Source: a virus. Taken from it: a stretch of 64,000 bases of DNA. The stretch's first letter is position 1, and every line of letters begins with the position of its first letter. Shown in pieces: positions 1-64,000 of this stretch. The stretch covers positions 1-64,000 of the IMG/VR virus record IMGVR_UViG_3300006803_000021, one strand, 5' to 3'. Under the pieces are notes generated by a model. That model was given only the letters and a program-made list of their open reading frames with translations, had not been told where the DNA came from and did not search any database. Both the position numbers and the translations under genes were made by a program.

Positions 1-1
1 A

Positions 2-145
2 GTCTCTAAATTCGCATGGCAAACGTTTGATGAGACCATCAATTACACATCGGATCGCCCCGGCGCACTGGTCGTCTATGTCCAGCCGGTCGGCACGCTC
101 GCGCAGCGCCGGTTTCTCATTTTCAATTTCGGGGTGATCTTGTAG
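2..145 (+). CDS. C-terminal end of an unidentified protein (partial)
   Basis: An open frame runs from the window edge to a TAG at 143-145 and encodes the last 47 residues of a protein, ending in RFLIFNFGVIL. It is the only long frame here. The stretch is more GC-rich than the rest of the window. The hydrophobic, aromatic C-terminus would suit a fibre or surface protein, but no family is recognised. The start lies outside the window. Confidence 0.45.
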   Translation, partial: VSKFAWQTFDETINYTSDRPGALVVYVQPVGTLAQRRFLIFNFGVIL

Positions 146-175
146 CCATAATGGCGGCGAAATCCTGCAAAAGGA

Positions 176-325
176 ATGGCAAATTTTCAAGATGGGAGAG
201 TTGCCGCACCTCAATGCCAATCAAAGGTCGACAAGCACTACAGAGAATACTTAGACCATAAGCTGGCTAACCACGTAAGGAAGCATTTTTCGTGGGAAAT
301 CGACAAATTCGGATATCGCTTTTGA
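176..325 (+). CDS. Small hypothetical protein (49 aa)
   Basis: ATG at 176 with a purine-rich AAAAGGA immediately upstream, rather close for a ribosome binding site. The product is basic and His-rich and ends in WEIDKFGYRF. Composition looks protein-like, but no family is recognised. Bases 326-386 hold nothing recognisable. It could be chance. Confidence 0.3.
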   Translation: MANFQDGRVAAPQCQSKVDKHYREYLDHKLANHVRKHFSWEIDKFGYRF

Positions 326-386
326 CAACAATGGCAACAAATCGAAAGACTTGCTGCCATGATTGATTTGTGATGTTCAGATCGAC

Positions 387-1205
387 CTAGAATAGGAAGC
401 CGAAGCGAATATCAACGTTTTCGTTGTGGTCTGTTTTGCTTGCTGCGACACCCACAGACACTTTTTCCACGATCTTGAAGTCGGTGCTGATTTGATACAT
501 TTTACCGTCATCGCCTGATCCGACACCAAATTGCGGAAGGAAACGACCAGCATCGTAGGCAATGGTCAAAAGTCCAGCATTTTGATCTTTGACGAGCTGA
601 CCTTCAAAACCGATCAGGAAGTCATAGCCCACTTCAATGCGATATCCAGTATAGAAGCCAGCAGTTTGTTCGGTCGATGTTTCAGTCCATGTGTTTGTCA
701 CGGTGTCAACGACATCAAAGAATGTAACTGTCCCACCTTGGCGCAATTCGGCACGATTACCCACAGGATCAGGAACAAAGTTCGACCCTGTTGTGTACAC
801 GAACGACGAATCAGGCTGCATCCAGATACCATCACCGTATCCTGCGGTGTATGCAATCGGTCCTGGATCGAGCTGCTCATGCTTCCATGGCTGATCTCCA
901 CGTGGAAGCGCTGCGATCTCAGAACTGTCGAGATGCTCATCAGGAGTCAAACACTTGCGAGTGCCGTGCTCTTCTCCGGACAAACACTCGAATGTATAGA
1001 TGCTGCGTTCTTCAAGGATGTCAAAATCTTCACTGTAAGAACGGGTTTGTTCTGAATGACGCATGATTGCACCACCATATGCACCAGACCATCCGAGGTC
1101 TACAGACGTTTGCAGAGTGTTTGTGATTGGTGGTGCCAATCCTCCGGCGGATAAAGCAGATCCACACATCATGAAGGCCGCTGCGAGTTTGATAATGGTT
1201 TTCAT
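387..1205 (-). CDS. Exported outer membrane beta-barrel-like protein
   Basis: A 272-residue protein with a clear Sec signal peptide: a basic start, a hydrophobic core and an SALSA-GG cleavage site near residue 20. The mature part is rich in alternating polar and aromatic residues and ends in FGFLF. A C-terminal phenylalanine is the classic BAM recognition signature of outer membrane barrels. Glycine- and tyrosine-containing strands at about 180-272 fit a small porin or OmpA-like barrel. It is the last gene of the minus-strand block and has no early promoter of its own. A phage-encoded OMP could alter surface receptors during infection (superinfection exclusion) or be a host gene carried along. 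The barrel assignment rests on pattern only. Confidence 0.6.
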   Translation of the reverse strand: MKTIIKLAAAFMMCGSALSAGGLAPPITNTLQTSVDLGWSGAYGGAIMRHSEQTRSYSEDFDILEERSIYTFECLSGEEHGTRKCLTPDEHLDSSEIAALPRGDQPWKHEQLDPGPIAYTAGYGDGIWMQPDSSFVYTTGSNFVPDPVGNRAELRQGGTVTFFDVVDTVTNTWTETSTEQTAGFYTGYRIEVGYDFLIGFEGQLVKDQNAGLLTIAYDAGRFLPQFGVGSGDDGKMYQISTDFKIVEKVSVGVAASKTDHNENVDIRFGFLF

Positions 1206-1296
1206 TTGTTTCTCACTTTCGATGAGTTGAGGTTAACCTAAAGGGAAATTCCATCAGGTGCGAAATCGAAGAGATTGAATTCTCTTCTATCCTGCT

Positions 1297-1725
1297 TTAG
1301 TCTGCAGGAATTGGTTGCTCTGCACGTTTTCTGAGAGCTTTCTTGAGCGCTAAAACGTCTGGAGCGAATGTGTTTGGCGGCATTTTACCTGAGATGATTT
1401 GCTCGAGTGATGGAATGAGATAATCAACAATTTCTTCGAGCGTGGATGGGTCATCAACAGTTTTCTCCCAGTTTTTGAGAATTTCCAGAACTGTGTTCTT
1501 TCCGCCGCTCTTAAGCTTAAATTCCAGGCTTCCACTACATTTACCACCTCCAATATGCTCAAGTGTGAATGAAGGAGGAATAAAGACCACTTTATAGACA
1601 GGGTTCCAATATTCCTTCATCGTATGGTTACCTTGAAGGTGATAGACGACTATGTCACCTTCATGTATGTCCGTTCCATTCATATCTTGAAGACCAATGA
1701 ATGCTTTTTCGTGAAGATGGTTCAT
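1297..1725 (-). CDS. YopX-like small phage protein
   Basis: About 142 residues. The ATG at 1725 is chosen over an upstream in-frame start because GGAGGA lies a suitable distance before it. The N-terminal part contains FIGLQDMNGTDIHEGDIV, which matches the 'TGLKDKNGKEIYEGDIV' signature of the YopX family of phage and prophage proteins. The biochemical function of that family is unknown. It is followed by an aromatic beta-rich stretch (VYKVVFIPPSF). The neighbours are other small accessory genes. Confidence 0.6.
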   Translation of the reverse strand: MNHLHEKAFIGLQDMNGTDIHEGDIVVYHLQGNHTMKEYWNPVYKVVFIPPSFTLEHIGGGKCSGSLEFKLKSGGKNTVLEILKNWEKTVDDPSTLEEIVDYLIPSLEQIISGKMPPNTFAPDVLALKKALRKRAEQPIPAD

Positions 1726-1744
1726 GATGATTCCTCCTGTGAAT

Positions 1745-2023
1745 TCACAGATCCTTTTTAGCTTCGTTGATAGCTTCAAGAAATCTGTGGCTTATGATGC
1801 TGTTAGCAGTTAACTCTGAAAACGTGCCGCGGTATGTGGGATATGGAGAAGCATACGTTGGGAAATATTCATGGTGATCTTCGTCGTATTCCATATATTC
1901 GAAGCATGTATCCTTGCAGCGTGCATCTTCAATTTCGAGCAGACACTCTTGGATAAGTTTCTTTCCGTATGAACGGTGAAACTTCTTCAAGGCTTTAAGC
2001 TCTACTCCAGCTCCACTACTCAT
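1745..2023 (-). CDS. Hypothetical protein (92 aa or longer)
   Basis: ATG at 2023 preceded by GGAGCATAT. The product is charged and Tyr-rich in the middle (YMEYDEDHHEYFPTY). No family is recognised. The same reading frame stays open upstream to a TGA at 2204-2206, and those 60 codons look genuinely coding (for example GDYKAEHQLQYEKSY), but no ATG, GTG or TTG lies in them. Either a rarer start codon is used, or this is the tail of a damaged longer gene. Confidence 0.55.
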   Translation of the reverse strand: MSSGAGVELKALKKFHRSYGKKLIQECLLEIEDARCKDTCFEYMEYDEDHHEYFPTYASPYPTYRGTFSELTANSIISHRFLEAINEAKKDL

Positions 2024-2218
2024 ATATGCTCCAGTATGAGGATTGATGGTATCAGATTTGTAGGACTTCTCGTACTGAAGCTGATGTTCTGCTTTGTAGT
2101 CTCCCAGAGAGATTTCAATCTTTTCGCCTTTGTTGAGAGTCTGCGGGACTTGGAAATGCGATTGCGATAAGTCATATTCAAATTCCTGTTGATTAGATTT
2201 CCATCAATGGGAGATCGT

Positions 2219-2458
2219 TTAGCCGAGGTCCTCTCCATAACGCAACTTGTTGAGGTGTGCAAGAGAGCTTCCAGCTTTGCGGCGTGCTTCAACCTTTGCT
2301 TTGGCCTTTTCCATACGGGCTTTTTCAGCAGCTTTACGCTCTTCAGCATCATTTTCATTGTGGCGTTGGATCATGTTACCAACTCCCCGCATAACTTTTC
2401 CTTCAGTAGGACGTTCGCGACGTTTGACATTTGAACTGTAGAGTGACTCTCTTGACAT
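2219..2458 (-). CDS. Small basic coiled protein with RPTEGK motif
   Basis: 79 residues and the first gene behind an early promoter (2498-2526). Residues about 30-62 form a strongly charged helix (Lys, Arg, Glu, Ala), likely a coiled coil. It contains RPTEGKVM, nearly the same as RPTEGKLM at the start of the DUF262 protein at 5978-6499, so the two may share a short module. Function unknown. Confidence 0.6.
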   Translation of the reverse strand: MSRESLYSSNVKRRERPTEGKVMRGVGNMIQRHNENDAEERKAAEKARMEKAKAKVEARRKAGSSLAHLNKLRYGEDLG

Positions 2459-2497
2459 TCGAATTCCTTTGGTTTGTTTTATTGTTTCTGTAATTAT

Positions 2498-2526
2498 AGA
2501 ATATCATAAAGGTTGATAAATGTACA
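2498..2526 (-). promoter_or_regulatory. Early promoter for the 2458 operon
   Basis: Minus strand: -35 TGTACA, 17-nt spacer ending in TGA, -10 TATTCT. It has the same architecture as 16 other sites in the window. The upstream sequence GCAAATGAGTTG is shared with the promoter at 50396-50424. Confidence 0.8.
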
Positions 2527-2611
2527 CAACTCATTTGCAGAAACACAAATTAAATGAAGCTCGCTGAGTCTCTTGAGCAGATTGACAATATATCATTCAT
2601 CAAATACGAAC

Positions 2612-2640
2612 GGAGTACCCAGCGAATCACTGAGTACTCC
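2612..2640 (-). terminator. Conserved hairpin, copy 1
   Basis: GGAGTAC pairs with GTACTCC, then CAG with CTG, around a 7-nt loop (CGAATCA on the plus strand). It lies just after the nucleotide-sugar dehydrogenase gene and upstream of the next early promoter. No long T-run follows, so it may be a processing or stabilising hairpin rather than a simple terminator. Copies 2 and 3 are at 20777 and 39421. Confidence 0.6.
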
Positions 2641-2721
2641 TGATAAGCATCTGTGTGTCAGTTTTGTCTCGTAATGTTCAGAACAAACCATTCTAACACA
2701 CTACGAACTATTTGTACACAA

Positions 2722-4032
2722 TCAAAGTCGAAAATCAGACATTTCTTTCGGCAGCACACCCTTGATGTCGATGAAGATTCTGTTCTCGGAATCGACAATA
2801 TGGGAATCAGTACCATAATCTACAAAAAGTTCATGAGGAACTGCGAGAATGACTGCGTCATACGCATCATCAGATTTGATGCCTTCACCCCATATGAAGT
2901 TGAGTTGTGGGTAGTCGGCTTCCACTCTTTCACGATCAATCACCGGGTCAAAGATGTCGACGTGATCTCCACATGATTGGATCATTTCGGCGATCTGTGC
3001 TACACGAGTGTCACGATAGTCAGCGCAGTTCTCTTTGAATGCGAAACCAAGGATGAGTGTCTTCGCTTCGTCAATTTCACGGACGGACTTCAGACCAATG
3101 TATGCGTTGAAGATATCCTCCACAATCTCGTCGTTGTTGATCTGTCGTGCAAGCTTCGTCATGTTCATCTTGACGCCGTACTGAGAAGCACGATTGATCA
3201 GGTAGAACGGATCAATGCTGATGCAATGACCACCAACCAGTCCAGGTTTGAGATCGATGAAGTCGTCTTTCGTTCGTGCAGCTTGAAGCACTTCAGCGGT
3301 GTCGATGCCAGTTGCGTTGAAAAAACGGGACAATTCGTTCATGAACGCAATGTTGATGTCACGCTGAGTGTTTTCAATGAGCTTCGATGATTCAGCCACT
3401 TGGATGGATGGGCACTTGTATGTGCCAGCTGTGATGATCGTCTTATAGAGTTGGTCGACAAGTTCGGCTACATACTCGTTTGAGCCCGATGTGAGCTTGA
3501 TGCGATCCTTCATGCCTTTGCCCATTTCGTTGGGTTTCAGCCGTTCAGGACTGTAGCCAAATCCGAAGTCTGAATCACGAAACCAGCCAGATGTGTCTTC
3601 GATCGCAGTGATGCAAATTTCTTCAGTTGCACCAGGGTAGACGGTCGATTCGTAGATGACGATCGGCTGATCTTCACATGAGCGGACACCAAGACATCGA
3701 CCAACCATTTCGGAAGCAGAGATGAGAGGTGTGAAATCAGGAAGATTGTCAGAAGTAACACCTGTCGGAACTGCAATGATGTAAAAGTCGGCGTCGCATG
3801 GAACAGACGACTCGAAACTTGTGAAGTGGATGTCGAGGTCTTTCAATTGGGTGCTCGTGACTTCGTTCGTCTTGTCAGTCCCGATGCAGAGGTCATGTAC
3901 TCTCGCCTTATTGGTGTCGTATCCGTGGACGACAAATCCTGCTTCCGCAAATGCGATTGCAAGTGGAAGACCTACGTAGCCGAGTCCGATGACGCAGATG
4001 GTGACTTTTGATGGGTTGTCGATTTCAATCAT
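2722..4032 (-). CDS. Nucleotide-sugar dehydrogenase (UDP-glucose/GDP-mannose dehydrogenase family)
   Basis: 436 residues, starting at an ATG that overlaps the upstream stop (ATGA) with AAGGAAA before it. The N-terminal Rossmann fold has the NAD motif VIGLGYVGLP. The segments YESTVYPGATEE and FGYSPERLKPNE follow, and then the catalytic-cysteine motif GGHCISIDPFYL. The C-terminal UDP-binding domain contains LGFAFKENCADYRDTR. The pattern is closest to the WbpO/TviB (UDP-HexNAc dehydrogenase) branch, which oxidises C6 of a UDP-sugar to the uronic acid in two NAD steps for surface polysaccharide synthesis. In a phage this is an auxiliary metabolic gene, possibly altering the host surface. The exact substrate cannot be read from the sequence. 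Confidence 0.9.
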   Translation of the reverse strand: MIEIDNPSKVTICVIGLGYVGLPLAIAFAEAGFVVHGYDTNKARVHDLCIGTDKTNEVTSTQLKDLDIHFTSFESSVPCDADFYIIAVPTGVTSDNLPDFTPLISASEMVGRCLGVRSCEDQPIVIYESTVYPGATEEICITAIEDTSGWFRDSDFGFGYSPERLKPNEMGKGMKDRIKLTSGSNEYVAELVDQLYKTIITAGTYKCPSIQVAESSKLIENTQRDINIAFMNELSRFFNATGIDTAEVLQAARTKDDFIDLKPGLVGGHCISIDPFYLINRASQYGVKMNMTKLARQINNDEIVEDIFNAYIGLKSVREIDEAKTLILGFAFKENCADYRDTRVAQIAEMIQSCGDHVDIFDPVIDRERVEADYPQLNFIWGEGIKSDDAYDAVILAVPHELFVDYGTDSHIVDSENRIFIDIKGVLPKEMSDFRL

Positions 4033-4679
4033 TTGTTGTTTCCTTCGAACCAGATTGGAGGTACGCGGTTCTTCCAGCACATTGGATGCTTGAGAAGACT
4101 CGGCTTGAGATTGTAGTAGTTGATGTACGACTGAATTGGATTTCCTTCAACGACGCATTGTGGATAGCTTTTCATGGCGAGAGCGAATGGAGTAAGGTCG
4201 CCATGAGGTATGTTACTCGGTGGGTTTCTTAGGAATTGATCGTACACTTTGAACGATGTGTGATGCTTTCCGTATCTATAAGTGTATTCTGCGAACAATG
4301 CCTCAGTGTGCTTGCTTAGCCATTCGTAATTCGTAGTTGTTTCACGTGCCCAGAGAGTGCATGGGTGATTTCGATGTGCCATGAGGTAGACTTGAGCAAC
4401 CACACGTTTACGGCTTGAAACTCCTGAGTCACCACGAACCTCCATAACAGATTCGCCGAAACTTGGAAGCATCATGAACTTTCGAGGCTTTTTGTAGACC
4501 TTCGAAGTGTCTTTCCATGCGAAGTAAACGGAGTCAACTTCACATTCAGTACCATCACAGACACGATGAATCGCACTGAGCATTTGAAGGGATTCGATAG
4601 GCATTTTGACGACATGTTTGTCGTATAGAGCTTGAGCAGCAGCGACTGGGTCACTGTCGACAGCGAAAATGTTCACCAT
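4029..4679 (-). CDS. Conserved phage protein with DKHVVKM motif
   Basis: 216 residues, first gene behind the early promoter at 4706-4734. The N-terminus (FAVDSDPVAAAQALYDKHVVKMPIE) matches a family widespread in T4-like and marine phages with a 'D-P-AA-DKHVVKM-E-Q-L-AHR' signature. The His-rich middle and the C-terminal WKNRVPPIWF are typical of the family. No activity has been established that I know of. The conserved Asp, His and Lys residues suggest an enzyme. It overlaps the dehydrogenase gene by 4 nt. Confidence 0.7.
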   Translation of the reverse strand: MVNIFAVDSDPVAAAQALYDKHVVKMPIESLQMLSAIHRVCDGTECEVDSVYFAWKDTSKVYKKPRKFMMLPSFGESVMEVRGDSGVSSRKRVVAQVYLMAHRNHPCTLWARETTTNYEWLSKHTEALFAEYTYRYGKHHTSFKVYDQFLRNPPSNIPHGDLTPFALAMKSYPQCVVEGNPIQSYINYYNLKPSLLKHPMCWKNRVPPIWFEGNNK

Positions 4680-4705
4680 GATTGAGTCCTTTGTTTGATA
4701 AATCC

Positions 4706-4734
4706 ATCATATCACAGATGGGACAGATTGTACA
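4706..4734 (-). promoter_or_regulatory. Early promoter for the 4679 operon
   Basis: Minus strand: TGTACA, 17 nt ending TGTGA, TATGAT. It is followed by the leader AAACAAAGGA and the ATG at 4679. Confidence 0.8.
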
Positions 4735-4737
4735 CAG

Positions 4738-5148
4738 TCATTTTGAAGAACGCAGTCTCTTTTGCACTCGAATAAGGGAATTCAATTGATCTCGGAGAGT
4801 GTAGCCTTCTTCATTGAAGTCACAATTTTCTCCGTATTCGCTGATCAATCTCCTAACATCTGCCAACTCTACAGCAACAGCACCGATTTTTGATGCAGAG
4901 TATGGTCTACCTGCATCAATAGGGTGTTGCACTCTCCACCCAACCCATGATCCTGGAAGCCACCCATAATCAAAATGTCGTTTGGAAACCTTTCCCCACG
5001 TAACACCCTTGAGCTTGTTCCACCAGTAGCCGTATCGAAATCCACGGTGAGTTCGTATGGTGCGAAGTTCGTACTCCCAGAATTCGATCTTCGCATGTGC
5101 TCCATAGACCGCAGTGTAGCTCTTGTCTCCGACTTTCAACTTCGTCAC
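4738..5148 (-). CDS. Hypothetical protein (136 aa)
   Basis: Basic and unusually aromatic (several Trp-Tyr clusters such as FRYGYWWNKLKG and YGWLPGSWVGWR). It starts in an ATGA overlap with the gene upstream (5145-5981) and ends at the next promoter. No family is recognised. It forms an operon with the 278-aa protein and the DUF262 protein. Confidence 0.65.
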   Translation of the reverse strand: MTKLKVGDKSYTAVYGAHAKIEFWEYELRTIRTHRGFRYGYWWNKLKGVTWGKVSKRHFDYGWLPGSWVGWRVQHPIDAGRPYSASKIGAVAVELADVRRLISEYGENCDFNEEGYTLRDQLNSLIRVQKRLRSSK

Positions 5149-5981
5149 GATATAAGAAGACTCCTCAGAAAGGTGTTGATATCCTTCTTCGCTGATGGAT
5201 CGTCGAAAATCTTGCAGATTCGAAGAAGACTTCCAGGCTTGAGAATGAACTCCTTGATGTGCTTGAATGATGGATTGTAGTCGTCGACGAAGGGCTTCAC
5301 GAACACGAACTTGTTGATGCCTTTCAAGAGTGCAGCTTCGACGTACTCGTGCATTTGGTCTTGGTCGAGGCCTGTCGTGTAGACAAACAGTGTTGCGCTA
5401 GTGCGATCAGGCACCTGGTTGCAGAATTCAGCCATCGCGTCACGAAGCTGTTCATTACTGAGCTTTCGAAGACTCGTGATCGAAGAGTGTGGAACTTCGA
5501 GGTTCTTCTTCGTCCACTCGTCGAGCTCAGGATCGTTTTCGAGGACGAGAACCGAAGAGCCTTCGATGATTGTGACATTGTTGATTGAGTCTCGATGAAA
5601 CAGCTTGAAGTATGAAAGACGATCATGAGAGACTTCATGGAATCCACCGTTCTTGTTGATGATTGTGACCTTTTCATTGCCACCTTTGATGCATTTAGCG
5701 ACATTCATCAGCGTTAGTGAATGGTACTCATTGATAGCCAACGTGTGCGCAATCAAAGGTGCTGCCTTATTGAACTGCATCTTCAACAATGCCATGCTAT
5801 GAATAGCTTTTGCACACTTCCCATAATAGTGATTCCATCTATCTGATGGAATTGCATTGCGAATCAGACGCTTAACATCGTCGTCGACCAGTTGTTGCTG
5901 CCATTCGAAGTATTCTTCATGCTCTTTGAAGTCAGCGATCGGGAAGACCTCGTGTTGTCCATCCAAGAGTGCTGTTCTCAT
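5145..5981 (-). CDS. Hypothetical protein (278 aa)
   Basis: ATG at 5981 with GGAGAA upstream, overlapping the end of the DUF262 gene by 4 nt. The product looks globular, with alternating beta and alpha segments. An N-terminal helical region (about 20-110) is followed by a C-terminal half with Rossmann-like strands (ATLFVYTTG, INKFVFVKPF). No known motif is recognised. The tight coupling to the DUF262 gene suggests a shared role. Confidence 0.65.
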   Translation of the reverse strand: MRTALLDGQHEVFPIADFKEHEEYFEWQQQLVDDDVKRLIRNAIPSDRWNHYYGKCAKAIHSMALLKMQFNKAAPLIAHTLAINEYHSLTLMNVAKCIKGGNEKVTIINKNGGFHEVSHDRLSYFKLFHRDSINNVTIIEGSSVLVLENDPELDEWTKKNLEVPHSSITSLRKLSNEQLRDAMAEFCNQVPDRTSATLFVYTTGLDQDQMHEYVEAALLKGINKFVFVKPFVDDYNPSFKHIKEFILKPGSLLRICKIFDDPSAKKDINTFLRSLLIS

Positions 5982-6499
5982 GCTTGTTCTCCTTCATTGT
6001 GTGCTGTGCCTGCGAAGTTGGTGAGATTGTAGTACATGCGAAGATAGTCTTCGTCTCTCGTTTCAGTCTTGAAACGGGCAAATGTGCGGTTGTCGAAAGA
6101 CCTTTCATCAATCTCGGTGATCTCGGAATAGCGATAACCGAAAACAGGGAATTTGTCGTCAAGGTAGTCCTGGACAGCTTTAAGCCGCTGCTGACCATCA
6201 ATCACGAGGTTGTGAAGAGGACCTGTGAAGCTGATGTCCGAATTGATCGTATATGTCCCAAGGTTCATTCCTTTCCATGCACTCTCGATGAACGAAATAC
6301 TCTGATCTTCAGTCCAAACGAATCCACGCTGCCATTCAGGGAGAAAGAAATGCAGAACCTTCCTGTAGCCATAAGGATTCGCACGAGGTTTTTCGCGATC
6401 TTGCTCATAGCGAAAGGTCAGTTCACTCATGGACATGGATTGATGCTGTCCGAAATTGATTCGGTCAGGCATTAATTTTCCTTCAGTGGGTCTGGTCAT
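5978..6499 (-). CDS. DUF262 / GmrSD-type N-terminal domain protein
   Basis: 173 residues from the ATG at 6499, chosen because AAGGAGA lies 6 nt upstream and the ATG overlaps the preceding stop (TAATG). The protein has LPEWQRGFVWTEDQ near residue 45 and the family signature LVIDGQQRLKAV near residue 90. DUF262 is a ParB-like fold. In GmrSD enzymes this domain carries NTPase activity and DGQQR is its key motif. The usual long C-terminal DUF1524 HNH domain is absent, so a complete restriction enzyme is not encoded. The frame remains open upstream of this ATG (see the next entry). Confidence 0.8.
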   Translation of the reverse strand: MTRPTEGKLMPDRINFGQHQSMSMSELTFRYEQDREKPRANPYGYRKVLHFFLPEWQRGFVWTEDQSISFIESAWKGMNLGTYTINSDISFTGPLHNLVIDGQQRLKAVQDYLDDKFPVFGYRYSEITEIDERSFDNRTFARFKTETRDEDYLRMYYNLTNFAGTAHNEGEQA

Positions 6500-6747
6500 T
6501 AGTGTCTCCTTAGAGCAGGTAAATGCTTCGATGTCGCATGATGTGGTGTTGTCACTGAAGAACGAAACGAACATTGTCTTTCCAGCGCGAAGCTTCTTGA
6601 TCTCTGCTTTGTCTTCAGGGGAGAAGTCGTAACCTTCTGATGACTGACCGAGATATCATTTTGCTCTCTGTACTGCCTTTGTGACTGAACAGAAACAGCG
6701 ATTAGTCCATCTTCTGATCCACGGATTGCAAAAACTTTCTTCGGCAT
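6499..6747 (-). CDS. Small protein with probable frameshift
   Basis: The first gene behind the promoter at 6784-6812. Residues 1-30 (MPKKVFAIRGSEDGLIAVSV...) look normal. After about 6656 the annotated frame becomes Ser/Arg/His-rich and unlike a protein. The -1 frame instead reads a credible sequence (SSEGYDFSPEDKAEIKKLR, then FVSFFSDNTTSCDIEAF) that runs without a stop into the DUF262 protein. Either one base is in error or mutated near 6650-6664, or a frameshift fuses the two genes. As it stands the ORF ends in a TAATG overlap with the DUF262 start. Confidence 0.5.
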   Translation of the reverse strand: MPKKVFAIRGSEDGLIAVSVQSQRQYREQNDISVSHQKVTTSPLKTKQRSRSFALERQCSFRSSVTTPHHATSKHLPALRRH

Positions 6748-6783
6748 GATATTCTCCGTTTGTTTTGATTTAGCTTATGATTC

Positions 6784-6812
6784 AATGTAACACATCTATG
6801 ATGCGATGTACA
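6784..6812 (-). promoter_or_regulatory. Early promoter for the 6747 operon
   Basis: Minus strand: TGTACA, 17 nt, TACATT. The upstream sequence TTTTTGTCAAAC...GCATTTAGCTG closely matches that before the promoter at 21302-21330. Confidence 0.75.
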
Positions 6813-6843
6813 CAGCTAAATGCAAACGGTTTGACAAAAAGGT

Positions 6844-7176
6844 TCAGCAGAGGGTGGATATGCAGGACATGAGACCATCGACGTAGCAATTGGTATTCTT
6901 CGCTTCCTGAATGAGGTATGTGCGCATGCCCTTCTTCGGAAGATCGGAGAATGGGAGAAGCACGTTGACATCTTCACCATCGAGAATGCCGTGGCAGTAC
7001 GATACATCCCAGCGAGGATAGCCAGGGTCTGACAGAAGACGCAAACGTGTGAGCTTCAGACCAGGTGTGGTCCAATCAACACGACGCGTGATCTTTCCAC
7101 GAGCTTGATGGTATGCAATTCCATCAGTGAGACCATCTGTCTCTCCAACTGACGGGCGATCAATCATCTTCGACAT
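6844..7176 (-). CDS. Hypothetical protein (110 aa)
   Basis: Starts in a TAATG overlap with the upstream gene. Small and apparently beta-rich with several conserved-looking Gly/Pro turns (DWTTPGLKLTRLRLLSDPG). Ends in CISTLC. No family is recognised. Confidence 0.6.
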   Translation of the reverse strand: MSKMIDRPSVGETDGLTDGIAYHQARGKITRRVDWTTPGLKLTRLRLLSDPGYPRWDVSYCHGILDGEDVNVLLPFSDLPKKGMRTYLIQEAKNTNCYVDGLMSCISTLC

Positions 7177-7415
7177 TAGTTCATCTCCAGTTTGGCATTC
7201 GAGGAGCCAAGGACAAAATTAATCGCGGTTTTCTTTGGTACATTGCGAACTTCACCGATGTGAGTGGTTACAGAGAAACCGCTGTGGCCTTCTTCAAGAA
7301 TTACGATATTGTCATGCAAGTACACATGAACACGAAAGGTTTCAGAATGAAGATTGCAACCATCGGAAATGGCTTCTTCTGCAGTCATGGTCTTGATTAG
7401 CGAGAGTGTTTGCAT
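7176..7415 (-). CDS. Hypothetical protein (79 aa)
   Basis: First gene behind the early promoter at 7443-7471, with the AAACAAAGGATATC leader. Small, neutral and beta-rich (FRVHVYLHDNIVILEEG). No family is recognised. It is translationally coupled to the 110-aa gene. Confidence 0.6.
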   Translation of the reverse strand: MQTLSLIKTMTAEEAISDGCNLHSETFRVHVYLHDNIVILEEGHSGFSVTTHIGEVRNVPKKTAINFVLGSSNAKLEMN

Positions 7416-7442
7416 GTTTGATATCCTTTGTTTTGTAGTTTT

Positions 7443-7471
7443 AGAATATCAAATTTTGTGCTAAATGTACA
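7443..7471 (-). promoter_or_regulatory. Early promoter for the 7415 operon
   Basis: Minus strand: TGTACA, 17 nt ending TTTGA, TATTCT. It overlaps the end of the 7461-7913 gene. Confidence 0.8.
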
Positions 7472-7913
7472 CTACTTTTTGCTCAAACAGGCAACTTTCT
7501 TTTGGCGTAAATTCTGGGTAAAGGCTAGTGATGTCGTCGAGTTCATATGCGAGGTTACGCAGACGAAAATCGTAGTACGTGTGTATCCAATCGTGGGACA
7601 AAACCAGTTCTCCAATTTTCTCTTTTCCACGAAACTCACTGTGAACGTAATCAATCAATCGACCATCCTTATTAACGTCGTGCACCAAGATATGGACATG
7701 GTCGATAGGTTTCACAAGCTTGGAGATTTCATATGAGTAGTGACGAGCACATGAATGTGTCGGAACAACGAGCACATCATTCGGTTGAAGATTGTGAATC
7801 GTTCGATAGGTTCGACCTGATTTTCTGCTCCCATTCTCGAAGACATGAAGCATCATATCGAAATTAATGCGATAGCGATTGATCTCGTCGGCATTCTTTG
7901 ATGGATTTTTCAT
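7461..7913 (-). CDS. Hypothetical protein (150 aa)
   Basis: The frame is open much further upstream, but that part lies antisense-frame within the polymerase gene. The ATG at 7913, with AAAGGA upstream and 10 nt after the polymerase stop, is the likely start. The product is His/Asp-rich (IDHVHILVHDVNKDGR) with an aromatic C-terminal half. No family is recognised. It is cotranscribed with DNA polymerase. Confidence 0.65.
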   Translation of the reverse strand: MKNPSKNADEINRYRINFDMMLHVFENGSRKSGRTYRTIHNLQPNDVLVVPTHSCARHYSYEISKLVKPIDHVHILVHDVNKDGRLIDYVHSEFRGKEKIGELVLSHDWIHTYYDFRLRNLAYELDDITSLYPEFTPKESCLFEQKVVYI

Positions 7914-7923
7914 GGATTTCCTT

Positions 7924-10503
7924 TCAGAACAGATCAAGCTGCTCTTTCTGTGTGAAGTTGTAGCCAGTCGCACTAAAGAGAATGTGAGTCTGACCAGAGA
8001 AAACGGCTTCAAATTGACGTTTATGATCGATGAACTTTGACAGATCAACCTCGTCAAAGAACGAAGGCCATTCATCGCACCATGATATGACGTTAGAACC
8101 GACAGGATTTGGTTTCGAGAGATAGACGTACTTGATCGAACTGCCATTCTTGATGAGTGAAACATCGGCTTTAGTCTCCAAAGCAAGACGATTGTGTGCG
8201 ATCGAACCACGAACGTGAAGAGGTGTTCCTTTCATGAAGCCTTCTTGGACTTCGTATTTGGAGACATCTGAGACACCAGTATTACGAGCAATGCTGTCAG
8301 GTGGCATCAAGTCGAAGTCAGCTCTGAACGAACATTCGAAATCGTATGCTTCCTCATCGGAGTAGAAAATCTTCGTCATGAATTCGACAAGTTTATCCTT
8401 GACGACCTTTGGTGTCGATTTCTGAATGATCGTAAGACCCTGAGTTTTCTGAGGGTATGGCTCATGATACTCAGCACCTTCCTCATCGAATTTGAGCATG
8501 CTGTACTTCTTCTTCGCAGTGAAGATGGCAGCAGGTGAAACGATTTCACGGTCAGCTTTGAGGACTGAAGAGTCAACAGCGTTGGTTGCCTTGCCGACTT
8601 TCTCCATTGCGATGTTGATCACCTTCTGAACGATGGTGTCAGCGATCCAGCGAATGAAGCAGAGACGTTCGTATTCGGACATGTCGAGTTGAGACACGAT
8701 CTGTTCGATTTCGAACATAACAGAGTCTGTGTCACCTGCGACCAGTCGACACTTTGCTGGCTTGAGAGTGTCAATGGACTTTCGCTTGAGGAACTTCTTC
8801 TCATACATGCGAATGGCGTTCAGTTGGTTCTTCGGATTGTTGACGAATTCGGTAATTGCCTCACACATCCATCGCTGAATGATTTGACCTGTCATAGTGA
8901 TGGCCTCAGCAATGTCTGGATCGTAGAAGATGAAAGTTGACGAACCGGTAGAACCGTAAACGGAGTTGTTGATCTCCTTCACAGCTTTGTCCGAGGATTT
9001 GTAGACTTCCATCTGCTTCTTCAGGAGAGCTTTCTTTTCCTCGTCGCACTCAGCAGAGTAGAGAGCTGTCAGACGATTCTTTTCGTCCTTGAACTTCTGT
9101 CTGTGAGCAGCCAACTCATCGAGGATTCGAGGGAACATGCCTCGATTATGTCGATCGAAGCATTGACCATTCGGAGCCATCGTTTCGTTTTCGCGATCAA
9201 ACTCAGGAGAGACACCATCGATCATCTCGCGAACGTTTGTTGTGAGCTTTCGAGTCTTCGATTCTGGAGAGATGTTGATGGCTCGCATAGAAGACGGATA
9301 CGATGCTGCGATGTCACATGTGAACATGTACTTGTGACGACCTTTAATGGTCGGATAGACGAATCCACCTTCGTATTTGCGAGGCATGATTGTAGGAGTC
9401 TCAAGAGGCATGAACTCGTCGACCTTCTTGAGATAGTTGTATGTGTAGCTCATCACGATTCGAGTGACGAACTCAATGTCGTCAAGATTCATGCGACACA
9501 TTTGAGCAAGTGAGATGTTGAGGTCGAGGATACGACGAGATTTGATGATCTCTTCGACTCTCTTGACGTCGACGACGTTGTATGCGAGACCAGCAGATGG
9601 GTACGTTTTGTAGAGCAGGTGACCTGGAATGCCGGATTCGTGAACGAGCTTGCCTTCACCCAGTTCGAAATTCGCAATGTAGTCGAGAGAATGGCGTTCA
9701 CGTGCTTCGAACTTGCTGACACGAGTTTTGTAGAGCTTCATGAAGTCGATGTGATACATTCCACGGATTTTGTACTCGACGGCATCGTTTCCGTAAGAGG
9801 TCTTGAATGATCGCTTATCGATCTGTCCGAATGGAGACATGCGTAGCAAAACGTCAAAGCCAAGACGCTTTTCAATGCGTGATCCCATGTACGTCATGTC
9901 GAAGTCTTCTGAGTTCCAACCACCGTAGATGTCGATGTCGTTCTTCGAGAAGTAGTCTACAAAGGCGTTAAGCATGTCATCTTCAGATTCGAAGAAACGA
10001 AGATTGATAAGATCAACAGGGACTCTGCAACGCTGTGAAACTTCTTCAATGTCCACCTTACATGTCGTCATTACAGTGAACTTTTCGGCAGTCATGACCT
10101 TTAATGTGATCATGTTGACGGGTTCGATTGCGAGGATTGGGTCAGGTACGCCGGTACTTTGATCGACCTCAGTCTCGATGTCTAAGACGCAAACGTTGAA
10201 GTCATCAATGAAAGCTTCTTCCCATTCCATCCCAGATACGATGCCGAAAGGCAAACGAGATGTGCCAAAAAGACTGCGCTTTGTTTCAGGAAATTCGTAA
10301 AGGAACTTCTTGGCGTCGGAAAGTGTATCGAACTCGAACTTCTCGAGATAGTCACCGTAGATGGACCTGTACGGCGTTTCTTCTTCCGTCTTTCGGTAGA
10401 ACGGAGCAGGCTTCTTTTCGTGTAACCATCTCCGCTTTCCGTCATCGTCGGTCGTCTTGATGTGAACCACACCCTTGTTCTCGAAATAGCTGATGTATTT
10501 CAT
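7924..10503 (-). CDS. 43: DNA polymerase, family B (T4 gp43-like)
   Basis: 859 residues, close to T4 gp43 (898). The exonuclease motifs are VLDIETE (Asp108, Glu110), NSEDFD and the Tyr/Asp motif YNVVD. The polymerase motifs are DIAASYPSS (motif A), KEINNSVYGSTGSS (motif B) and VAGDTDSVMF (motif C) near residue 590, so the protein appears both proofreading- and polymerase-competent. The C-terminal EQLDLF resembles a sliding-clamp binding peptide, though the clamp gene is not in the window. It has its own early promoter (10532-10560) and GGAG before the ATG. In T4 it replicates the genome with gp44/62, gp45, gp41 and gp32. Confidence 0.97.
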   Translation of the reverse strand: MKYISYFENKGVVHIKTTDDDGKRRWLHEKKPAPFYRKTEEETPYRSIYGDYLEKFEFDTLSDAKKFLYEFPETKRSLFGTSRLPFGIVSGMEWEEAFIDDFNVCVLDIETEVDQSTGVPDPILAIEPVNMITLKVMTAEKFTVMTTCKVDIEEVSQRCRVPVDLINLRFFESEDDMLNAFVDYFSKNDIDIYGGWNSEDFDMTYMGSRIEKRLGFDVLLRMSPFGQIDKRSFKTSYGNDAVEYKIRGMYHIDFMKLYKTRVSKFEARERHSLDYIANFELGEGKLVHESGIPGHLLYKTYPSAGLAYNVVDVKRVEEIIKSRRILDLNISLAQMCRMNLDDIEFVTRIVMSYTYNYLKKVDEFMPLETPTIMPRKYEGGFVYPTIKGRHKYMFTCDIAASYPSSMRAINISPESKTRKLTTNVREMIDGVSPEFDRENETMAPNGQCFDRHNRGMFPRILDELAAHRQKFKDEKNRLTALYSAECDEEKKALLKKQMEVYKSSDKAVKEINNSVYGSTGSSTFIFYDPDIAEAITMTGQIIQRWMCEAITEFVNNPKNQLNAIRMYEKKFLKRKSIDTLKPAKCRLVAGDTDSVMFEIEQIVSQLDMSEYERLCFIRWIADTIVQKVINIAMEKVGKATNAVDSSVLKADREIVSPAAIFTAKKKYSMLKFDEEGAEYHEPYPQKTQGLTIIQKSTPKVVKDKLVEFMTKIFYSDEEAYDFECSFRADFDLMPPDSIARNTGVSDVSKYEVQEGFMKGTPLHVRGSIAHNRLALETKADVSLIKNGSSIKYVYLSKPNPVGSNVISWCDEWPSFFDEVDLSKFIDHKRQFEAVFSGQTHILFSATGYNFTQKEQLDLF

Positions 10504-10531
10504 GCAGACTCCATTTGTTGTTCTTAATTCG

Positions 10532-10560
10532 ATTGTATCACATTTGTGTACGAATATACA
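10532..10560 (-). promoter_or_regulatory. Early promoter of DNA polymerase
   Basis: Minus strand: -35 TGTATA, 17 nt ending TGTGA, -10 TACAAT. A variant of the consensus -35. It lies directly against the stop of the upstream gene. Confidence 0.7.
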
Positions 10561-10866
10561 TCACTGTTTTACAGCGAATCCACAACTTTGTATAAGAGTT
10601 GAAACATCTACAGCATCACGTATATAGGCTTTTCCCTTCGGAGTCAGCGAGGATTTCAGTGTCATGATGTCACCTGGACGTCGAATGAGTCCAAGCTCAA
10701 GTAGGATTGTGAACATGGTGTTGCCAGACTCATAGCCCAGTGCGTGCAACAAAATCCCTTTTGCGAGGGTTTCACGTCGTGTTTCATTTCCGAAATTGGA
10801 GTTGGCAAATGCTGTGATCATCTCCTCAGTGGTGACGATCTCGTCGAACTTCTTTTGCTTTTTCAT
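10561..10866 (-). CDS. Hypothetical small helical protein, possibly winged helix
   Basis: 101 residues, ATG at 10866. Mostly helical, with a region like a winged helix-turn-helix (FTILLELGLIRRPGDIMTLKSSLTPKGKAYI), which could bind DNA. No recognised family. It precedes the polymerase promoter. Confidence 0.5.
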   Translation of the reverse strand: MKKQKKFDEIVTTEEMITAFANSNFGNETRRETLAKGILLHALGYESGNTMFTILLELGLIRRPGDIMTLKSSLTPKGKAYIRDAVDVSTLIQSCGFAVKQ

Positions 10867-10869
10867 AAT

Positions 10870-10980
10870 GAGGCCTGTGTTTGTGGGAGGGAAAGAATAC
10901 GCACCGGTCGCGGGTCTGTTGGCGACCCCACCGGCACTCGAGCTCTCAAAACAAAGGAAAAAGGCTCGAGGAACTGTGAA
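10870..10980 (-). other. GC-rich intergenic island
   Basis: About 110 bases between two small genes are clearly more GC-rich than their surroundings. They contain inverted repeats (CCGGTCGC with GCGACC...CCGG, and CTCGAG twice). A 24-codon GTG-started frame ends by overlapping the 10866 start codon, but nothing else supports it. A terminator, an operator or foreign insert DNA are all possible. Confidence 0.35.
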
Positions 10981-11169
10981 TCAACCGTTGAACTGATGCA
11001 GTCCATTCAGTGTTGATTCGTAAACTTTGTCATAGAGAGCACGGCTCTTCTTGTTGTACGGAGCGACAACTCCGAACTTGCTGATAATCGCAGCTTGTGC
11101 TTTCTCGTGAGCAATGCGAATTTTCTGTTGGTCTTGAGGGGTGTGGGCATCTTTAGCGTGGGGCATCAT
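10981..11169 (-). CDS. Hypothetical protein (62 aa)
   Basis: Small, basic, helical (AHEKAQAAIISKF). It starts in an ATGA overlap with the gene upstream. No family is recognised. Confidence 0.55.
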   Translation of the reverse strand: MMPHAKDAHTPQDQQKIRIAHEKAQAAIISKFGVVAPYNKKSRALYDKVYESTLNGLHQFNG

Positions 11170-11591
11170 TGCTTTCCTTTTTTGTGCTCAATCAAATTCC
11201 AGGATTTGATGATATAGAGAGGTTTAAGAACGATAATCGAATCTTCGTTTTTGTCGAAGTTGACTGGATCATAATCCTGAACGCGTAAAGCATTCACACC
11301 ATACTTGGTCAAAATCTTTGTGGATTCGAGATCGATTATGTCCTTAGATGATGCATTTGCAACCAGCTGGTTGAAGTATGTGTCAGCGTTGTTTTTGCCG
11401 AGAAGGTGATAAACAAGATCATCGTTATCGAATTCGAACTCAATCTCAGCTTCATACACAAAGGACTCGCCTGAGTGGATTCGAATGTTTGTAGACCAAA
11501 CATCAATCGAGGTCTCAAGTTTCGTTGCAAACCAAATCGGTTGATCGAGAAGATGCGGAGTCTCAAAACCCGTAGAATGCCAAACTTTCAT
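11166..11591 (-). CDS. Hypothetical protein, possible ADP-ribosyltransferase-like fold
   Basis: 141 residues from the ATG at 11591. The layout recalls small ART-like proteins (H-Y-E clade): an N-terminal WHSTG in the place of 'YHGT', then IWFATKLETS in the place of 'WFS/TD', then VYEAEIEFEF, and a late segment KYGVNALRVQDYDP...DSIIVLKP. T4 itself carries three ARTs (Alt, ModA, ModB) of a different sequence type. The similarity is judged by eye and could be wrong. Confidence 0.4.
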   Translation of the reverse strand: MKVWHSTGFETPHLLDQPIWFATKLETSIDVWSTNIRIHSGESFVYEAEIEFEFDNDDLVYHLLGKNNADTYFNQLVANASSKDIIDLESTKILTKYGVNALRVQDYDPVNFDKNEDSIIVLKPLYIIKSWNLIEHKKGKQ

Positions 11592-11634
11592 GTGATTATC
11601 CTTCTTATACATATTTCGTTAGAATGGGCAAAAA

Positions 11635-12000
11635 CTATTTCACCATTACGATCACATTCAGCCAGTTCTTTTCTTCGGCACCAGCTTCGAAAAGAAGGTT
11701 CTTGTGCTTCTTGCTCATCGACTGAGTGAAGTCGTACAATTCTTTGCGGGATTTCGAAGTCAGGACTTCCCAGTCGTAGTCGCCATCGTCTTCTTCACCA
11801 TCAGGAATTTCCCATTGACCCCAATAGCGGCATGACATGGCAAGAACACATTTTCTACCGAAGTTGGATGGGTCCTCTTCAATACGAATATCCATTCCAC
11901 GACCTTTGCGGAAGAATTCACGAATATCATTCCGAATTTTGTCGAACACTGGGGTCGTTGTGTCCATCAAAACGGCTTCTTGAAGATTAGCGAGTTTCAC
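11635..12000 (-). CDS. Hypothetical protein (121 aa)
   Basis: Acidic, with a Trp/Asp/Glu-rich middle (WGQWEIPDGEEDDGDYDW) and a C-terminal hydrophobic strand (WLNVIVMV). It overlaps the small gene upstream by 14 nt. No family is recognised. Confidence 0.6.
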   Translation of the reverse strand: MKLANLQEAVLMDTTTPVFDKIRNDIREFFRKGRGMDIRIEEDPSNFGRKCVLAMSCRYWGQWEIPDGEEDDGDYDWEVLTSKSRKELYDFTQSMSKKHKNLLFEAGAEEKNWLNVIVMVK

Positions 12001-12160
12001 TGAGAAGTTCCTTCAACTGAGTTTCGAAGTGTTGCAACCAGAAAGCGTAAACATTCTCTGGAGTGTTGGGTGTAGTAGGAGTCGAATTTGTGTCGAACTC
12101 TTTACGAGTTTTGTGATTTGCAAAATCTAATGATTTGGTGTATGGGTCGACTGCATGCAT
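11987..12160 (-). CDS. Small hypothetical protein (57 aa)
   Basis: ATG at 12160, placed just behind an early promoter and the AAACAAAGGATAAAATC leader, which is the strongest argument that it is real. The product begins MHAVDPYTKSLDFANHK, has a Thr/Pro/Asn linker, and ends in an amphipathic helix (FWLQHFETQLKELLSE). Function unknown. Confidence 0.65.
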   Translation of the reverse strand: MHAVDPYTKSLDFANHKTRKEFDTNSTPTTPNTPENVYAFWLQHFETQLKELLSETR

Positions 12161-12185
12161 GATTTTATCCTTTGTTTATAATTCG

Positions 12186-12214
12186 AATATAACACAAAGC
12201 TGCAGTCATGTACA
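12186..12214 (-). promoter_or_regulatory. Early promoter for the 12160 operon
   Basis: Minus strand: TGTACA, 17 nt ending TGTGT, TATATT, then ATAAACAAAGGAT before the ATG. Confidence 0.8.
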
Positions 12215-12223
12215 CAAGAGAGT

Positions 12224-12481
12224 TCAAATTTCGCAAGGTTTTCCAAGCGATCCCCATCCATGGACACCTGTTTCAGAGCTTCCACAATTGTCACATGTAA
12301 ACTCATAATGGTCATAGACGATGATGTACCGAATGTCGTGGCTGTAGTGAGGACGATCGGCTTCGTTGCGTTTCTGTTTCTCTTCTAGCCACTCTTTCAG
12401 TCGGATCGCTGGATCGATCTTGCGAGGAAGGAAGAGAAAAAAGATAACGAGAATCAGTACGAAAAAGCATTCGCTACACAC
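12224..12481 (-). CDS. Small membrane protein with a CxxC motif
   Basis: A GTG at 12481, with AGAGGA 8 nt upstream, is the best start; it overlaps the stop of the 164-aa gene. The N-terminus is a single transmembrane helix (FFVLILVIFFLFL). A cytoplasmic-looking basic helix and a short Cys motif (CDNCG, later another Cys) follow, perhaps binding zinc. Function unknown. Confidence 0.55.
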   Translation of the reverse strand: MCSECFFVLILVIFFLFLPRKIDPAIRLKEWLEEKQKRNEADRPHYSHDIRYIIVYDHYEFTCDNCGSSETGVHGWGSLGKPCEI

Positions 12482-12968
12482 CGTGAAAATCCTCTGGATT
12501 GACAATCGTGATGGTCCTAGAAGCCGTTTTCGATTCTGCCCCAGGATTAGCTTTCACTGTCAACATTGCTCCGTAGCTGGAGTATAGTGATGCATCGTGA
12601 ATGTTGCGCGTCCAAGTGGTTAATGCATTACCGCGGAGAGTATGAGTTGATTCTTCGCTTGAGGCATAGACTCTCTCGCGATTATCGTCGATTTTTGTCA
12701 CAATGTGACCTGTCCAACCTTCGTTCATTACCAAGTCCACACCTTTCATTGGAGGAGGATTTGTGTCGTATGATGACTCGAAAGACCCTTTAGAGACCTT
12801 AGTCTTCTGATTTGAGACCAGTTCGCTGATGTAGTCAGCATTCGATTTCACAACTGCTTCGAGATGTTTTGGTGCGGTTGTAGGAACTTTCAGTTCTGGA
12901 AAATCATGCACGAGGGCGTCTTGAATTTCAGTCCAGAGTGCTGATCGTATGATTCCGGCGATGCTCAT
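12474..12968 (-). CDS. Hypothetical protein (164 aa)
   Basis: ATG at 12968. A helical N-terminal part (to about residue 60) is followed by a beta-rich C-terminal half (MNEGWTGHIVTKIDDN). No family is recognised. It lies between the clamp-loader genes and the polymerase region. Confidence 0.6.
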   Translation of the reverse strand: MSIAGIIRSALWTEIQDALVHDFPELKVPTTAPKHLEAVVKSNADYISELVSNQKTKVSKGSFESSYDTNPPPMKGVDLVMNEGWTGHIVTKIDDNRERVYASSEESTHTLRGNALTTWTRNIHDASLYSSYGAMLTVKANPGAESKTASRTITIVNPEDFHGV

Positions 12969-12977
12969 TTTATTCTC

Positions 12978-13166
12978 CTATGGACGTTTGAAGTAAAAGA
13001 CGATTCTTGGTGACTTTCGAACACCGTCGACAAACTCTTTGCCCTTTTTGCTGGCAAGACGAGTATTCTTAGAAAGAAGTCTCATGACTGCGAAGCCATC
13101 AGTTCGGCAAATTGTCATGAACTTCTTGCCATGCGGCTTGACTGAGTATGTGCGATCATTCTTCAT
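12978..13166 (-). CDS. Small basic protein (62 aa)
   Basis: Strongly basic (many Lys and Arg) and likely to bind nucleic acid. It sits directly downstream of gp62, where T4 has the translational repressor RegA, but its sequence does not resemble RegA. It overlaps gp62 by 4 nt. Confidence 0.55.
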   Translation of the reverse strand: MKNDRTYSVKPHGKKFMTICRTDGFAVMRLLSKNTRLASKKGKEFVDGVRKSPRIVFYFKRP

Positions 13167-13558
13167 GCCGAATCCAACTCCTCGTTCTCGAGAATAAGAC
13201 GTGCATCCTTACTCGAGATGCAGTAGCGTGAGCACAGATCATCGATCTTGTCGCGATCGAGGTCTTTGAAGAGCTTCGGAAACTTGCCGAAACGACGCTT
13301 CTTAGGATGAACCATCGAATGCAAGAAACGAAATACGTATTCGTCTGGCGCGTAGACAAGCATGTTCGCATGCTCTCCGAGGAGAACCGTGTCGACATGA
13401 GTCATCATTGATCGCGTGAGCATGAAGCGATTCATACTCCTCAGCGGAAGAGCTTCAGTGCCAATACGACATTCGATGTCAGAATTGATCGAATTTGCAT
13501 AGTCGAAAGGAGATGGACCTTTCTTCTTCGCGGGAGCTTTCTTCTTTTCAGCTGCCAT
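13163..13558 (-). CDS. 62: Clamp loader small subunit (T4 gp62-like)
   Basis: 131 residues, shorter than T4 gp62 (187). The C-terminal part FRFLHSMVHPKKRRFGKFPK followed by DDLCSRYCISSKDARLI aligns well by eye with T4 gp62 (FNYLMAAVPRGKRYGKWAK ... KLLAKRYQVNTNDAINY). Its place downstream of gp44 is the T4 order. With gp44 it loads the sliding clamp. The Lys/Ala/Pro-rich N-terminus (AEKKKAPAKKK) looks disordered. Confidence 0.85.
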   Translation of the reverse strand: MAAEKKKAPAKKKGPSPFDYANSINSDIECRIGTEALPLRSMNRFMLTRSMMTHVDTVLLGEHANMLVYAPDEYVFRFLHSMVHPKKRRFGKFPKLFKDLDRDKIDDLCSRYCISSKDARLILENEELDSA

Positions 13559-13561
13559 TGA

Positions 13562-13675
13562 TCAAACTCCCATGTTGCGAACAGTATCGAACATCACGGA
13601 TCCGAGCAGAATTGCGCAGGCGATAAGGACGATAATGGTGCCGATCAAGGCGATGGTTGCATCAAAGTTCCACAT
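13562..13675 (-). CDS. Tiny membrane protein (37 aa)
   Basis: ATG at 13675 with GAGGT upstream. The product is essentially one transmembrane helix (IALIGTIIVLIACAILLG) with short ends. It lies between gp44 and gp62 and overlaps the next tiny membrane gene. Function unknown. Confidence 0.55.
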   Translation of the reverse strand: MWNFDATIALIGTIIVLIACAILLGSVMFDTVRNMGV

Positions 13676-13823
13676 GCGACACCTCACATCCACCGATATG
13701 AAGTAGCTGATTTGACATATCTGTATACTCAAGCACACCGACGATAATGATCCAGATAACGACAAAAAGGGCTGCCTTCAGGTGATTCAGCGTCAATTCG
13801 AACTTTTTCTCTTTCCTATACAT
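13662..13823 (-). CDS. Tiny membrane protein (53 aa)
   Basis: ATG at 13823 overlaps the end of gp44 (GATGTATAG), so translation is probably coupled. A basic N-terminus (MYRKEKKFE) is followed by one transmembrane helix (AALFVVIWIIIVGVL). N-in topology is expected by the positive-inside rule. Function unknown. Confidence 0.55.
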   Translation of the reverse strand: MYRKEKKFELTLNHLKAALFVVIWIIIVGVLEYTDMSNQLLHIGGCEVSHVEL

Positions 13824-14757
13824 CTTTCACTTCACAATCTGCCATCATCTTCGTGAAGGCTGCGACCATCGTTAGGTGCTTGTCAGCAACCATCGACATG
13901 TGGAATTGAGCTTCGTTCATATGAACGACAGCATACGGCTGGGTCTCGGCAGTGAACGTTTCAGCAATGCGTGGCCAGAAGTTCAGAACAGTCGACTCGG
14001 GATCAACAGCATTCAGCATCAACCACTGATAGAGACGTTCGTACGACTTCTGTTTCAGGATGTTAATGAGCTCATCATTCGATGTGAGCTGAATGCGCTT
14101 CGCAGCTTCTTCATCGATCGGACCAATGTACGACTGGCGCTGAAGATCGTTGAGTGTCTTCCGGAAGTCGGGAAAGTTGGACTTGACGATCTTCGACAAA
14201 GCAGGCTTCGTGAACTCGATCTTCTCCTCATTGAGGATTTTGACAAGTCGACGGGCCATCTTCACCATGATGTCGTTCTTCTCGGTTACTTCCAGCTTGA
14301 CCGGATGACATCGTGAAATCAGAGCATCGATGAGCTTCCCAGGGAAGTTGCATGTCAGAATGAATGTGGTCGAACGACCAACATCTTCGATAACGGAACG
14401 AAGAGCCATCTGAGCATCTTGTGTGAGATTGTCAGCCTCATCGGCGATGATGACCTTGCGTTTGCCATCCATGCTCATCGTCGTAGCGAAGTTGGTGATC
14501 TTGTTTTTGACGGTATCGATGCCACGATCACGACCTGAGCAGTTGAGGAAAAGGAATTCGGCATCGAGTTCGTTCACAAGTGCTTTCGCAAGTGTGGTTT
14601 TGCCGATACCAGCAGTACCGGAAAGCAGAATCGACATTGGTTCCTGCGACTCGATCATCTTCTTGAAGAATGCGATGTGATGGTCTTCGAGAACCATCTC
14701 GTCGAGAGTTGCAGGGCGGTATTTCAAATACCATTGAGTTTGGCGTGGATCACTCAT
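13816..14757 (-). CDS. 44: Clamp loader large subunit, AAA+ ATPase (T4 gp44-like)
   Basis: 313 residues (T4 gp44: 319). Walker A is GTAGIGKT (residues 47-54), Walker B is IIADEADNL, sensor 1 lies at TFILTCNFPG, and the arginine-finger SRC motif is ISRCHPV. The C-terminal helical collar follows. It forms a complex with gp62 that opens and loads the sliding clamp in an ATP-dependent way. Confidence 0.97.
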   Translation of the reverse strand: MSDPRQTQWYLKYRPATLDEMVLEDHHIAFFKKMIESQEPMSILLSGTAGIGKTTLAKALVNELDAEFLFLNCSGRDRGIDTVKNKITNFATTMSMDGKRKVIIADEADNLTQDAQMALRSVIEDVGRSTTFILTCNFPGKLIDALISRCHPVKLEVTEKNDIMVKMARRLVKILNEEKIEFTKPALSKIVKSNFPDFRKTLNDLQRQSYIGPIDEEAAKRIQLTSNDELINILKQKSYERLYQWLMLNAVDPESTVLNFWPRIAETFTAETQPYAVVHMNEAQFHMSMVADKHLTMVAAFTKMMADCEVKDV

Positions 14758-14770
14758 TGTTGTGGACCTT

Positions 14771-14932
14771 TCAGATCATGGCTGCATAAATGAAGAAGAC
14801 GACGGCGAAGAGGACAAACCAGAATATGCCCTTCCAGACCTTGCGTCGGCCAGGAATTTCCCGAATGGCACGACGTTCATTGATGACTCCTGCAACGAAA
14901 AACGCGATCACGATGAAGATGATGATTTCCAT
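14771..14932 (-). CDS. Small membrane protein (53 aa)
   Basis: ATG at 14932 with AAGGGA upstream, 2 nt after the stop of the preceding tiny gene. Two hydrophobic helices (IIIFIVIAFFVAGV and GIFWFVLFAVVFFIYA) are separated by a basic loop (RRAIREIPGRRK). A hairpin topology with both ends outside is expected. Function unknown. Confidence 0.55.
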   Translation of the reverse strand: MEIIIFIVIAFFVAGVINERRAIREIPGRRKVWKGIFWFVLFAVVFFIYAAMI

Positions 14933-14934
14933 GA

Positions 14935-15018
14935 CTATATCCCTTTCATGAAGATTACGATTGACCATACGATTGCATTGATGTAAGCGATGACCATGAC
15001 GATGGTGAATAGTCGCAT
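14935..15018 (-). CDS. Tiny membrane peptide (27 aa)
   Basis: ATG at 15018, five bases after the stop of the 113-aa gene. The product is almost one hydrophobic helix (FTIVMVIAYINAIVWSIVIF). Supported mainly by its snug fit between two genes. Function unknown. Confidence 0.4.
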   Translation of the reverse strand: MRLFTIVMVIAYINAIVWSIVIFMKGI

Positions 15019-15022
15019 TGGT

Positions 15023-15364
15023 CTAGGAGACCTTTGCAACTTTCTTCTTTTTGCGCCGGCGGATTTCGCTTTTACGGCGCATTGCAAGCTTTTCATCAAG
15101 CTTGGTGCATCCTTCGATAACGAAGAATTGATGCGAATTGTTCTTGGTGTGGAGCTTGACTTCATCACCTGATTGATCCTTTTCATACTCAGCGAGGAAT
15201 TCGGAGTGAACCCTCATCATTGATGGACCGACTTGATTGACTGTCAGTTGCTTGCGCTTGGTGCCTTCGAGGATGAAGTTTTCCGAGGCTGCAGCGAAGA
15301 TTTCAGTCATCGATTTATCAGCGGAATCGAATGTTGCTGTGTGCTTGATTGTGATCTTAGGCAT
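15023..15364 (-). CDS. Hypothetical protein (113 aa)
   Basis: First gene behind the early promoter at 15394-15422. Mostly mixed alpha/beta, ending in a very basic tail (RRKSEIRRRKKKKVAK) that suggests nucleic acid binding. It occupies the place upstream of gp44 where T4 has the sliding clamp gp45, but it is half the length and not similar. Confidence 0.6.
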   Translation of the reverse strand: MPKITIKHTATFDSADKSMTEIFAAASENFILEGTKRKQLTVNQVGPSMMRVHSEFLAEYEKDQSGDEVKLHTKNNSHQFFVIEGCTKLDEKLAMRRKSEIRRRKKKKVAKVS

Positions 15365-15393
15365 TTGATGGTTTCCTTTGTTTCTGTAATTTT

Positions 15394-15422
15394 AGAATAT
15401 CACATTCTATGCTACAAGTACA
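15394..15422 (-). promoter_or_regulatory. Early promoter for the clamp-loader operon
   Basis: Minus strand: TGTACT, 17 nt ending TGTGA, TATTCT, then the leader AAACAAAGGA. It overlaps the start of the inter-gene space after gp41. Confidence 0.8.
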
Positions 15423-15425
15423 CAC

Positions 15426-16826
15426 TTAAATGCCAAATTTCGCAAATTTTGGCTGAGGCTTCTTTTCTTCGACCGGTTCATCTTTTGACGATAGCTTCGT
15501 CTTCTCATCAGCTCGAATGAGATTTTCGAGAAGTTCATCAGATTTGCCCTCTTCGACATCGTAGAATCGCATCCTCGATCGATCGCATCCGACAATAAAG
15601 GCGTTGTAGTAGTTCGTGTCACCGTAGCGATTCTTCAATTGCTTTCCTCTGACCCAACCATTGCGAGCGAGATCATCGTTTCCGTACCATGCGATCAAGA
15701 AGTCGACAGTGTTCGAGAGACCTTGCGATTCAGCGATGTTGCCGATCTTCACATCACTAGAGTCCTGTGCTTGACGCTGAAGCTGTGTGGCTGAGATGAC
15801 CGGGATTTTGTACTTCTTCGCAATGTGTGCGATGATCTCTTTGCAGATCGTTTCGATCTGTTTGTGAGTGCCTGAGTTGTGAGCAGCATGAGCAGCCTTC
15901 ATCAAATTGAGATAGTCGATGTAGACGATGTCAACCTTCTTGCCGAGCTTCTGTTGAACTTGACGAATATGGTTGGAGAGATGCTGAGCTGTGATCGTGT
16001 CAGGAGCATAGTCCTTGAAGATAAGCTCGCCTCGTGCAGCCTTACGCTGAAGACCGAAACGTTTTCGAATGTTGTCGACGTTCTTCGCGAATTTCGGAAC
16101 TGCTGACATCTCCATGTCGAGATAGTTCGCATCGAGTCTTCGAGCAATTCGAAGATCACTCATCTCGAAGGTGTAGTAGATGACTGTGAGACCTCGTTCG
16201 GATTGGAATTTGGCTTCATCAGCCATTCGAATCGTCTTACCGAAACCAGTTGGTGCAGTTTCGACGTTCAGCGTGCCAGGCTCCACACCACCATTGGTGA
16301 TCTTGTTCATCATCGCCAGCTTGTAGGGAATTTTCGTCGAGTTCTCGTTGTACGAAGAGACACGCTCTTCGACGTCGTCATAGTAGTTGAGACCAATGTC
16401 GTGATCGAACGAGAAGTTGATTGCAGTCGACATCAACTCAGGAATTGCATCGAATGTCTTCTTCGGGTCTTCAGCAATTTCGAGAGCTGCGAATAGAGCG
16501 TTCATTGTTGCTCGCTCTTTGCAGTATGCTTCTGCTTGCTGCATAAGGAAATCGGTGCTGATTTCGCCAAGAGGCTCAAGATATTCGAGAGCTTCCATCT
16601 TCGTTTCGTCAGGAATGTTCATCGTCTGAATGAGAACGTTGATCTCATCCGAGGACGGAGTCTTCGAGTGTGCGAAGAAATGGTTTTGGATTTCGATAAA
16701 CGTTGATCTCGCAACTTCATTCTTGAAGAAGTCTGGCTGAATCGAGTCAACCGTTTTCGCTGCGAAGTCCGAGTCACGGAGAAGTCCGTGCAATATGAGA
16801 TGCTCAGTATTGAGTGCAGTTGTCAT
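15426..16826 (-). CDS. 41: Replicative DNA helicase, DnaB family (T4 gp41-like)
   Basis: 466 residues (T4 gp41: 475). The N-terminal helical domain is followed by a RecA-type motor with Walker A APTGFGKT (residues 191-198), the family motif YYTFEMSDLRIARRLDANYLD, Walker B DIVYIDYLNLM and ISATQLQRQA. The C-terminal stretch is acidic then basic. It is expected to form a hexamer that unwinds DNA 5'-3' at the fork and acts with the primase, which is not in the window. Confidence 0.95.
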   Translation of the reverse strand: MTTALNTEHLILHGLLRDSDFAAKTVDSIQPDFFKNEVARSTFIEIQNHFFAHSKTPSSDEINVLIQTMNIPDETKMEALEYLEPLGEISTDFLMQQAEAYCKERATMNALFAALEIAEDPKKTFDAIPELMSTAINFSFDHDIGLNYYDDVEERVSSYNENSTKIPYKLAMMNKITNGGVEPGTLNVETAPTGFGKTIRMADEAKFQSERGLTVIYYTFEMSDLRIARRLDANYLDMEMSAVPKFAKNVDNIRKRFGLQRKAARGELIFKDYAPDTITAQHLSNHIRQVQQKLGKKVDIVYIDYLNLMKAAHAAHNSGTHKQIETICKEIIAHIAKKYKIPVISATQLQRQAQDSSDVKIGNIAESQGLSNTVDFLIAWYGNDDLARNGWVRGKQLKNRYGDTNYYNAFIVGCDRSRMRFYDVEEGKSDELLENLIRADEKTKLSSKDEPVEEKKPQPKFAKFGI

Positions 16827-16846
16827 TATCTACCTTAATTCACACA

Positions 16847-16874
16847 GACAGACGACTCGATAGAATCGTCTGTC
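16847..16874. terminator. Inverted repeat between gp41 and the 81-aa gene
   Basis: GACAGACGA pairs perfectly with TCGTCTGTC around a 10-nt loop. There is no strong T-run on the minus side, so it may be a weak terminator or an mRNA-stabilising hairpin for gp41. Confidence 0.5.
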
Positions 16875-16890
16875 AAATTTCTGAGTCACC

Positions 16891-17136
16891 TTAAGCCGTC
16901 AGTTGATCAATGAAAGCAACAGCTTCCACGATTTGCGCTGCATTGGTTCCATCTGTCGTGAAGATGACAGACTCATCAAAACTCAGTTGGTCACTATCAG
17001 GCTTGAAAACTACTGTTTTCTCACCGTCAATAGCAAGTGATATTTCGAAGTCCTTGTGAGTAAACTTGACGCAATAACCCATAGGACTTACATGGACATT
17101 GTGATTTGCGCGGCGATGGTTTTCTGGATATGTCAT
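16891..17136 (-). CDS. Hypothetical protein (81 aa)
   Basis: ATG at 17136 preceded by AAAGGAGAACG. It follows the early promoter at 17162-17190. Compact, beta-rich, acidic C-terminal half. No family is recognised. It probably heads the gp41 operon. Confidence 0.6.
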   Translation of the reverse strand: MTYPENHRRANHNVHVSPMGYCVKFTHKDFEISLAIDGEKTVVFKPDSDQLSFDESVIFTTDGTNAAQIVEAVAFIDQLTA

Positions 17137-17161
17137 AACGTTCTCCTTTGTTTATAGTTCG

Positions 17162-17190
17162 ATTATAGAACAAAGGAGAACGAAAGTACA
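17162..17190 (-). promoter_or_regulatory. Early promoter upstream of gp41 operon
   Basis: Minus strand: TGTACT, 17 nt, -10 TATAAT (perfect sigma70 -10), followed by ATAAACAAAGGAG. Confidence 0.8.
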
Positions 17191-17203
17191 CAACCTTATA
17201 GCC

Positions 17204-18256
17204 TTATAGCTGGTATTTCTTTTCAGCCAACTCAATGAAGCGGGTCTCGTCGAAGAGCCGATCGTAGAACTCCTCTGTCCACTTCACATCCATCTCACGG
17301 AAGTTATCCGAGTTGGTCTCTTCACCGGTTTCCGGATCGAAGAGCTTTAGAGCTCGCCAACCTTTCGATGGACTGAAGATAACACCTAGCGATTCGGCCA
17401 TGTTCCACATTCCAGTGTACTTCCAAGGACGTGATTGACCATACTTCCAAGGCATTTCGAGAACAGCGCCTTCTTTGAGAATGCGAGACTTGTTGATCTT
17501 CAGCTTGAAGGTGAAGCCAACCTGACCATAATCGATTGCGTTCTCGTCCTTGTCGTTGATGATCTTCGACTTGGCGAAGAAGACAATCGTGTTCGGAGCG
17601 AGAGTTGCTTTCTGACCACCTGTCATGATCTCTTTCGAGAACAATTCGAGTGTCTTTCCGGTGTGGTTGATGCATACCATCGGGCAGTTGTAGTACGAGA
17701 GACGAGGAGTGATCAGACGAAGAGCCGAAGCAATCGCCTTCGCACGAGACATGTCAGCTTTCGAACTTTCGTTCTCAGCATCGTCGGTTTCCTTCTTCGA
17801 ACCCATCATCCCAAGGCTGTCGACCATAAAGATGATGCGATCTCCTCGTGTGATTTCCTTGAATTTCTGCATGAAGTCGAACTTCCACGCTTCCACATCC
17901 ATGATCGGAACGTGAATGACACGTGAAGTGTCGATTCCCATCTTCTCCCATGAGTGTCCGCCACCGAACTCGGTGTCATAGAAGATGCAGATCGCATCAG
18001 GATAAAAGTCGAGATAGTCCTTCACAGCGTTCAGTGCAAGCTGAGTCTTACCCGATTTCGATTGACCTGCGAGCATGTGAAGTCCTGGTGGAATGCCAGC
18101 ACCTGGTCCACGAATCTTACCAGAGTAGAGGAAGCTCAGGATGTTTTGGTGGCATGGAGCAACGTGTTTCGGATCAGCAAAGTCCGTGTTGTCCATTGTG
18201 TGCGAGTCGACTCGCTTGGCACTTGCTTTTTTCATCTTCTCGAGAAGTTTGCTCAT
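17204..18256 (-). CDS. uvsX: Recombinase UvsX (RecA family)
   Basis: 350 residues (T4 UvsX: 391). Walker A GQSKSGKT lies at residues 64-71. CIFYDTEFGGG carries the catalytic Glu region, Walker B is RIIFMVDSLGMMG, and VCINHTGKT with MTGGQKA forms loop L2. It catalyses strand exchange and recombination-dependent replication. The gene starts in an ATGA overlap with the gene upstream and ends just before the next promoter. Confidence 0.95.
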   Translation of the reverse strand: MSKLLEKMKKASAKRVDSHTMDNTDFADPKHVAPCHQNILSFLYSGKIRGPGAGIPPGLHMLAGQSKSGKTQLALNAVKDYLDFYPDAICIFYDTEFGGGHSWEKMGIDTSRVIHVPIMDVEAWKFDFMQKFKEITRGDRIIFMVDSLGMMGSKKETDDAENESSKADMSRAKAIASALRLITPRLSYYNCPMVCINHTGKTLELFSKEIMTGGQKATLAPNTIVFFAKSKIINDKDENAIDYGQVGFTFKLKINKSRILKEGAVLEMPWKYGQSRPWKYTGMWNMAESLGVIFSPSKGWRALKLFDPETGEETNSDNFREMDVKWTEEFYDRLFDETRFIELAEKKYQL

Positions 18257-18597
18257 TGGGCAGGTTCCTTTCGGTTGTCACGGACCTGTGCGAAACGAAA
18301 ACCGGACTTATCACGGTGACGTTCGAAGAAGCCCGATGGGGTGATCGAGTTGCAGTAGATAGCGAAGTTCACGATATCGTCGAACTCAAGAATGTTGAAT
18401 TCACTGTCGCGCAAATTCCATTTCTGACCGATCTTCTTCTTCACATGAGCTTTCCATTCGACGAACGTATTGATGTTGCCGATGAACGCAAAGCAAAAGC
18501 CATAATTGGGCATGTGTGAATGACCAATATAGATTCGCTCTGTTCCATTGTTGCGTTCAAGGAAAAAGCGGGTGGGTCGGTTTTGGTTGTTGATCAT
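18253..18597 (-). CDS. Hypothetical protein (114 aa)
   Basis: The frame is open to 18693, but ATG 18597 with GGGAGA upstream is the more credible start, since the upstream part overlaps the helicase gene. Basic, aromatic, beta-rich (TERIYIGHSHMPNYGFCFAF). No family is recognised. It is coupled to uvsX. Confidence 0.55.
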   Translation of the reverse strand: MINNQNRPTRFFLERNNGTERIYIGHSHMPNYGFCFAFIGNINTFVEWKAHVKKKIGQKWNLRDSEFNILEFDDIVNFAIYCNSITPSGFFERHRDKSGFRFAQVRDNRKEPAQ

Positions 18598-18662
18598 TCC
18601 TGATCTCCCATTCAGAGAAAGTGACGAAATAGACGTGTCGTCACACCACGCATGCGAAAGGC

Positions 18663-20264
18663 TCACATTCCTCGAATCGATTCTCTGAACCATAATGGCA
18701 TCAGGTGTCGATATTGATCCAAAAGACGCTTGAAGTTTCCGTCAAGAATGTATGTGACAGAATGGTCATCTATTCCTCGTGTTCCTCGACCGCAAGCCTG
18801 AACAACATTTCGAGCAACTTGAAGGTTGTAGATACGTGGATCAGCTTTCATCAAATATCTCATACGAGGATCACCCAGTGACGGAAAAGGAAGCTTACAG
18901 ATAATGTTGAGACGGCACATATCATCCTTTGCGTCAAGACCAGCATGAATTGAAGGAGATGCGACGAATTTCTCACTATCAGAAGAAGACAGGTATTTTA
19001 TCACGTCTGGGTGACTCTTGAACACCTCGATCTTATGGCGAGATTTAGCCTTGATGTCATCTGCTCTCTTATATGAGGCAGTATGGATGACAGTGTTCTT
19101 GTTTCCATGCTCTTCAATCAGAATGTCAATAGCATTTGCAGTCTTTTCAATGTCAGATGAGTAGTTCTTGAAGCTCATCCACGCGGCAGGCTTGAAATTG
19201 ACGATACGACGTTCAACATCAATCGGGTGTGACATTTCCACAAAGCTTGCTTCATCTTGAGGAATACCAACTTCTTCACAATAAGCATCAAAACCACAGA
19301 TTGTTGCCGACATATGGAGAAAACGATTTGCTTTCGAGTAGATTTTTGACCTTGTGAACTCTGACGCATAAATCGGCTTGAACTCACGGTCACCAGTTTG
19401 AACGAAGCGAAACCCTGCTCCATTTATGATCGGTGAAATTGCACGGATGAGAGAGTTCGCATGACGGTATGCACGCTTAAACAGGGGTTGCTCCATATAG
19501 GCGCCGAGTTTAGATTCTAGCTTGGCAACGACCCCTTCGAGAATGTTCGACATGTTGACGAACTCATCGATTAATGGCATTTCGAAAACGACGTCTTGCT
19601 CGTACATGAACAAAGCCTTTTCAGCATTATTCCACAGATTCGAGAACATCTGATAGTCTTCAGACTTCGGAATGAGAAGTCGAATGAGCTCCATATTTAC
19701 AATAGGGAGACCAATTTCGGTTTGACCAATCACAACTGACTCAGTTTCATGGGCTTCGTCCATGACAAGCAGACCAGTATCACCGAGATGAGGAACGTTG
19801 CAAAGGAACTGCAGATTTGACATTGCTCTCCTTGAAGCAAAGAACTCCTTGATTGCACGCTTATATGGACATTGGCGTGCATTGTCACATTCAAGCTCTT
19901 TGCGTTGAGATTTGCATTCGAGATCAGAGCGAACGAATCCTATATTGCACCGATAAACGTCATTCGACGAACTACGAATATCACTGATCCATCTGAAGTC
20001 ACGAAGATACTGATTCTGGAGAGATTTTGTCACAGTCGTCAAAACAGAGCGAAGTTCAAACTCTTTCGCAAGGTACGTCATGATTGTTGCTGCAATCAAC
20101 GATTTACCAGAACCAGTTGGAGCTTCAAGAACTACATGACGAGAGCCACTATTGAAACTTTCAACGATTTCGACACATGCTTCTATCTGTCCTGGACGCG
20201 GCTCGTAATCAGGCGCAACCTGTTTGAAGGCCTTATATAGCCTTTCTTTGAGTTCTTCATTCAT
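18663..20264 (-). CDS. DinG/XPD-like iron-sulfur DNA helicase (SF2)
   Basis: 533 residues. Walker A lies in LEAPTGSGKSLIAATI and the helicase II motif is MDEAHE. Between them are four cysteines (YRCNIG, LECK, LECDN, QCPYK) placed like the 4Fe-4S cluster of XPD/DinG helicases. The second motor domain has LHMSATI, FVASPSIHAGLDAKDD and the motif VI-like QACGRGTRGIDD. Such enzymes unwind 5'-3' and remove R-loops and other structures. T4 has no DinG-type protein, so this is a lineage-specific addition next to uvsX. Confidence 0.9.
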   Translation of the reverse strand: MNEELKERLYKAFKQVAPDYEPRPGQIEACVEIVESFNSGSRHVVLEAPTGSGKSLIAATIMTYLAKEFELRSVLTTVTKSLQNQYLRDFRWISDIRSSSNDVYRCNIGFVRSDLECKSQRKELECDNARQCPYKRAIKEFFASRRAMSNLQFLCNVPHLGDTGLLVMDEAHETESVVIGQTEIGLPIVNMELIRLLIPKSEDYQMFSNLWNNAEKALFMYEQDVVFEMPLIDEFVNMSNILEGVVAKLESKLGAYMEQPLFKRAYRHANSLIRAISPIINGAGFRFVQTGDREFKPIYASEFTRSKIYSKANRFLHMSATICGFDAYCEEVGIPQDEASFVEMSHPIDVERRIVNFKPAAWMSFKNYSSDIEKTANAIDILIEEHGNKNTVIHTASYKRADDIKAKSRHKIEVFKSHPDVIKYLSSSDSEKFVASPSIHAGLDAKDDMCRLNIICKLPFPSLGDPRMRYLMKADPRIYNLQVARNVVQACGRGTRGIDDHSVTYILDGNFKRLLDQYRHLMPLWFRESIRGM

Positions 20265-20279
20265 TCGACTAGAATTTTC

Positions 20280-20444
20280 CTATTCTTCATTCGTGATAAC
20301 GAAAGGTTCTGATTTCCATTCACATCGTTTGCACTTGTTGTACCATCCCCATCCTTGTCCTTGTGGGTGAGTAGGATGAATGTCTCCGAAAAGCTCGGAA
20401 TGAAATCCGAGTCTGCAGAGGATTTTTCCAGCGATACTGAGCAT
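20280..20444 (-). CDS. Small CxxC protein (54 aa)
   Basis: ATG at 20444 overlaps the upstream stop (TGATG). The product has an N-terminal LCRLGFHSE and a later NKCKRCEWKSE, the arrangement of tiny phage zinc-finger-like proteins with CRxFxH followed by CxxC. A metal site is likely and the function is unknown. It ends 15 nt before the DinG-like gene starts. Confidence 0.65.
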   Translation of the reverse strand: MLSIAGKILCRLGFHSELFGDIHPTHPQGQGWGWYNKCKRCEWKSEPFVITNEE

Positions 20445-20635
20445 CACGTGTGATTAACTTCTACACTCTGTGAAATGTCCACCATTTGCTCTTGCATTTC
20501 GAGTTGAGTAAAAGGTTTTCCATCAGCAGAAGGAATAACATCGAATCCACGTTCTTCAAGAACTTCTGCAATGAAGTGAGCCATCGTGATAGAGCTCACT
20601 GAGTTTGAGGAGGTTACGTTAATTTTGATTGACAT
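20444..20635 (-). CDS. Hypothetical protein (63 aa)
   Basis: The second in-frame ATG (20635) is chosen because its leader aligns with the AAACAAAGGATA...ATG leaders of other operons. Here the ribosome site is altered to AAATGATAG, so translation may be weak. The product shows a beta-alpha-beta pattern (IKINVTSSNSVSSITMAHFI). It resembles a small nucleotide- or metal-binding module, but no family is certain. Confidence 0.55.
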   Translation of the reverse strand: MSIKINVTSSNSVSSITMAHFIAEVLEERGFDVIPSADGKPFTQLEMQEQMVDISQSVEVNHT

Positions 20636-20661
20636 GTTTGCTATCATTTGTTTATAGTTTT

Positions 20662-20690
20662 ATGATATCACATTCCACTAGACATGTACA
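20662..20690 (-). promoter_or_regulatory. Early promoter for the 20635 operon
   Basis: Minus strand: TGTACA, 17 nt ending TGTGA, TATCAT. It probably drives the small genes, the DinG-like helicase and uvsX. Confidence 0.8.
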
Positions 20691-20776
20691 TACTAAAGTG
20701 ACTGATTCACTCAATAAACCTGAAGCTCACTGAGTCTATTCAGAAATTGACAATATAATATACATCAAACGGCAGG

Positions 20777-20805
20777 GAGGAACCCAGTGAATCCCTGAGT
20801 TCCTC
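20777..20805 (-). terminator. Conserved hairpin, copy 2
   Basis: GAGGAAC pairs with GTTCCTC and CAG with CTG around a 7-nt loop (TGAATCC), with a single C/A mismatch at the same place as in copy 1. It lies between the end of the 147-aa gene and the next early promoter, as copy 1 does. Confidence 0.6.
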
Positions 20806-20822
20806 TGAATAGTGACTGGCAT

Positions 20823-21266
20823 CTAATAATCACTTTTGCGATTTTGTTCAGCCATACCGATCACAGTCAACCAGATGAGAGCAGATTCATCATCTTCAGC
20901 TACGAGTCCTTTCTTCAGCATGGAGCGGACAATTCCACGAACACTTGCGATAGAGCGATTGGTGTTTTCTGCAAGAAAATCAAGACTCGATGGATCGTCC
21001 TTGCATGAAAGGGACATCAGAATGTCGATTTCATTTTCGGTCATTTTGATATCGAGAAGAGGTGCAGGTGTTGTCTTGAAATGAATCTTGAATTTGTTGA
21101 TTGCACCTGGGCGAGTTTTGGTATTCCCGATAATTTCCTTCATTGATTCTTTGGAGTAGATAGAAAGACGTGCTTCCCATTCACGCTTGACACCGTATGG
21201 GGTTTTTGCAAAGAGACTAACTTCATTAACGAGTTCATCGACTGTAAATGTTTCTCTCTTGACCAT
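20823..21266 (-). CDS. Hypothetical protein with winged-helix-like C-terminus
   Basis: 147 residues behind the early promoter at 21302-21330. The segment at about 75-140 (MTENEIDILMSLS ... SIASVRGIVRSMLKKGLVAEDD) has the spacing of a winged helix-turn-helix, which suggests a DNA-binding regulator. The N-terminal half is basic. No specific family is recognised. Confidence 0.55.
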   Translation of the reverse strand: MVKRETFTVDELVNEVSLFAKTPYGVKREWEARLSIYSKESMKEIIGNTKTRPGAINKFKIHFKTTPAPLLDIKMTENEIDILMSLSCKDDPSSLDFLAENTNRSIASVRGIVRSMLKKGLVAEDDESALIWLTVIGMAEQNRKSDY

Positions 21267-21301
21267 GATTGATTTCCTTTGTTTGTTTGATTTGATAATT
21301 C

Positions 21302-21330
21302 AAAGTATCACATTGGAATTCCATTGTACA
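21302..21330 (-). promoter_or_regulatory. Early promoter for the 21266 gene
   Basis: Minus strand: TGTACA, 17 nt ending TGTGA, TACTTT. Upstream GTCAAAC...GCACATTTAGTTG matches that of the 6784 promoter. Confidence 0.75.
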
Positions 21331-21356
21331 CAACTAAATGTGCGTAGTTTGACAAA

Positions 21357-21381
21357 AATGGGCCATTCGGTATGGCCCATT
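21357..21381 (-). terminator. Intrinsic terminator after nrdJ
   Basis: On the minus strand AATGGGCCAT and ATGGCCCATT form a stem with a short loop, followed at once by TTTTTG. It lies about 25 nt after the nrdJ stop codon. The best rho-independent terminator in the window. Confidence 0.85.
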
Positions 21382-21405
21382 CTACTTTCATCTAAAGGAT
21401 AATGA

Positions 21406-23742
21406 TCATCCGCACTTCGAATAACCACAGTTTGTGCATGTCGGGCATCCACTCTGTACGATCATCGCGAATTCACTACATGTTGGGCACTGAGATGGAG
21501 GAGAAGGATGCTTGTTGTCTTGAATTGAGATGGACTCAACAGCATCATTAGTGACCAAAGTGTCGGGATTTGCGCCAGACAAAACCTGAAGGTGTTGTTG
21601 AATGACATCACCAATCGAAGCAATCATCGATGGATAGTACTTGCCTTTTACCCATGCTCCACCATTCGGGTCGAAGACTGCACGAAGCTCTTCAGCAACG
21701 AATGACACATCACCACCACGACGGAAGACCGCAGATACCATTCGTGTGAGTGCAACCATCCATGCGAAATGCTCTGTATTCTTCGAATTGATGAAGATTT
21801 CGAAAGGACTCGAGACATTATCAACGATTTTGTCATTGATCGTGATGTAGAGAGCGTGATCAGAGGTAGGCCACTTCAACTTATACGTTGTTCCATGAAG
21901 AGATGATGGACGTTCAGGCAATTCAGGAATGGTTTTCTTGATGACAGGCTCTTTAGCAACAACATCAGGTTTTTCCTTTGGTTTTTCGACCACTGTCAAG
22001 ACACTGCCAGTGATATCATTCGGACGGTAAGTTGTACATCCTTTGCAACCAAGATCATAGGCATCCATGTAGATCTGTTTGAAGTCTTCGAAGGTGATGT
22101 CTTCAGGGCAGTTAACTGTCTTCGAGATTGAAGAGTCAATCCATTTCTGAGCTACTGCCTGCATTCGAATATGATCAGATGGATCCAATGTCTGAGCATT
22201 CACGAAATAGTCGGGAAGACACCGATCAGAGAATTCTTCGTCCATTCCCCCATGAGAAGGAATGAAAATGTTCTTTTTCCAGAAATCCCGAAACTTCGCA
22301 ACTGCAAAGTCTTCAACGAGGTCTTCAGTCTTTGATCCGTCTTTCTGCAAGACTTTCCTCATATACGAATATGCGAAAACAGGTTCGATTCCAGAGCTGA
22401 CATTGTTGGCATACAAACTGATCGTTCCTGTTGGAGCAATCGATGTCACCAATGCATTTCGAATGCCATGCTCCTTTATGGGATTTCGAAGTTGCTCAGG
22501 AAAGTGATAAGCATTGATGAAGCCAGATTTCAGGAACTCTTCCTCATCATACAATGGGAATGGTCCCTTTTCTTTCGCAAGTTCAATAGAAGCCATATAT
22601 GCACAGCATGTAAACTCTTCCATTACAGAATCGAAGTAAGATTCTGCTTCGGATGTTCCATATCGAAGACCAACCATCATAAGCATATCTGCAACACCAG
22701 TCACGCCAAGACCGATACGACGCTTCGCTTTCGCTTCAGCTTCTTGTTCAGGAAGTGGGAACTTGCTTACATCGATGACGTTGTCAAGCATTCGAATGGC
22801 ATTCATGACTGTCTTTTCCAGCAAGTAGTAATCAATTTTGGCATCGTCAGTGAATGGATCGACAACCAACTGCGCAAGATTGATAGAGCCAAGAAGACAG
22901 GCGCCATAGGGCGGCAGTGGCTGTTCACCGCAGGGGTTCGTTGCGGCAATCGTTTCGCAATAGTTCAGATTGTTCATCTGGTTGATGCGGTCGATAAAAA
23001 TCACGCCGGGTTCGGCAGCATCATATGTTGATTTCATGATTGCATTCCACAGATCACGTGCTTTCATGCTCTTATGGACTTTGCCTTGCCAGACAAGGTC
23101 CCACATACTGTCACTTTTTACAGCATCCATAAACGAGTCAGTGATCAGGACGGACATATTGAACATGCGAAGACGTGCGGCATCGTGTTTCGCAACTATG
23201 TAGTCCTCGATGTCAGGGTGATCACAACGCATTGTCGCCATCATTGCTCCTCGACGTGAACCAGCAGACATGACTGTACGACACATTGCGTCCCAGACAT
23301 CCATGAAGGACAATGGACCAGATGCATCAGCGGCAACACCTTTGACTTCTGTGCCTTTTGGTCGTATTGTGCTAAAGTCATAGCCGATCCCGCCACCTTG
23401 TTGCATTGTCAAAGCAGCTTCCTTCAACATGTCGAAAATCCCATTCATACTATCGGGGATAGTGCCCATGACGAAACAATTGAAGAGAGTCACATTTCGA
23501 TCAGTTCCTGCACCTGCAGTAATTCGACCAGCAGGAAGGAATTTGAAGTTCTCGAGAGAATCGTAGAATTCCATTTTCCTTTTTGCGCTATCTTCTTCGT
23601 TTTGAGATAATGCATCTGCGATTCTATTCCAGGTGTCTCTTACGTCAAGATCAATAGGAGTTTCATCGAAATTTTTGAGTTGGTACTTCATTCCCCAGAT
23701 TTGATTGGAAATGGGCATCGTAAAGTAGCTTTCATTCTGCAT
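21406..23742 (-). CDS. nrdJ: Class II (adenosylcobalamin-dependent) ribonucleotide reductase
   Basis: 778 residues. The N-terminal part has LPAGRITAGAG and NCFVMGTIPDS (redox cysteine). The middle has MQQGGGIGYDFS and the active-site segment NPCGEQPLPPYGACLLGSIN (radical Cys and catalytic Glu). Late motifs are SIAPTGTISLYANNVSSGIEP and, at the C-terminus, a Cys-rich tail with two CPTC motifs and CGYSKCG. This is the NrdJ pattern: reduction of ribonucleotides to dNTP precursors using B12, independent of oxygen. T4 instead carries class I NrdAB and class III NrdDG. It is the last gene of the rnh operon. Confidence 0.95.
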   Translation of the reverse strand: MQNESYFTMPISNQIWGMKYQLKNFDETPIDLDVRDTWNRIADALSQNEEDSAKRKMEFYDSLENFKFLPAGRITAGAGTDRNVTLFNCFVMGTIPDSMNGIFDMLKEAALTMQQGGGIGYDFSTIRPKGTEVKGVAADASGPLSFMDVWDAMCRTVMSAGSRRGAMMATMRCDHPDIEDYIVAKHDAARLRMFNMSVLITDSFMDAVKSDSMWDLVWQGKVHKSMKARDLWNAIMKSTYDAAEPGVIFIDRINQMNNLNYCETIAATNPCGEQPLPPYGACLLGSINLAQLVVDPFTDDAKIDYYLLEKTVMNAIRMLDNVIDVSKFPLPEQEAEAKAKRRIGLGVTGVADMLMMVGLRYGTSEAESYFDSVMEEFTCCAYMASIELAKEKGPFPLYDEEEFLKSGFINAYHFPEQLRNPIKEHGIRNALVTSIAPTGTISLYANNVSSGIEPVFAYSYMRKVLQKDGSKTEDLVEDFAVAKFRDFWKKNIFIPSHGGMDEEFSDRCLPDYFVNAQTLDPSDHIRMQAVAQKWIDSSISKTVNCPEDITFEDFKQIYMDAYDLGCKGCTTYRPNDITGSVLTVVEKPKEKPDVVAKEPVIKKTIPELPERPSSLHGTTYKLKWPTSDHALYITINDKIVDNVSSPFEIFINSKNTEHFAWMVALTRMVSAVFRRGGDVSFVAEELRAVFDPNGGAWVKGKYYPSMIASIGDVIQQHLQVLSGANPDTLVTNDAVESISIQDNKHPSPPSQCPTCSEFAMIVQSGCPTCTNCGYSKCG

Positions 23743-23831
23743 TCATGCATCACTTTCTTCGGTTTGTATTCTGATACTGAGACAACAAATGACGAAACTT
23801 ACGTTCCGCCATTATGTATTATCGATGACGA

Positions 23832-24623
23832 TTAGGAGTCCTTGGGTTCCTCGAGTTTCTCATCGTCATGATTTTCTTCGACGTGATCATCACTTACCAT
23901 TTGATCAACTTCGCCTATTGCCTTTTCATCGTTTTCTGATGATGTCTTTCCATCATTTTCTTTAGCATCATTGACGACTGCCTCTTCGACAGGTTTTTCG
24001 TCGGTCGACACGACTACCTCTTCGACAGGTTTTTCGTCATCAACTTTGGTGGTTGATTTTTCGTCTGCTGGTTTTTGGACATTTCCATCAGATTTTTCCT
24101 CGTTCTTCGCGTTCTTCGCATTCTTCGCGTTCTTCGCATTCTTTGGTGGTGCCTTTGTAGGCTTCTCTGGAGATACCTTTTCAGGCTTCTTCTCAGGTGC
24201 CTTGAATTCAAAAATCGGCAATTCGACACCATTGATGATGACAGTACGATCTCCAGCATATTGAGCAGCAATCTCGTCAGGAATAGTGACCTTTCCTTTG
24301 AAAAGTCGATTCATCAGATCGCGATCAGGCTGAGGCATGCGATTGAAGTTCTGCATGAACACTCGAGGTGCTTCTTCCTTACGGAATCGCACATCGAAAA
24401 ACTTATCGAGAACGTCTTCACAAAATCGCTCGATAGTCGAATTCGGACGGTTAGATGGTTGGAAGTATTTCGAGTCGAAGCCTCCAGAGAGCGCAGTCTC
24501 TGATCCACCCATTGCAAGCCAAACAAGCTTGTCGAGAGTCTTTGTTGGTTCAGTCTTTGCAAGTTCTGCGTGATTCTTCGAATCGGTCATCAATTCGTGA
24601 TATGGACTTGGGTCTCGTGACAT
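23832..24623 (-). CDS. Hypothetical protein with repetitive acidic C-terminus
   Basis: 263 residues. Residues 1-135 look folded (helical, FCEDVLDKFFDVRFRKEE). From about 145 on the protein is low-complexity: Lys/Pro-rich, then four KNA tripeptides, then long Asp/Glu/Lys/Val repeats (EKPVEEVVVSTDEKPVEEAVV). It lies directly after rnh. An acidic C-terminal tail recalls phage SSB-type proteins, but no OB-fold or zinc motif is seen, so it is not called gp32. Confidence 0.65.
   Translation of the reverse strand: MSRDPSPYHELMTDSKNHAELAKTEPTKTLDKLVWLAMGGSETALSGGFDSKYFQPSNRPNSTIERFCEDVLDKFFDVRFRKEEAPRVFMQNFNRMPQPDRDLMNRLFKGKVTIPDEIAAQYAGDRTVIINGVELPIFEFKAPEKKPEKVSPEKPTKAPPKNAKNAKNAKNAKNEEKSDGNVQKPADEKSTTKVDDEKPVEEVVVSTDEKPVEEAVVNDAKENDGKTSSENDEKAIGEVDQMVSDDHVEENHDDEKLEEPKDS
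24103..24138. repeat. 9-bp tandem repeat (4 units)
   Basis: Four copies of TTCTTCGCG/TTCTTCGCA alternate strictly, so the larger unit is 18 bp, duplicated once. On the minus strand it encodes (KNA)4 in the 263-aa protein. Probably generated by replication slippage. Confidence 0.85.
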
Positions 24624-24634
24624 GTGTTTTTCCT

Positions 24635-25525
24635 TTACAGGTCTAGTTGCGTATGAGTTGCTTCAACGCCGGTTTTGTTCGGAACGAAATCGTTAGACTT
24701 CGACAGAAAGTTGCCAGCACGAAGTTCGGTGAAAAGTGATATGAGATCACCTTTCTTATTTTGTTGGCGGTGGAATTCGTCACTGATGGAATCAAGGATT
24801 GAACGCGGAGTCCGCTTGAGATCGATCAGAACTTCGTTGCGTTTCCAGTTGGCACGCATCTGTTCGGATGTGACACCCTTGACTTTGAGATAATCGAATT
24901 CCACCATGGGATCGATTGTCTCGGCAATGAACTTTCGAATTCGACCAGTGATAGGACGTTGACGCTTGCTTGGATTTACGAATGTGTCATCATCAGAAAT
25001 GAAGTTCGGAATATCATCTCCACCATCGCCATGCATGATAAGTCGTTTCAGGAAGCCAGGACCATTGTCGATCTCCTGCTTCTTGATTGGGTCCCATTGA
25101 CGAACACGCTTCGAAACAAGCTGAGACATATCCTTGTCTTTCGACACGATCATGTGCTTCCCAGGATGTCGAGATAGCTGGTACATGACATCGTCACCCT
25201 CAGCACCTGGAACTTTTACACATCGATAAGGCGAATGAGCCACCAAGGCGTCATACACTTCGTCACGAATGCGGAAGAGGTCCTGTGTTTCCTGGGATGG
25301 AGTTTCCGAATGAACACGACGTGCTTTGTAGTGTTCGAACTCGTCTTTGCGCCAGGATCGATGATCCGAGCATATGACCAATTCACCAAATTCGCTTCGG
25401 AACTCTGCGTTATATGTGCGAATCTTTCCGAGAAGGAATGTGGTCGAAAGTTCATCCATATGGCCGGTATGCATCGCTTTGAAAATCGACGCGGTGGCCA
25501 CGTTAAGATAATCGACTAAAATCAT
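24635..25525 (-). CDS. rnh: RNase H / 5'-3' exonuclease (T4 Rnh-like)
   Basis: 296 residues (T4: 305). Acidic metal-binding motifs are ILVDYLNV at the N-terminus, PGAEGDDVMYQL, VSKDKDMSQL and HGDGGDDIPN, in FEN-1 family order. It removes RNA primers from Okazaki fragments. It heads an operon behind the early promoter at 25551-25579 at the late/early block boundary. Confidence 0.95.
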   Translation of the reverse strand: MILVDYLNVATASIFKAMHTGHMDELSTTFLLGKIRTYNAEFRSEFGELVICSDHRSWRKDEFEHYKARRVHSETPSQETQDLFRIRDEVYDALVAHSPYRCVKVPGAEGDDVMYQLSRHPGKHMIVSKDKDMSQLVSKRVRQWDPIKKQEIDNGPGFLKRLIMHGDGGDDIPNFISDDDTFVNPSKRQRPITGRIRKFIAETIDPMVEFDYLKVKGVTSEQMRANWKRNEVLIDLKRTPRSILDSISDEFHRQQNKKGDLISLFTELRAGNFLSKSNDFVPNKTGVEATHTQLDL

Positions 25526-25550
25526 GAGGAAATCCTTATTTGATAGTTCA

Positions 25551-25579
25551 GTTATATCACACTAAACTTCAATTGTACA
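25551..25579 (-). promoter_or_regulatory. Early promoter of rnh-nrdJ operon
   Basis: Minus strand: TGTACA, 17 nt ending TGTGA, TATAAC. It marks the junction with the late tail-fibre genes upstream. Confidence 0.8.
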
Positions 25580-25596
25580 ACACTCTTTTCAGAAAG

Positions 25597-26169
25597 TTAG
25601 ACGAGATCACCATAGATCAGGAACGAATCCACGGAGTCTTCGGTGTAGCGAACTGCTGTGACCACACCGTAATTTCCATTGATTGTGTTTGCACCACTAC
25701 GAGATCGCAGTGTGCCTGTACCGAGTGGATCAATAACCAACGTGGCACCAAATGCTCCAATTTTGGTGAACTTAAGTGGTCGATTCTTCAGAAGACCTTC
25801 TGGGAACATAACCTCGATGGAATTGGCACTGCAATCAAGTGTGATAAGAACATCACCGTTAAAGTCTTCATCGAGAACTGTATACGAAGTCGCAGAGACT
25901 GTCTTTTCAGATGGTGGAATGAGAAGAAGACCTTGCTGATAGGTGGTCAGAAGCTCAGTACGAAGAGAATTGATTGCCGAAACAACGTTGGTCTTCGCGG
26001 TAGTTTCTAGATCAGTTAGTTCGCCTGTGCCAGCGACTGCACTTGCCGTCACATTGTACTCTTCAGCGATCTGTTGAGTTCTCGCGATGATCGAGTTTAG
26101 AGACACGACGAGACTCTCAACGTCGTTCGACATGGCGACTGATGGGATTTGGTTGGTTGGGATGGTCAT
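25597..26169 (-). CDS. Tail fibre/virion-associated protein
   Basis: 190 residues. The first 80 contain the motif TDLETTAKTNVVSAINSLRTEL, which matches the repeats of the larger fibre protein just upstream. The C-terminal half is beta-rich (YTVLDEDFNGDVLITLDCSA), like a fibre tip domain. It is the last gene of the late minus block, probably a fibre component attached through the shared repeat. Confidence 0.7.
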   Translation of the reverse strand: MTIPTNQIPSVAMSNDVESLVVSLNSIIARTQQIAEEYNVTASAVAGTGELTDLETTAKTNVVSAINSLRTELLTTYQQGLLLIPPSEKTVSATSYTVLDEDFNGDVLITLDCSANSIEVMFPEGLLKNRPLKFTKIGAFGATLVIDPLGTGTLRSRSGANTINGNYGVVTAVRYTEDSVDSFLIYGDLV

Positions 26170-26178
26170 GCTTTATCC

Positions 26179-27279
26179 TTATGATGATATTTTGACATAC
26201 GTACCTACAAAGATAGAGTTTCCACCAATTACAGCCTCAGAAGGTGTCTGAAGAGCTCGGTAGATACCTGTGAGATTTGATTCAATAGTTGGTCCATTCA
26301 CATCACTAGGTATCCAAGCAATACTTCCTACTCGTACAACAATCGATCCAATAGACCCATTCGTCAATTGTGAACTTACTGTTGACACAATTGATGGAAC
26401 TTGAGCAGCGATGGCCTCGGCCGTTCTAACCGGAGTCATGATCTTGTTGTTCACAGTTCCTTCTTGTGCAGCAGAGGTTGTCGAGATGATGCCACCAGAC
26501 AGAAGACCTTGTGCTGTGAGGTTGTTGATGCTCAATGTGCCTGTGATGGTCAACGAATTCAAAGTTGCTGCAACACTCACGGTAAGGTTCTCAACCGATA
26601 GATTTGTTGCATTCTGTGTAGCAATCGTTCCGAGACCTAATTGGCTTCGTGCTACAGAACTGTCAGTGATTCCGTAACCTGTAATTGTTGTTGGCTTACC
26701 AGAGAGATTTGCGAACGATCCATTGAAGGTACTGTCTGCTCTTCCCTTCAGCTCGTTGATGGCTCCACTGACATTCTTTGCAGTCGTTGACAGAGCTGTT
26801 CCACCTTGCTTTGTCTGAAGCTCGTTGATAGCGCTTACAACGTTGTCTCGTGAGTTTGTCTGCAGAGATTCGAGATTGCCGATCGATGCGAATGTCGAAA
26901 GAACCTCATTAAGTGATTCGACAACTGAATCTCGAGAACTAGTCTGTAGCTGCGAAATGTCTCCAAGATCAGCATGGACCTCGTTGACCGCACTTACGAG
27001 ACTCTCCTTGTTGATGGTGTCAAGAAGTGAAATGACTCCCAGATTGGTCTGAAACTCGGATGGTATCGTATAGTCCTGCACGAGTTCGTTGATGGCGTTA
27101 ACAATTGAGGTCTTGACAGTGGTCTGAAGAGTAGAAAGCTCCCCGACATCGACCAGAATGCTGTTTACGACATCAACTACCTCGATGGTTTTCAGATTGC
27201 CAGCGTTAATGCTTTCAACAAGCTGTCGATAAAGTGAGTCCCTGCTTAGGGGCGCGAAGTTTTCCTGCTGAATTGTCAT
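26179..27279 (-). CDS. Tail fibre protein with LQT-AINEL repeats
   Basis: 366 residues. Residues about 35-175 contain at least four imperfect repeats of 30-35 residues with the core LQT..RDSVVSAINEL (for example LQTTVKTSIVNAINEL, LQTNSRDNVVSAINEL). A Ser/Thr/Asn-rich beta region follows (LSVENLTVSVAATLNSLTI), then a C-terminal domain. The repeats and composition are typical of trimeric phage fibres that bind host receptors. Confidence 0.75.
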   Translation of the reverse strand: MTIQQENFAPLSRDSLYRQLVESINAGNLKTIEVVDVVNSILVDVGELSTLQTTVKTSIVNAINELVQDYTIPSEFQTNLGVISLLDTINKESLVSAVNEVHADLGDISQLQTSSRDSVVESLNEVLSTFASIGNLESLQTNSRDNVVSAINELQTKQGGTALSTTAKNVSGAINELKGRADSTFNGSFANLSGKPTTITGYGITDSSVARSQLGLGTIATQNATNLSVENLTVSVAATLNSLTITGTLSINNLTAQGLLSGGIISTTSAAQEGTVNNKIMTPVRTAEAIAAQVPSIVSTVSSQLTNGSIGSIVVRVGSIAWIPSDVNGPTIESNLTGIYRALQTPSEAVIGGNSIFVGTYVKISS

Positions 27280-27461
27280 GTGTCTAACGCTAGCCTTTCG
27301 ATAATGCCTTCAAGACGTTCGATGCGACTCTCAAGAGACCTTCTGTTTTGAAGGAACTTGATGCGACTTTGAAATCCTTCTAGGTCGGAGCTCAAAGTCG
27401 CATTGGTCGTTTTGTCGCGAAGTAGATTTGGTTCTCCAGATATTTTAACCAAGTGAGTCAT
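27276..27461 (-). CDS. Small coiled-coil virion protein (61 aa)
   Basis: Wedged with 4-nt overlap between the giant tail protein and the fibre. The C-terminal half (SLESRIERLEGIIERLAL) is a clear heptad coiled coil. It could be a fibre connector or chaperone. Confidence 0.6.
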   Translation of the reverse strand: MTHLVKISGEPNLLRDKTTNATLSSDLEGFQSRIKFLQNRRSLESRIERLEGIIERLALDT

Positions 27462-27462
27462 G

Positions 27463-30400
27463 TTAAATACTCGTGATCATTCTGAAGTTCTTCACCTTGG
27501 GGATATTGACGGAGTCATTCGAAAGAAGAACCAGCTTCGTCTGAACGAAGTGAACTCGATCGAATGTATCGTAGATGACAGGTCCGTCAACCCGCTGAGG
27601 ACTGAAGATTGATGGGTTCGTCGACGGGTTTGATCTTCCGATGTATGTCCAAGGTTTGTTGGTGATCACGTCGTTGTCATCGTTCGAAAGAGCTCTGACA
27701 TACACATCAATCTGAGCATCATTCGGAAGAGCAGCGTCGAAGAAGACAGACACTTTGTCAGTGCTGAAGCCTTCTTTGAGTCCGATCGGTTTGGTGACAT
27801 AGCGAGAAAGTGCATTGCCTCCTGATGCAGAGTTCTCGAGATTGTCGTATGCGACAGTAGCTCCTGATGTATTGTCATCAGTGATAGTGATAGATGGATT
27901 CAGACTGAAGTAGCCAGAACCACCATTGATCAAGTTTATGCCAGTGAGATACCCTGATCCGTCCAATACAGCTTCAGCGATTGCGCCAGAACCTTCATCA
28001 CTGTCGATCGTAACGACTGGGTTGACGAGAGGAACACTGCCTTGATTGGTAACTTCGAATCCGCCTTCAATCAATGCATAGAGGTTAATCAGGTTCTTGA
28101 TAACCTTCGACTGATGGTACTGATTGAAGAAGATTGGAGACACGTATGGATCGGCCGTTTCGAGATCGACTCGAATGACTAGGTCTTCAAGACCGGTGCG
28201 AATGATCATGCGCTCATCGAAGTTGGCGAGCTGAGACCCACGAATATCTATCGACTTGGTAGATCGTGATTGATCAGTCACACCGGTTGCGACCAATGTC
28301 GTGGAAGTGTCTTTGAAATCGTTGAAGATCAGCTGTGAGTTGAGCTCGTCAAACACTTGATCAACATCAGTTGGTTCATTCACAAGGGTGAAGTACGAGT
28401 CTTCAATCGTGTTGAATCGACAGATGTTGACACCCATAGTCAAGTCTTCGTTCTGGTAACGGTTCCATGAGGCTCCATCTGCAGTTCTGAATGTCGCGCC
28501 CTGAATGACAGAGTTGGTCGACGCATTTCCTGATCCAGTGTTGATCGATCCGACTTCCGACGTGTAGATTTCGTAGTCGATCGAAGAAGTGCGAAGCGTG
28601 ATCGCATACTCTTCATCAGGCTGAAGGTATATCGGAATAGGGAATGTCACTCGTGTTGGAGCAGCAAGAATCGAAGAAATCGATGACAGGTCTCTCGGAA
28701 GATTGATGTCATCACGATTCAACTGAACACTCGATCGGCGAATGATCTCAGACGATTTCGGCGAACCATTCTCGACATAGCGAATATCGATTGTCACGGG
28801 TACATTCGACTCGACAGGGATTTTCGAGAAGAACAGATCGAGTGATTCGATGAACACACCATTCGGGAAAGCATTCTTCGTGACAATGAACGTCTGAGCA
28901 ATCAATGGACGCTTCGAGTCCGCGATTTCGTCATAGCGATTATCGACAGTGTTCTGTTGTTGAAGGTCGTAGTTCTCAGTTCCGTAGAAGTCGTATGTCG
29001 AGTGAGACACTGCACTCTTTGGGTTGTTTGGATCGACAGAGAAACTGAACTCTCGCTTGCCAGCAGGGATTGCGAGACGTGGAATGTCAACAAACCCAGT
29101 GATCGTACCGGTGATGTCAGCTGTAAGACCGTCGACTGGATTAAGTGTCCTGTCGAGCAAGATGTCATGAACTTCTTCATCGAAACGAACAGTTGAGCCT
29201 GGTTCGTTGTACCTCCACAGAGATTCGGAATTCGCAGCTGCTGCTCCCCACCAGTTTCCGTCCTTGTTGACAATGCTGTCAGAACGCTTCTTGTCGATGA
29301 AGAAGTAGAACTTCTCGAAAGGCTTCAGACCAGTGACACTGAAACGAACCCTCTTTGGCTTCATGAATGGAATGATGCGAGTGTTCGTTCGGCGACGCCA
29401 GAGGAAGAACCCTCTGCTCTTCGAAAGCACTTGCTGAGGCTTATCGGAAACCCATGATGACCACCGAGTTCGACGGAAGATGAAGCCTGTGCGTCTGCGA
29501 CTGATGTGCAGATATTCCGAATCAGAGTCAAGTGGAGGATTGTAAAGTGATTGACCAATGAAGCTTCGAACAGTGTAAGGGGTGACCCTGACCGATTTGG
29601 TAGCATTGTTGTTTTGGAATAGGTTCTCAGAATCGAAGTTACGAGTAAAGAACGTGCCGTAGTCTTCGTTCTCACCAATGCGAACATTTGCACGATCAGT
29701 AGAGACAGCCATCTTCACCGTGTCGACAGCAAACTCTGGACGAATGAGCTTCAATTCAGGATCGACAGAAACTGAATAGTCGTTATCTTCGACTTCACCG
29801 ATCCCGTGATCAGAGAAGTTGTCGACAATGAAGCCAGTGTTGAAACGGATCGTTCCGTCAGTGTCGTAAATCCTCGAGTTCTTCGCTTCGGATTCGAGAA
29901 GAGTCAACAGAACTTCTTCTTCGACACGATCGAGTCGCTTGTCGAGGCGACCAATATCTTCCATCGTGTAACGACGAATCTGGTCACTGGTGAAGTCGAT
30001 GTCATCCAGATTCTGCATGTTCGAACGAATGTCCAGTCGATAAAGACCCATCGAGTTCTCAGGAGTTTTCGGATAGACAGAGTTGGCATCTGGCTTTCCG
30101 AGCACATATTGAATCGCACCGTTGATGTCAACGGTGACAAGGTCTTTGCGAGGCAGATATGATGAAGTCGAGACTTGTACATTGCTGAGTGGAGCAGGAA
30201 CGGTGTTCGAAGTCAAAGCAGTCAAACCAGCAGTTATGACGTCTGGTCGAAAGTCGATGCAGTTCAACAGATTGAGCTTCACTCCAGAGTCAGTGTCGTA
30301 TGTTGGACTGTCCTTCGTGCTTTCGTAAGAATTCGCGACATAGAAGAAGTTACCTGAACGACTGTAACGAGTGTACTCCACACGAAGTGTGACACCGATC

Positions 30401-32445
30401 ACATTCTGACCTGGGTTCAACTCAATAGATCCTAAGTCGTAGAAGCGATCACGCTGACCATTATCGAATGTGAACTTCGAGCTGATCTCAACGTCTGTCG
30501 TATTGTCGTATACACGAACGTTCACAATATCAACATGAGGCAGCGCGTACTTTCGAGCACCTGCGTTGACGGTGTCAGAAGTGACAATGACTTGTTCTGC
30601 GACAAGAGTCTTGGAAGCTGGAGTGATGACGTTGGTCGTCTTGGTGATAAGGTCAATTGCACCAGCAGTAGCACTTGCGACAGTCAACGTTTTGCCATCA
30701 TTCGAAATGAGAATGCTCGTAGGGTTGGTGTAGACTCCACCTTGGACAGATATGAAGTTGAATTCTTCGTTCGTTTCAACCAAGTTGACATTTCGCGTTC
30801 CGACGAAGAGCTCTGCACCAGGAAGGCTGAATGCAACCGTTCCGCCAGCAACCGAACCAGCAAGATACGACGTTTTCTGCACTATAGCTGTTTCGGAAAC
30901 AGACGAGATGTTCTCAGACGAGAGTTGGAAAACGAGTGGTGCATTTTCGGTCGATTGAATGGTGAAGCCTGCACCAACCAGATCGGCTGTAAAGGTTGGT
31001 GAAGCTCCTTGGATGGAGGTTGCTGTCGTCAAGTCACCAGTTGCGATCACATTCGAGATGTAGGCACGGAAAACCGTCGCGCTAACTCGTTGGAATGAAT
31101 CGACGACGCATTCTCCTATTACATCAAGGCCGACATCCAAAATCTCAATCGTTTGCCGTTGACCGATGAACGCATCAGCGCCAGCCATATTTTCGATCTC
31201 GATGTAGTTTCCGTAAGAGGTAGAGAAGATACCTGGATTTAGCTCGGATGAGTCGATTGTCCGTTTGACCTCAAGAAGGGTCGAACCGATGTTCTCCACT
31301 TTGAAGCCATTGACGTATGCGAGGCCTTTCGAAAGAGTGACACCGAAGCGATCGAGGTTGATGACTGTGCCGGAATTTTCAGTTTCGATGCTTGCACTGT
31401 TCGTGATGATAACGAAGTCAGATGCTCCAACACTTTCGATCACAAAGTCACCCTCGATGTTTGGGGTGAAGAGAGACACAGTTTCGTCAGGGAGATAAGT
31501 GTGTTCGCCATTGAGCGAGACCCTTACTCGGAATGGGATATTCGTTGGAGTCACAGAGCGAACTGATCGCTGAACTGAATTCGTCGTTTCGATCTCGAAT
31601 TCGTCAACAACGAAATTTCCAGATTGGTCATATGTTCGAGATGCAAGGATTCGACCAATCTCATTGAGCCTTGGGTCTTCGACGATATTGCGAAGTGCGC
31701 CAGCAGAGATGTCAGCAACTGTGATGAAGTTCACCGGAGTCTCTTCGAAGAACTGATATGCTTTCAGCTCATACTCATATGTGAAGCGATGTGCGCCTGG
31801 AGCATTCGAGTTTGGCGAACCATTCGAAGGATCGAGAAGCTCTTTGTCCTGTAAAGGCGTGATGAATGATTCTTCAACTTGAAGACCGATCGTACCTGTG
31901 AAGTCCGAAGAGTTGTCACTTACAACAATCGATGTGTCTTCGATTTCGAAGAAGTAATCATTGTAGAAGTAGACGCCATTCTCGATTCGAGCAATCAGAC
32001 CGAAGCGATCGTCGATGTTCAACTGGGAAACTCGAACACGATAGGAAGTACCATCAGTCTGTAGAATCGAGTTGATCTGCACATTTTCACCCAGGACGAA
32101 GTTGCCGTGGAGGTTGAAATGTGTTTCGGTTTCTGAGTAGTTGGTCACAGTGAAGCGAGAGATAGGGTTTCCGTCAACAGATTCGACAAGGTCCTTTTCG
32201 ATGATCTCACTGATCTGGACAGGTACGCCGCTAAAGTCCTTTTCGATTCGAATGACTCGACTCTGAATGATCGATGGCTTACCACCAATGACAGAGGAGC
32301 CATTTTTGAAAAGGTGTTTTCCAATAGACGCAATCTGGCTCTGAAGGTGCTGCTGGGCGGCATTCAGCTCTCTCGACTGAATTCCGAAATCTGAGCGGAA
32401 CAGGACCTTCAGAAACTTCTTTGTGTCATTATGGTAAATGCTCAT
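27463..32445 (-). CDS. Giant tail/baseplate protein (DUF4815-like)
   Basis: 1660 residues. The N-terminus (KVLFRSDFGIQSRELNAAQQ, then KHLFKNGSSVIGG) matches the DUF4815 domain of T4-like virion proteins, known from marine and rhizobial phages as fibre or baseplate components. Mostly beta-rich throughout. A Gly-rich GSGY module occurs near residues 1460-1530 (INLINGGSGYFSLNPSITIT). The ATG overlaps the previous stop (ATGA). It is likely the structural hub of the long tail fibre attachment. Confidence 0.75.
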   Translation of the reverse strand: MSIYHNDTKKFLKVLFRSDFGIQSRELNAAQQHLQSQIASIGKHLFKNGSSVIGGKPSIIQSRVIRIEKDFSGVPVQISEIIEKDLVESVDGNPISRFTVTNYSETETHFNLHGNFVLGENVQINSILQTDGTSYRVRVSQLNIDDRFGLIARIENGVYFYNDYFFEIEDTSIVVSDNSSDFTGTIGLQVEESFITPLQDKELLDPSNGSPNSNAPGAHRFTYEYELKAYQFFEETPVNFITVADISAGALRNIVEDPRLNEIGRILASRTYDQSGNFVVDEFEIETTNSVQRSVRSVTPTNIPFRVRVSLNGEHTYLPDETVSLFTPNIEGDFVIESVGASDFVIITNSASIETENSGTVINLDRFGVTLSKGLAYVNGFKVENIGSTLLEVKRTIDSSELNPGIFSTSYGNYIEIENMAGADAFIGQRQTIEILDVGLDVIGECVVDSFQRVSATVFRAYISNVIATGDLTTATSIQGASPTFTADLVGAGFTIQSTENAPLVFQLSSENISSVSETAIVQKTSYLAGSVAGGTVAFSLPGAELFVGTRNVNLVETNEEFNFISVQGGVYTNPTSILISNDGKTLTVASATAGAIDLITKTTNVITPASKTLVAEQVIVTSDTVNAGARKYALPHVDIVNVRVYDNTTDVEISSKFTFDNGQRDRFYDLGSIELNPGQNVIGVTLRVEYTRYSRSGNFFYVANSYESTKDSPTYDTDSGVKLNLLNCIDFRPDVITAGLTALTSNTVPAPLSNVQVSTSSYLPRKDLVTVDINGAIQYVLGKPDANSVYPKTPENSMGLYRLDIRSNMQNLDDIDFTSDQIRRYTMEDIGRLDKRLDRVEEEVLLTLLESEAKNSRIYDTDGTIRFNTGFIVDNFSDHGIGEVEDNDYSVSVDPELKLIRPEFAVDTVKMAVSTDRANVRIGENEDYGTFFTRNFDSENLFQNNNATKSVRVTPYTVRSFIGQSLYNPPLDSDSEYLHISRRRTGFIFRRTRWSSWVSDKPQQVLSKSRGFFLWRRRTNTRIIPFMKPKRVRFSVTGLKPFEKFYFFIDKKRSDSIVNKDGNWWGAAAANSESLWRYNEPGSTVRFDEEVHDILLDRTLNPVDGLTADITGTITGFVDIPRLAIPAGKREFSFSVDPNNPKSAVSHSTYDFYGTENYDLQQQNTVDNRYDEIADSKRPLIAQTFIVTKNAFPNGVFIESLDLFFSKIPVESNVPVTIDIRYVENGSPKSSEIIRRSSVQLNRDDINLPRDLSSISSILAAPTRVTFPIPIYLQPDEEYAITLRTSSIDYEIYTSEVGSINTGSGNASTNSVIQGATFRTADGASWNRYQNEDLTMGVNICRFNTIEDSYFTLVNEPTDVDQVFDELNSQLIFNDFKDTSTTLVATGVTDQSRSTKSIDIRGSQLANFDERMIIRTGLEDLVIRVDLETADPYVSPIFFNQYHQSKVIKNLINLYALIEGGFEVTNQGSVPLVNPVVTIDSDEGSGAIAEAVLDGSGYLTGINLINGGSGYFSLNPSITITDDNTSGATVAYDNLENSASGGNALSRYVTKPIGLKEGFSTDKVSVFFDAALPNDAQIDVYVRALSNDDNDVITNKPWTYIGRSNPSTNPSIFSPQRVDGPVIYDTFDRVHFVQTKLVLLSNDSVNIPKVKNFRMITSI

Positions 32446-33851
32446 GTCAGTTCCAATCTAAACTTGTATACGTTAACCTGATCGAGGGCGTGGACGATCG
32501 GTGTTGCGCGGTTTTCGTGGAGAACGATTTCTCCAATAGGTGGTTTTGAAGGGTTCACAACTGACTCGATGGACGTTGTGAACGCATTCGTTGAGATCGA
32601 TTCGCCGACGATAAAACCGGGACCAATCATTCTCTGATATTTTACTTCTCTGGTCGAAGTTGAATCAAGTACCTTCGTGATCGTTCCGGAAATCTGACCG
32701 ATGATCCAGTCATCTTGTTGGAATTCGTGGTTCTCGACGAATCTCAATGTCCCGCGAAGGTCTTCTTGGTCCTCAGTGAACAGCGAGTGGTAAAGAACGA
32801 ACGAGTTAATGTCACCAAATTGGCTTCGCTGGGGATCAGTTTCGACTCGAAATCCGAGAGTTGTTCCTTCGATGATCGTTTGCAAATTTGTGCCAATGTT
32901 ACCAGGGTCGAGGAACACCGTGGATATAAATCCAGTGCCTGAAGTCGACGGTATTTTGATGTTAGCCCATGTGTAGTCTCGGCCTGGGTTTGTGATCTCG
33001 ATCACCCAGGCTCCCTTTTGTGTGTTGAACCGACTGATTCGAGCAGTTGCACCAACACCATCCCCGACAATCACTGGTTGATCGGTGAATTTGAAATTGC
33101 TGCCGGTGTTGTAGACCTGACAGCCAAGAACACGACCGAACGAATTCGGTTCTTCGAAGCTTGTGACAGGGAATTTTGCAGTATCGCCGAAGCGAGAGTC
33201 AAGGAATTCGTCGATTTTTCCGACGTTCATCCATGAGTATCCGTCCACGGCATTGACTTCAACTTCGTTCAAAACGGTCTGGGATGGAGCAATGAGTGAA
33301 GGGTTGAACTTGTTCGTGATGTTGATGTATACGTAACCATTCGACACAGCATAGAAGTCATTCCTGAGGGACGTTTCGAACAGTGAACGATAGGTTGTGC
33401 CTGCCACCCACAGTTTACGTCTTGCTAGCAACTGCATCTCATCGGATTTGATCCGTTGTAAGAAGGTCAAACGGTTTTGAATCTCGATTTCGCTAATACC
33501 AAACTCCCAATAAGAAGAAACAAAAGAGATCACACCATTTGTAGCATCGGCCAGAAGTGTCGAATCGAAATCGAGTGTCACATCATTTCCTGAAACGCTC
33601 AAGATGTCGACTTCAAGGTTTTGGAATTCAATGACATTAGACGCGTCGCGAATAATGGCCTTTGTGATGCCATAAGCGGTGATGAAACTTGTCGAAACGG
33701 GAAGTGTCAAAATTGTAGGGTTTCCAGCCGTGGAAGATGATATTTCGAAAGTTAAGTCCCATTCATCAGAAGATGTTACTCCAAGACTCAACTGAGCAGA
33801 TGACTTCAGCGCCTGAAGGATCGGGATATTGAGTTGTAAAGCCTGTATCAT
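32442..33851 (-). CDS. Virion structural protein, baseplate/fibre-associated
   Basis: 469 residues, beta-rich. At about 240-310 it has VYNTGSNFKFTDQPVIVGDG and a second TNPGRDYTWANIKI segment, the same kind of module as in the sheath and the 1660-aa protein. The C-terminus (VHALDQVNVYKFRLELT) is coupled to the giant gene by 4 nt. No named family is recognised. Confidence 0.65.
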   Translation of the reverse strand: MIQALQLNIPILQALKSSAQLSLGVTSSDEWDLTFEISSSTAGNPTILTLPVSTSFITAYGITKAIIRDASNVIEFQNLEVDILSVSGNDVTLDFDSTLLADATNGVISFVSSYWEFGISEIEIQNRLTFLQRIKSDEMQLLARRKLWVAGTTYRSLFETSLRNDFYAVSNGYVYINITNKFNPSLIAPSQTVLNEVEVNAVDGYSWMNVGKIDEFLDSRFGDTAKFPVTSFEEPNSFGRVLGCQVYNTGSNFKFTDQPVIVGDGVGATARISRFNTQKGAWVIEITNPGRDYTWANIKIPSTSGTGFISTVFLDPGNIGTNLQTIIEGTTLGFRVETDPQRSQFGDINSFVLYHSLFTEDQEDLRGTLRFVENHEFQQDDWIIGQISGTITKVLDSTSTREVKYQRMIGPGFIVGESISTNAFTTSIESVVNPSKPPIGEIVLHENRATPIVHALDQVNVYKFRLELT

Positions 33852-33921
33852 TTGATTCGCTTACCTTTTTGTCATTATGGAATATTGCATGTCTCTCATG
33901 TAAACTGTCACGTTATTCTTA

Positions 33922-34896
33922 CTATGTCAGTTCTTGTATCCGAGTTATGCGAGCTGCTCGTATCATCGTGATGGCCACAGACTGCGCCTGGTCGGTTGAG
34001 TTAAATACTTGCGTTTGTATCTTGAAGCTAACAAGTGTCTCTGCTGCTAAGGTGAATGTTCGCTGCCCACTGTCGCGTACAACGTAGTCCAGATCACTTG
34101 CGTCACGTATAACCAGGTACGGCCGTATCGAGTGGTTGCCATAGAAGTCGACGTCCGCAAGAGGGTGCACTGTCCCGACGCCAGGACCCGGTATGTACGC
34201 GTACATCTCCACTTGCACTACGATAACAGCACCACTTGTTCCCGCGTCGTAAGGCTTGGCCTCGAAGCTGTAATCGAGCAGATAGTCCCCTGCAGGGAGC
34301 GTCACTGCGGGCGGGAGTGTTGACGTCGCAGTACCACTGTTTTGTGATTGGCTGGCGTAGAACCCTGACTGACGTATAAGCCCTGTGCGGTAGTTATTTG
34401 AGGAGGCTATAATCAATTCAGGGTTGAAAGTTGAAGCCTTTGCGGCCCAATGCTTTGCGGAAAATTCGCCTGTGGAAACTTCAACATCCTCTGCCTCTAC
34501 AGCCCATTTCTCCGCAGAATTCTCACTCGCGAGAGCTGCTGAAGCTGATGCTGACGAGGAAGAAGAAGAAGCAGAAGCCGAAGCGCTAGCAGCAGAAGCT
34601 GAGACAGACGATGTTTGTGCATCATTTTTATAGACTATAGCAAGTCCAAGAGTAGTTTCTAAATCAGTTGCTGCAGCCGTAGCGATTGTGGCGGATGCGG
34701 ATGCACTTAAAGCAGAATCTGAAGCAGTAATTGCAGAAGTGTTCGCAGCAGCCTCACTCGATGCTGAGTTATTTTCAGACAACAGAGATGCATCTCGTGC
34801 CACTTCTGAGCGAATAGTGAGTGCTTCACCATCAGCAAGATATTGGTTTCCGAACTTCGCATTAATCGGAAAGCTGTTTAGGACTCTATCAGCCAT
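33922..34896 (-). CDS. Tail fibre with Ala/Ser-rich shaft
   Basis: 324 residues. Residues about 45-150 are almost entirely Ala, Ser, Thr and Glu (a run rich in SASASS), like the shaft repeats of lambda-type side tail fibres. The ending SAEKWAVEAEDVEVSTGEFS fits 'phage tail fibre repeat' proteins. The C-terminal 170 residues form a beta domain. Codon use differs from the neighbours (for example CGT/GGC-rich), which suggests recent transfer of an adhesin module. Confidence 0.75.
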   Translation of the reverse strand: MADRVLNSFPINAKFGNQYLADGEALTIRSEVARDASLLSENNSASSEAAANTSAITASDSALSASASATIATAAATDLETTLGLAIVYKNDAQTSSVSASAASASASASSSSSSASASAALASENSAEKWAVEAEDVEVSTGEFSAKHWAAKASTFNPELIIASSNNYRTGLIRQSGFYASQSQNSGTATSTLPPAVTLPAGDYLLDYSFEAKPYDAGTSGAVIVVQVEMYAYIPGPGVGTVHPLADVDFYGNHSIRPYLVIRDASDLDYVVRDSGQRTFTLAAETLVSFKIQTQVFNSTDQAQSVAITMIRAARITRIQELT

Positions 34897-34944
34897 TCTT
34901 AAGTCTCCATTTCATATTATTTTATCATCGAGCAGTGGTTTATT

Positions 34945-37593
34945 TTATTCCAGGACTTCCGCAGTGCCAATGAGGAGAACAGATTCACTCTCAGCGACAA
35001 CAGGGACAAGACCTTTATATATCATTCCTGGCATGAGAGCATCACCTTCAAGCAATTCCTTCATGTTCCGAGAGAGAGTTTCCGTTTCGAACCCAACTGA
35101 GAACGGCTGATACGTTGTTCCGATCATCTTCTGATTCGAGCTGAGATGTCCATCACTGTTGATGTATGAACCTTGTTTCTTGATAATACGACCAGTCTTC
35201 ACTTTGATTTTTGGAACGACTTCGTTCGACAGGGTGATCTGGAGTGAGTAAAGGTTGAATGAGCTTTCCGCAGTGATGAATTCGATTCCGTTTTTCGAAA
35301 CGACAGAGATGTTAAAGAGCTTGAATTCGTCACCTTCAAACACATCATCTTCAAAAACTCCATCTTCGAAAACGAACGGGATGTAGGTGTTCGATCGAAA
35401 GTTCCTGAAGATGATGAGAGCTTCTTCAGTGAGATCGTCGATAATGACTTCATCATCAGCGTCAACCAGAACTTCGAGAATTCGGAAAGGGTTCAAATCA
35501 CCATCTTGAGAATTTCCTTCATATTCGTACATGTCCACGATGTCGGATGTGATGAAGATTGATCGGGCGGAAGCAGAGATCGAGAAGTACGAATTCGCAC
35601 CGACACCAAATTCTGTCAAGATCGAAAGCTCTCCAGATTCCTTAAGTCTCTGGATGTCGAATGTTCTTACGGTGTTTGTGTCTGTGTCGAGTATGACACC
35701 ATTCAAACCGTTCGAAGTTGCCAAGAAGTTGTAGGGAACCTCAGTACTATAGATTCCTCCGATCTCATCAATGATCCAGATTGAGGTTTCATCGAAGGAC
35801 ACAACTGAGATAACGCCATCAAGAAGGGCAAGACCCATTACCTGTGACGGGAATCGGAGTGACGGGTGGGAAAATGTCCGATCCAGAACGGAAAGTGTCT
35901 GGCTCAAAAAGTCGATCGATGCTTCATAGATGACATTACGAAATTCCATCTTGAACGAGAAGTCGTTCGACTTCTCACTGACCTGAATGAACCTCGCTTC
36001 AGGGACAAAGTCATTCAGTCCTTTGCGCACTACAGACGGGGTTTGGAAACTCCTGAAGTTCCAACCGATCTGGTTGATCTGAACGGACTCAACTTGTCCT
36101 AGGCTTCCGACTTCTGAGATGACACCTTCGAATTTCGAACCAGTTGAGGACTTCAGATTGATTTTGTCGCCAACCTTGTTGCCAAATCCTCCATTGACTA
36201 CTTCGATGTCCACAATGCCGAGATTCATAGAGTCATCACTGACCTCTTTTGAAGAGATCGAAAAGATGTCGTCTTCATTGAACTCGCCGAAGTCCATTCG
36301 AACTACGAGTTCGACAATCTCCTTCAAGCTCGAGATGAATGAGACTTTCGCACTCTCGATGATGCCTTCACATTTCGAGTTTGAACCCCTGATCTTTCGA
36401 CCTTGAAGATCGTCGATAGCAAAAGGAAGTGAGTCTCTCGTAAAGTAAATCGAATAGCGCTCAAACCATTTCGATCCGCTCAGTCGCATGATTTGTTCCT
36501 GGTAGTTTGTGGTCTCGACTGAATTACCATACACAGCTTCCGCCAGCCACTCGATCGATTTCTTGGTGCCTTTATTCTTCGCGAAATCTGCGGTGCTCAA
36601 CAGAAGGTCGTTGTCATCGATCATGTGGGATTTGAAGCTGAAAGACTGCTGGTTCTTCGATCGCCTCAGGTCATCCCCCATCCTTTCGGGAATCGTGTCG
36701 TCGATGAGGTTGGTGAGGTACGACTGAGGAGTCTCGTAAAGGTTCTGAGATTGGATGTAGGTGTTGACGAAATCATATAGTCGAGGATATGTCGCAAGGA
36801 TGTACTCACTGAACCGACCGTTCACATTGACGAGATTATCTCTCGACTCTTTCGGCTCAATTTCGAAGTCATCGAGAGATCGATTCAGATCGTTGATAAA
36901 GAACGATCTAGTTTCTCCAGGCTGAATTACAAACTCAACAGACGTAGAACCGTTTGACGAGGCGTAATGGTAGAGATCAGTCTTGACGACAGCGTCTGCA
37001 ACTGCCGTTTCCAGGTAGACCATGAATTCACCATCTTCGAAAGACAGACGATATGACGATGGATCGACACGACCTGATGCAGTCGCAACTGCGAAGTATG
37101 GAATGCTGTTTTCGAAGATTCGACCCGAATTGTTACCAGATTGAACAGGTTCGAAGCTTCGGATATTGTTGTCATCTGTGAGGTTCTGAAACACCTCTGC
37201 GATTGTGCGATTCGCGATCACTTGGTTTCCGACCAGTGAATTGTACAGCTCGCTCAGGGGGCTGTCCCAATATTCGTCCAGTGTGGTCTCTTGTATGATG
37301 CTGTTTGCCAGTCCAAGAGGAATTCCTGTCAGATTCGCCATTGGATCGTTGTAAATCCAGTAGAGAAGATTGTCGTTGAACCGACCATAGTGTTCCTGAG
37401 TGGTGAAGTTTGGAACGGGAAAGTTCAATCCACTTTCGAAGGTCTCATCGAGATGAGTTTCGCGATTTTTCCATGTCAGGAAGATGTCGAAATCTGAATT
37501 GATGACGTATCGAACTCCAGGCTCAAAGCGAACAGGTTTGTCAAGGACGATCCGTGAACCGTCCTTGCTTGCGTTGAGTTTGACTGTGATCAT
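34945..37593 (-). CDS. Large baseplate/tail protein
   Basis: 882 residues. Residues 340-385 contain FAKNKGTKKSIEWLAEAVYG ... IMRLSGSKWFERYSIYFT, a motif set repeatedly seen in T4-like marine phage virion proteins ('KGT-S-FR-L...LSDGKW'). At about 455-525 a Gly-rich module occurs (VDIEVVNGGFGNKVGDKINL). The C-terminal half is a beta-rich receptor-like region (LLDGVISVVSFDETSIWIID). No exact T4 counterpart is assigned; it may fill the role of gp7, gp8 or gp10. Confidence 0.65.
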   Translation of the reverse strand: MITVKLNASKDGSRIVLDKPVRFEPGVRYVINSDFDIFLTWKNRETHLDETFESGLNFPVPNFTTQEHYGRFNDNLLYWIYNDPMANLTGIPLGLANSIIQETTLDEYWDSPLSELYNSLVGNQVIANRTIAEVFQNLTDDNNIRSFEPVQSGNNSGRIFENSIPYFAVATASGRVDPSSYRLSFEDGEFMVYLETAVADAVVKTDLYHYASSNGSTSVEFVIQPGETRSFFINDLNRSLDDFEIEPKESRDNLVNVNGRFSEYILATYPRLYDFVNTYIQSQNLYETPQSYLTNLIDDTIPERMGDDLRRSKNQQSFSFKSHMIDDNDLLLSTADFAKNKGTKKSIEWLAEAVYGNSVETTNYQEQIMRLSGSKWFERYSIYFTRDSLPFAIDDLQGRKIRGSNSKCEGIIESAKVSFISSLKEIVELVVRMDFGEFNEDDIFSISSKEVSDDSMNLGIVDIEVVNGGFGNKVGDKINLKSSTGSKFEGVISEVGSLGQVESVQINQIGWNFRSFQTPSVVRKGLNDFVPEARFIQVSEKSNDFSFKMEFRNVIYEASIDFLSQTLSVLDRTFSHPSLRFPSQVMGLALLDGVISVVSFDETSIWIIDEIGGIYSTEVPYNFLATSNGLNGVILDTDTNTVRTFDIQRLKESGELSILTEFGVGANSYFSISASARSIFITSDIVDMYEYEGNSQDGDLNPFRILEVLVDADDEVIIDDLTEEALIIFRNFRSNTYIPFVFEDGVFEDDVFEGDEFKLFNISVVSKNGIEFITAESSFNLYSLQITLSNEVVPKIKVKTGRIIKKQGSYINSDGHLSSNQKMIGTTYQPFSVGFETETLSRNMKELLEGDALMPGMIYKGLVPVVAESESVLLIGTAEVLE

Positions 37594-37602
37594 CGTTTTT
37601 CC

Positions 37603-37890
37603 TTACTTGTCGAGCTTGTCTCGCATCGTCTCGTTGAAATTCGCCAAGTCCTTCTGAACATCTTGGTTCACTCTCTCGTAAGAGGATGCGCCGAAGTAGG
37701 CAACTGAAACTGTGGAGAACGAGATCGTCAGCTGAACCAGCATCCCGTTGTAGTGTCCGATATCTGCAGGATCGGCCTTGTAGAGAATGAAGGCGATCGA
37801 AGAGAAGTAGAAGCAGAGTGTCGTGAACATGACCCGACGGCGGTACGTCCATCGGGCCTTTAGAAATTCTTCAAAGGTTTTGTCAGTCAT
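37603..37890 (-). CDS. Putative holin-like membrane protein
   Basis: 95 residues with two transmembrane helices: MFTTLCFYFSSIAFILY after a basic N-terminus (KARWTYRRR), and a second (MLVQLTISFSTVSVAYFGAS) before a charged C-terminal tail. Size and topology match class II holins, and the 'TISFST-VAYFGAS' segment resembles alphaproteobacterial phage holins. An amidase endolysin lies 8 kb upstream in the same strand block. A structural membrane role cannot be excluded. Confidence 0.5.
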   Translation of the reverse strand: MTDKTFEEFLKARWTYRRRVMFTTLCFYFSSIAFILYKADPADIGHYNGMLVQLTISFSTVSVAYFGASSYERVNQDVQKDLANFNETMRDKLDK

Positions 37891-37923
37891 GGGGTATCCA
37901 ACTCATTTTCATCTATTTGATGA

Positions 37924-38103
37924 CTATTTGACTATTTTATCCCGTCGAGCAAGCTCTTTTAGATAGGTCGTCATGAGTTCGATGTGCATTGATCGTTCCA
38001 TTGGTGTGAGAGCTTCAATCTCCCCAATCGTCCAGGTTCCAGCCTGCGCCATCTTCATGGTCGAGACCGTGTTGTAGAACACACCTATGTTAGAATACGC
38101 CAT
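37924..38103 (-). CDS. gp51-like baseplate hub assembly protein, or -1 frameshift extension of gp26
   Basis: 59 residues from the ATG at 38103, two bases after the gp26-like stop; no ribosome site is visible. The C-terminal segment LTPMERSMHIELMTTYLKEL resembles the conserved 'MTPFER..Y..LL..YLKEE' of gp51-type proteins in other T4-like phages. The frame continues open upstream across a T TTT TTC heptamer in the gp26-like gene, so it may be made mainly as a fusion (293 residues in total). Confidence 0.7.
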   Translation of the reverse strand: MAYSNIGVFYNTVSTMKMAQAGTWTIGEIEALTPMERSMHIELMTTYLKELARRDKIVK

Positions 38104-38105
38104 GA

Positions 38106-38804
38106 TTAGGAGAAAAAAGAGTCGAATCCCCTCATGACGGTGTGATTTTGGTGCTTGCATGAAGGACATTCCCAATCACGAACGAACTCGATCCGAGGAA
38201 TGGAGTTGAGAAAGACTGTGCATTTTCGATACAGGTCCTGTTGACTCATGAACCAATCTTCGAACTCTGCGAAGTCGTCGATTTCAGCCTTTTCATCCTT
38301 GACATACACACCCTCAAGGCACTCGAAGATGAGTCGAACGTCTGCATTTTCATCATCCTGAACTTTAAGAGCTTCACCAACGGTAGGAATTCGAATGAAG
38401 AGCTTGACAGGATCGCCATTTTCATCAAGGCCGACGTCGATCTTACAGCGTTTCTTCTCGAGCTTCGGAACTTCGATCTGATCAAGTGGGATGGAAGCGG
38501 AAAGGACTTCTTCGCAATCCTTGGCTCGACAACGAAGACCGATGTCTATCGTCTGACTGACAGAGATTTCGTAGGCCTTCATGAAGAGGAATTCGAAATC
38601 TGTCATTGGAAACTTCGAGACATCATAGTCGGAACAGCTCGAAAGCACATCCATCGCTGCATTGATTCGATCACCCTTCTGAGTCGATTGCTTTGACATG
38701 AGCAGTGCCTTTTCTTCGGATCCGACAAATGGTCGAATTCGAATCTTCTTCCCAGAAGGAAGTGTGACAGACGTTTTGGTTTGTGTAATCTTAGGAAGAC
38801 CCAT
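38106..38804 (-). CDS. 26: Baseplate hub assembly protein (T4 gp26-like)
   Basis: 232 residues (T4 gp26: 208). The N-terminus KTSVTLPSGKKIRIRPFVGSEEKALL and the pattern DFEFLFMKAYEISVSQ match the T4 baseplate hub family. Four cysteines in two places (LRCRAKDCEE and WECPSCKH) suggest a zinc site. It is an early component of the central hub. Its last codons contain the slippery heptamer described separately. Confidence 0.85.
   Translation of the reverse strand: MGLPKITQTKTSVTLPSGKKIRIRPFVGSEEKALLMSKQSTQKGDRINAAMDVLSSCSDYDVSKFPMTDFEFLFMKAYEISVSQTIDIGLRCRAKDCEEVLSASIPLDQIEVPKLEKKRCKIDVGLDENGDPVKLFIRIPTVGEALKVQDDENADVRLIFECLEGVYVKDEKAEIDDFAEFEDWFMSQQDLYRKCTVFLNSIPRIEFVRDWECPSCKHQNHTVMRGFDSFFS
38112..38118 (-). 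promoter_or_regulatory. Programmed -1 frameshift slippery site (candidate)
   Basis: On the minus strand the sequence is T TTT TTC, with its three spaces exactly in the zero frame of the gp26-like gene (TCT TTT TTC TCC TAA). After a -1 slip translation reads FF-LLI-MAYSNIG and enters the gp51-like ORF. A small hairpin (GTGTT/AACAC, loop CTAC) begins about 30 nt downstream. Confidence 0.65.
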
Positions 38805-38818
38805 TGTGTTCTCTCCAG

Positions 38819-39340
38819 TTAAGTGACAGTTCTATAACGAGTGTAGCTCATCGAGACAGTGAGCTCGGCAATCTCGTTTTGAGATTTGAAGCTCAGATCA
38901 GTTTCACCCATCGTCGTTGGTTTGCAATCGAGAAGCTCGATCGTTCGTAGCCTTCGATCGTTCGAAAGAAGGGGGATGACATAAATTGAGGTCGTGTAGT
39001 CATTGAAGTAGCCAAGCTTTCCAGTCTCAGTGTCGACAATGATCTTTCTCCATTCATCGAAAACGTCGAATTCATGGAAGTCTTTCGATTGGTAGAAACC
39101 GAAACTCGCTTCTACATATTTTGTCGTTGCAGCATGCTGAGTCTCAGGAGCACCCGAAATCGCATGGGTGTAGTTCTCGATCGAGTAACCAGGAATCTTG
39201 GCCGTGTGACAGTTCGGAGACAATCGCCGAATGTCAAATTCCTTGAGACCTGATGGCAGCGTAAACTCTACTCGAAACTGGTTAGTGCGGACGAATGACT
39301 GAGATTGCTTTACGAGCTCTCTGATTTCGGCATGAGACAT
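38819..39340 (-). CDS. Tail tube-fold protein (gp19 paralogue or baseplate tube protein)
   Basis: 173 residues. It has the size and beta pattern of tail tube proteins: FRVEFTLPSG near the start, CHTAKIPGYSIENYTHAISG, and the strand IAELTVSMSYTRY at the end. It lies downstream of the true gp19-like tube gene in the same block. It could be the tube-initiating gp54-type protein, or a second tube protein. Confidence 0.7.
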   Translation of the reverse strand: MSHAEIRELVKQSQSFVRTNQFRVEFTLPSGLKEFDIRRLSPNCHTAKIPGYSIENYTHAISGAPETQHAATTKYVEASFGFYQSKDFHEFDVFDEWRKIIVDTETGKLGYFNDYTTSIYVIPLLSNDRRLRTIELLDCKPTTMGETDLSFKSQNEIAELTVSMSYTRYRTVT

Positions 39341-39420
39341 GGAATTTCCTTCGGGTTAACCAGGAGTTCACTGAGTTCAATGAATAACCTCAAATATATT
39401 ACACAGTCACGAACAACAAA

Positions 39421-39445
39421 GGTTCCCAGCGAAACACTGGGAACC
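39421..39445 (-). terminator. Conserved hairpin, copy 3
   Basis: GGTTCCCAG pairs perfectly with CTGGGAACC around the loop CGAAACA. It has the same loop design as the copies at 2612 and 20777, with a different stem. It lies between the 162-aa gene and the tube-like gene. Confidence 0.6.
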
Positions 39446-39495
39446 TCTGATGTCAATTGGAGATCGATTTAGCGATGAAGAGTTCAAAATAAACT

Positions 39496-39984
39496 CTATG
39501 CGAATCCGTACTTTCGCAGATCGCGAGATGCTTCACTGTCTGTTCGATAAGACTTCAGATGATTGAGCATTCCACGACTGTCGATACTGAAGAAACCCAT
39601 GTTTCGAACAAGCAATCCATTGCGACCGCCGGTCGTGTGAGTCCACTTGTAGTCGAAGTTAAACATCGCAAGAGTAGCAACACCACTTCCGTCGGTGGCA
39701 TATGCTTCTTCAAGATTCACCCGAACTGACATCTTTTCGTATAGTGCTCCAAGAAGGCCGCCTGGGATTTCGAGAAAGAACTCAATCTGTTTGGGTGAGA
39801 TTCGCTTGATAGACGCTGGTTTGACCCTTTCTCCACCATAGAGATTGACCATCATGGTTGTAAAAGCGTTTGCGAGATCGTAGTCGCTGACCTTCACCAG
39901 ATCGTCTTCATTGACCTGGTGAAGAGTTTCGTCTTCGTTTTTTTGTGAAAGTGTGGCCGTGATGGCTTCAAAAATATTCTTCAT
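39496..39984 (-). CDS. Hypothetical tail-region protein (162 aa)
   Basis: Located between the tube gene and the tube-like gene. A charged N-terminus is followed by a mixed fold (IEFFLEIPGGLLGALYEKMS) and a C-terminal segment rich in Arg and Tyr (LKSYRTDSEASRDLRKYGF). No family is recognised, but the position suggests a tail assembly role. Confidence 0.6.
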   Translation of the reverse strand: MKNIFEAITATLSQKNEDETLHQVNEDDLVKVSDYDLANAFTTMMVNLYGGERVKPASIKRISPKQIEFFLEIPGGLLGALYEKMSVRVNLEEAYATDGSGVATLAMFNFDYKWTHTTGGRNGLLVRNMGFFSIDSRGMLNHLKSYRTDSEASRDLRKYGFA

Positions 39985-39993
39985 GATGCTTCC

Positions 39994-40617
39994 TTAAAAG
40001 ATGATGCTACCCGAAAGCCCATCAGCTGCCGAGATGACGTTGTTGCGAGTCGTGCGAGACTCCATATGTTGGAATGCGAATGTGACGTCATGTGTCACGA
40101 CCGAGTTGGCTGATCCCCAGTCAAAGGTGATACCACTTACGGTCTGAGGCCAGATTCCGTCGAATGACCAGCTCTTCAAAATCTTGCCATTGCGGGAAAG
40201 CTGATGCAATTCGCCTTGACCCAAGAGCTTCATGACATCGAGATCGAGATCATTGATGACGTCACCATTGACGGTGCCACCCAATGCATCCGACCAACGT
40301 TCAAAAACGTCGCGAAGTTTGTAGTCGACGTCTGTTCGAACCGTCATCGTCAATACACCTGATCGGTCACGGTCGCCAGGAAGGCGGACCATTTGAGATC
40401 GGAACGGAATGGCGATTTCGCCAACAGTCATGTCGGGAACACCGGAAGACTGACAGGCAAAGCCTATCTTCTGCTTGAACGCTTCAGCTTCTGGAAAAAG
40501 CCCTTCAAGGTCGATCGGAAGTGTGACGTTCGCGTAGAATTCGTTTTGGTTTGCAACGTTACCGACACCAGCGGCAAAGTTCAACCGGTTAAAGTTCGTG
40601 ATTCGTGATTCTGACAT
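39994..40617 (-). CDS. 19: Tail tube protein (T4 gp19-like)
   Basis: 207 residues from the ATG at 40617 (GGAG upstream); a TTG five codons earlier is less likely. The C-terminal strands SWSFDGIWPQTVSGITFDWG ... VVTHDVTFAFQ match T4 gp19 (EIKGLWPTNVGELQLDWD ... TFEVTLALDYW). It polymerises into the inner tube of the contractile tail. It follows the sheath gene, as in T4, with a hairpin between them. Confidence 0.85.
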   Translation of the reverse strand: MSESRITNFNRLNFAAGVGNVANQNEFYANVTLPIDLEGLFPEAEAFKQKIGFACQSSGVPDMTVGEIAIPFRSQMVRLPGDRDRSGVLTMTVRTDVDYKLRDVFERWSDALGGTVNGDVINDLDLDVMKLLGQGELHQLSRNGKILKSWSFDGIWPQTVSGITFDWGSANSVVTHDVTFAFQHMESRTTRNNVISAADGLSGSIIF

Positions 40618-40651
40618 TCTCTTGTTCTCCAATTGTCAAACGTGTGATGAA

Positions 40652-40665
40652 GAGCCCGAAGGCTC
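40652..40665 (-). terminator. UUCG-type hairpin between sheath and tube genes
   Basis: On the minus strand GAGCC-TTCG-GGCTC, a perfect stem with the very stable UUCG tetraloop, six bases after the sheath stop codon. There is no T-run, so it may attenuate transcription or protect the sheath mRNA end. Confidence 0.6.
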
Positions 40666-40670
40666 CTCAC

Positions 40671-43145
40671 TTAGTTCGTAAGACGAACCTCTTGGAATGA
40701 AATTCCGGTTTGCGTGTAGATCAGTTCGAGACCGATGAACTCGACGGTTCGTGTAGGCTGCAGATAGATTTGAACGATCAGTTCGTTCGCATCGATCACT
40801 TCGGCTGGGTTGTTGTCGCCATCACAACGGACGTCGTATTCGTAAACGCCTCGTTGTGCGAAGATGTCGCGCATGAACGGATTCAGTAGATTGCGAACAG
40901 ATGCACGAGTGATCTCGTCATTGATTTCACCGATAGCAAACTTCAGAGCATCAGACACTCCGCGCTTGATGTGAATCGACAAGAATCGAACATTCGCGCG
41001 GTTGAATGCATCCTCTGTGCGAGCGAGAGTCTTCTGACCAAACAGGAAGAAGCCAACACCCTTGTTGCGTTTGACGTAGTTGATGTCATTCGCGTAGAGA
41101 GTGTTCTGTTGAGCTTCTGATGGCAAGAATGAAACTTGACGCGCCCGACGATAGCTGCCGCGTGTGTAACCAGCAGTAGCCGTCCACAAATTGTTGTCCC
41201 GATGTGTTCGAGCGTAAAGACCAGCGTCAGTACCGGTTGACGGAATCCAGCGTTCCTTCGCATTGTAGCGATCATAGATGCGAATCCACGTTGGGTTGAA
41301 GATACCATACGAAGAAGTCGGCAGAAGTGCAGCAAAATCGAGAATGCTGTTCAGTTCTCGGCCAGGATTTGCGACTGTGACATCTTGAGTTGATCCGACG
41401 AATGCAACTGCATCTTCACGGGTTTCCGCGATGTTGATCAGATATTGCGAAACGTTCGCACTCACACATGGATCGATCAGATACTGTATGTCGAAGTCCT
41501 CTTTGTTGGACATGCGAGCGAAAGCATTCTGATAGTCAGCATCTGTCAATGCAGAACCGTTGGCACCACCTGTGAGGATGCTGTCGCCGAAGTTCGTCAT
41601 ATCGCCAGTGATGCGGATGTAGCTCGAAACACGTGAGACATACTCAGGGTAGTAGTTGCTGATGCCGTTGGCGAACTTCGAAGTGGATTCAGTCGAGAGA
41701 TTCGTGTAGCGCTCAAGGACTTTGTTTGTTTCGCGATCGTATACGACAACGTGAACACCAGTTTGAGTGTGGAACACTTTCAGCGATTCGTCACCAAGTG
41801 GTAGACCGTAGGTGACTGCAACGTTGTCGACACCGATGATTGGGAAACCCCATTCGATCTCGATGTTGCCAATACCGCTTCCAGGAGCTGTGAAGAAGGT
41901 GAAGTCATATCCGCCAACAGCAGATTCAACTTGAACTTCACCAGCAGCAGGTGCGATCGCGACAGGTGAAAGCTCGACGCCGTCAACATATACGCGAACG
42001 TTCGCTGCAGTGATCGAATCTGTCGTGGTGATCGAGCGAACAGTTGTCGTGCCGTCGCCAGACAATGTTTCAAGATTCGTACCGACAGTCAACAGTCCGG
42101 TTGAAGGATCGATGTCAAAGTATCCGATTGGAATGTGACCAGTCTTGTTGAAGTCAGCGATCAATGTGACGCCGTCGACAACCACGTGAGATGTGAAGAG
42201 GTCGAGTTCATTCACGTTCAGGATGACGAATTCGCTAGTGATTCCGTCGCCATTGAAGTTCTCGATGTCAGGAGTGATCGAAAGAACCGATGCAGTTTTC
42301 TGCCATTCGCCAGGATTGACACCTTCAGCAATTGTGACACCATTGACGGTGACTTCAACATCTGTTGCAGTCAAGAAGGATGCGCCGAGTGTGAATGTTT
42401 CGGTGATGCCGTCGCCATCGAAGAATTGCTCAACAGCCGTGGGAGCTTTGCTGAACGAAGTTTCGAATTGGTTTCCGTAGAATTCGGAAGCACGAACGAC
42501 TGTCACACCGATGTTGTTGCCGAGTTCACCGGGATAGGAAGCGATGACTTCAGGCAATGTGAGGTTGCCGTCGTTGTATTCGTCGAAGTTCTTCACGACA
42601 AAGTCGTTCTTCGAGATGAGTGCAACACCAGTTCCTGCAGCTGCATAACCGGAGCCGTTCGATTTCAGATCGATTCCAGTGATCCCACCAGCACCGTCGA
42701 TCGCTGTGATCTGAGCTTCAGCAAGACTGACTGATCCACCAGTGATTGTCACAATATCGCCGACTGTGTAGCCAGAGCCTGCAGTGTTGATTGCAACAGA
42801 AGCGACTTCGCCATTTACTACATTCGAATCGACTGTGCCGGCGATGCCGACTCCACCGAGAGATGCGTTGTATGCATCAGCTGGTACGATTCGAGTGACG
42901 AAACAACCGGCATTCTCTGCGAGAAACTCTGCGGACAGAAACCATGTGGCGAAGTTAGCGTCATTTGGTTCGCCGAAAATTTGCACTTGTTCGTTTTCAC
43001 TGTCAAGCAATGTAGGAACATCAACAGGTCCCCATCCATAAAGCCCGCAAACGGCAGATTGCAGTCCGCTATTGGCGCTGACAGTCTGAGTGAGATTGAT
43101 CTCCCGAGTCGTGATACCCGGCGAGACGCGATTTACTCTCGTCAT
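40671..43145 (-). CDS. 18: Tail sheath protein (T4 gp18-like), enlarged
   Basis: 824 residues against 659 in T4. The N-terminus MTRVNRVSPGITTREINLTQ and the early SGLQSAVCGLYGWGPVD ... FLSAEFLAENAGCFVTRI are typical. The C-terminal core has LWTATAGYTRG, NYVKRNKGVGFFLFGQKTLA and FNRANVRFLSIHIKRGV. The extra length lies in inserted beta domains on the outer face, including a Gly-rich GSGYTVGD module at about 105-175. It forms the contractile outer tail. Confidence 0.93.
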   Translation of the reverse strand: MTRVNRVSPGITTREINLTQTVSANSGLQSAVCGLYGWGPVDVPTLLDSENEQVQIFGEPNDANFATWFLSAEFLAENAGCFVTRIVPADAYNASLGGVGIAGTVDSNVVNGEVASVAINTAGSGYTVGDIVTITGGSVSLAEAQITAIDGAGGITGIDLKSNGSGYAAAGTGVALISKNDFVVKNFDEYNDGNLTLPEVIASYPGELGNNIGVTVVRASEFYGNQFETSFSKAPTAVEQFFDGDGITETFTLGASFLTATDVEVTVNGVTIAEGVNPGEWQKTASVLSITPDIENFNGDGITSEFVILNVNELDLFTSHVVVDGVTLIADFNKTGHIPIGYFDIDPSTGLLTVGTNLETLSGDGTTTVRSITTTDSITAANVRVYVDGVELSPVAIAPAAGEVQVESAVGGYDFTFFTAPGSGIGNIEIEWGFPIIGVDNVAVTYGLPLGDESLKVFHTQTGVHVVVYDRETNKVLERYTNLSTESTSKFANGISNYYPEYVSRVSSYIRITGDMTNFGDSILTGGANGSALTDADYQNAFARMSNKEDFDIQYLIDPCVSANVSQYLINIAETREDAVAFVGSTQDVTVANPGRELNSILDFAALLPTSSYGIFNPTWIRIYDRYNAKERWIPSTGTDAGLYARTHRDNNLWTATAGYTRGSYRRARQVSFLPSEAQQNTLYANDINYVKRNKGVGFFLFGQKTLARTEDAFNRANVRFLSIHIKRGVSDALKFAIGEINDEITRASVRNLLNPFMRDIFAQRGVYEYDVRCDGDNNPAEVIDANELIVQIYLQPTRTVEFIGLELIYTQTGISFQEVRLTN

Positions 43146-43212
43146 CCTGAATTCCTTTCATCCATATGTGTTCGTGTATTTCGTATATTTTGCTCAAAGT
43201 TGATATTCGTTT

Positions 43213-43665
43213 TCAGGGCATACCAAATTTGCGAAGCTCGTTCTCAGTAAAGACAACGAATTCTGCTCCACCTTTCTTTGCTGCAGCACGAGCATACATC
43301 CACTTTGCCTGATTGACGGCATAGGTTTTTAGCTCATGTTGATGACGGTCAATGGCCTTTCGAGTTTTCTTCTTCGGTAGAGGTGGTGGGACAGTCTCCT
43401 TATAGGGTTTGACTTCAACCAACACATGACGACCGTCTGTCATTTCGAGAGTGAAGTCCACATAGTAGCGATGCCAATCCTCATCTAGTGGTGAAATGTA
43501 TTTGATGATGGTCTCTTCTGAGTGCCACTTCCTCACATTTTTGTTGACATCAACATAGTGGCAGAAAAACCTCTCCCAGGACGAGCGACAGATGATGTTC
43601 GTCGGATCACCAACATACTTGTCTGGATTCTTCGGAAAGAATTGTGTTTTGCGAGGTCGGGTCAT
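43213..43665 (-). CDS. 4: Head completion protein (T4 gp4-like)
   Basis: 150 residues from the ATG at 43665; the longer frame overlaps gp53 and is not credible. NIICRSSWERFFCHYVD, SEETIIKYISPLDEDWHRYY and VDFTLEMTDGRHVLVEVKPYKE match T4 gp4 (also called gp50/gp4), which has a nuclease-like fold with Asp and Glu-x-Lys. It is needed to complete filled heads before tail joining. The start is four bases from the gp53 stop. Confidence 0.9.
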   Translation of the reverse strand: MTRPRKTQFFPKNPDKYVGDPTNIICRSSWERFFCHYVDVNKNVRKWHSEETIIKYISPLDEDWHRYYVDFTLEMTDGRHVLVEVKPYKETVPPPLPKKKTRKAIDRHQHELKTYAVNQAKWMYARAAAKKGGAEFVVFTENELRKFGMP

Positions 43666-43666
43666 T

Positions 43667-44239
43667 TCAACTTTTGATCTTGAATTTGAAATCTCTCGCA
43701 AAATCGTAGATAAAATCGGTCGATACGATCTTGATGCTTCGCTTCGACTCGTTGTCTGCGAGCATCTTGTCGCGGAGAGAGTTCTTCTGTTCCCATTCGT
43801 AGAATTTGCCAACCTGCTTTGATCTCATCACTGCCATTCGGGTAGGAGATGCATACATCGCGAGAGCTGATTGGTGAGATATGGCTTTGCCATCCGCTGC
43901 GAAGCTTGATTCGAAACGAGTGGACTTCACTGGTGAATTGATCTGGTAGTTGTTGTACATCGAGAGGATTTCGTCGTTTATGACGGAATCGTCAAGTGGC
44001 CAATCAGCATCAGTGAGACCATTCAGAATGTAGAATGTCCACCACAGATTGACGTCACCATAGAGCTGGTTCGCAAGCTGGTCAGGACGCACACCAGATT
44101 GGATATAGAAGTCCTCGATGTAGGTGAGATTGTACCAGTTGTTCGGGAAGTTGCTGACTCGTTTAGTGATGTCCTCAACTTCGTACTCGACCCCGTTGAT
44201 CGAAAATTGCTTCGTTCCAAAGTCGCTGAAGAATGCCAT
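43667..44239 (-). CDS. 53: Baseplate wedge protein (T4 gp53-like)
   Basis: 190 residues (T4 gp53: 196). The signature NLTYIEDFYIQSGVRPDQLA, QLYGDVNLWWTFYILNGL and ADWPLDD matches the gp53 family (LysM-like first half). It joins wedges in the baseplate with gp6 and gp25. The start codon overlaps the stop of gp48. Confidence 0.88.
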   Translation of the reverse strand: MAFFSDFGTKQFSINGVEYEVEDITKRVSNFPNNWYNLTYIEDFYIQSGVRPDQLANQLYGDVNLWWTFYILNGLTDADWPLDDSVINDEILSMYNNYQINSPVKSTRFESSFAADGKAISHQSALAMYASPTRMAVMRSKQVGKFYEWEQKNSLRDKMLADNESKRSIKIVSTDFIYDFARDFKFKIKS

Positions 44240-44970
44240 CAGAAGTCGTTCCTGTCATTGATGTCGATTTCAGTGAAGGTCATCGCGAGATTGATGAACG
44301 CTGGATTACCATCACTGTGAATGCGAATCTTGCCTGAGTCGCTGTAGTTGTCGGAAATATTGGTGCATGCACATTCCTTGATCACAGGAAGGTCAATGTC
44401 ATTGAACGAAATGCGGAACGAGTCAGGAATTCGGAAAAGTGCGCCTGCTGTCTTTTCAGGTGAGGCTGCACGCTTTGTCAGTGCGATAAACTCTTTCGTT
44501 CGAACGTATTCCTGTGGTGACCGAGGAGCAAACTTCCATTCCCAGGTGAACGTCCGATTCTGCACACCATCGAAGAAGATTTCTTTCAGTGTGTTTTGTG
44601 CGACCCCAAGATTTTGACCAGCTGATCTTGTACCAAACAGATCACCAGCTCGAATCGCGGTTCGTCCAGCAATGTTCGTGATTGCCTTCTGAAAGTCTTC
44701 GAACGAGGAACCACGAAGGTCACCGACATTAGAGACGAGGTTCTGCACGATCGATCGGTCTTCAACTGACCAATTCCAGTCTGATGAAAACTGCATCTGA
44801 TCTGGAATGGGAAGAGTCGCGATAAGGTTGGTACCAAGAGATTGACGTTCACCGAGTGTCAACTGAACCTGTGATTGACGCTCACCAGTTGTGGCGAATG
44901 ACTGAAACGCCAAACTCTCGATTGTCACCGATGGTAGGTTTTCGGATTGGGATAGGTCGAAAGACTTCAC
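44239..44970 (-). CDS. 48: Baseplate tail-tube cap protein (T4 gp48-like)
   Basis: 243 residues, GTG start overlapping the small gene's TGA. The strand TLKEIFFDGVQNRTFTWEWK followed by FAPRSPQEY is the recognisable gp48/gp54-type core ('LLFxGVxxRTFxFEFKFAPRS'). An N-terminal helix and a C-terminal tube-like part follow. It caps the hub and initiates tube polymerisation. T4 gp48 is longer (364). Confidence 0.8.
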   Translation of the reverse strand: MKSFDLSQSENLPSVTIESLAFQSFATTGERQSQVQLTLGERQSLGTNLIATLPIPDQMQFSSDWNWSVEDRSIVQNLVSNVGDLRGSSFEDFQKAITNIAGRTAIRAGDLFGTRSAGQNLGVAQNTLKEIFFDGVQNRTFTWEWKFAPRSPQEYVRTKEFIALTKRAASPEKTAGALFRIPDSFRISFNDIDLPVIKECACTNISDNYSDSGKIRIHSDGNPAFINLAMTFTEIDINDRNDF

Positions 44971-45122
44971 TCTGTTCTCATTTCCTCAGGTTGTGACGTG
45001 ATCTCTGCTCCGGAAAACTGAGCAGTCGCTACACGTACGGCGTTTGTCGTATTTTCAGCGAAAACGACAGTTCGGACGACCGACTGATCGGACATCCTAA
45101 GTTTGATGATCCACTGCTTCAT
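44967..45122 (-). CDS. Small hypothetical protein (51 aa)
   Basis: ATG at 45122, with AAAAGGA about 10 nt upstream. The product is MKQWIIKLRMSDQSVV... and ends in PEEMRTE. It overlaps the gp48 start, so the genes are coupled. The beta-strand-rich sequence is not recognised. Confidence 0.6.
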   Translation of the reverse strand: MKQWIIKLRMSDQSVVRTVVFAENTTNAVRVATAQFSGAEITSQPEEMRTE

Positions 45123-45156
45123 CAGAGTGTGTCCTTTTCAAGCTCTGTTGGTTATT

Positions 45157-45366
45157 TTACACGATCGAGTCGAATGAATCCCCGGCGACAACCTTCGTCT
45201 GATTGAACACGTTGACGCCATCTGCATCCCTGTGAGAGAACTCCATATGCTGAGTTTTGAGTTCGCCTTCGAGTGAGAAGAGATCAACGAAACCCCCGTT
45301 AGGGAGATTTCGTGTTTTGTGAATCTGGAATGAAGACATGTGATCGTGCATTTTCATGTTCTTCAT
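45157..45366 (-). CDS. Small hypothetical protein (69 aa)
   Basis: ATG at 45366 overlaps the stop of the amidase (AAATGA). His/Met-rich N-terminus, beta-rich middle (GGFVDLFSLEGELKTQ). No family is recognised. Its stop is followed by ATAAAATA-like sequence upstream of the 45122 gene. Confidence 0.55.
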   Translation of the reverse strand: MKNMKMHDHMSSFQIHKTRNLPNGGFVDLFSLEGELKTQHMEFSHRDADGVNVFNQTKVVAGDSFDSIV

Positions 45367-46157
45367 TTCACATACGCCCGGTGGACCCAACCACCGCCCT
45401 CGATCTTGAGCCAATCACCGCTCTTCCGAGCGATTGTGATCTTCTCCCCATTCGTCTTGGCATCGATTCGTTCGTAAGTCGTGCCTGGACCTGAACGAAC
45501 ATTTAGAACTGAACTCACATCAACACGCATTTTGATTGGGTCCATATACTCAGAGTCAACTTTCGTATTTGGTTTCCGTGTGTTGATGAACTCGTTCATT
45601 TTGTCGTAGAAGCCGTAAGGAAAGATGATGCCATTGCCGGGATCGATCTTTCGATCTGGAGAGATATCCTGATGACCGACAAACTCAATGAATGTACCGT
45701 GGTAGTCAATGAGTGCCTCACTCAAAGTGCGAAGAGCATCAATCTGACGAAAGCCATACGGAAGATATGCCTTATTGCCATTGATGACACACTCAGACAG
45801 CGGATAGCGATCACCGAACCATGCAATTGCTTCGTTACCAGAGATGGCCATTTCACCGGGGTTCGTCAACTCAAAACCAATTGAGTGAGCGTTCAGGCCG
45901 TTGAAACCTTTCCATGTGGATTTGCCGGCATGCCACAAGATGTCATCGTCCGAACCAATCTTCGCGACATCGCCAGCTGGTGAAATCACGTAATGGCAAG
46001 AAACCTGTGCGGCATCGACACTGAGGAGCTCAACATCACGCCTGAATCTCGAACCTGCTGTGTAGTGGATTACACCAAATCGTTTAGTGTTGACACCACG
46101 TGACTTCTTCGTCGTCTTGTGGTATTCAGAAATGATGGGATGTTTGAATTCACCCAT
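45363..46157 (-). CDS. N-acetylmuramoyl-L-alanine amidase endolysin with SH3 domain
   Basis: 264 residues from the ATG at 46157 (AAGGAGC upstream). The Amidase_2 zinc motifs are VIHYTAGSR, CHYVISPAGDV, WHAGKSTWKG, SIGFELTNPG and GHQDISPDRKIDPG. A C-terminal bacterial SH3 domain (VLNVRSGPGTTYERID ... WVHRAYVK) binds the cell wall. It cleaves the amide between MurNAc and L-Ala in peptidoglycan. T4 uses a lysozyme (gpe) instead. No signal peptide is seen, so a holin is needed. Confidence 0.9.
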   Translation of the reverse strand: MGEFKHPIISEYHKTTKKSRGVNTKRFGVIHYTAGSRFRRDVELLSVDAAQVSCHYVISPAGDVAKIGSDDDILWHAGKSTWKGFNGLNAHSIGFELTNPGEMAISGNEAIAWFGDRYPLSECVINGNKAYLPYGFRQIDALRTLSEALIDYHGTFIEFVGHQDISPDRKIDPGNGIIFPYGFYDKMNEFINTRKPNTKVDSEYMDPIKMRVDVSSVLNVRSGPGTTYERIDAKTNGEKITIARKSGDWLKIEGGGWVHRAYVK

Positions 46158-46386
46158 TTTGCGCTCCTTCAGAATTGTGAATGACGAACCGTTTGCGGCA
46201 TTCATCGGCAAGGTTTTTTGCAGAGAGGACGAGGGATTGGAGTTTGGTTTCTTGGTGGTACCAGTCAGCTCGGTTTGGTTTTTTCCGAAACTCAGCAATT
46301 TCTCTGCGATATTTAACGAGCTCACTTTGAGCGTTGACAGATAATGTATGAAATTCATCGATTGCACTCTTTTCTATTTTAGACAT
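46150..46386 (-). CDS. Small helical protein (78 aa) upstream of endolysin
   Basis: Entirely helical and charged (SELVKYRREIAEFRKK), with no transmembrane segment or lipobox, so a spanin role is not supported. It overlaps both gp52 upstream and the amidase downstream. Function unknown. Confidence 0.6.
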   Translation of the reverse strand: MSKIEKSAIDEFHTLSVNAQSELVKYRREIAEFRKKPNRADWYHQETKLQSLVLSAKNLADECRKRFVIHNSEGAQNG

Positions 46387-47732
46387 TGCTTCACCTCCTC
46401 GGCAAATACTTTGCGACGAGCATTCTCATCATTGACGAGATGAGTAAACTCTTCACCTTTCGTGACAAGCTCTTCGATCTCCTCGATCACTTTGTCGCGA
46501 TACTCTTCTGTCCACTTGTACGTAGCGAACTCAACAATCTGTGGACGTTGCCGACCACAGATTTCTTCAACCCGATCAGTGAGTGACTGACGTGTTTTGT
46601 GTTGTGTGATTTCCTTCGGTAGATTTGCATCGAAGCATTTCATGACATCACGAAGGAAATCGAGTCGATCATTGTTCAGGCGAAGTAGACGTTCGTAGCG
46701 CTTCACATAGAATGAAAATCTCCAATCGCACCATTCAGAGATCAAATCGTGATGGTTCTTGTATATTTTGACATGCCCGTCAAAACCTACTACGATGAGA
46801 CGTTCGGTCATTTTCGAGCGAGTTTTGAAGAGCATGTTCAATGCTTCTTCAGTTTGGCGGCTATCAAGTTCTTTGCGAGGCATCTTGACGATGACACTGA
46901 ATCGCTCGGACACTTGGTCTTCGTATCGTGTGATGAGACCACGTACTTCTAGATCATCGAGGCGTTCTTTGAGTGATGTAAGCGTCATACCAGGTGGGAT
47001 CGAAAGGATTTCGACGGTCGTGGTGTTGTGGATTTTGACCTTGCCCGAGAATAGGTAGCTCAACGATTCGCCGATGCGCTTGATGTTGACATCATACTTC
47101 TTGAACTTAGGATCGATGTCTGCGATCTTCTTCCCTTTCAGGATGTCGAGTACACCTCGTTGCAAATCCTCTGCGGAGTGTGGAAGAATGTCGGTCGAAT
47201 AACCGATTGCCATACCGGAGCTGCCGTTCAGGAGAACAGTCGGAAGCAATGGCAGAAACGATTCGCAGATTTCGGAGTCGCCGTCCTCGGATGGAACGAT
47301 GGTGTAGATGTCGCTGTCCTTGAACATCACCTTGTTAGCGAAGTCGGACATACCAACGGATGTGTAACGTGGTGCACCGAATGAGCGAGGACGAACGATC
47401 GTACCGAACGCACCATATCCTTTGAAGAATGGCTCATTGTTGACGTATGGACCGGTCATCATTGAGATCGTTCCCGAGAGATCGGAGTGGTTGTAGAGGT
47501 TGACGGCGGTTGCTGTGCCTGAAAGACCAATCGTTTTGATCTTGTTGCCAGAAACATAGCGCTTCATCGTCCACAATGCGATGCGCTGAGAAGATTTGAG
47601 ACCGTCCTTTATCGATGGGATCGCACGTTCTTCAACGACGTAGTGAGCGTATTCCTTCGAGATTTCGAAAAGGTGCTCAGAAGAGTTGACTGCAGCATAA
47701 TCTGCGAGAACTTTTTCGAGTATGTCGTTCAT
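46374..47732 (-). CDS. 52: DNA topoisomerase II medium subunit (T4 gp52-like)
   Basis: 452 residues (T4 gp52: 442). A GyrA/ParC-like breakage-reunion domain: RAIPSIKDGLKSSQRIALW near the start, GAFGTIVRPRSFGAPRYTSV with the catalytic tyrosine, and LLPTVLLNGSSGMAIGYSTD. It forms the DNA-cutting half of phage topoisomerase II with gp39. The C-terminal coiled coil follows. Confidence 0.95.
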   Translation of the reverse strand: MNDILEKVLADYAAVNSSEHLFEISKEYAHYVVEERAIPSIKDGLKSSQRIALWTMKRYVSGNKIKTIGLSGTATAVNLYNHSDLSGTISMMTGPYVNNEPFFKGYGAFGTIVRPRSFGAPRYTSVGMSDFANKVMFKDSDIYTIVPSEDGDSEICESFLPLLPTVLLNGSSGMAIGYSTDILPHSAEDLQRGVLDILKGKKIADIDPKFKKYDVNIKRIGESLSYLFSGKVKIHNTTTVEILSIPPGMTLTSLKERLDDLEVRGLITRYEDQVSERFSVIVKMPRKELDSRQTEEALNMLFKTRSKMTERLIVVGFDGHVKIYKNHHDLISEWCDWRFSFYVKRYERLLRLNNDRLDFLRDVMKCFDANLPKEITQHKTRQSLTDRVEEICGRQRPQIVEFATYKWTEEYRDKVIEEIEELVTKGEEFTHLVNDENARRKVFAEEVKQCLK

Positions 47733-47905
47733 GAGTATTCCTCAAATTCAATCGTGTGTTCACTGTGAAAGGGCATATTGAAGCCGTCAAAACGAATGGC
47801 TCCATGACCTTTGCCAAAATGATCAGGATAATACAATGCTACAGCGATTTCTTCGTCAGAAGGATCGATAGCATTCACGTAATGAGGTAACGTTTTTTCT
47901 TCCAT
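47729..47905 (-). CDS. Small hypothetical protein (58 aa)
   Basis: ATG at 47905 in a TAATG overlap with the gene upstream, and its TGA overlaps the gp52 start. The tight packing on both sides supports it. The product is acidic (MEEKTLPHYVNAIDPSDEEI). No family is recognised. Confidence 0.65.
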   Translation of the reverse strand: MEEKTLPHYVNAIDPSDEEIAVALYYPDHFGKGHGAIRFDGFNMPFHSEHTIEFEEYS

Positions 47906-48144
47906 TACTTCAAGGCCTCGTTGAGATCGTTGACGGAGATGATTGGATGACCTCCGAGTAATTCATTTGACTTTCCAACTTCGATGACCATTGCATAGTG
48001 AAGAGCTTTGATTTGGCTTTCATCACTGAAACTCTTTGTGATTTTTGAAAATGTCGAAATAACATTTGCGACATCAGTTATTTTGGCAGCATCCTGAATT
48101 TTTGAGATTTCAACTTCACTGTCAATCTTAGTAAAAAGTTTCAT
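47905..48144 (-). CDS. Hypothetical protein (79 aa)
   Basis: First gene behind the early promoter at 48175-48203 and therefore the likely head of the gp52 operon. Helical, with VGKSNELLGGHPIISVNDLN in the C-terminal third. No family is recognised. Confidence 0.6.
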   Translation of the reverse strand: MKLFTKIDSEVEISKIQDAAKITDVANVISTFSKITKSFSDESQIKALHYAMVIEVGKSNELLGGHPIISVNDLNEALK

Positions 48145-48174
48145 TTATGCTTCCTTTGTTTTGGTTTATAATTC

Positions 48175-48203
48175 ATCATAACACAATATGTGCTAGAAGT
48201 AAA
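48175..48203 (-). promoter_or_regulatory. Early promoter of gp52 operon
   Basis: Minus strand: -35 TTTACT, 17 nt ending TGTGT, -10 TATGAT. The most divergent -35 of the family, but the same spacing. Confidence 0.65.
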
Positions 48204-48422
48204 CTACTCTTTTGGAGGAAGTGGAACTTCATCCGTCAAGAAAGGGCATAGACCATCAGCGATGCCAATGTTGTTTCCTGTACTGCACACTCCAAGCCAA
48301 CATGATAAGTAGTGAGGAGCGACATCCCAACAATCGGAGTCGCAGTCGACGCAACGCTTGATCGGCTTATCGATTTTTGTCTCCGATTTGGGGATTGTCT
48401 TAGTGATTGTCTTAGTAGTCAT
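48204..48422 (-). CDS. Cys-rich small protein (72 aa)
   Basis: The Thr/Lys-rich N-terminus (MTTKTITKTIPKSETK) is low-complexity. The remainder holds six cysteines (RCVDCDSDC, LSCWLGVC, GLC), which suggests a metal-binding knot. It overlaps the last base of gp39. Function unknown. Confidence 0.6.
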   Translation of the reverse strand: MTTKTITKTIPKSETKIDKPIKRCVDCDSDCWDVAPHYLSCWLGVCSTGNNIGIADGLCPFLTDEVPLPPKE

Positions 48423-50371
48423 TAGTCGCCCTCATTTGAAAGGTCATTGTGATCATTTGCGTTCTCAACGGTGAGTTCTCCTTGGAGCATTTTCTTGCGA
48501 AGAGAAGATCGATCACCAAAGTTTGTGTTCAGGACAGCTTCGAGGCGACCATCGTCTAAGACAGGTATTTTCGACTTCTTGTCATTGACGTGAGCGACCC
48601 ATTCTTCGTTGTCGAGAGCACCAAGACCTTTGAAACGAGATACGAACTTCCATCCTTGCTTCTTCAATTCATCCATGTCGAAATGTTCGCCAACGTAGAA
48701 GTAGCGACGTTCTTTGCCTTTCTGAACAGCGAAGAGCGGTGTCAGGGACATGACGATGAAAGGCTTGCCCTTGTTGTTCTCTTCCAACCATTCGCGATCA
48801 AAGAGCTCCGGCCAGAAGTTGTAGAAGAGCGCGATGATCAGTCCTGTGATGTTCGAACCATCATGATCTGCGTCGGTGTAGATTTGGATTTGCGAATAGC
48901 GAAGATTCGCAGGATCGGCAGATTTGCCAGGAACGATTCCGATGGCTGCACAGATTTGATCGATCGTTTCCGACTTCAGAGCAGACTTAGGACGAAGACC
49001 CCACGTGTTGCGAATCTTACCGCGAAGAGGCATGGAAGCTTGAGTTTCGACATTGCGAACCGAGAGATATGATGATGAAGCTGAGAAACCTTCGAAGAGT
49101 GCGAGAGTGCATTTTGTGCGATCCTTCGCAGTCGCATCTGAAAGTGATGGAACTTTCTTCTTCTTCAGCTCCTTTTCCTTCTTGTCAATTTCAGCTTTAT
49201 CCTTACGACCTGTACGAGCAGAGCAACGATCGTAGATCATTTCGACGATCTTTGACGGAAGATTGTAGCGAGACATGTCGGATGGGTCGAGATAGTCGTG
49301 GATTTGCTTTGCGAGCTCAGGATTGAGGAGTCGCGACTTTGTTTGACCATCGAATTCGGGTGAGTTCATGAAGATCGTCATATAGAAGAAGCAGCAGTTC
49401 AAAACGTCTTGACTGTTTGGATTGAGCTTGCGCTTGCGGCTCTCTTTCTTCAGATACTCGAGAACGTACTTGCCGAACTTGAACTTCAGAGCGTCAATAT
49501 GTGATCCACCATTGATGGTCGGAATGTTGTTGACCAATGAGAAGTGCTCGAATGTATCTGATGGAGCAATGAAGAGGTTGATCTTTCCGCTGTCACCAAG
49601 TTTGAGATGGTGAACATCTTCCGACTTTCCGAAGAGAGCCATCTTGGGATCAACCTTATGAGCAATCTTCGAACCGTTGAAGTAGACGTTGATGTCAGGT
49701 TGGCTCACCGAGATTTGGTAGAGCAACGATTCGACGATTTCTTCAGGGAGTGTGCCTTTGAAGATGTTCTTCGAGAGTTGGAATTCGATTGTAGTGCCGG
49801 TTTTGCGGCTCTTGCTTTCACCGATGACTGGCTCGGAGATGATGAGATCAATTTCACCAGGATCGAATCGTTGGAAGAACGACTTTCCGTCGCGTTCGAT
49901 GTAGGTTTGGAACCAGTTCGAACACATGTTGACAATTGAGATGCCGAGACCATTCATGCCGGCCGTTCCTTCACGCTCCATGAAGTTTCGACCTGTGCGT
50001 GTTTCGCTGAGTGCTGCTGTCGCTTTATAGGTGCCGAGCTCTTTAGAGAATTCGATTGGAATACCGCGACCGTTGTCGGAGATTTTGAAGATAAGAGACT
50101 TGTGGTCGTAGTCAACCTTCAGATCGCCTCCGCCGCATTTTGTCAGTTCGTCGAGAGCATTGTCGATTGCTTCACGAAACGAAACGAGAATCGCTGGGAC
50201 ATATTCGAATTCGCGAAACTCGATGACTTTCGAATCGTTGATGATTGGAAAGCGAAGCTTCTCGGAAACTGTTGAACCGAGATACATGGTCGTTCTCATC
50301 CGAGCATGTTGGAATTGAGTGAGAGCGATGATCTCGTCGTCTTTGATCGGTGTCTTTTTTCTTCGTGCCAT
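48422..50371 (-). CDS. 39: DNA topoisomerase II large subunit (T4 gp39/60-like)
   Basis: 649 residues as one polypeptide, whereas T4 splits this protein into gp39 and gp60. GHKL ATPase motifs: REAIDNALDEL (N box), ISDNGRGIPIEF and GTAGMNGLGISIVNM. The TOPRIM motifs are LFEGFSASSS and YTDADHDGSN. It pairs with gp52 to make the ATP-driven topoisomerase needed for replication initiation. It has its own promoter at 50396-50424. Confidence 0.95.
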   Translation of the reverse strand: MARRKKTPIKDDEIIALTQFQHARMRTTMYLGSTVSEKLRFPIINDSKVIEFREFEYVPAILVSFREAIDNALDELTKCGGGDLKVDYDHKSLIFKISDNGRGIPIEFSKELGTYKATAALSETRTGRNFMEREGTAGMNGLGISIVNMCSNWFQTYIERDGKSFFQRFDPGEIDLIISEPVIGESKSRKTGTTIEFQLSKNIFKGTLPEEIVESLLYQISVSQPDINVYFNGSKIAHKVDPKMALFGKSEDVHHLKLGDSGKINLFIAPSDTFEHFSLVNNIPTINGGSHIDALKFKFGKYVLEYLKKESRKRKLNPNSQDVLNCCFFYMTIFMNSPEFDGQTKSRLLNPELAKQIHDYLDPSDMSRYNLPSKIVEMIYDRCSARTGRKDKAEIDKKEKELKKKKVPSLSDATAKDRTKCTLALFEGFSASSSYLSVRNVETQASMPLRGKIRNTWGLRPKSALKSETIDQICAAIGIVPGKSADPANLRYSQIQIYTDADHDGSNITGLIIALFYNFWPELFDREWLEENNKGKPFIVMSLTPLFAVQKGKERRYFYVGEHFDMDELKKQGWKFVSRFKGLGALDNEEWVAHVNDKKSKIPVLDDGRLEAVLNTNFGDRSSLRKKMLQGELTVENANDHNDLSNEGD

Positions 50372-50395
50372 TTAGTTATCCTTTGCTTATGGTTT

Positions 50396-50424
50396 TTTAT
50401 ATCAAATTCTTTGTTACATGTACA
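50396..50424 (-). promoter_or_regulatory. Early promoter of gp39
   Basis: Minus strand: TGTACA, 17 nt ending TTTGA, TATAAA. The AAATGAGTTG sequence upstream of the -35 is identical to that of the 2498 promoter. Confidence 0.8.
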
Positions 50425-50478
50425 CAACTCATTTGTGTACTTTTCTTGTCATGTATGTTACGACTATAAAATGACTAT

Positions 50479-50507
50479 AGAATATCACACCCGTATACAC
50501 CCGTACA
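50479..50507 (-). promoter_or_regulatory. Second early promoter upstream of gp39
   Basis: Minus strand: TGTACG, 17 nt ending TGTGA, TATTCT. It lies in a run of ACACCCGTA/ACACAGGTA repeats that offers further TGTACC/TGTACG boxes. Confidence 0.65.
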
Positions 50508-50648
50508 CACAGGTACACACGTGCAATCCTAATATATGTATCATAATCAAACACGATGATGAGACCCAGCGAGCTTGGTTGAAATGCTGATGATCAGGAC
50601 AAGTGGATCACACACGATAAATTCTTTTGTAAGAATGCATTTTGTATA

Positions 50649-50677
50649 TGTACATTAGTTTTGGAGTGTTTTATATC
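50649..50677 (+). promoter_or_regulatory. Plus-strand early promoter 1
   Basis: TGTACA, 17 nt, TATATC on the plus strand, in the divergent region. No ORF starts close downstream, so it may make a leader RNA across the repeats and palindromes. Confidence 0.6.
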
Positions 50678-50691
50678 TTCTTTATCCAATC

Positions 50692-50714
50692 CAATCAATC
50701 AATCAATCAATCAA
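50692..50714. repeat. (CAAT)n tetranucleotide repeat
   Basis: Nearly six tandem CAAT units in the non-coding divergent region. Length variation by slippage would change the spacing between the two plus-strand promoters. Confidence 0.85.
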
Positions 50715-50759
50715 GTTCAAGTATAGTCTAGGTCTGACTTGATTTGTATTGAGAAGGTG

Positions 50760-50880
50760 GGAGCAGCGCAGCTGCGGGCGGGAGTGTTGAATCGATTCGC
50801 ACTAGAGCAGCATCAAACCCAAAATCTTGAAGACTTCGTGAGGCGCTTGCGCATCGCGATGCTTTCGCACGCGAAAGCCA
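50760..50880. other. GC-rich palindrome cluster in the divergent region
   Basis: The region 50372-50956 has no gene and separates the two transcription directions. Within it are three perfect palindromes: CGCAGCTGCG (50767-50776), GCATCGCGATGC (50851-50862) and GCTTTCGC-AC-GCGAAAGC (50861-50878). The last two share their ends and so could form alternative hairpins. They lie just upstream of the promoter at 50894. Possible roles are an operator, a terminator of the upstream promoter, or an origin element. Confidence 0.6.
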
Positions 50881-50893
50881 ACACAATCAGTTG

Positions 50894-50922
50894 TGTACAT
50901 TGAGTTGTGATTGTGATATTCT
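50894..50922 (+). promoter_or_regulatory. Plus-strand early promoter 2
   Basis: TGTACA, 17 nt ending TGTGA, TATTCT; a perfect family member. It is followed by CAAAAGGATC and the ATG at 50957. Confidence 0.85.
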
Positions 50923-50956
50923 GAACCTACAAGCTAAACACAAAAGGATCACGATC

Positions 50957-51265
50957 ATGGGTACGAAAACGAATGACGAAGGAATGGAAGTGGAGATCAC
51001 TATCACTCGTTACGATCTCCAATCTGGGGGAATGTCAAAGCTTCTCAGTGATGTTTGGAGCATACGATCGCCAATGTACGACTCGTCGTTCGATCTCATT
51101 ATTCGTACGACTCCAGACAAACTTGCTGAGTTTCTCTATCTTCGCAATGATCGCAAAATGCGCAACAGCATGAAGAGTCTCAATCTCAGACTCTTCAAAC
51201 CAACCAAGTCGACGCCGTCCACACAACACATCAACGCTCTCGAAGATCAGCCGAGGTTGTTCTGA
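50957..51265 (+). CDS. Hypothetical protein (102 aa)
   Basis: ATG at 50957 with AAAAGGA upstream; the 22 codons before it lie in the promoter region. Mixed fold with a basic C-terminal half (RKMRNSMKSLNLRLFKPTK). No family is recognised. First gene of the plus-strand early operon. Confidence 0.6.
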   Translation: MGTKTNDEGMEVEITITRYDLQSGGMSKLLSDVWSIRSPMYDSSFDLIIRTTPDKLAEFLYLRNDRKMRNSMKSLNLRLFKPTKSTPSTQHINALEDQPRLF

Positions 51266-51759
51266 TGAAATTGGAAACATCTGACATGGACGGAAACATT
51301 TTCTGCGTCTCAGTCGACGGCATTCACGAAGGTGGTTTCACCAATCTTCATGATGCCATTGAAGCTCTCGTGGAAACAATGGACCTTGATTCGACAGGCT
51401 TCGTCTGCATCCAGAAGCGATCAAGTTGGATGGAAGATGACGAAAAGGAGAAAGCTGATCTCGAACGTCTCGAGCTGATGAAGACCGCGTGTATCATTGA
51501 CCAGTATGTCAATGCGGATGACGCTTCCTTGGATTCACCGAATCTTTTCGATTTTGCGTCATGCATCGAAGTTCGAAGCATTCTTCTCTATGGTGTGATC
51601 AATCAGACTGCGAAATGCCCGATCATCAAAATTGGGCAAAGTCTCGAAGTGGTAAAATATCATGAAGATTTGCAATTGCCTGTAGGCAGTAGACTTGTAT
51701 GCACCGAAGATAATCTGATCGACCTCAACATCCGCTATCGGAATTTGACCGTCGTCTGA
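51265..51759 (+). CDS. Hypothetical protein (164 aa)
   Basis: Starts one base overlapped with the previous stop (TGATG). Acidic overall, with a helical middle (EDDEKEKADLERLELMK) and a beta-rich C-terminus. No family is recognised. Confidence 0.6.
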   Translation: MKLETSDMDGNIFCVSVDGIHEGGFTNLHDAIEALVETMDLDSTGFVCIQKRSSWMEDDEKEKADLERLELMKTACIIDQYVNADDASLDSPNLFDFASCIEVRSILLYGVINQTAKCPIIKIGQSLEVVKYHEDLQLPVGSRLVCTEDNLIDLNIRYRNLTVV

Positions 51760-51788
51760 CTCTTCGAATAACGGATTGGACGAACTGA

Positions 51789-52361
51789 ATGACACAAGAA
51801 AGCCTTCTCAGCCACCTCATCAAGATGGTTTTGGAAGGGGGCGAAGGAGCTTCCGCACCAACGAACTCAGCTGATGGAGTAGCAGGCAAAACCAAGCCTC
51901 TGTTTAGGAAGAAGAAACGTTCGAAAGACGATGATGACGATGAAATCGAAGAGAAGCTCGAAGATATGGAGCAGAAGTTCCCTGTCTCTCACATCAATCA
52001 GGACAACGGCCTGATTTCTTACGGATTCGCTTGTGTCTCAAAGTGCATGAGCGAAATCGAAGAAGCTGCTGCAGATCGAGAGTCATTTGTTCAAACACTC
52101 GAAAGGGACTACGTCAGATACGTCAATCTCAAAAATGTGAAAGGGAGCCAAACTTGGCTCTCTAAGATGGGTGGTGGTGACACACTGCTCAAGAGCTCCC
52201 GCTTCATGGTCGAGCTCGAAAAACGACCTGTTCTCGTTCGCTGGAATGGAGAACTCATCATACTCGACGGACATCACAGAATGAATAAAGCGCTCGAAAG
52301 GGGCTTCTTTCGAAAGAAGTGCTATGTTTTCGATGTCATCAACCCAGGAGATATGAAATGA
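51789..52361 (+). CDS. ParB/sulfiredoxin-like domain protein
   Basis: 190 residues. A linker rich in Lys and Asp (RKKKRSKDDDDDEIEEK) lies near residue 45. The C-terminal part KRPVLVRWNGELIILDGHHRMNKALERG is the ParB/Srx-like core ('DGHHR-xx-A'), the same signature used in ParB nucleases, DndB-like proteins and sulfiredoxins. It may bind nucleotides or act as a nuclease or small ATPase. The target is unknown. Confidence 0.7.
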   Translation: MTQESLLSHLIKMVLEGGEGASAPTNSADGVAGKTKPLFRKKKRSKDDDDDEIEEKLEDMEQKFPVSHINQDNGLISYGFACVSKCMSEIEEAAADRESFVQTLERDYVRYVNLKNVKGSQTWLSKMGGGDTLLKSSRFMVELEKRPVLVRWNGELIILDGHHRMNKALERGFFRKKCYVFDVINPGDMK

Positions 52362-52501
52362 CAAATTACGCAAAGATACTGAACGAAGCCATCCAAGCGG
52401 TCCTGAACCCGAAGATGGAGAACTACAAGGACATAAAGGACCTTGCTGACATGAATGGAAAATCTGCCGGAGTGAATCAGAGTCAGCTCTTTCCTTCATG
52501 A
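52358..52501 (+). CDS. Small hypothetical protein (47 aa)
   Basis: ATG at 52358 in an ATGA overlap, with AGGAGAT upstream. It begins MTNYAKILNEAIQAVLNPK, similar to the start of the 84-aa protein at 56378 (TLKLLNEAIAEVMEAYE), so the two may share a short helical module. Confidence 0.55.
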   Translation: MTNYAKILNEAIQAVLNPKMENYKDIKDLADMNGKSAGVNQSQLFPS

Positions 52502-52746
52502 ATAATCGTGAACTTTTTCGAGCCTTTGTCGATGCTGTCGACCACATGATGGACGTCAATCGTTCTATGAAGACCAGACTTTCTGATGGTGGTGGTCTGA
52601 CACGTAATGAGATAGAAACTTTGGTTGACATAGTTGCTGACGAGCTTAACGACCAATTGGGACGTTTGCCTTCTCAGTATCGAAAGTTGATAAACAACAC
52701 ACAGGTGTTAAACGTAGTTGCGCAAGCAGTTGGAGCTGTGAAATGA
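52498..52746 (+). CDS. Hypothetical helical protein (82 aa)
   Basis: Starts in an ATGA overlap. All-helical prediction by eye (DAVDHMMDVNRSMKTRL, then DIVADELNDQLG). No family is recognised. It overlaps the exported protein gene by 4 nt. Confidence 0.6.
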   Translation: MNNRELFRAFVDAVDHMMDVNRSMKTRLSDGGGLTRNEIETLVDIVADELNDQLGRLPSQYRKLINNTQVLNVVAQAVGAVK

Positions 52747-53117
52747 AGAAGCTACTCGTCATGTTGACCTTCCTGTCGACGTGTCACCCAGTCTACGCCG
52801 CTGAACGCGAGACCTACTATTCGACCCTGATTTGTGCCGAACTCTACCATGGGACTGAACCGTATCTGTCAGGACCCCGACTGTTTCCCGACTGTGCAAC
52901 AGAATTCGTCGTCATGGAGTTCGACTGGGCGTATCGACCCAAACACTACGAGTGCATCGGACAGGCGCTGATCTACGCGCAAGAGACTGGGAAGATTCCC
53001 GTTTGTGTGTTGCTCGCACGAAACGATGAAGAACTCGCATTTGGATACGAGCAGAACTACAACTCATTCGGCGTGCTGACTCGTGTAATCGACACACGTC
53101 TTTGGGACCCAAAATAG
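52743..53117 (+). CDS. Exported PD-(D/E)XK nuclease-like protein
   Basis: 124 residues. A signal peptide (KKLLVMLTFLSTCHPVYA) ends at an AxA-like site. The mature part has FVVMEFDWAYRPKHYECIGQALIYA followed by QETGKIPVCVLLA. This matches bacterial exported proteins with the pattern 'vE-D-A--KW-E-iGQALyYA--TGk-p-ivLi', a PD-(D/E)XK-like fold. Three conserved acids are visible. A periplasmic nuclease or an inactive relative would suit exclusion of competing phage DNA. Activity is inference. Confidence 0.6.
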   Translation: MKKLLVMLTFLSTCHPVYAAERETYYSTLICAELYHGTEPYLSGPRLFPDCATEFVVMEFDWAYRPKHYECIGQALIYAQETGKIPVCVLLARNDEELAFGYEQNYNSFGVLTRVIDTRLWDPK

Positions 53118-53120
53118 TAT

Positions 53121-53149
53121 TGTACATTTAGCATAGAATTTGTTATATT
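53121..53149 (+). promoter_or_regulatory. Plus-strand early promoter for the 53174 operon
   Basis: TGTACA, 17 nt ending TTTGT, TATATT, then ATAACAAAGGAAATC before the ATG at 53174. Confidence 0.8.
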
Positions 53150-53173
53150 TGATCTATAACAAAGGAAATCATC

Positions 53174-53401
53174 ATGATAACTGCAGCAACATATCCTGAC
53201 ACATCCCAAGGAGCAGCATCGTTCCTTAAGGACAACATGATTAGCCATGAGTTCCTCAGTGCCAACCCAGATCCGTCAATCCGATTTATTTGGTTGGTAA
53301 ATGTCGACATGAATGGTGAAGAGATTAAAGTAGTTGTCCACCTTCCTGGCTCACTACTCGGTGGTGAGTTTGGTGACTTCGAGGTTGTTGAAACATCATG
53401 A
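53174..53401 (+). CDS. Hypothetical protein (75 aa)
   Basis: First gene behind the promoter at 53121, with AAAGGA in the leader. Compact, beta-rich (IRFIWLVNVDMNGEEIKVVV). No family is recognised. It overlaps the SLOG gene by 4 nt. Confidence 0.6.
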   Translation: MITAATYPDTSQGAASFLKDNMISHEFLSANPDPSIRFIWLVNVDMNGEEIKVVVHLPGSLLGGEFGDFEVVETS

Positions 53402-53793
53402 AGGAATTTCGAGTTCTCATTACTGGTTCGCACACTCACGTAGATCACGATTTGGTCTATTCCACACTCGATCAGTTAGGTGGAAAGTCGTTTGGAGATA
53501 TTTCGAACCCTTCATGGCTTCCACGACCTGATCTCGTCATCATCCATGGCGATGCTAAATGTGTTGATAGAGCTGCGGATGAATGGGCAGTAACCAATTG
53601 GGTAACCGTTCGTCCTTACCCTGCTGATTGGGGCAAGTACGGAAATCGTGCTGGTTCTATACGAAACCAACAAATGTTGGATGAAGAAAAGCCAGATTTG
53701 GTGATTGCGTTTCCGGGTGGTCCGGGAACTGCAGATATGATAAGAAGAGCACGAAAGGCGAAAATCGCTGTCGAGGAAATTATAGGAAGATGA
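53398..53793 (+). CDS. SLOG-domain protein (DUF2493-like)
   Basis: 131 residues. FRVLITGSHTHVD (strand 1 and Gly-rich loop), VIIHGDAKCVDRAADEWA, the segment PADWGKYGNRAGSIRNQQML and PDLVIAFPGGPGTADMIRRA form the SLOG/YspA pattern of Rossmann-like proteins. These bind nucleotide-derived ligands and are often linked to phage-host conflict (for example NAD- or ADP-ribose-derived signals). The ligand is not known here. Confidence 0.75.
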   Translation: MKEFRVLITGSHTHVDHDLVYSTLDQLGGKSFGDISNPSWLPRPDLVIIHGDAKCVDRAADEWAVTNWVTVRPYPADWGKYGNRAGSIRNQQMLDEEKPDLVIAFPGGPGTADMIRRARKAKIAVEEIIGR

Positions 53794-53796
53794 GAA

Positions 53797-54036
53797 ATGA
53801 AGAAACCTAGCAAAGACAGCGTAAAGGTCGGGGACATTCTGGTCTCGGACGGAGGGGAATTCCAGAAAGATGGAGCCAAAGGAAAGGTCCTGAAAGTGAA
53901 TCCCTTTGGTGTCAGTATTCAGTGGGGATCAGCACCAGCATCTTCATTTGCTGCGTACTCCCACCTCAAGTTTGACGAGTCAAAGAAGGAGAGCGTTTTC
54001 GAGGCAATCGTGTCCGTTATGTCTACGTTCTCATAG
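53797..54036 (+). CDS. Hypothetical KOW-like protein (79 aa)
   Basis: Small beta protein (VKVGDILVSDGGEFQKDGAK, then GKVLKVNPFGVSIQWG), the layout of KOW- or Tudor-like barrels. A weak guess at fold only. The stop TAG is followed by in-frame coding-like sequence. Confidence 0.5.
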   Translation: MKKPSKDSVKVGDILVSDGGEFQKDGAKGKVLKVNPFGVSIQWGSAPASSFAAYSHLKFDESKKESVFEAIVSVMSTFS

Positions 54037-54267
54037 TCGACGATTTCGAAAGCCGACCTGAAGAAGGTCACGGCCGTTCTTCAGAAATACACGAATAAGA
54101 TCAAGACTTCGTGAAGATTCTAAACAATACCTTCGACGAAGTCTTGGCGCATCAGATGATTTGCTGATCGAGGATTGGGCGACCGACGCCAATTCTGGTT
54201 CGACATCGATCAATATGTGTTCCGCGTCTACTGGGATACGACGAATACCGTCTCAATTGATCAGTGA
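54037..54267 (+). pseudogene. Degraded gene remnant
   Basis: No intact ORF, but fragments in different frames look coding. Directly in frame after the 54036 stop is STISKADLKKVTAVLQKYTN. Further on and ending at 54267 in another frame is FWFDIDQYVFRVYWDTTN. At least two frame breaks are needed to join them. An 8-bp stem (CTGAAGAA/TTCTTCAG) also lies in the region. It could be a decayed gene or an assembly-error zone. Confidence 0.4.
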
Positions 54268-54275
54268 ATTAATCG

Positions 54276-54548
54276 TCATGTGATCTTGAATCGCCACGCA
54301 TGAGTGGCTATCAGACATCTGGAAAGGAGCAATCTCGCTATTTGCTCCTTTTCTGCTGAGATAAGAACAATGTTCCACTGTTCGAATGACACGTCGTCGA
54401 ATCTCTCGTGAAAGCACCATCTCGGAATGATCTGATGCTCGATCTCTCCATCACTCTCGAGAATTTTGCAATACTCTGCGAATTCGTCGTTCACTATAAA
54501 TGGCGGACATATCAAGTATGGTAGAGCATTTTTGAGTGCAATCTTCAT
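54276..54548 (-). CDS. Hypothetical protein on the opposite strand (90 aa)
   Basis: ATG at 54548 on the minus strand. The frame continues upstream only as a shadow of uvsW. Composition is protein-like (VNDEFAEYCKILESDGEIEH, and a Trp/Cys/His stretch IPRWCFHERF). It is convergent with the 53797 gene and divergent from uvsW. An odd placement in an otherwise plus-strand cluster. Function unknown. Confidence 0.5.
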   Translation of the reverse strand: MKIALKNALPYLICPPFIVNDEFAEYCKILESDGEIEHQIIPRWCFHERFDDVSFEQWNIVLISAEKEQIARLLLSRCLIATHAWRFKIT

Positions 54549-54584
54549 CGTAGATTTTAACTCGGCGTGAGTGGTAAAATATAT

Positions 54585-56069
54585 ATGAAAAGCTCCGAAT
54601 TCCAGACAATCCTCGACTGTTCGAATCCCGTCCACATAGAAGTGGTCACGAACAACCATGCGGTTGAGATGGCTCTCTCCGATGAGTTCACATTCAATGT
54701 GCCTGGAGCACAATTCCAGCCGAGATACAAGAAAGGCAAGTGGGATGGAAAAATTCGAATGTTCGATCGTCGTTCGAAGAAAATCTACACTGGTCTCGTT
54801 AAGGACATCTACGACAAACTCAAATCGGAGGATTTTGGAGAAGTATACATCCACAATTTCAATGGACCAGAAAACCTTCGCTCTGACTTCATGGAATGGT
54901 TCGAGAAACAAACTTTCCCCTTCGAACCTGACGAATATCAGATAGAAGCTGCCATCCAGATGATCTGCGGAAAGAGACGCTTGATCGAATCGCCTACCAA
55001 TTCTGGCAAGACGTTCATCATCTATCTCTACGTCGCATATTGTCTTCATGCTCGCATATTCGACAACAACATCCTTGTGGTCGTTCCTTCAATTATGCTT
55101 CTCAATCAGACGTACGAAGACCTGATTGAATTCGGCATTGATGAAGAAGACATTCACAAACTGCGCGGTTCTAAGGACAACTCTGCGAAGATTACCATCA
55201 CGACATGGCAATCGATCTTCAAGCTGGAGCCTGAATGGTTTCAGTGCTTCGATTCTGTCGTCGTTGACGAAGTCCACCTTGCCGAATCTGCGTCCATTCG
55301 TGGAATCATGGAGAAGTGTCAGAATGCTCATCATCGAAATGGTCTTTCAGGATCACTCCGTGATTCAAAGACAGCTGAACTCGTTCTTCGTGGACTCTTC
55401 GGTCCAATCATCAAGACGACTACTACAAAGGAGCTGATCGATCGAGGAAGAAGTGCGAAGCTTAAGGTCATCTCTTCTCGATTTGGTTATGATCGTATTC
55501 GCGCTGATCGTCCTGATCTTTTCGAGAATCGTCTTGAGTATATGGATGAGATCAAGTTTCTTCTTGCCATCAAGGCACGAGATAGAGCAATTTTTGACAT
55601 CATTCAGAATCGCGACAAGGATGAGAACGTTCTCATTCTCTTCCGCTTCAAGAAGCATGGTAAACGACTTGTCGATCTCTATCGTAAGCTGTACCCTGAC
55701 GAAGAGGTCTACGTCATTCATGGCGGGATCAAGGGTGCAGATCGCGAGTTTGCAAAGAAACGAGCAAACGAAGGCAAAGGTGTCAAGCTCTTTGCGACAT
55801 ATGCGACACTCTCAACAGGTGTGAGCATCGACAATCTCAACGTTGGAGTTCTGGCATCACCTGTCAAATCGAAGATTACTGTCATCCAAACAGTCGGTCG
55901 ATATCTGAGAGTCTCTGAAGATAAGGACTCTGTAGACATCTACGACATTTTCGATGATCTTGAACTTGGACCGAATAACCAGTCATATTGTGCTAACCAT
56001 GCAGAAGAACGAATGCTCCGCTACATCGAGCAGGAGTTCGACATTGAGGAGGAGTATTACGATGTCTGA
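54585..56069 (+). CDS. uvsW: ATP-dependent DNA helicase UvsW (SF2)
   Basis: 494 residues from the ATG at 54585 (T4: 503); a GTG six codons earlier is possible. The N-terminal domain matches T4 UvsW (FQPRYKKGKWDGKIRMFD). Motor motifs are SPTNSGKTFI (Walker A), VVDEVHLAES (motif II), GLSGSLRDS (III), and in domain 2 LFATYATLSTGVSI and QTVGRYLRVSED (VI). It remodels replication forks and R-loops and is classed as late in T4. No clear ribosome site is seen. Confidence 0.92.
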   Translation: MKSSEFQTILDCSNPVHIEVVTNNHAVEMALSDEFTFNVPGAQFQPRYKKGKWDGKIRMFDRRSKKIYTGLVKDIYDKLKSEDFGEVYIHNFNGPENLRSDFMEWFEKQTFPFEPDEYQIEAAIQMICGKRRLIESPTNSGKTFIIYLYVAYCLHARIFDNNILVVVPSIMLLNQTYEDLIEFGIDEEDIHKLRGSKDNSAKITITTWQSIFKLEPEWFQCFDSVVVDEVHLAESASIRGIMEKCQNAHHRNGLSGSLRDSKTAELVLRGLFGPIIKTTTTKELIDRGRSAKLKVISSRFGYDRIRADRPDLFENRLEYMDEIKFLLAIKARDRAIFDIIQNRDKDENVLILFRFKKHGKRLVDLYRKLYPDEEVYVIHGGIKGADREFAKKRANEGKGVKLFATYATLSTGVSIDNLNVGVLASPVKSKITVIQTVGRYLRVSEDKDSVDIYDIFDDLELGPNNQSYCANHAEERMLRYIEQEFDIEEEYYDV

Positions 56070-56367
56070 ACAAGAACACAAATTCCTGTCGATTGGCGAC
56101 TTCAAATTCGGTGAGATCATTAAGATCGTTATGGGTGATCCTGACAGTCCTGAGGAGTTCCTTGGTCGATTTGAAGCGAAGCTCTACAATAGCGTCAAGT
56201 TCTCGAATGTTGTCCACATCCAGACAGGACAGAAGCACAAACAGGCCATATTCGCAATCATGAATGAAGGTGCTGGCTGCTTCAACTTCCCAACTGAAGT
56301 CGAACTCTCGAACTGGATGGACAAGGCATCCACGAACTTAGTAACATATAATGGAAAGCCAAATTAG
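56062..56367 (+). CDS. Hypothetical protein (101 aa)
   Basis: ATG at 56062 overlaps the last codons of uvsW. Small beta/alpha protein (FLSIGDFKFGEIIKIVMGDP). No family is recognised. In T4 the small UvsW.1 protein is also encoded next to UvsW, but no sequence likeness to it can be claimed here. Confidence 0.6.
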   Translation: MSEQEHKFLSIGDFKFGEIIKIVMGDPDSPEEFLGRFEAKLYNSVKFSNVVHIQTGQKHKQAIFAIMNEGAGCFNFPTEVELSNWMDKASTNLVTYNGKPN

Positions 56368-56377
56368 GAAATAGAAC

Positions 56378-56632
56378 ATGAACACACTGAAACTTTTGAA
56401 CGAAGCCATTGCCGAAGTAATGGAAGCTTATGAGTCTAAAGAGGTCACAGAGTACAACAGGATCAAAGATTGGGACACTAAGGCTCTCGCTGGGTATGCT
56501 CGCAAAATCGGCGTCGACAACGAAGCCGTCGATTCGCAAAAACGTGATCGTGAGATGTTGATCGAAGAGATCATGGGCCACCTTTTTGGAGAGGACTTTA
56601 TGACTGTCCTAATGAAACACAAGGCCGTGTAG
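56378..56632 (+). CDS. Hypothetical helical protein (84 aa)
   Basis: Helical and charged, starting MNTLKLLNEAIAEVMEAYES. It shares the 'LNEAI' start with the 47-aa protein at 52358. Tightly packed between neighbours. Function unknown. Confidence 0.6.
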   Translation: MNTLKLLNEAIAEVMEAYESKEVTEYNRIKDWDTKALAGYARKIGVDNEAVDSQKRDREMLIEEIMGHLFGEDFMTVLMKHKAV

Positions 56633-56633
56633 A

Positions 56634-57107
56634 ATGTCGAACGAGAAATCAGATCAAAGGAACGAGTTGATGGAACTACTGAAGAGTGGTACTCCATCCG
56701 CGACTGTTGATGTCGAGAAGCTGCCAGCAGTGACGATTGTGATTTCTCAGGACGATGACGAAGAAACGAAAATCGTCAAGAAGAACCTCGAGTTCACGAC
56801 TAACACCGTGCGTGACGCAATCCAATCTCTTCAACTGCTTGGTGAACAGACTGGCAGTCCTCGGTATTTCGAAACGATTGCGACTCTTTTGAACACACTG
56901 TCAGGTGCAAATGGTCAACTTCTGCGAATCAATGAAGCGAAAGCTCAGAAGAAGCCACAAGGCACTACCGAACCTAATGGATCAGGTACGAAAGGTTCGA
57001 CTACCAACGTTCTCATCATGAGTGGTCGTGAAGCACTGAAAGATCGATCAACGATGAAAGAGCGAGAAGATCGAGAAGATGCAGAGGTGATCGACAATGT
57101 CGAATAA
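56634..57107 (+). CDS. 16: Terminase small subunit (T4 gp16-like)
   Basis: 157 residues (T4 gp16: 164). The central TVRDAIQSLQLLGEQTGSPR followed by YFETIATLLNTLSGANGQLL gives the coiled-coil core of gp16, between disordered charged ends. It recognises phage DNA and stimulates the large terminase. In T4 gp17 follows; here baseplate gp25 follows, so the large subunit must lie elsewhere. Confidence 0.75.
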   Translation: MSNEKSDQRNELMELLKSGTPSATVDVEKLPAVTIVISQDDDEETKIVKKNLEFTTNTVRDAIQSLQLLGEQTGSPRYFETIATLLNTLSGANGQLLRINEAKAQKKPQGTTEPNGSGTKGSTTNVLIMSGREALKDRSTMKEREDREDAEVIDNVE

Positions 57108-57483
57108 GTTCAAAGAGTCTGTCATCGACATAGACGGCAATTTCGAATCGAATCCCATCAGTGGAGATTTGAAAACGAAGAAGAATCGCGAATCGATTTT
57201 CCAACATATCGATCTGCTGTTGATGCAGGACGAAGATGCTCTTATTGGAAGACCTGGAGTTTGTGCTGGTCTACGGTCACTTCTGTTCGAAAACTTTGGC
57301 ACCCACGAGCGGAATGTCGTTCGATCAAAAATTCGCAATACGCTACGATTTGAACCACGAATCCGAGTTCAGGATATTGTGGTTACGCAATCCAGTGCTG
57401 ATCTGAGCATCAGAGTTGAGTTCGAGTTCATCGAAACTCGAAAGATTTACACGTACGAAAGCACTTTGAGGAGAGTCCTATGA
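57097..57483 (+). CDS. 25: Baseplate wedge protein (T4 gp25-like)
   Basis: 128 residues (T4 gp25: 132). NRESIFQHIDLLLMQDEDAL, RPGVCAGLRSLLFE and NTLRFEPRIRVQDIVV form the gp25/W-protein core shared with T6SS TssE. It nucleates sheath assembly on the baseplate and joins the inner wedge with gp6 and gp53. It overlaps the terminase gene by 11 nt. Confidence 0.9.
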   Translation: MSNKFKESVIDIDGNFESNPISGDLKTKKNRESIFQHIDLLLMQDEDALIGRPGVCAGLRSLLFENFGTHERNVVRSKIRNTLRFEPRIRVQDIVVTQSSADLSIRVEFEFIETRKIYTYESTLRRVL

Positions 57484-59243
57484 GCAGCACACAGAGATTT
57501 AGAGGACACGACTTTGAATCGAACCGTCAAAGATTGCGTCAGCTCCTTAAGGAGCAAGAGAGCCTTTCGGATTTTGATGTCGAAGGTTCAGTCTTTGACA
57601 CGATCATCTCCGTTCTTGCAGATGTTACCGAGAAGAACTCGATTTCTGCAAACACACTTTTCGCAGAGTCTCAACCGAATACTGCAACACTGCGTCGCAA
57701 CCTTTCGAATCATGCTCGAAATTATGGCTATGTTCCGTTTTCCTCGTATGCGTCGAGAGCAAACGTCGACTTGGTGTTGACTCTCACCGATTTCGAAGAC
57801 CTCAATCAGTTCACCATTTCGAAAGGTGCTGTATTCGACGCAGGTGACATTGACCATCCATTCTCGATTGTCGAGACAGTTTCAGCTGATCGTTCCGTCA
57901 CCAACGATTTCCGTTTCGAAGACGTCGATCTTCGTCAAGGTATATACACGTCGTTCGAACAAATCTACTCGAAAGAGACAATCAAGATTGATTTTGATGG
58001 TGTTGACGTATCTCTTCTCGAAGTGTATGTACAGGAAGAGCTTGACACCAACACGTATTCACAATGGAGTGGGTCATTCGACCGAATTCGCACTGGTGCT
58101 GATGACCCTGTCTTCTTCTTGAGTGAGTTCGGCGATGGCAAATACCAGATCGAATTCGGCGATGGCGTCATCGGTCGCAAACCCAAGAATGGAGCGATCA
58201 TTAAGGTCGTTGTGTTCCTCACAAAAGGAAGTACAGGCAATGGCTTTACCTCGTTCGAGTTCGTTCTGACGCCTGACAACAGCTCACTGCTTCGTTCAAA
58301 CGCAGCTGATGTGAGTGTGCTCACTAAAAGCAAGGCTGCAGGTGGAACAGACAACGAATCTGACGATTCTCTGCGGCGCAACATATCTCGTTTCTTGACT
58401 GTGCAGAACAGAGCAGTGACACTTCGCGACTATGACGTGATGATCCGCAATCGATTCCCGTACATTCGATCGACGTCGGTTTGGTCTGGTTCTGAATCTG
58501 GTTCTGATCGCTTTGAACAACCCGGTCGCATCTACATCTCTCTGAACTCGACAGAGTCCTCGATCTTGACAGAGTCTCAGAAGGAAGAGATTTCAGATTC
58601 GGTCCGGAATGATTTCGGCATCTTCGCGATCACTCCCGTACTCGTTGATGCAGAGGTGACTCGTGTTGACGTTGATGTTGAAGTGTTCGTCACCAACCAG
58701 AATGACTTCCGCAACTCAACACTCGTTGATGAGATTCGTCGGTATATCCAAACCTTCGGCATGACTAACCTGTCTGACTTCAACAATGAGTTTCGCCTGA
58801 GTCAGTTCAGCGCGGGAGTCGACAGTATTTCGGAAACCGTTTCGAGCAACCTCGTGAGTGTGATGTTGAGCAAGGACTTCTCGCCTACTCTTCAGCAGAA
58901 CAACAACTTTGAAATCGACTTTCACAATTCGATCGAAACCTTCGAGTCGAACGAGTTCACGATCTTCCCATCACTCAGGAGAGTGAAAGTTCAGGTAGAT
59001 GGTTCGGACATTATTCTGACAACTGTTGATGACGATGGGAATGTTGCGAAGATCGACGAGAAGGTTGGCACAATCGATTTAGACACCGGTCTGGTTTCTA
59101 TCAGCAATCTTCGAGTCCAGCGATTCAATGACGTCACAAAGACGATCCGATTCTTCGCTCGTCCGAAGTCCAAAAATATCAAGCCTCGTCGGAACAATAT
59201 ACTTCAAATAGGCAATTCAAAAATCCGAATCGGTAGGAGCTGA
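57480..59243 (+). CDS. 6: Baseplate wedge protein (T4 gp6-like)
   Basis: 587 residues (T4 gp6: 660). N-terminal FDVEGSVFDTIISVLADVTE then FAESQPNTATLRRNLSNHAR and FVSSYAS-like wedge segments match the gp6/gpJ family. The middle has DSLRRNISRFLTVQNRAVTLRDYDVM, the most conserved part, and the C-terminus has the dimer region. It forms the inner baseplate ring. The gene is coupled to gp25 by an ATGA overlap. Confidence 0.93.
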   Translation: MSSTQRFRGHDFESNRQRLRQLLKEQESLSDFDVEGSVFDTIISVLADVTEKNSISANTLFAESQPNTATLRRNLSNHARNYGYVPFSSYASRANVDLVLTLTDFEDLNQFTISKGAVFDAGDIDHPFSIVETVSADRSVTNDFRFEDVDLRQGIYTSFEQIYSKETIKIDFDGVDVSLLEVYVQEELDTNTYSQWSGSFDRIRTGADDPVFFLSEFGDGKYQIEFGDGVIGRKPKNGAIIKVVVFLTKGSTGNGFTSFEFVLTPDNSSLLRSNAADVSVLTKSKAAGGTDNESDDSLRRNISRFLTVQNRAVTLRDYDVMIRNRFPYIRSTSVWSGSESGSDRFEQPGRIYISLNSTESSILTESQKEEISDSVRNDFGIFAITPVLVDAEVTRVDVDVEVFVTNQNDFRNSTLVDEIRRYIQTFGMTNLSDFNNEFRLSQFSAGVDSISETVSSNLVSVMLSKDFSPTLQQNNNFEIDFHNSIETFESNEFTIFPSLRRVKVQVDGSDIILTTVDDDGNVAKIDEKVGTIDLDTGLVSISNLRVQRFNDVTKTIRFFARPKSKNIKPRRNNILQIGNSKIRIGRS

Positions 59244-59245
59244 AC

Positions 59246-61012
59246 ATGGCACTTCCAATCATGGACCCAGAAGCAATGATTAGAGCATTATCCTCGATCG
59301 CTTCAAGAAAGGTCGACTCTACATTTGGTGAGGTCACTCGTGGAATCACTCGAACTCTCGAATCTACAACTGATCGAATCACTCGCAGGATTACAGAGTC
59401 TGAAAAGGAATCACGAATCGAATCCGAAAGGAATCGTAACCCTGATCAAGCAGGTGAGGCAAAGGATGTTCTCGACAGATTCTATCGTGACAGGGATGGC
59501 TTTCTCGAATCAATCGATGAAAACATCGGAAACCTTGTCGAACTTTTAGGCGGTGAAGTCAAGCGTCGCCGATTCCACGATCAAGACGTGAATCGCACTG
59601 AGAGTGAAGGACCTGATCTTCCGAATCCACTTGAAGAAGAAATTCCACGTCTGGGTTTTCACGATCTGCTTCCTCTTGGTCTTGGAGCTGCGATCGCAAG
59701 TTCGGTTGCAAGCTACATTCCTGTGGCTCTTGCAGCTCTTGTCTCAACTGGCACAATAGCAGCAGTTGGTGCAGGCATTCTTGGTGGCAAGATTAACTTT
59801 GACATTGGTGCTGAAATCGGCAAATTGCTCGGTAGCGAAGACGGTCTTTCGTCTGCAATCCTCGCAGTTTTCACAGGTGTCGACGGATCCATCCTTTCAT
59901 CTGCAGGCACGGTCGGCACATACGCTGCAGCTGGTGCTGTTATTGGTTCGGTCGTTCCAGTCTTCGGTACGTTCGCTGGTCTCATCGTCGGTGCTGTGGT
60001 AGGTGGTATTATGACCGTCATCACGAACCTTGTAGGTTTCGATCGACTCAGTATGGGTTTCGACAGAATCATCGATCACTTCAATAGCACGATCGAACTC
60101 TTTTTCGACAAAGACGAAGCGCGAATCCTTGGTCGAATTGAAGAAACCCAGCGTGGTGCTGACAACATGGTTGAAAGACTTGATGAACTGAACGCAAAGC
60201 GAATCGAGCTTCTTGTGGAGCTAGAGACTGCACAGGTGAATGGTGATCAGCGTGAAATCGATCTAATTCGCAGTCGCCTTGAAGATGTCACACGTCAAAT
60301 CGAACGGACGAACGAAAATCGTGAAGAGTTGCTGAGACAGAATCGCCTTCTTCAGGCTGAATACGACCAAGAACAGCGAACCATCATGGAGGCAATTGAC
60401 GACGTCTCATTGTACATTGTTCAAATTCCAGTTCGCCTCATCGATCGTGCTTGGCAATTGATCACTGGTTCTGGTGACCCTGTTCTTGGTCTGACCGTAG
60501 AAGATTACAACACTAGGGCCTTTGAATTCGTCTCCAGTTTGAAGGACAAATTCATCGGATACATTGATCGATTTGTTGATTGGGTGAAGGATATCGAATT
60601 TCCAGAAATTGACTTCTCGGTTATCATGGACAAGATCAAGGCGATTCCCGATCTCATCTATGACGCACTCGTCGGAATGGTAGAAAACATCGTTCAGGAC
60701 TTCCAAGATGCGGTTGCGTCGAAATCTCCTCGATTGGCAGCTGCTATGTTTGGAACGGAAACGGATCCGACACAAGCATTCTTGGACCAAGCAACTGGCG
60801 GAAGCGCAGGTTTGGTCCCAACGATGAATCTGATGGAGACGACTTTGAAAAACGAGTCGATCAAACGTCTGTCTGCAATTCCTTCTTCGACGCCTAATAT
60901 CAACTCTGCAACGATCACCAACAATAGTACGAACGTTGTCACACGACCTATGGAGCCTGTCTCTCGAGACAGAGACGAATTGTTCCTCTACCTTGACGGA
61001 GTCAGCCGATGA
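59246..61012 (+). CDS. Putative tail tape measure protein (gp29-like role)
   Basis: 588 residues, almost the length of T4 gp29 (590). Charged helices at 1-110 precede Gly/Ala-rich hydrophobic segments (residues about 135-260, for example GTIAAVGAGILGGKINF and AGLIVGAVVGGIMTVITN), then a long coiled coil (275-380). The hydrophobic spans are typical of tape measures, which enter the host membrane. The C-terminus is Asn/Ser-rich. It would set tail length, but similarity to gp29 itself is not visible. Confidence 0.6.
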   Translation: MALPIMDPEAMIRALSSIASRKVDSTFGEVTRGITRTLESTTDRITRRITESEKESRIESERNRNPDQAGEAKDVLDRFYRDRDGFLESIDENIGNLVELLGGEVKRRRFHDQDVNRTESEGPDLPNPLEEEIPRLGFHDLLPLGLGAAIASSVASYIPVALAALVSTGTIAAVGAGILGGKINFDIGAEIGKLLGSEDGLSSAILAVFTGVDGSILSSAGTVGTYAAAGAVIGSVVPVFGTFAGLIVGAVVGGIMTVITNLVGFDRLSMGFDRIIDHFNSTIELFFDKDEARILGRIEETQRGADNMVERLDELNAKRIELLVELETAQVNGDQREIDLIRSRLEDVTRQIERTNENREELLRQNRLLQAEYDQEQRTIMEAIDDVSLYIVQIPVRLIDRAWQLITGSGDPVLGLTVEDYNTRAFEFVSSLKDKFIGYIDRFVDWVKDIEFPEIDFSVIMDKIKAIPDLIYDALVGMVENIVQDFQDAVASKSPRLAAAMFGTETDPTQAFLDQATGGSAGLVPTMNLMETTLKNESIKRLSAIPSSTPNINSATITNNSTNVVTRPMEPVSRDRDELFLYLDGVSR

Positions 61013-61641
61013 CCGAAACAGAACAGTTCAGTACTGATGACAAACAGTTCTTCGAGAAAGTTTCGAAGGAGCTTGCGAAAGTTCGGAATGCTGGTAACGT
61101 CAAGAAGAAGACTCGAGAGGCAACAGAGTGGTACTACAACAAGGTGAAGGCGACCGCTCCGACAATCGCTCAGCATGCTGTCATGTTCAAAGGTCGTCAG
61201 GCAGTTTCGAAGATGATTCCAGGATCGATGATGACGTTTCGGTATCAGTCGAAGCTTTTCGATGAAGGTAGTCTGCCATATTTCGACGCTGCACCACTGA
61301 TCATTTTTCTTGACATCGACAGTCATGAGAACCTTCTTGGACTGAACGTTCACTATTTGCCACCTGTTGTGAGAGCGAAAGTGATGTCGTTCCTCATCGG
61401 AAATGTCAGATCGAAAGTGGTAAGGCACGACAATCGCCTGCCCATCAACTACCAGAAGGTGCAGGCAATCTCAAAGCTCAAGCCACTGCGATTTGCCATC
61501 AAGTCCTACATCCCCAACCGAGCAATGGGTAAGGTCGTGAGAGTGCAACCGGAAGAGTGGCATCACTCGATTTTTCTTCCAGTTGCCAAGTTTGTTGGCT
61601 CCTCTCCTCGGAGAGTGTGGAAGGAAAATCCATACGTCTAA
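61009..61641 (+). CDS. Conserved T4-like protein with GLNVHYLPP motif
   Basis: 210 residues. MMTFRYQSK, then LPYFDAAPLIIFLDIDSHEN, then LLGLNVHYLPPVVRAKVMSF match a protein conserved in many marine T4-like phages ('LPYYDxFPLxI...GLNLHYLPP...'), sometimes annotated as DNA end protector. That label is not well supported. It starts in an ATGA overlap with the tape-measure-like gene, so a virion or assembly role is likely. Confidence 0.65.
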   Translation: MTETEQFSTDDKQFFEKVSKELAKVRNAGNVKKKTREATEWYYNKVKATAPTIAQHAVMFKGRQAVSKMIPGSMMTFRYQSKLFDEGSLPYFDAAPLIIFLDIDSHENLLGLNVHYLPPVVRAKVMSFLIGNVRSKVVRHDNRLPINYQKVQAISKLKPLRFAIKSYIPNRAMGKVVRVQPEEWHHSIFLPVAKFVGSSPRRVWKENPYV

Positions 61642-61696
61642 AAAGAATACCGAATCCGTCTAAAATAGATAGAAACAAACGAATTGGTGAACACAC

Positions 61697-63238
61697 ATGA
61701 AAATTATGGGCTACGACATGCCTTTCACGAAGGTCTTTGCGAAAGCTGACGAAAAAGAACGTCAGCCCGGCACGATCGAGCTCGAAAAGGATGGCTCTTA
61801 TGATTCTGTTTCCAGAGGTGCTGGGCAATACTACGTTGATCCAACAAACTTTGTCGACACGACCGAAGCAGAGCTCATCGACAGCTACCGTCGAATTTCC
61901 CTCTTCCCTGAAGTGGACTGGGCAATCGCAGACATCATCAACGCAGTCCTTGTTTTTGAAGAGGACAAGAATACGGTTGATCTTCTGACGGACCACCTTG
62001 TTGAGGACAAACTCATCACGAAGGGTATCGCGGATAAGTTAGTTGAATGCCACGAAGAGATCATCGATCTGCTGGACTTTGAGTCTAAAGGATACGACAT
62101 ATTCCGCGATTGGTATGTCGATTCTCGCATATGCTACGTGAAGAACTTCTCGAAAAACCCGAAAAACGGTATCTCGTCTCTCACTCAGCTTGATCCTCGC
62201 AAATTGCGCAAAGTTCGGATCGTTGAAGAGCAGGACTCGGAGTATAATGTTGTTGAAGAGTTTTGGGTCTATCTAAGATCGAGCGAAGTTCGTTCTTCTT
62301 CGAACATGCTGAACGTCACCAAATCCGTCTACGATGGAACGATCAGTTCAAATGTGGCATTCAAGATGCCTTTGGAAAAGGTCAGTTCGATCACCTCAGG
62401 ATTGATCGACAAGAACAGCAATATCACATACGGCTTTCTCCACAAATCCATTCGCGTAGCCAACCAGCTCGATCTGGTTGAGAGCTCACTCATTGTGCAC
62501 AGGCTTTCTCGTTCACACGACGTCCGAGCCATCTACGTTTCGACGGGCAACCTTTCGCCTGCCAAATCTCAACAGAAAATCGACCAGGTAGCTCGCAAAA
62601 TGAAGCGTGAAGTCGGATTCGACACCGTTCGTGGTCAGCTCACTTCACGAAACCGAGTGATGGCGATGGGCGAAGACCTTTTCTTCGGCAGAACAGGTGA
62701 TCAGAAGTCGACTGAAGTAGAGAACCTCAGCCAAGGACCTGATCTTGGAAATCTCGATGATGTCGAAATGTTCCGCAATAAGCTCTATATGGCGCTCGAC
62801 GTACCAGTGAGCAGATTCACTGATTCGACCAGCCTTTTCTCGCAAGAGTCTCAGATCACACGGGACGAATTGAAGTTCCATCGCTTTATCTCAAGAGTAC
62901 GTTCGAAATTCTCAAAGCTCTTTGTCGATCTTCTCGAAACACACGTTGTCGCCAAGAAGGTGATGACGATTTCTGAGTTTCGAGAAATTCGCCGCAAGAT
63001 TCGCTACACCTATAATCGAGACAACTTCTATACCGAACTGAAGGACCTTGAGTTGATGAGTATGCGTCTGAACGCAGCAAGTGAGGCTGAACCATATGTC
63101 GGCAAATATATCAGCCATAACACGGTGCGCAAAGAGGTCCTCTACCAATCGGAAGAAGATATTGAGCGCATCGACAAACAGATCGCGGAAGAGAAAAAAG
63201 ATCCGCGCTATAAAAACCTGGAAGAGGAAAACTACTGA
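61697..63238 (+). CDS. 20: Portal vertex protein (T4 gp20-like)
   Basis: 513 residues (T4 gp20: 524). RISLFPEVDWAIADIINAVL, then the wing segment SRICYVKNFSKNPKNGISSL, QLDPRKLRKVR, HRLSRSHDVRAIYVSTGNL and MALDVPVSRF are characteristic of gp20. Twelve copies form the DNA entry ring of the head. A possible late-type box (TAAAATAG, 61661-61668) lies about 35 nt upstream. Confidence 0.95.
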   Translation: MKIMGYDMPFTKVFAKADEKERQPGTIELEKDGSYDSVSRGAGQYYVDPTNFVDTTEAELIDSYRRISLFPEVDWAIADIINAVLVFEEDKNTVDLLTDHLVEDKLITKGIADKLVECHEEIIDLLDFESKGYDIFRDWYVDSRICYVKNFSKNPKNGISSLTQLDPRKLRKVRIVEEQDSEYNVVEEFWVYLRSSEVRSSSNMLNVTKSVYDGTISSNVAFKMPLEKVSSITSGLIDKNSNITYGFLHKSIRVANQLDLVESSLIVHRLSRSHDVRAIYVSTGNLSPAKSQQKIDQVARKMKREVGFDTVRGQLTSRNRVMAMGEDLFFGRTGDQKSTEVENLSQGPDLGNLDDVEMFRNKLYMALDVPVSRFTDSTSLFSQESQITRDELKFHRFISRVRSKFSKLFVDLLETHVVAKKVMTISEFREIRRKIRYTYNRDNFYTELKDLELMSMRLNAASEAEPYVGKYISHNTVRKEVLYQSEEDIERIDKQIAEEKKDPRYKNLEEENY

Positions 63239-63546
63239 TGAAGATTGCCGATCTTAAACCAACCGAAGCACCAAAAGTCTTCAACGAATTCAAAGTTGAG
63301 ACCGGTGTGAGCCTTTCTCTGAATTTCAAGACGCCGAAAGCTGCGGTGAAGAGTCTCGAAGAATTGGGCCGTAAGGTCTTCTCGAATCCGGACATGAACG
63401 AAATGTTCAACAAGCTCGACATGACGTACGGACAGAGTGGTCCAAAATCATTCTCATTATCATTCCGGGAAGTCAAAACCCGAATCGACAAGCTTGCAAA
63501 AGCAGTGGAAACACTCGAAAACACACAAGGCGATTGGAGCTTCTAA
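63238..63546 (+). CDS. Hypothetical protein (102 aa)
   Basis: Starts in a one-base overlap with the portal gene. Mixed helices with Lys/Glu, ending in a coiled-coil-like part (VKTRIDKLAKAVETLE). In T4 the genes after gp20 make prohead core proteins (gp67, gp68), so a core role is conceivable, but no likeness is seen. Confidence 0.6.
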   Translation: MKIADLKPTEAPKVFNEFKVETGVSLSLNFKTPKAAVKSLEELGRKVFSNPDMNEMFNKLDMTYGQSGPKSFSLSFREVKTRIDKLAKAVETLENTQGDWSF

Positions 63547-63789
63547 ATGGCAGAAAACAATTCAGGACTGCCAGAATCTTGGGGTGATATCCCTGCAGAG
63601 AAACGCAAAGCGCTTCTCGAGATGGCAGAAGGTAACATCTTTTGGAAAAGAGCTGCGAAGAAGGTGGGGACATTCGGTAAGGTTGCTCAAGTTCTCCTCG
63701 CCATCATCGCACTCTATGCCGTTTTCAAAGATGCTGCCGCGAATCTCATACAGGGTATATTCAACGCAGCCGGATCAGGAAAAGTTTGA
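63547..63789 (+). CDS. Small membrane protein (80 aa)
   Basis: A soluble charged N-terminus (SWGDIPAEKRKALLEMAEG) is followed by a single hydrophobic helix (VAQVLLAIIALYAVFK) and a short amphipathic end. One-TM layout is seen in some class III holins and in head-attached proteins. Function unknown. Confidence 0.6.
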   Translation: MAENNSGLPESWGDIPAEKRKALLEMAEGNIFWKRAAKKVGTFGKVAQVLLAIIALYAVFKDAAANLIQGIFNAAGSGKV

Positions 63790-64000
63790 TGAAGATCACA
63801 TCATATATTACAGCGTTGGCCGCTGCCATCTGGGTTAGTGTTTTCGTCATTTATCCGTTCATGACCTACAATGAAGGTACCGCAGAAAACGTCCGGAACG
63901 ACGTGCTTTACACACCATATATCGAGGCGGACAAGCTCGTCTACCGATGGTCTGGGGATGTTGTCAAATCTTGTAGCGTCAGCTTTAAGCGAGAGATCAT
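63789..64000 (+). CDS. Membrane or exported protein, N-terminal part
   Basis: ATG at 63789 overlaps the previous stop (TGATG). The visible 70 residues begin with an uncleaved-looking hydrophobic helix (ITALAAAIWVSVFVIYPF) and continue into a periplasmic-looking domain with one Cys (VKSCSVSF). The gene runs beyond the window. Its pairing with the small membrane gene suggests a membrane-acting pair. Confidence 0.6.
   Translation, partial: MKITSYITALAAAIWVSVFVIYPFMTYNEGTAENVRNDVLYTPYIEADKLVYRWSGDVVKSCSVSFKREI

Follow-up and report, generated by a model that had tools for sequence, protein, structure and literature searches.

Organization of the gp26/gp51 locus

The window analysed here is a stretch of viral DNA of 64,000 nt that belongs to a 65-kb IMG/VR virus record. 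On its minus strand lie two overlapping reading frames related to the baseplate genes 26 and 51 of phage T4, and their neighbours in the window are tail tube, sheath and baseplate genes. No tape measure gene was identified beside the pair in the window. The tail sheath gene (window 40671-43145, minus strand) encodes 824 aa, which is long compared with the phrog_23 profile (496 positions), and its extra sequence sits between the ends that the profile matches. The junction of the two frames comprises the following features:

38106..38804, minus strand: ORF of the gp26-like short product, 232 aa (PF12322; phrog_150; tail assembly chaperone / 'baseplate hub' protein)
38112..38118, minus strand: slippery heptamer T TTT TTC in the gp26 zero frame, coding for Phe-Phe before and after a slip
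38106..38108, minus strand: gp26 zero-frame stop TAA
37924..38175, minus strand: -1 frame, open across the overlap, with a gp51-like domain as its C-terminal part (phrog_634; alignable with the C-terminal end of T4 gp51)
38101..38103, minus strand: sole nearby ATG of the gp51-like frame (TAATCATG), 59 codons, without a ribosome-binding site

The short protein matches PF12322 (T4_baseplate) with an E-value of 1.6e-39 and 136 bits against a cut-off of 24.5, and it also matches phrog_150 in a profile search. Its ATG is preceded by a Shine-Dalgarno (SD)-like GGAGAG whose pairing with the anti-SD amounts to -6.4 kcal/mol. The gp51-like extension was assigned to phrog_634, the gp51 family (E 2.6e-9).

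At the junction the minus strand reads GAC TCT TTT TTC TCC TAA TC ATG, ending at 38101. An earlier note on this DNA had placed T TTT TTC exactly in the zero frame (TCT TTT TTC TCC TAA), and this is how it lies at 38118-38112; the note had put it two codons ahead of the gp26-like stop, where we count one sense codon. The -1 frame is open over the overlap as described there, from 38175 to a stop ending at 37924, and the ATG of the 59-codon gp51-like ORF indeed lacks a ribosome site, as the sequence upstream of it offers no anti-SD pairing (+3.5 kcal/mol). Translation of the predicted -1 fusion gives 293 aa and reads ...DSFFLLIMAY... across the junction, in agreement with the length and the SFF-LLIMAY peptide that the note had foreseen.

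The AlphaFold2 model of the short protein is confident (pLDDT 93) and in a structure search matches viral gp26 models. A Foldseek search of the PDB with this model gave nothing significant. Among the matches listed, the HK97 tail assembly chaperone 2OB9 had the highest Foldseek probability (0.38-0.47; TM (target) 0.40-0.49), a weak match with an E-value of 0.85-1.3, and the PDB sequence search yielded chance-level matches only. The model thus gives a hint, and only a hint, of a tail assembly chaperone (TAC) fold of the HK97 gp13 and lambda gpG type.

Conservation of the slippery heptamer

The earlier note had named conservation in related phages as a way to check its proposal. We collected 180 loci from annotated phages and environmental contigs and grouped them into 115 clusters at 90% identity. 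The scans seeded with RHph_Y68, L004 and ACP17 added few relatives, and the one seeded with BUCT-ZZ01 gave no matches. The nearest named phages are at best ~34% identical to the window protein; the closest of them are Pootjesviridae phages of Rhizobium and Agrobacterium, followed by cyanophages. Two further IMG/VR contigs encode the same protein with an identical slippery site, and a sequencing or assembly error was therefore rejected.

In 113 of the 115 T4-like clusters an in-frame T TTT TTN lies no more than 36 nt from the gp26 stop, as TTTTTTC in 99, TTTTTTT in 10 and TTTTTTG in 4. Its spacing to the stop is identical to that in the window in 101 of these 113 clusters. In each of the 113, the -1 frame crosses the heptamer without a stop and closes ~150-215 nt beyond the gp26 stop. 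Moreover, the codon that contributes the first T of the heptamer is always NNT (AGT, TCT, GAT, GCT, AAT, ACT, GGT or CAT), and across the clusters this codon ahead of the Phe pair encodes seven different amino acids.

Routes to the gp51 part

In 33 of the 113 clusters, the -1 frame contains no ATG, GTG or TTG near the junction, and a further 15 have no ATG there (48 without ATG in all). An SD below -5 kcal/mol precedes 36% of the gp26 starts but none of the 65 ATGs of the gp51 frame. Since the 33 clusters lack any start codon for gp51 near the junction, frameshifting appears, judging from the sequences, to be the simplest explanation for translation of the gp51 part that holds in all lineages.

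These start codons bear directly on stop-start reinitiation, in which ribosomes terminating at the TAA would restart at the ATG two bases on and make a separate 59-aa gp51. The arrangement TAATCATG in the window, TGATG or TAATG in several relatives and several database records in which gp51 is entered as a short gene of its own all speak for it. The clusters without a start codon speak against it, and it leaves the heptamer, the NNT rule and the gp26-like domain of T4 gp51 unexplained; we consider it improbable.

The T run itself, present at the site in 113/113 clusters, might alternatively make the RNA polymerase slip, so that a mixed mRNA pool would encode the fusion. Slippage of bacterial RNA polymerase normally requires longer runs. 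Here the run is 6 long in 103 of the 113 clusters, which argues against transcript slippage, and reaches 7 in 8 clusters and 8 in 2. No codon ending in TT precedes the site, so the run is not lengthened, and both its phase and its placement on the codons match a tandem tRNA slip. This explanation is thus very improbable, less so only than mere coincidence.

To gauge coincidence, we used a synonymous-codon null in which amino acids were fixed and codons were drawn from the usage of each gene. Under this null some heptamer is expected in ~46 clusters compared with the 113 observed, a comparison that carries no formal probability because the clusters are related by descent and their counts are not independent. 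A chance meeting of Phe-Phe codons with an unrelated downstream ORF has next to no probability: amino acids alone do make some in-frame heptamer likely in ~40% of genes, but 113 of 115 clusters have it, TTT-TTC is rare elsewhere in the same genes (3/124 Phe-Phe pairs) and the -1 ORF belongs to a protein family that is itself conserved. Away from the junction, 9 of 25,577 positions in these genes hold an in-frame TTTTTT. T4 gp26 keeps the Phe pair (KEFFELL) as TTC TTT, without a slippery site; conservation is therefore partly at the protein level.

Proposed frameshift mechanism

A programmed -1 ribosomal frameshift between the gp26-like and gp51-like genes, as claimed in the earlier note, is strongly supported by the heptamer, the open -1 frame, the NNT rule and the relatives that lack a start codon. 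On the basis of these sequence features, the locus is very probably a T4-like TAC pair expressed in this way. Most ribosomes would terminate at the TAA and release the short, gp26-like chaperone of 232 aa. At T TTT TTC a smaller fraction would move back by one nucleotide, with the P- and A-site tRNA-Phe re-pairing with TTT TTT, and in this lineage the slip would be aided mainly by pairing of an upstream AGGGG with 16S rRNA. The slipped ribosomes would continue into the gp51 domain to give the long form of 293 aa. As for lambda G and GT, the proportion of the two forms presumably guides assembly of the tail or hub. The sequence, its conservation, the reading frame and the homology to T4 gp26 and gp51 are shown here; we infer that ribosomes slip, how efficiently they do so, that the SD-like element plays a part and that the proteins act as chaperones.

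Candidate stimulators

Two elements flank the heptamer:

38128..38132, minus strand: SD-like AGGGG, candidate -1 stimulator, 9 nt 5' of the heptamer (anti-SD duplex -8.5 kcal/mol)
38055..38105, minus strand: possible weak stem TCATGG (38105-38100) / CCATGA (38060-38055), starting 6 nt after the heptamer

The AGGGG of the window has the strongest anti-SD pairing among the eleven sites listed. In most clusters SD-like tetramers begin 12 to 15 nt ahead of the heptamer, a placement due in part to a conserved Gly codon at this position. Compared with the synonymous-codon null, SD-like pairing is stronger in 73% (mean z of -0.88). An SD-like element stimulates slippage in E. coli dnaX, and by analogy the AGGGG may do so at the window site.

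Downstream, the earlier note had described a small hairpin about 30 nt away. The GTGTT/AACAC pairing is present (38082-38069), but the downstream sequence folds no better than its shuffles (z 0.32; from -0.5 to +1.5 for 30-80 nt), and the hairpin was rejected as a significant element of the window. The TCATGG/CCATGA stem encloses it; their 60-nt fold of -11.4 kcal/mol (z -0.5) is not above chance. The AGGGG is a better candidate stimulator than the small hairpin.

In the relatives, downstream structure is enriched (mean z -1.6 from +11 to +71, compared with 0.08 upstream), and long stems (score >=11) follow the heptamer within a few bases in 20%, compared with 3.5% of control stretches. Many cyanophages (L086, L089, L090 and L096) carry a long stem that starts 5-6 nt past the heptamer (GTATGGCTCA...TGAGTCATAC). 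This long stem is a good candidate for the stimulator in the cyanophages.

Two-gene phages and Ackermannviridae

T4, Acinetobacter phage fHyAci03, Aeromonas phage 44RR and Enterobacter phage EC-F2 carry two separate genes, one for a short gp26 and one for a gp51 of greater length; in EC-F2 the short protein is called gp26 only on account of a weak profile hit and its location ahead of gene 25. The terminal heptamer is absent from the short genes of all four (0/4). In each of them, a profile of the frameshift fusion (292 positions) aligns with gp51 up to position 278-287 and with gp26 only up to 227-234, which is the junction. The profile matches T4-type gp51 over nearly the whole fusion (E 2.9e-13) and T4-type gp26 with an E-value of 4.7e-19. 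In T4, fHyAci03 and 44RR the gp51 match extends over the gp26-like part too, and in EC-F2 the best gp51 domain lies mostly over the C-terminal part. T4 gp26 and gp51 thus resemble the window pair in being homologous short and long proteins, of which the long one includes the gp51 domain. They differ in that T4 and its close relatives use two genes, of which gene 26 does not end in a slippery sequence, whereas the window has one gene pair with a probable frameshift.

The two clusters of the 115 that lack the heptamer, Salmonella phage SM5 and Dickeya phage LIMEstone1, both belong to the Ackermannviridae. A third member of this family, VAP7, which was added after the 115, is likewise without the canonical heptamer and keeps the -1 ORF. 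The Ackermannviridae gp26 genes (L015 at 2289, L023 at 2295 and L192 at 3175) end in ATT TTC ATT TAA or GTT TTT CGC TAA. The gp51-like extension in the -1 frame is retained, and some have TAATG stop-start overlaps.

A tentative reading, to which we give somewhat less than an even chance, would derive all these arrangements from a single ancestral T4-like frameshift. Its stimulator would have switched by lineage, to an SD-like element here and a downstream stem-loop in many cyanophages and others; gene duplication would have replaced it in T4-type phages; and the Ackermannviridae would have taken another route, e.g., stop-start coupling or a one-tRNA slip.

Comparison with known systems

As is predicted for the window locus, lambda G/GT and P2 E/E' produce a short and a -1 extended tail protein from one locus. 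P2 E/E' also uses a T-rich heptamer, and that of lambda G/GT differs from the T TTT TTC of the window; no sequence similarity of either system to the window pair was shown.

Many T4-like cyanophage and rhizobial phage entries omit the gp51 part or label it as a separate gene, and the long chaperone is therefore absent from the annotations. The public annotations of four source records (L010, L014, L016 and L021) contain no gene for the gp51 extension. A T TTT TTN one or two codons ahead of the gp26 stop can serve as a rule for fixing such annotations. The survey also contrasts two routes, a frameshift or two genes, to the same protein pair.

In Virology in 2022, Vladimirov, Gautam and Davidson reportedly identified the T4 hub assembly chaperones gp26 and gp51 as TACs. 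The earlier note knew of no description of such a fusion in T4-like phages of this lineage; judging by later papers that cite their work, the frameshift was already known in T4-like phages. PMC12846349, with reference to Vladimirov, Gautam & Davidson 2022, describes poly-T slippery sequences as known signals for a -1 shift in T4-like TAC-N genes, and the window site is therefore a diverged addition to a phenomenon already reported. In agreement with the two-gene phages above, the PRFect paper (PMC10885494, citing Vladimirov et al. 2022) states that some T4-like phages use one short and one longer fused gene rather than a frameshift.

As far as these papers go, the window contig is a new, diverged example of a T4-like TAC frameshift that had itself been reported. 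It shares the gene pair, the heptamer and its position with the poly-T TAC-N frameshift of the Kyanoviridae and Pootjesviridae surveyed. It differs in that its protein is only ~34% identical to those of the nearest named phages and in that it combines a strong SD-like element with a weak downstream hairpin.
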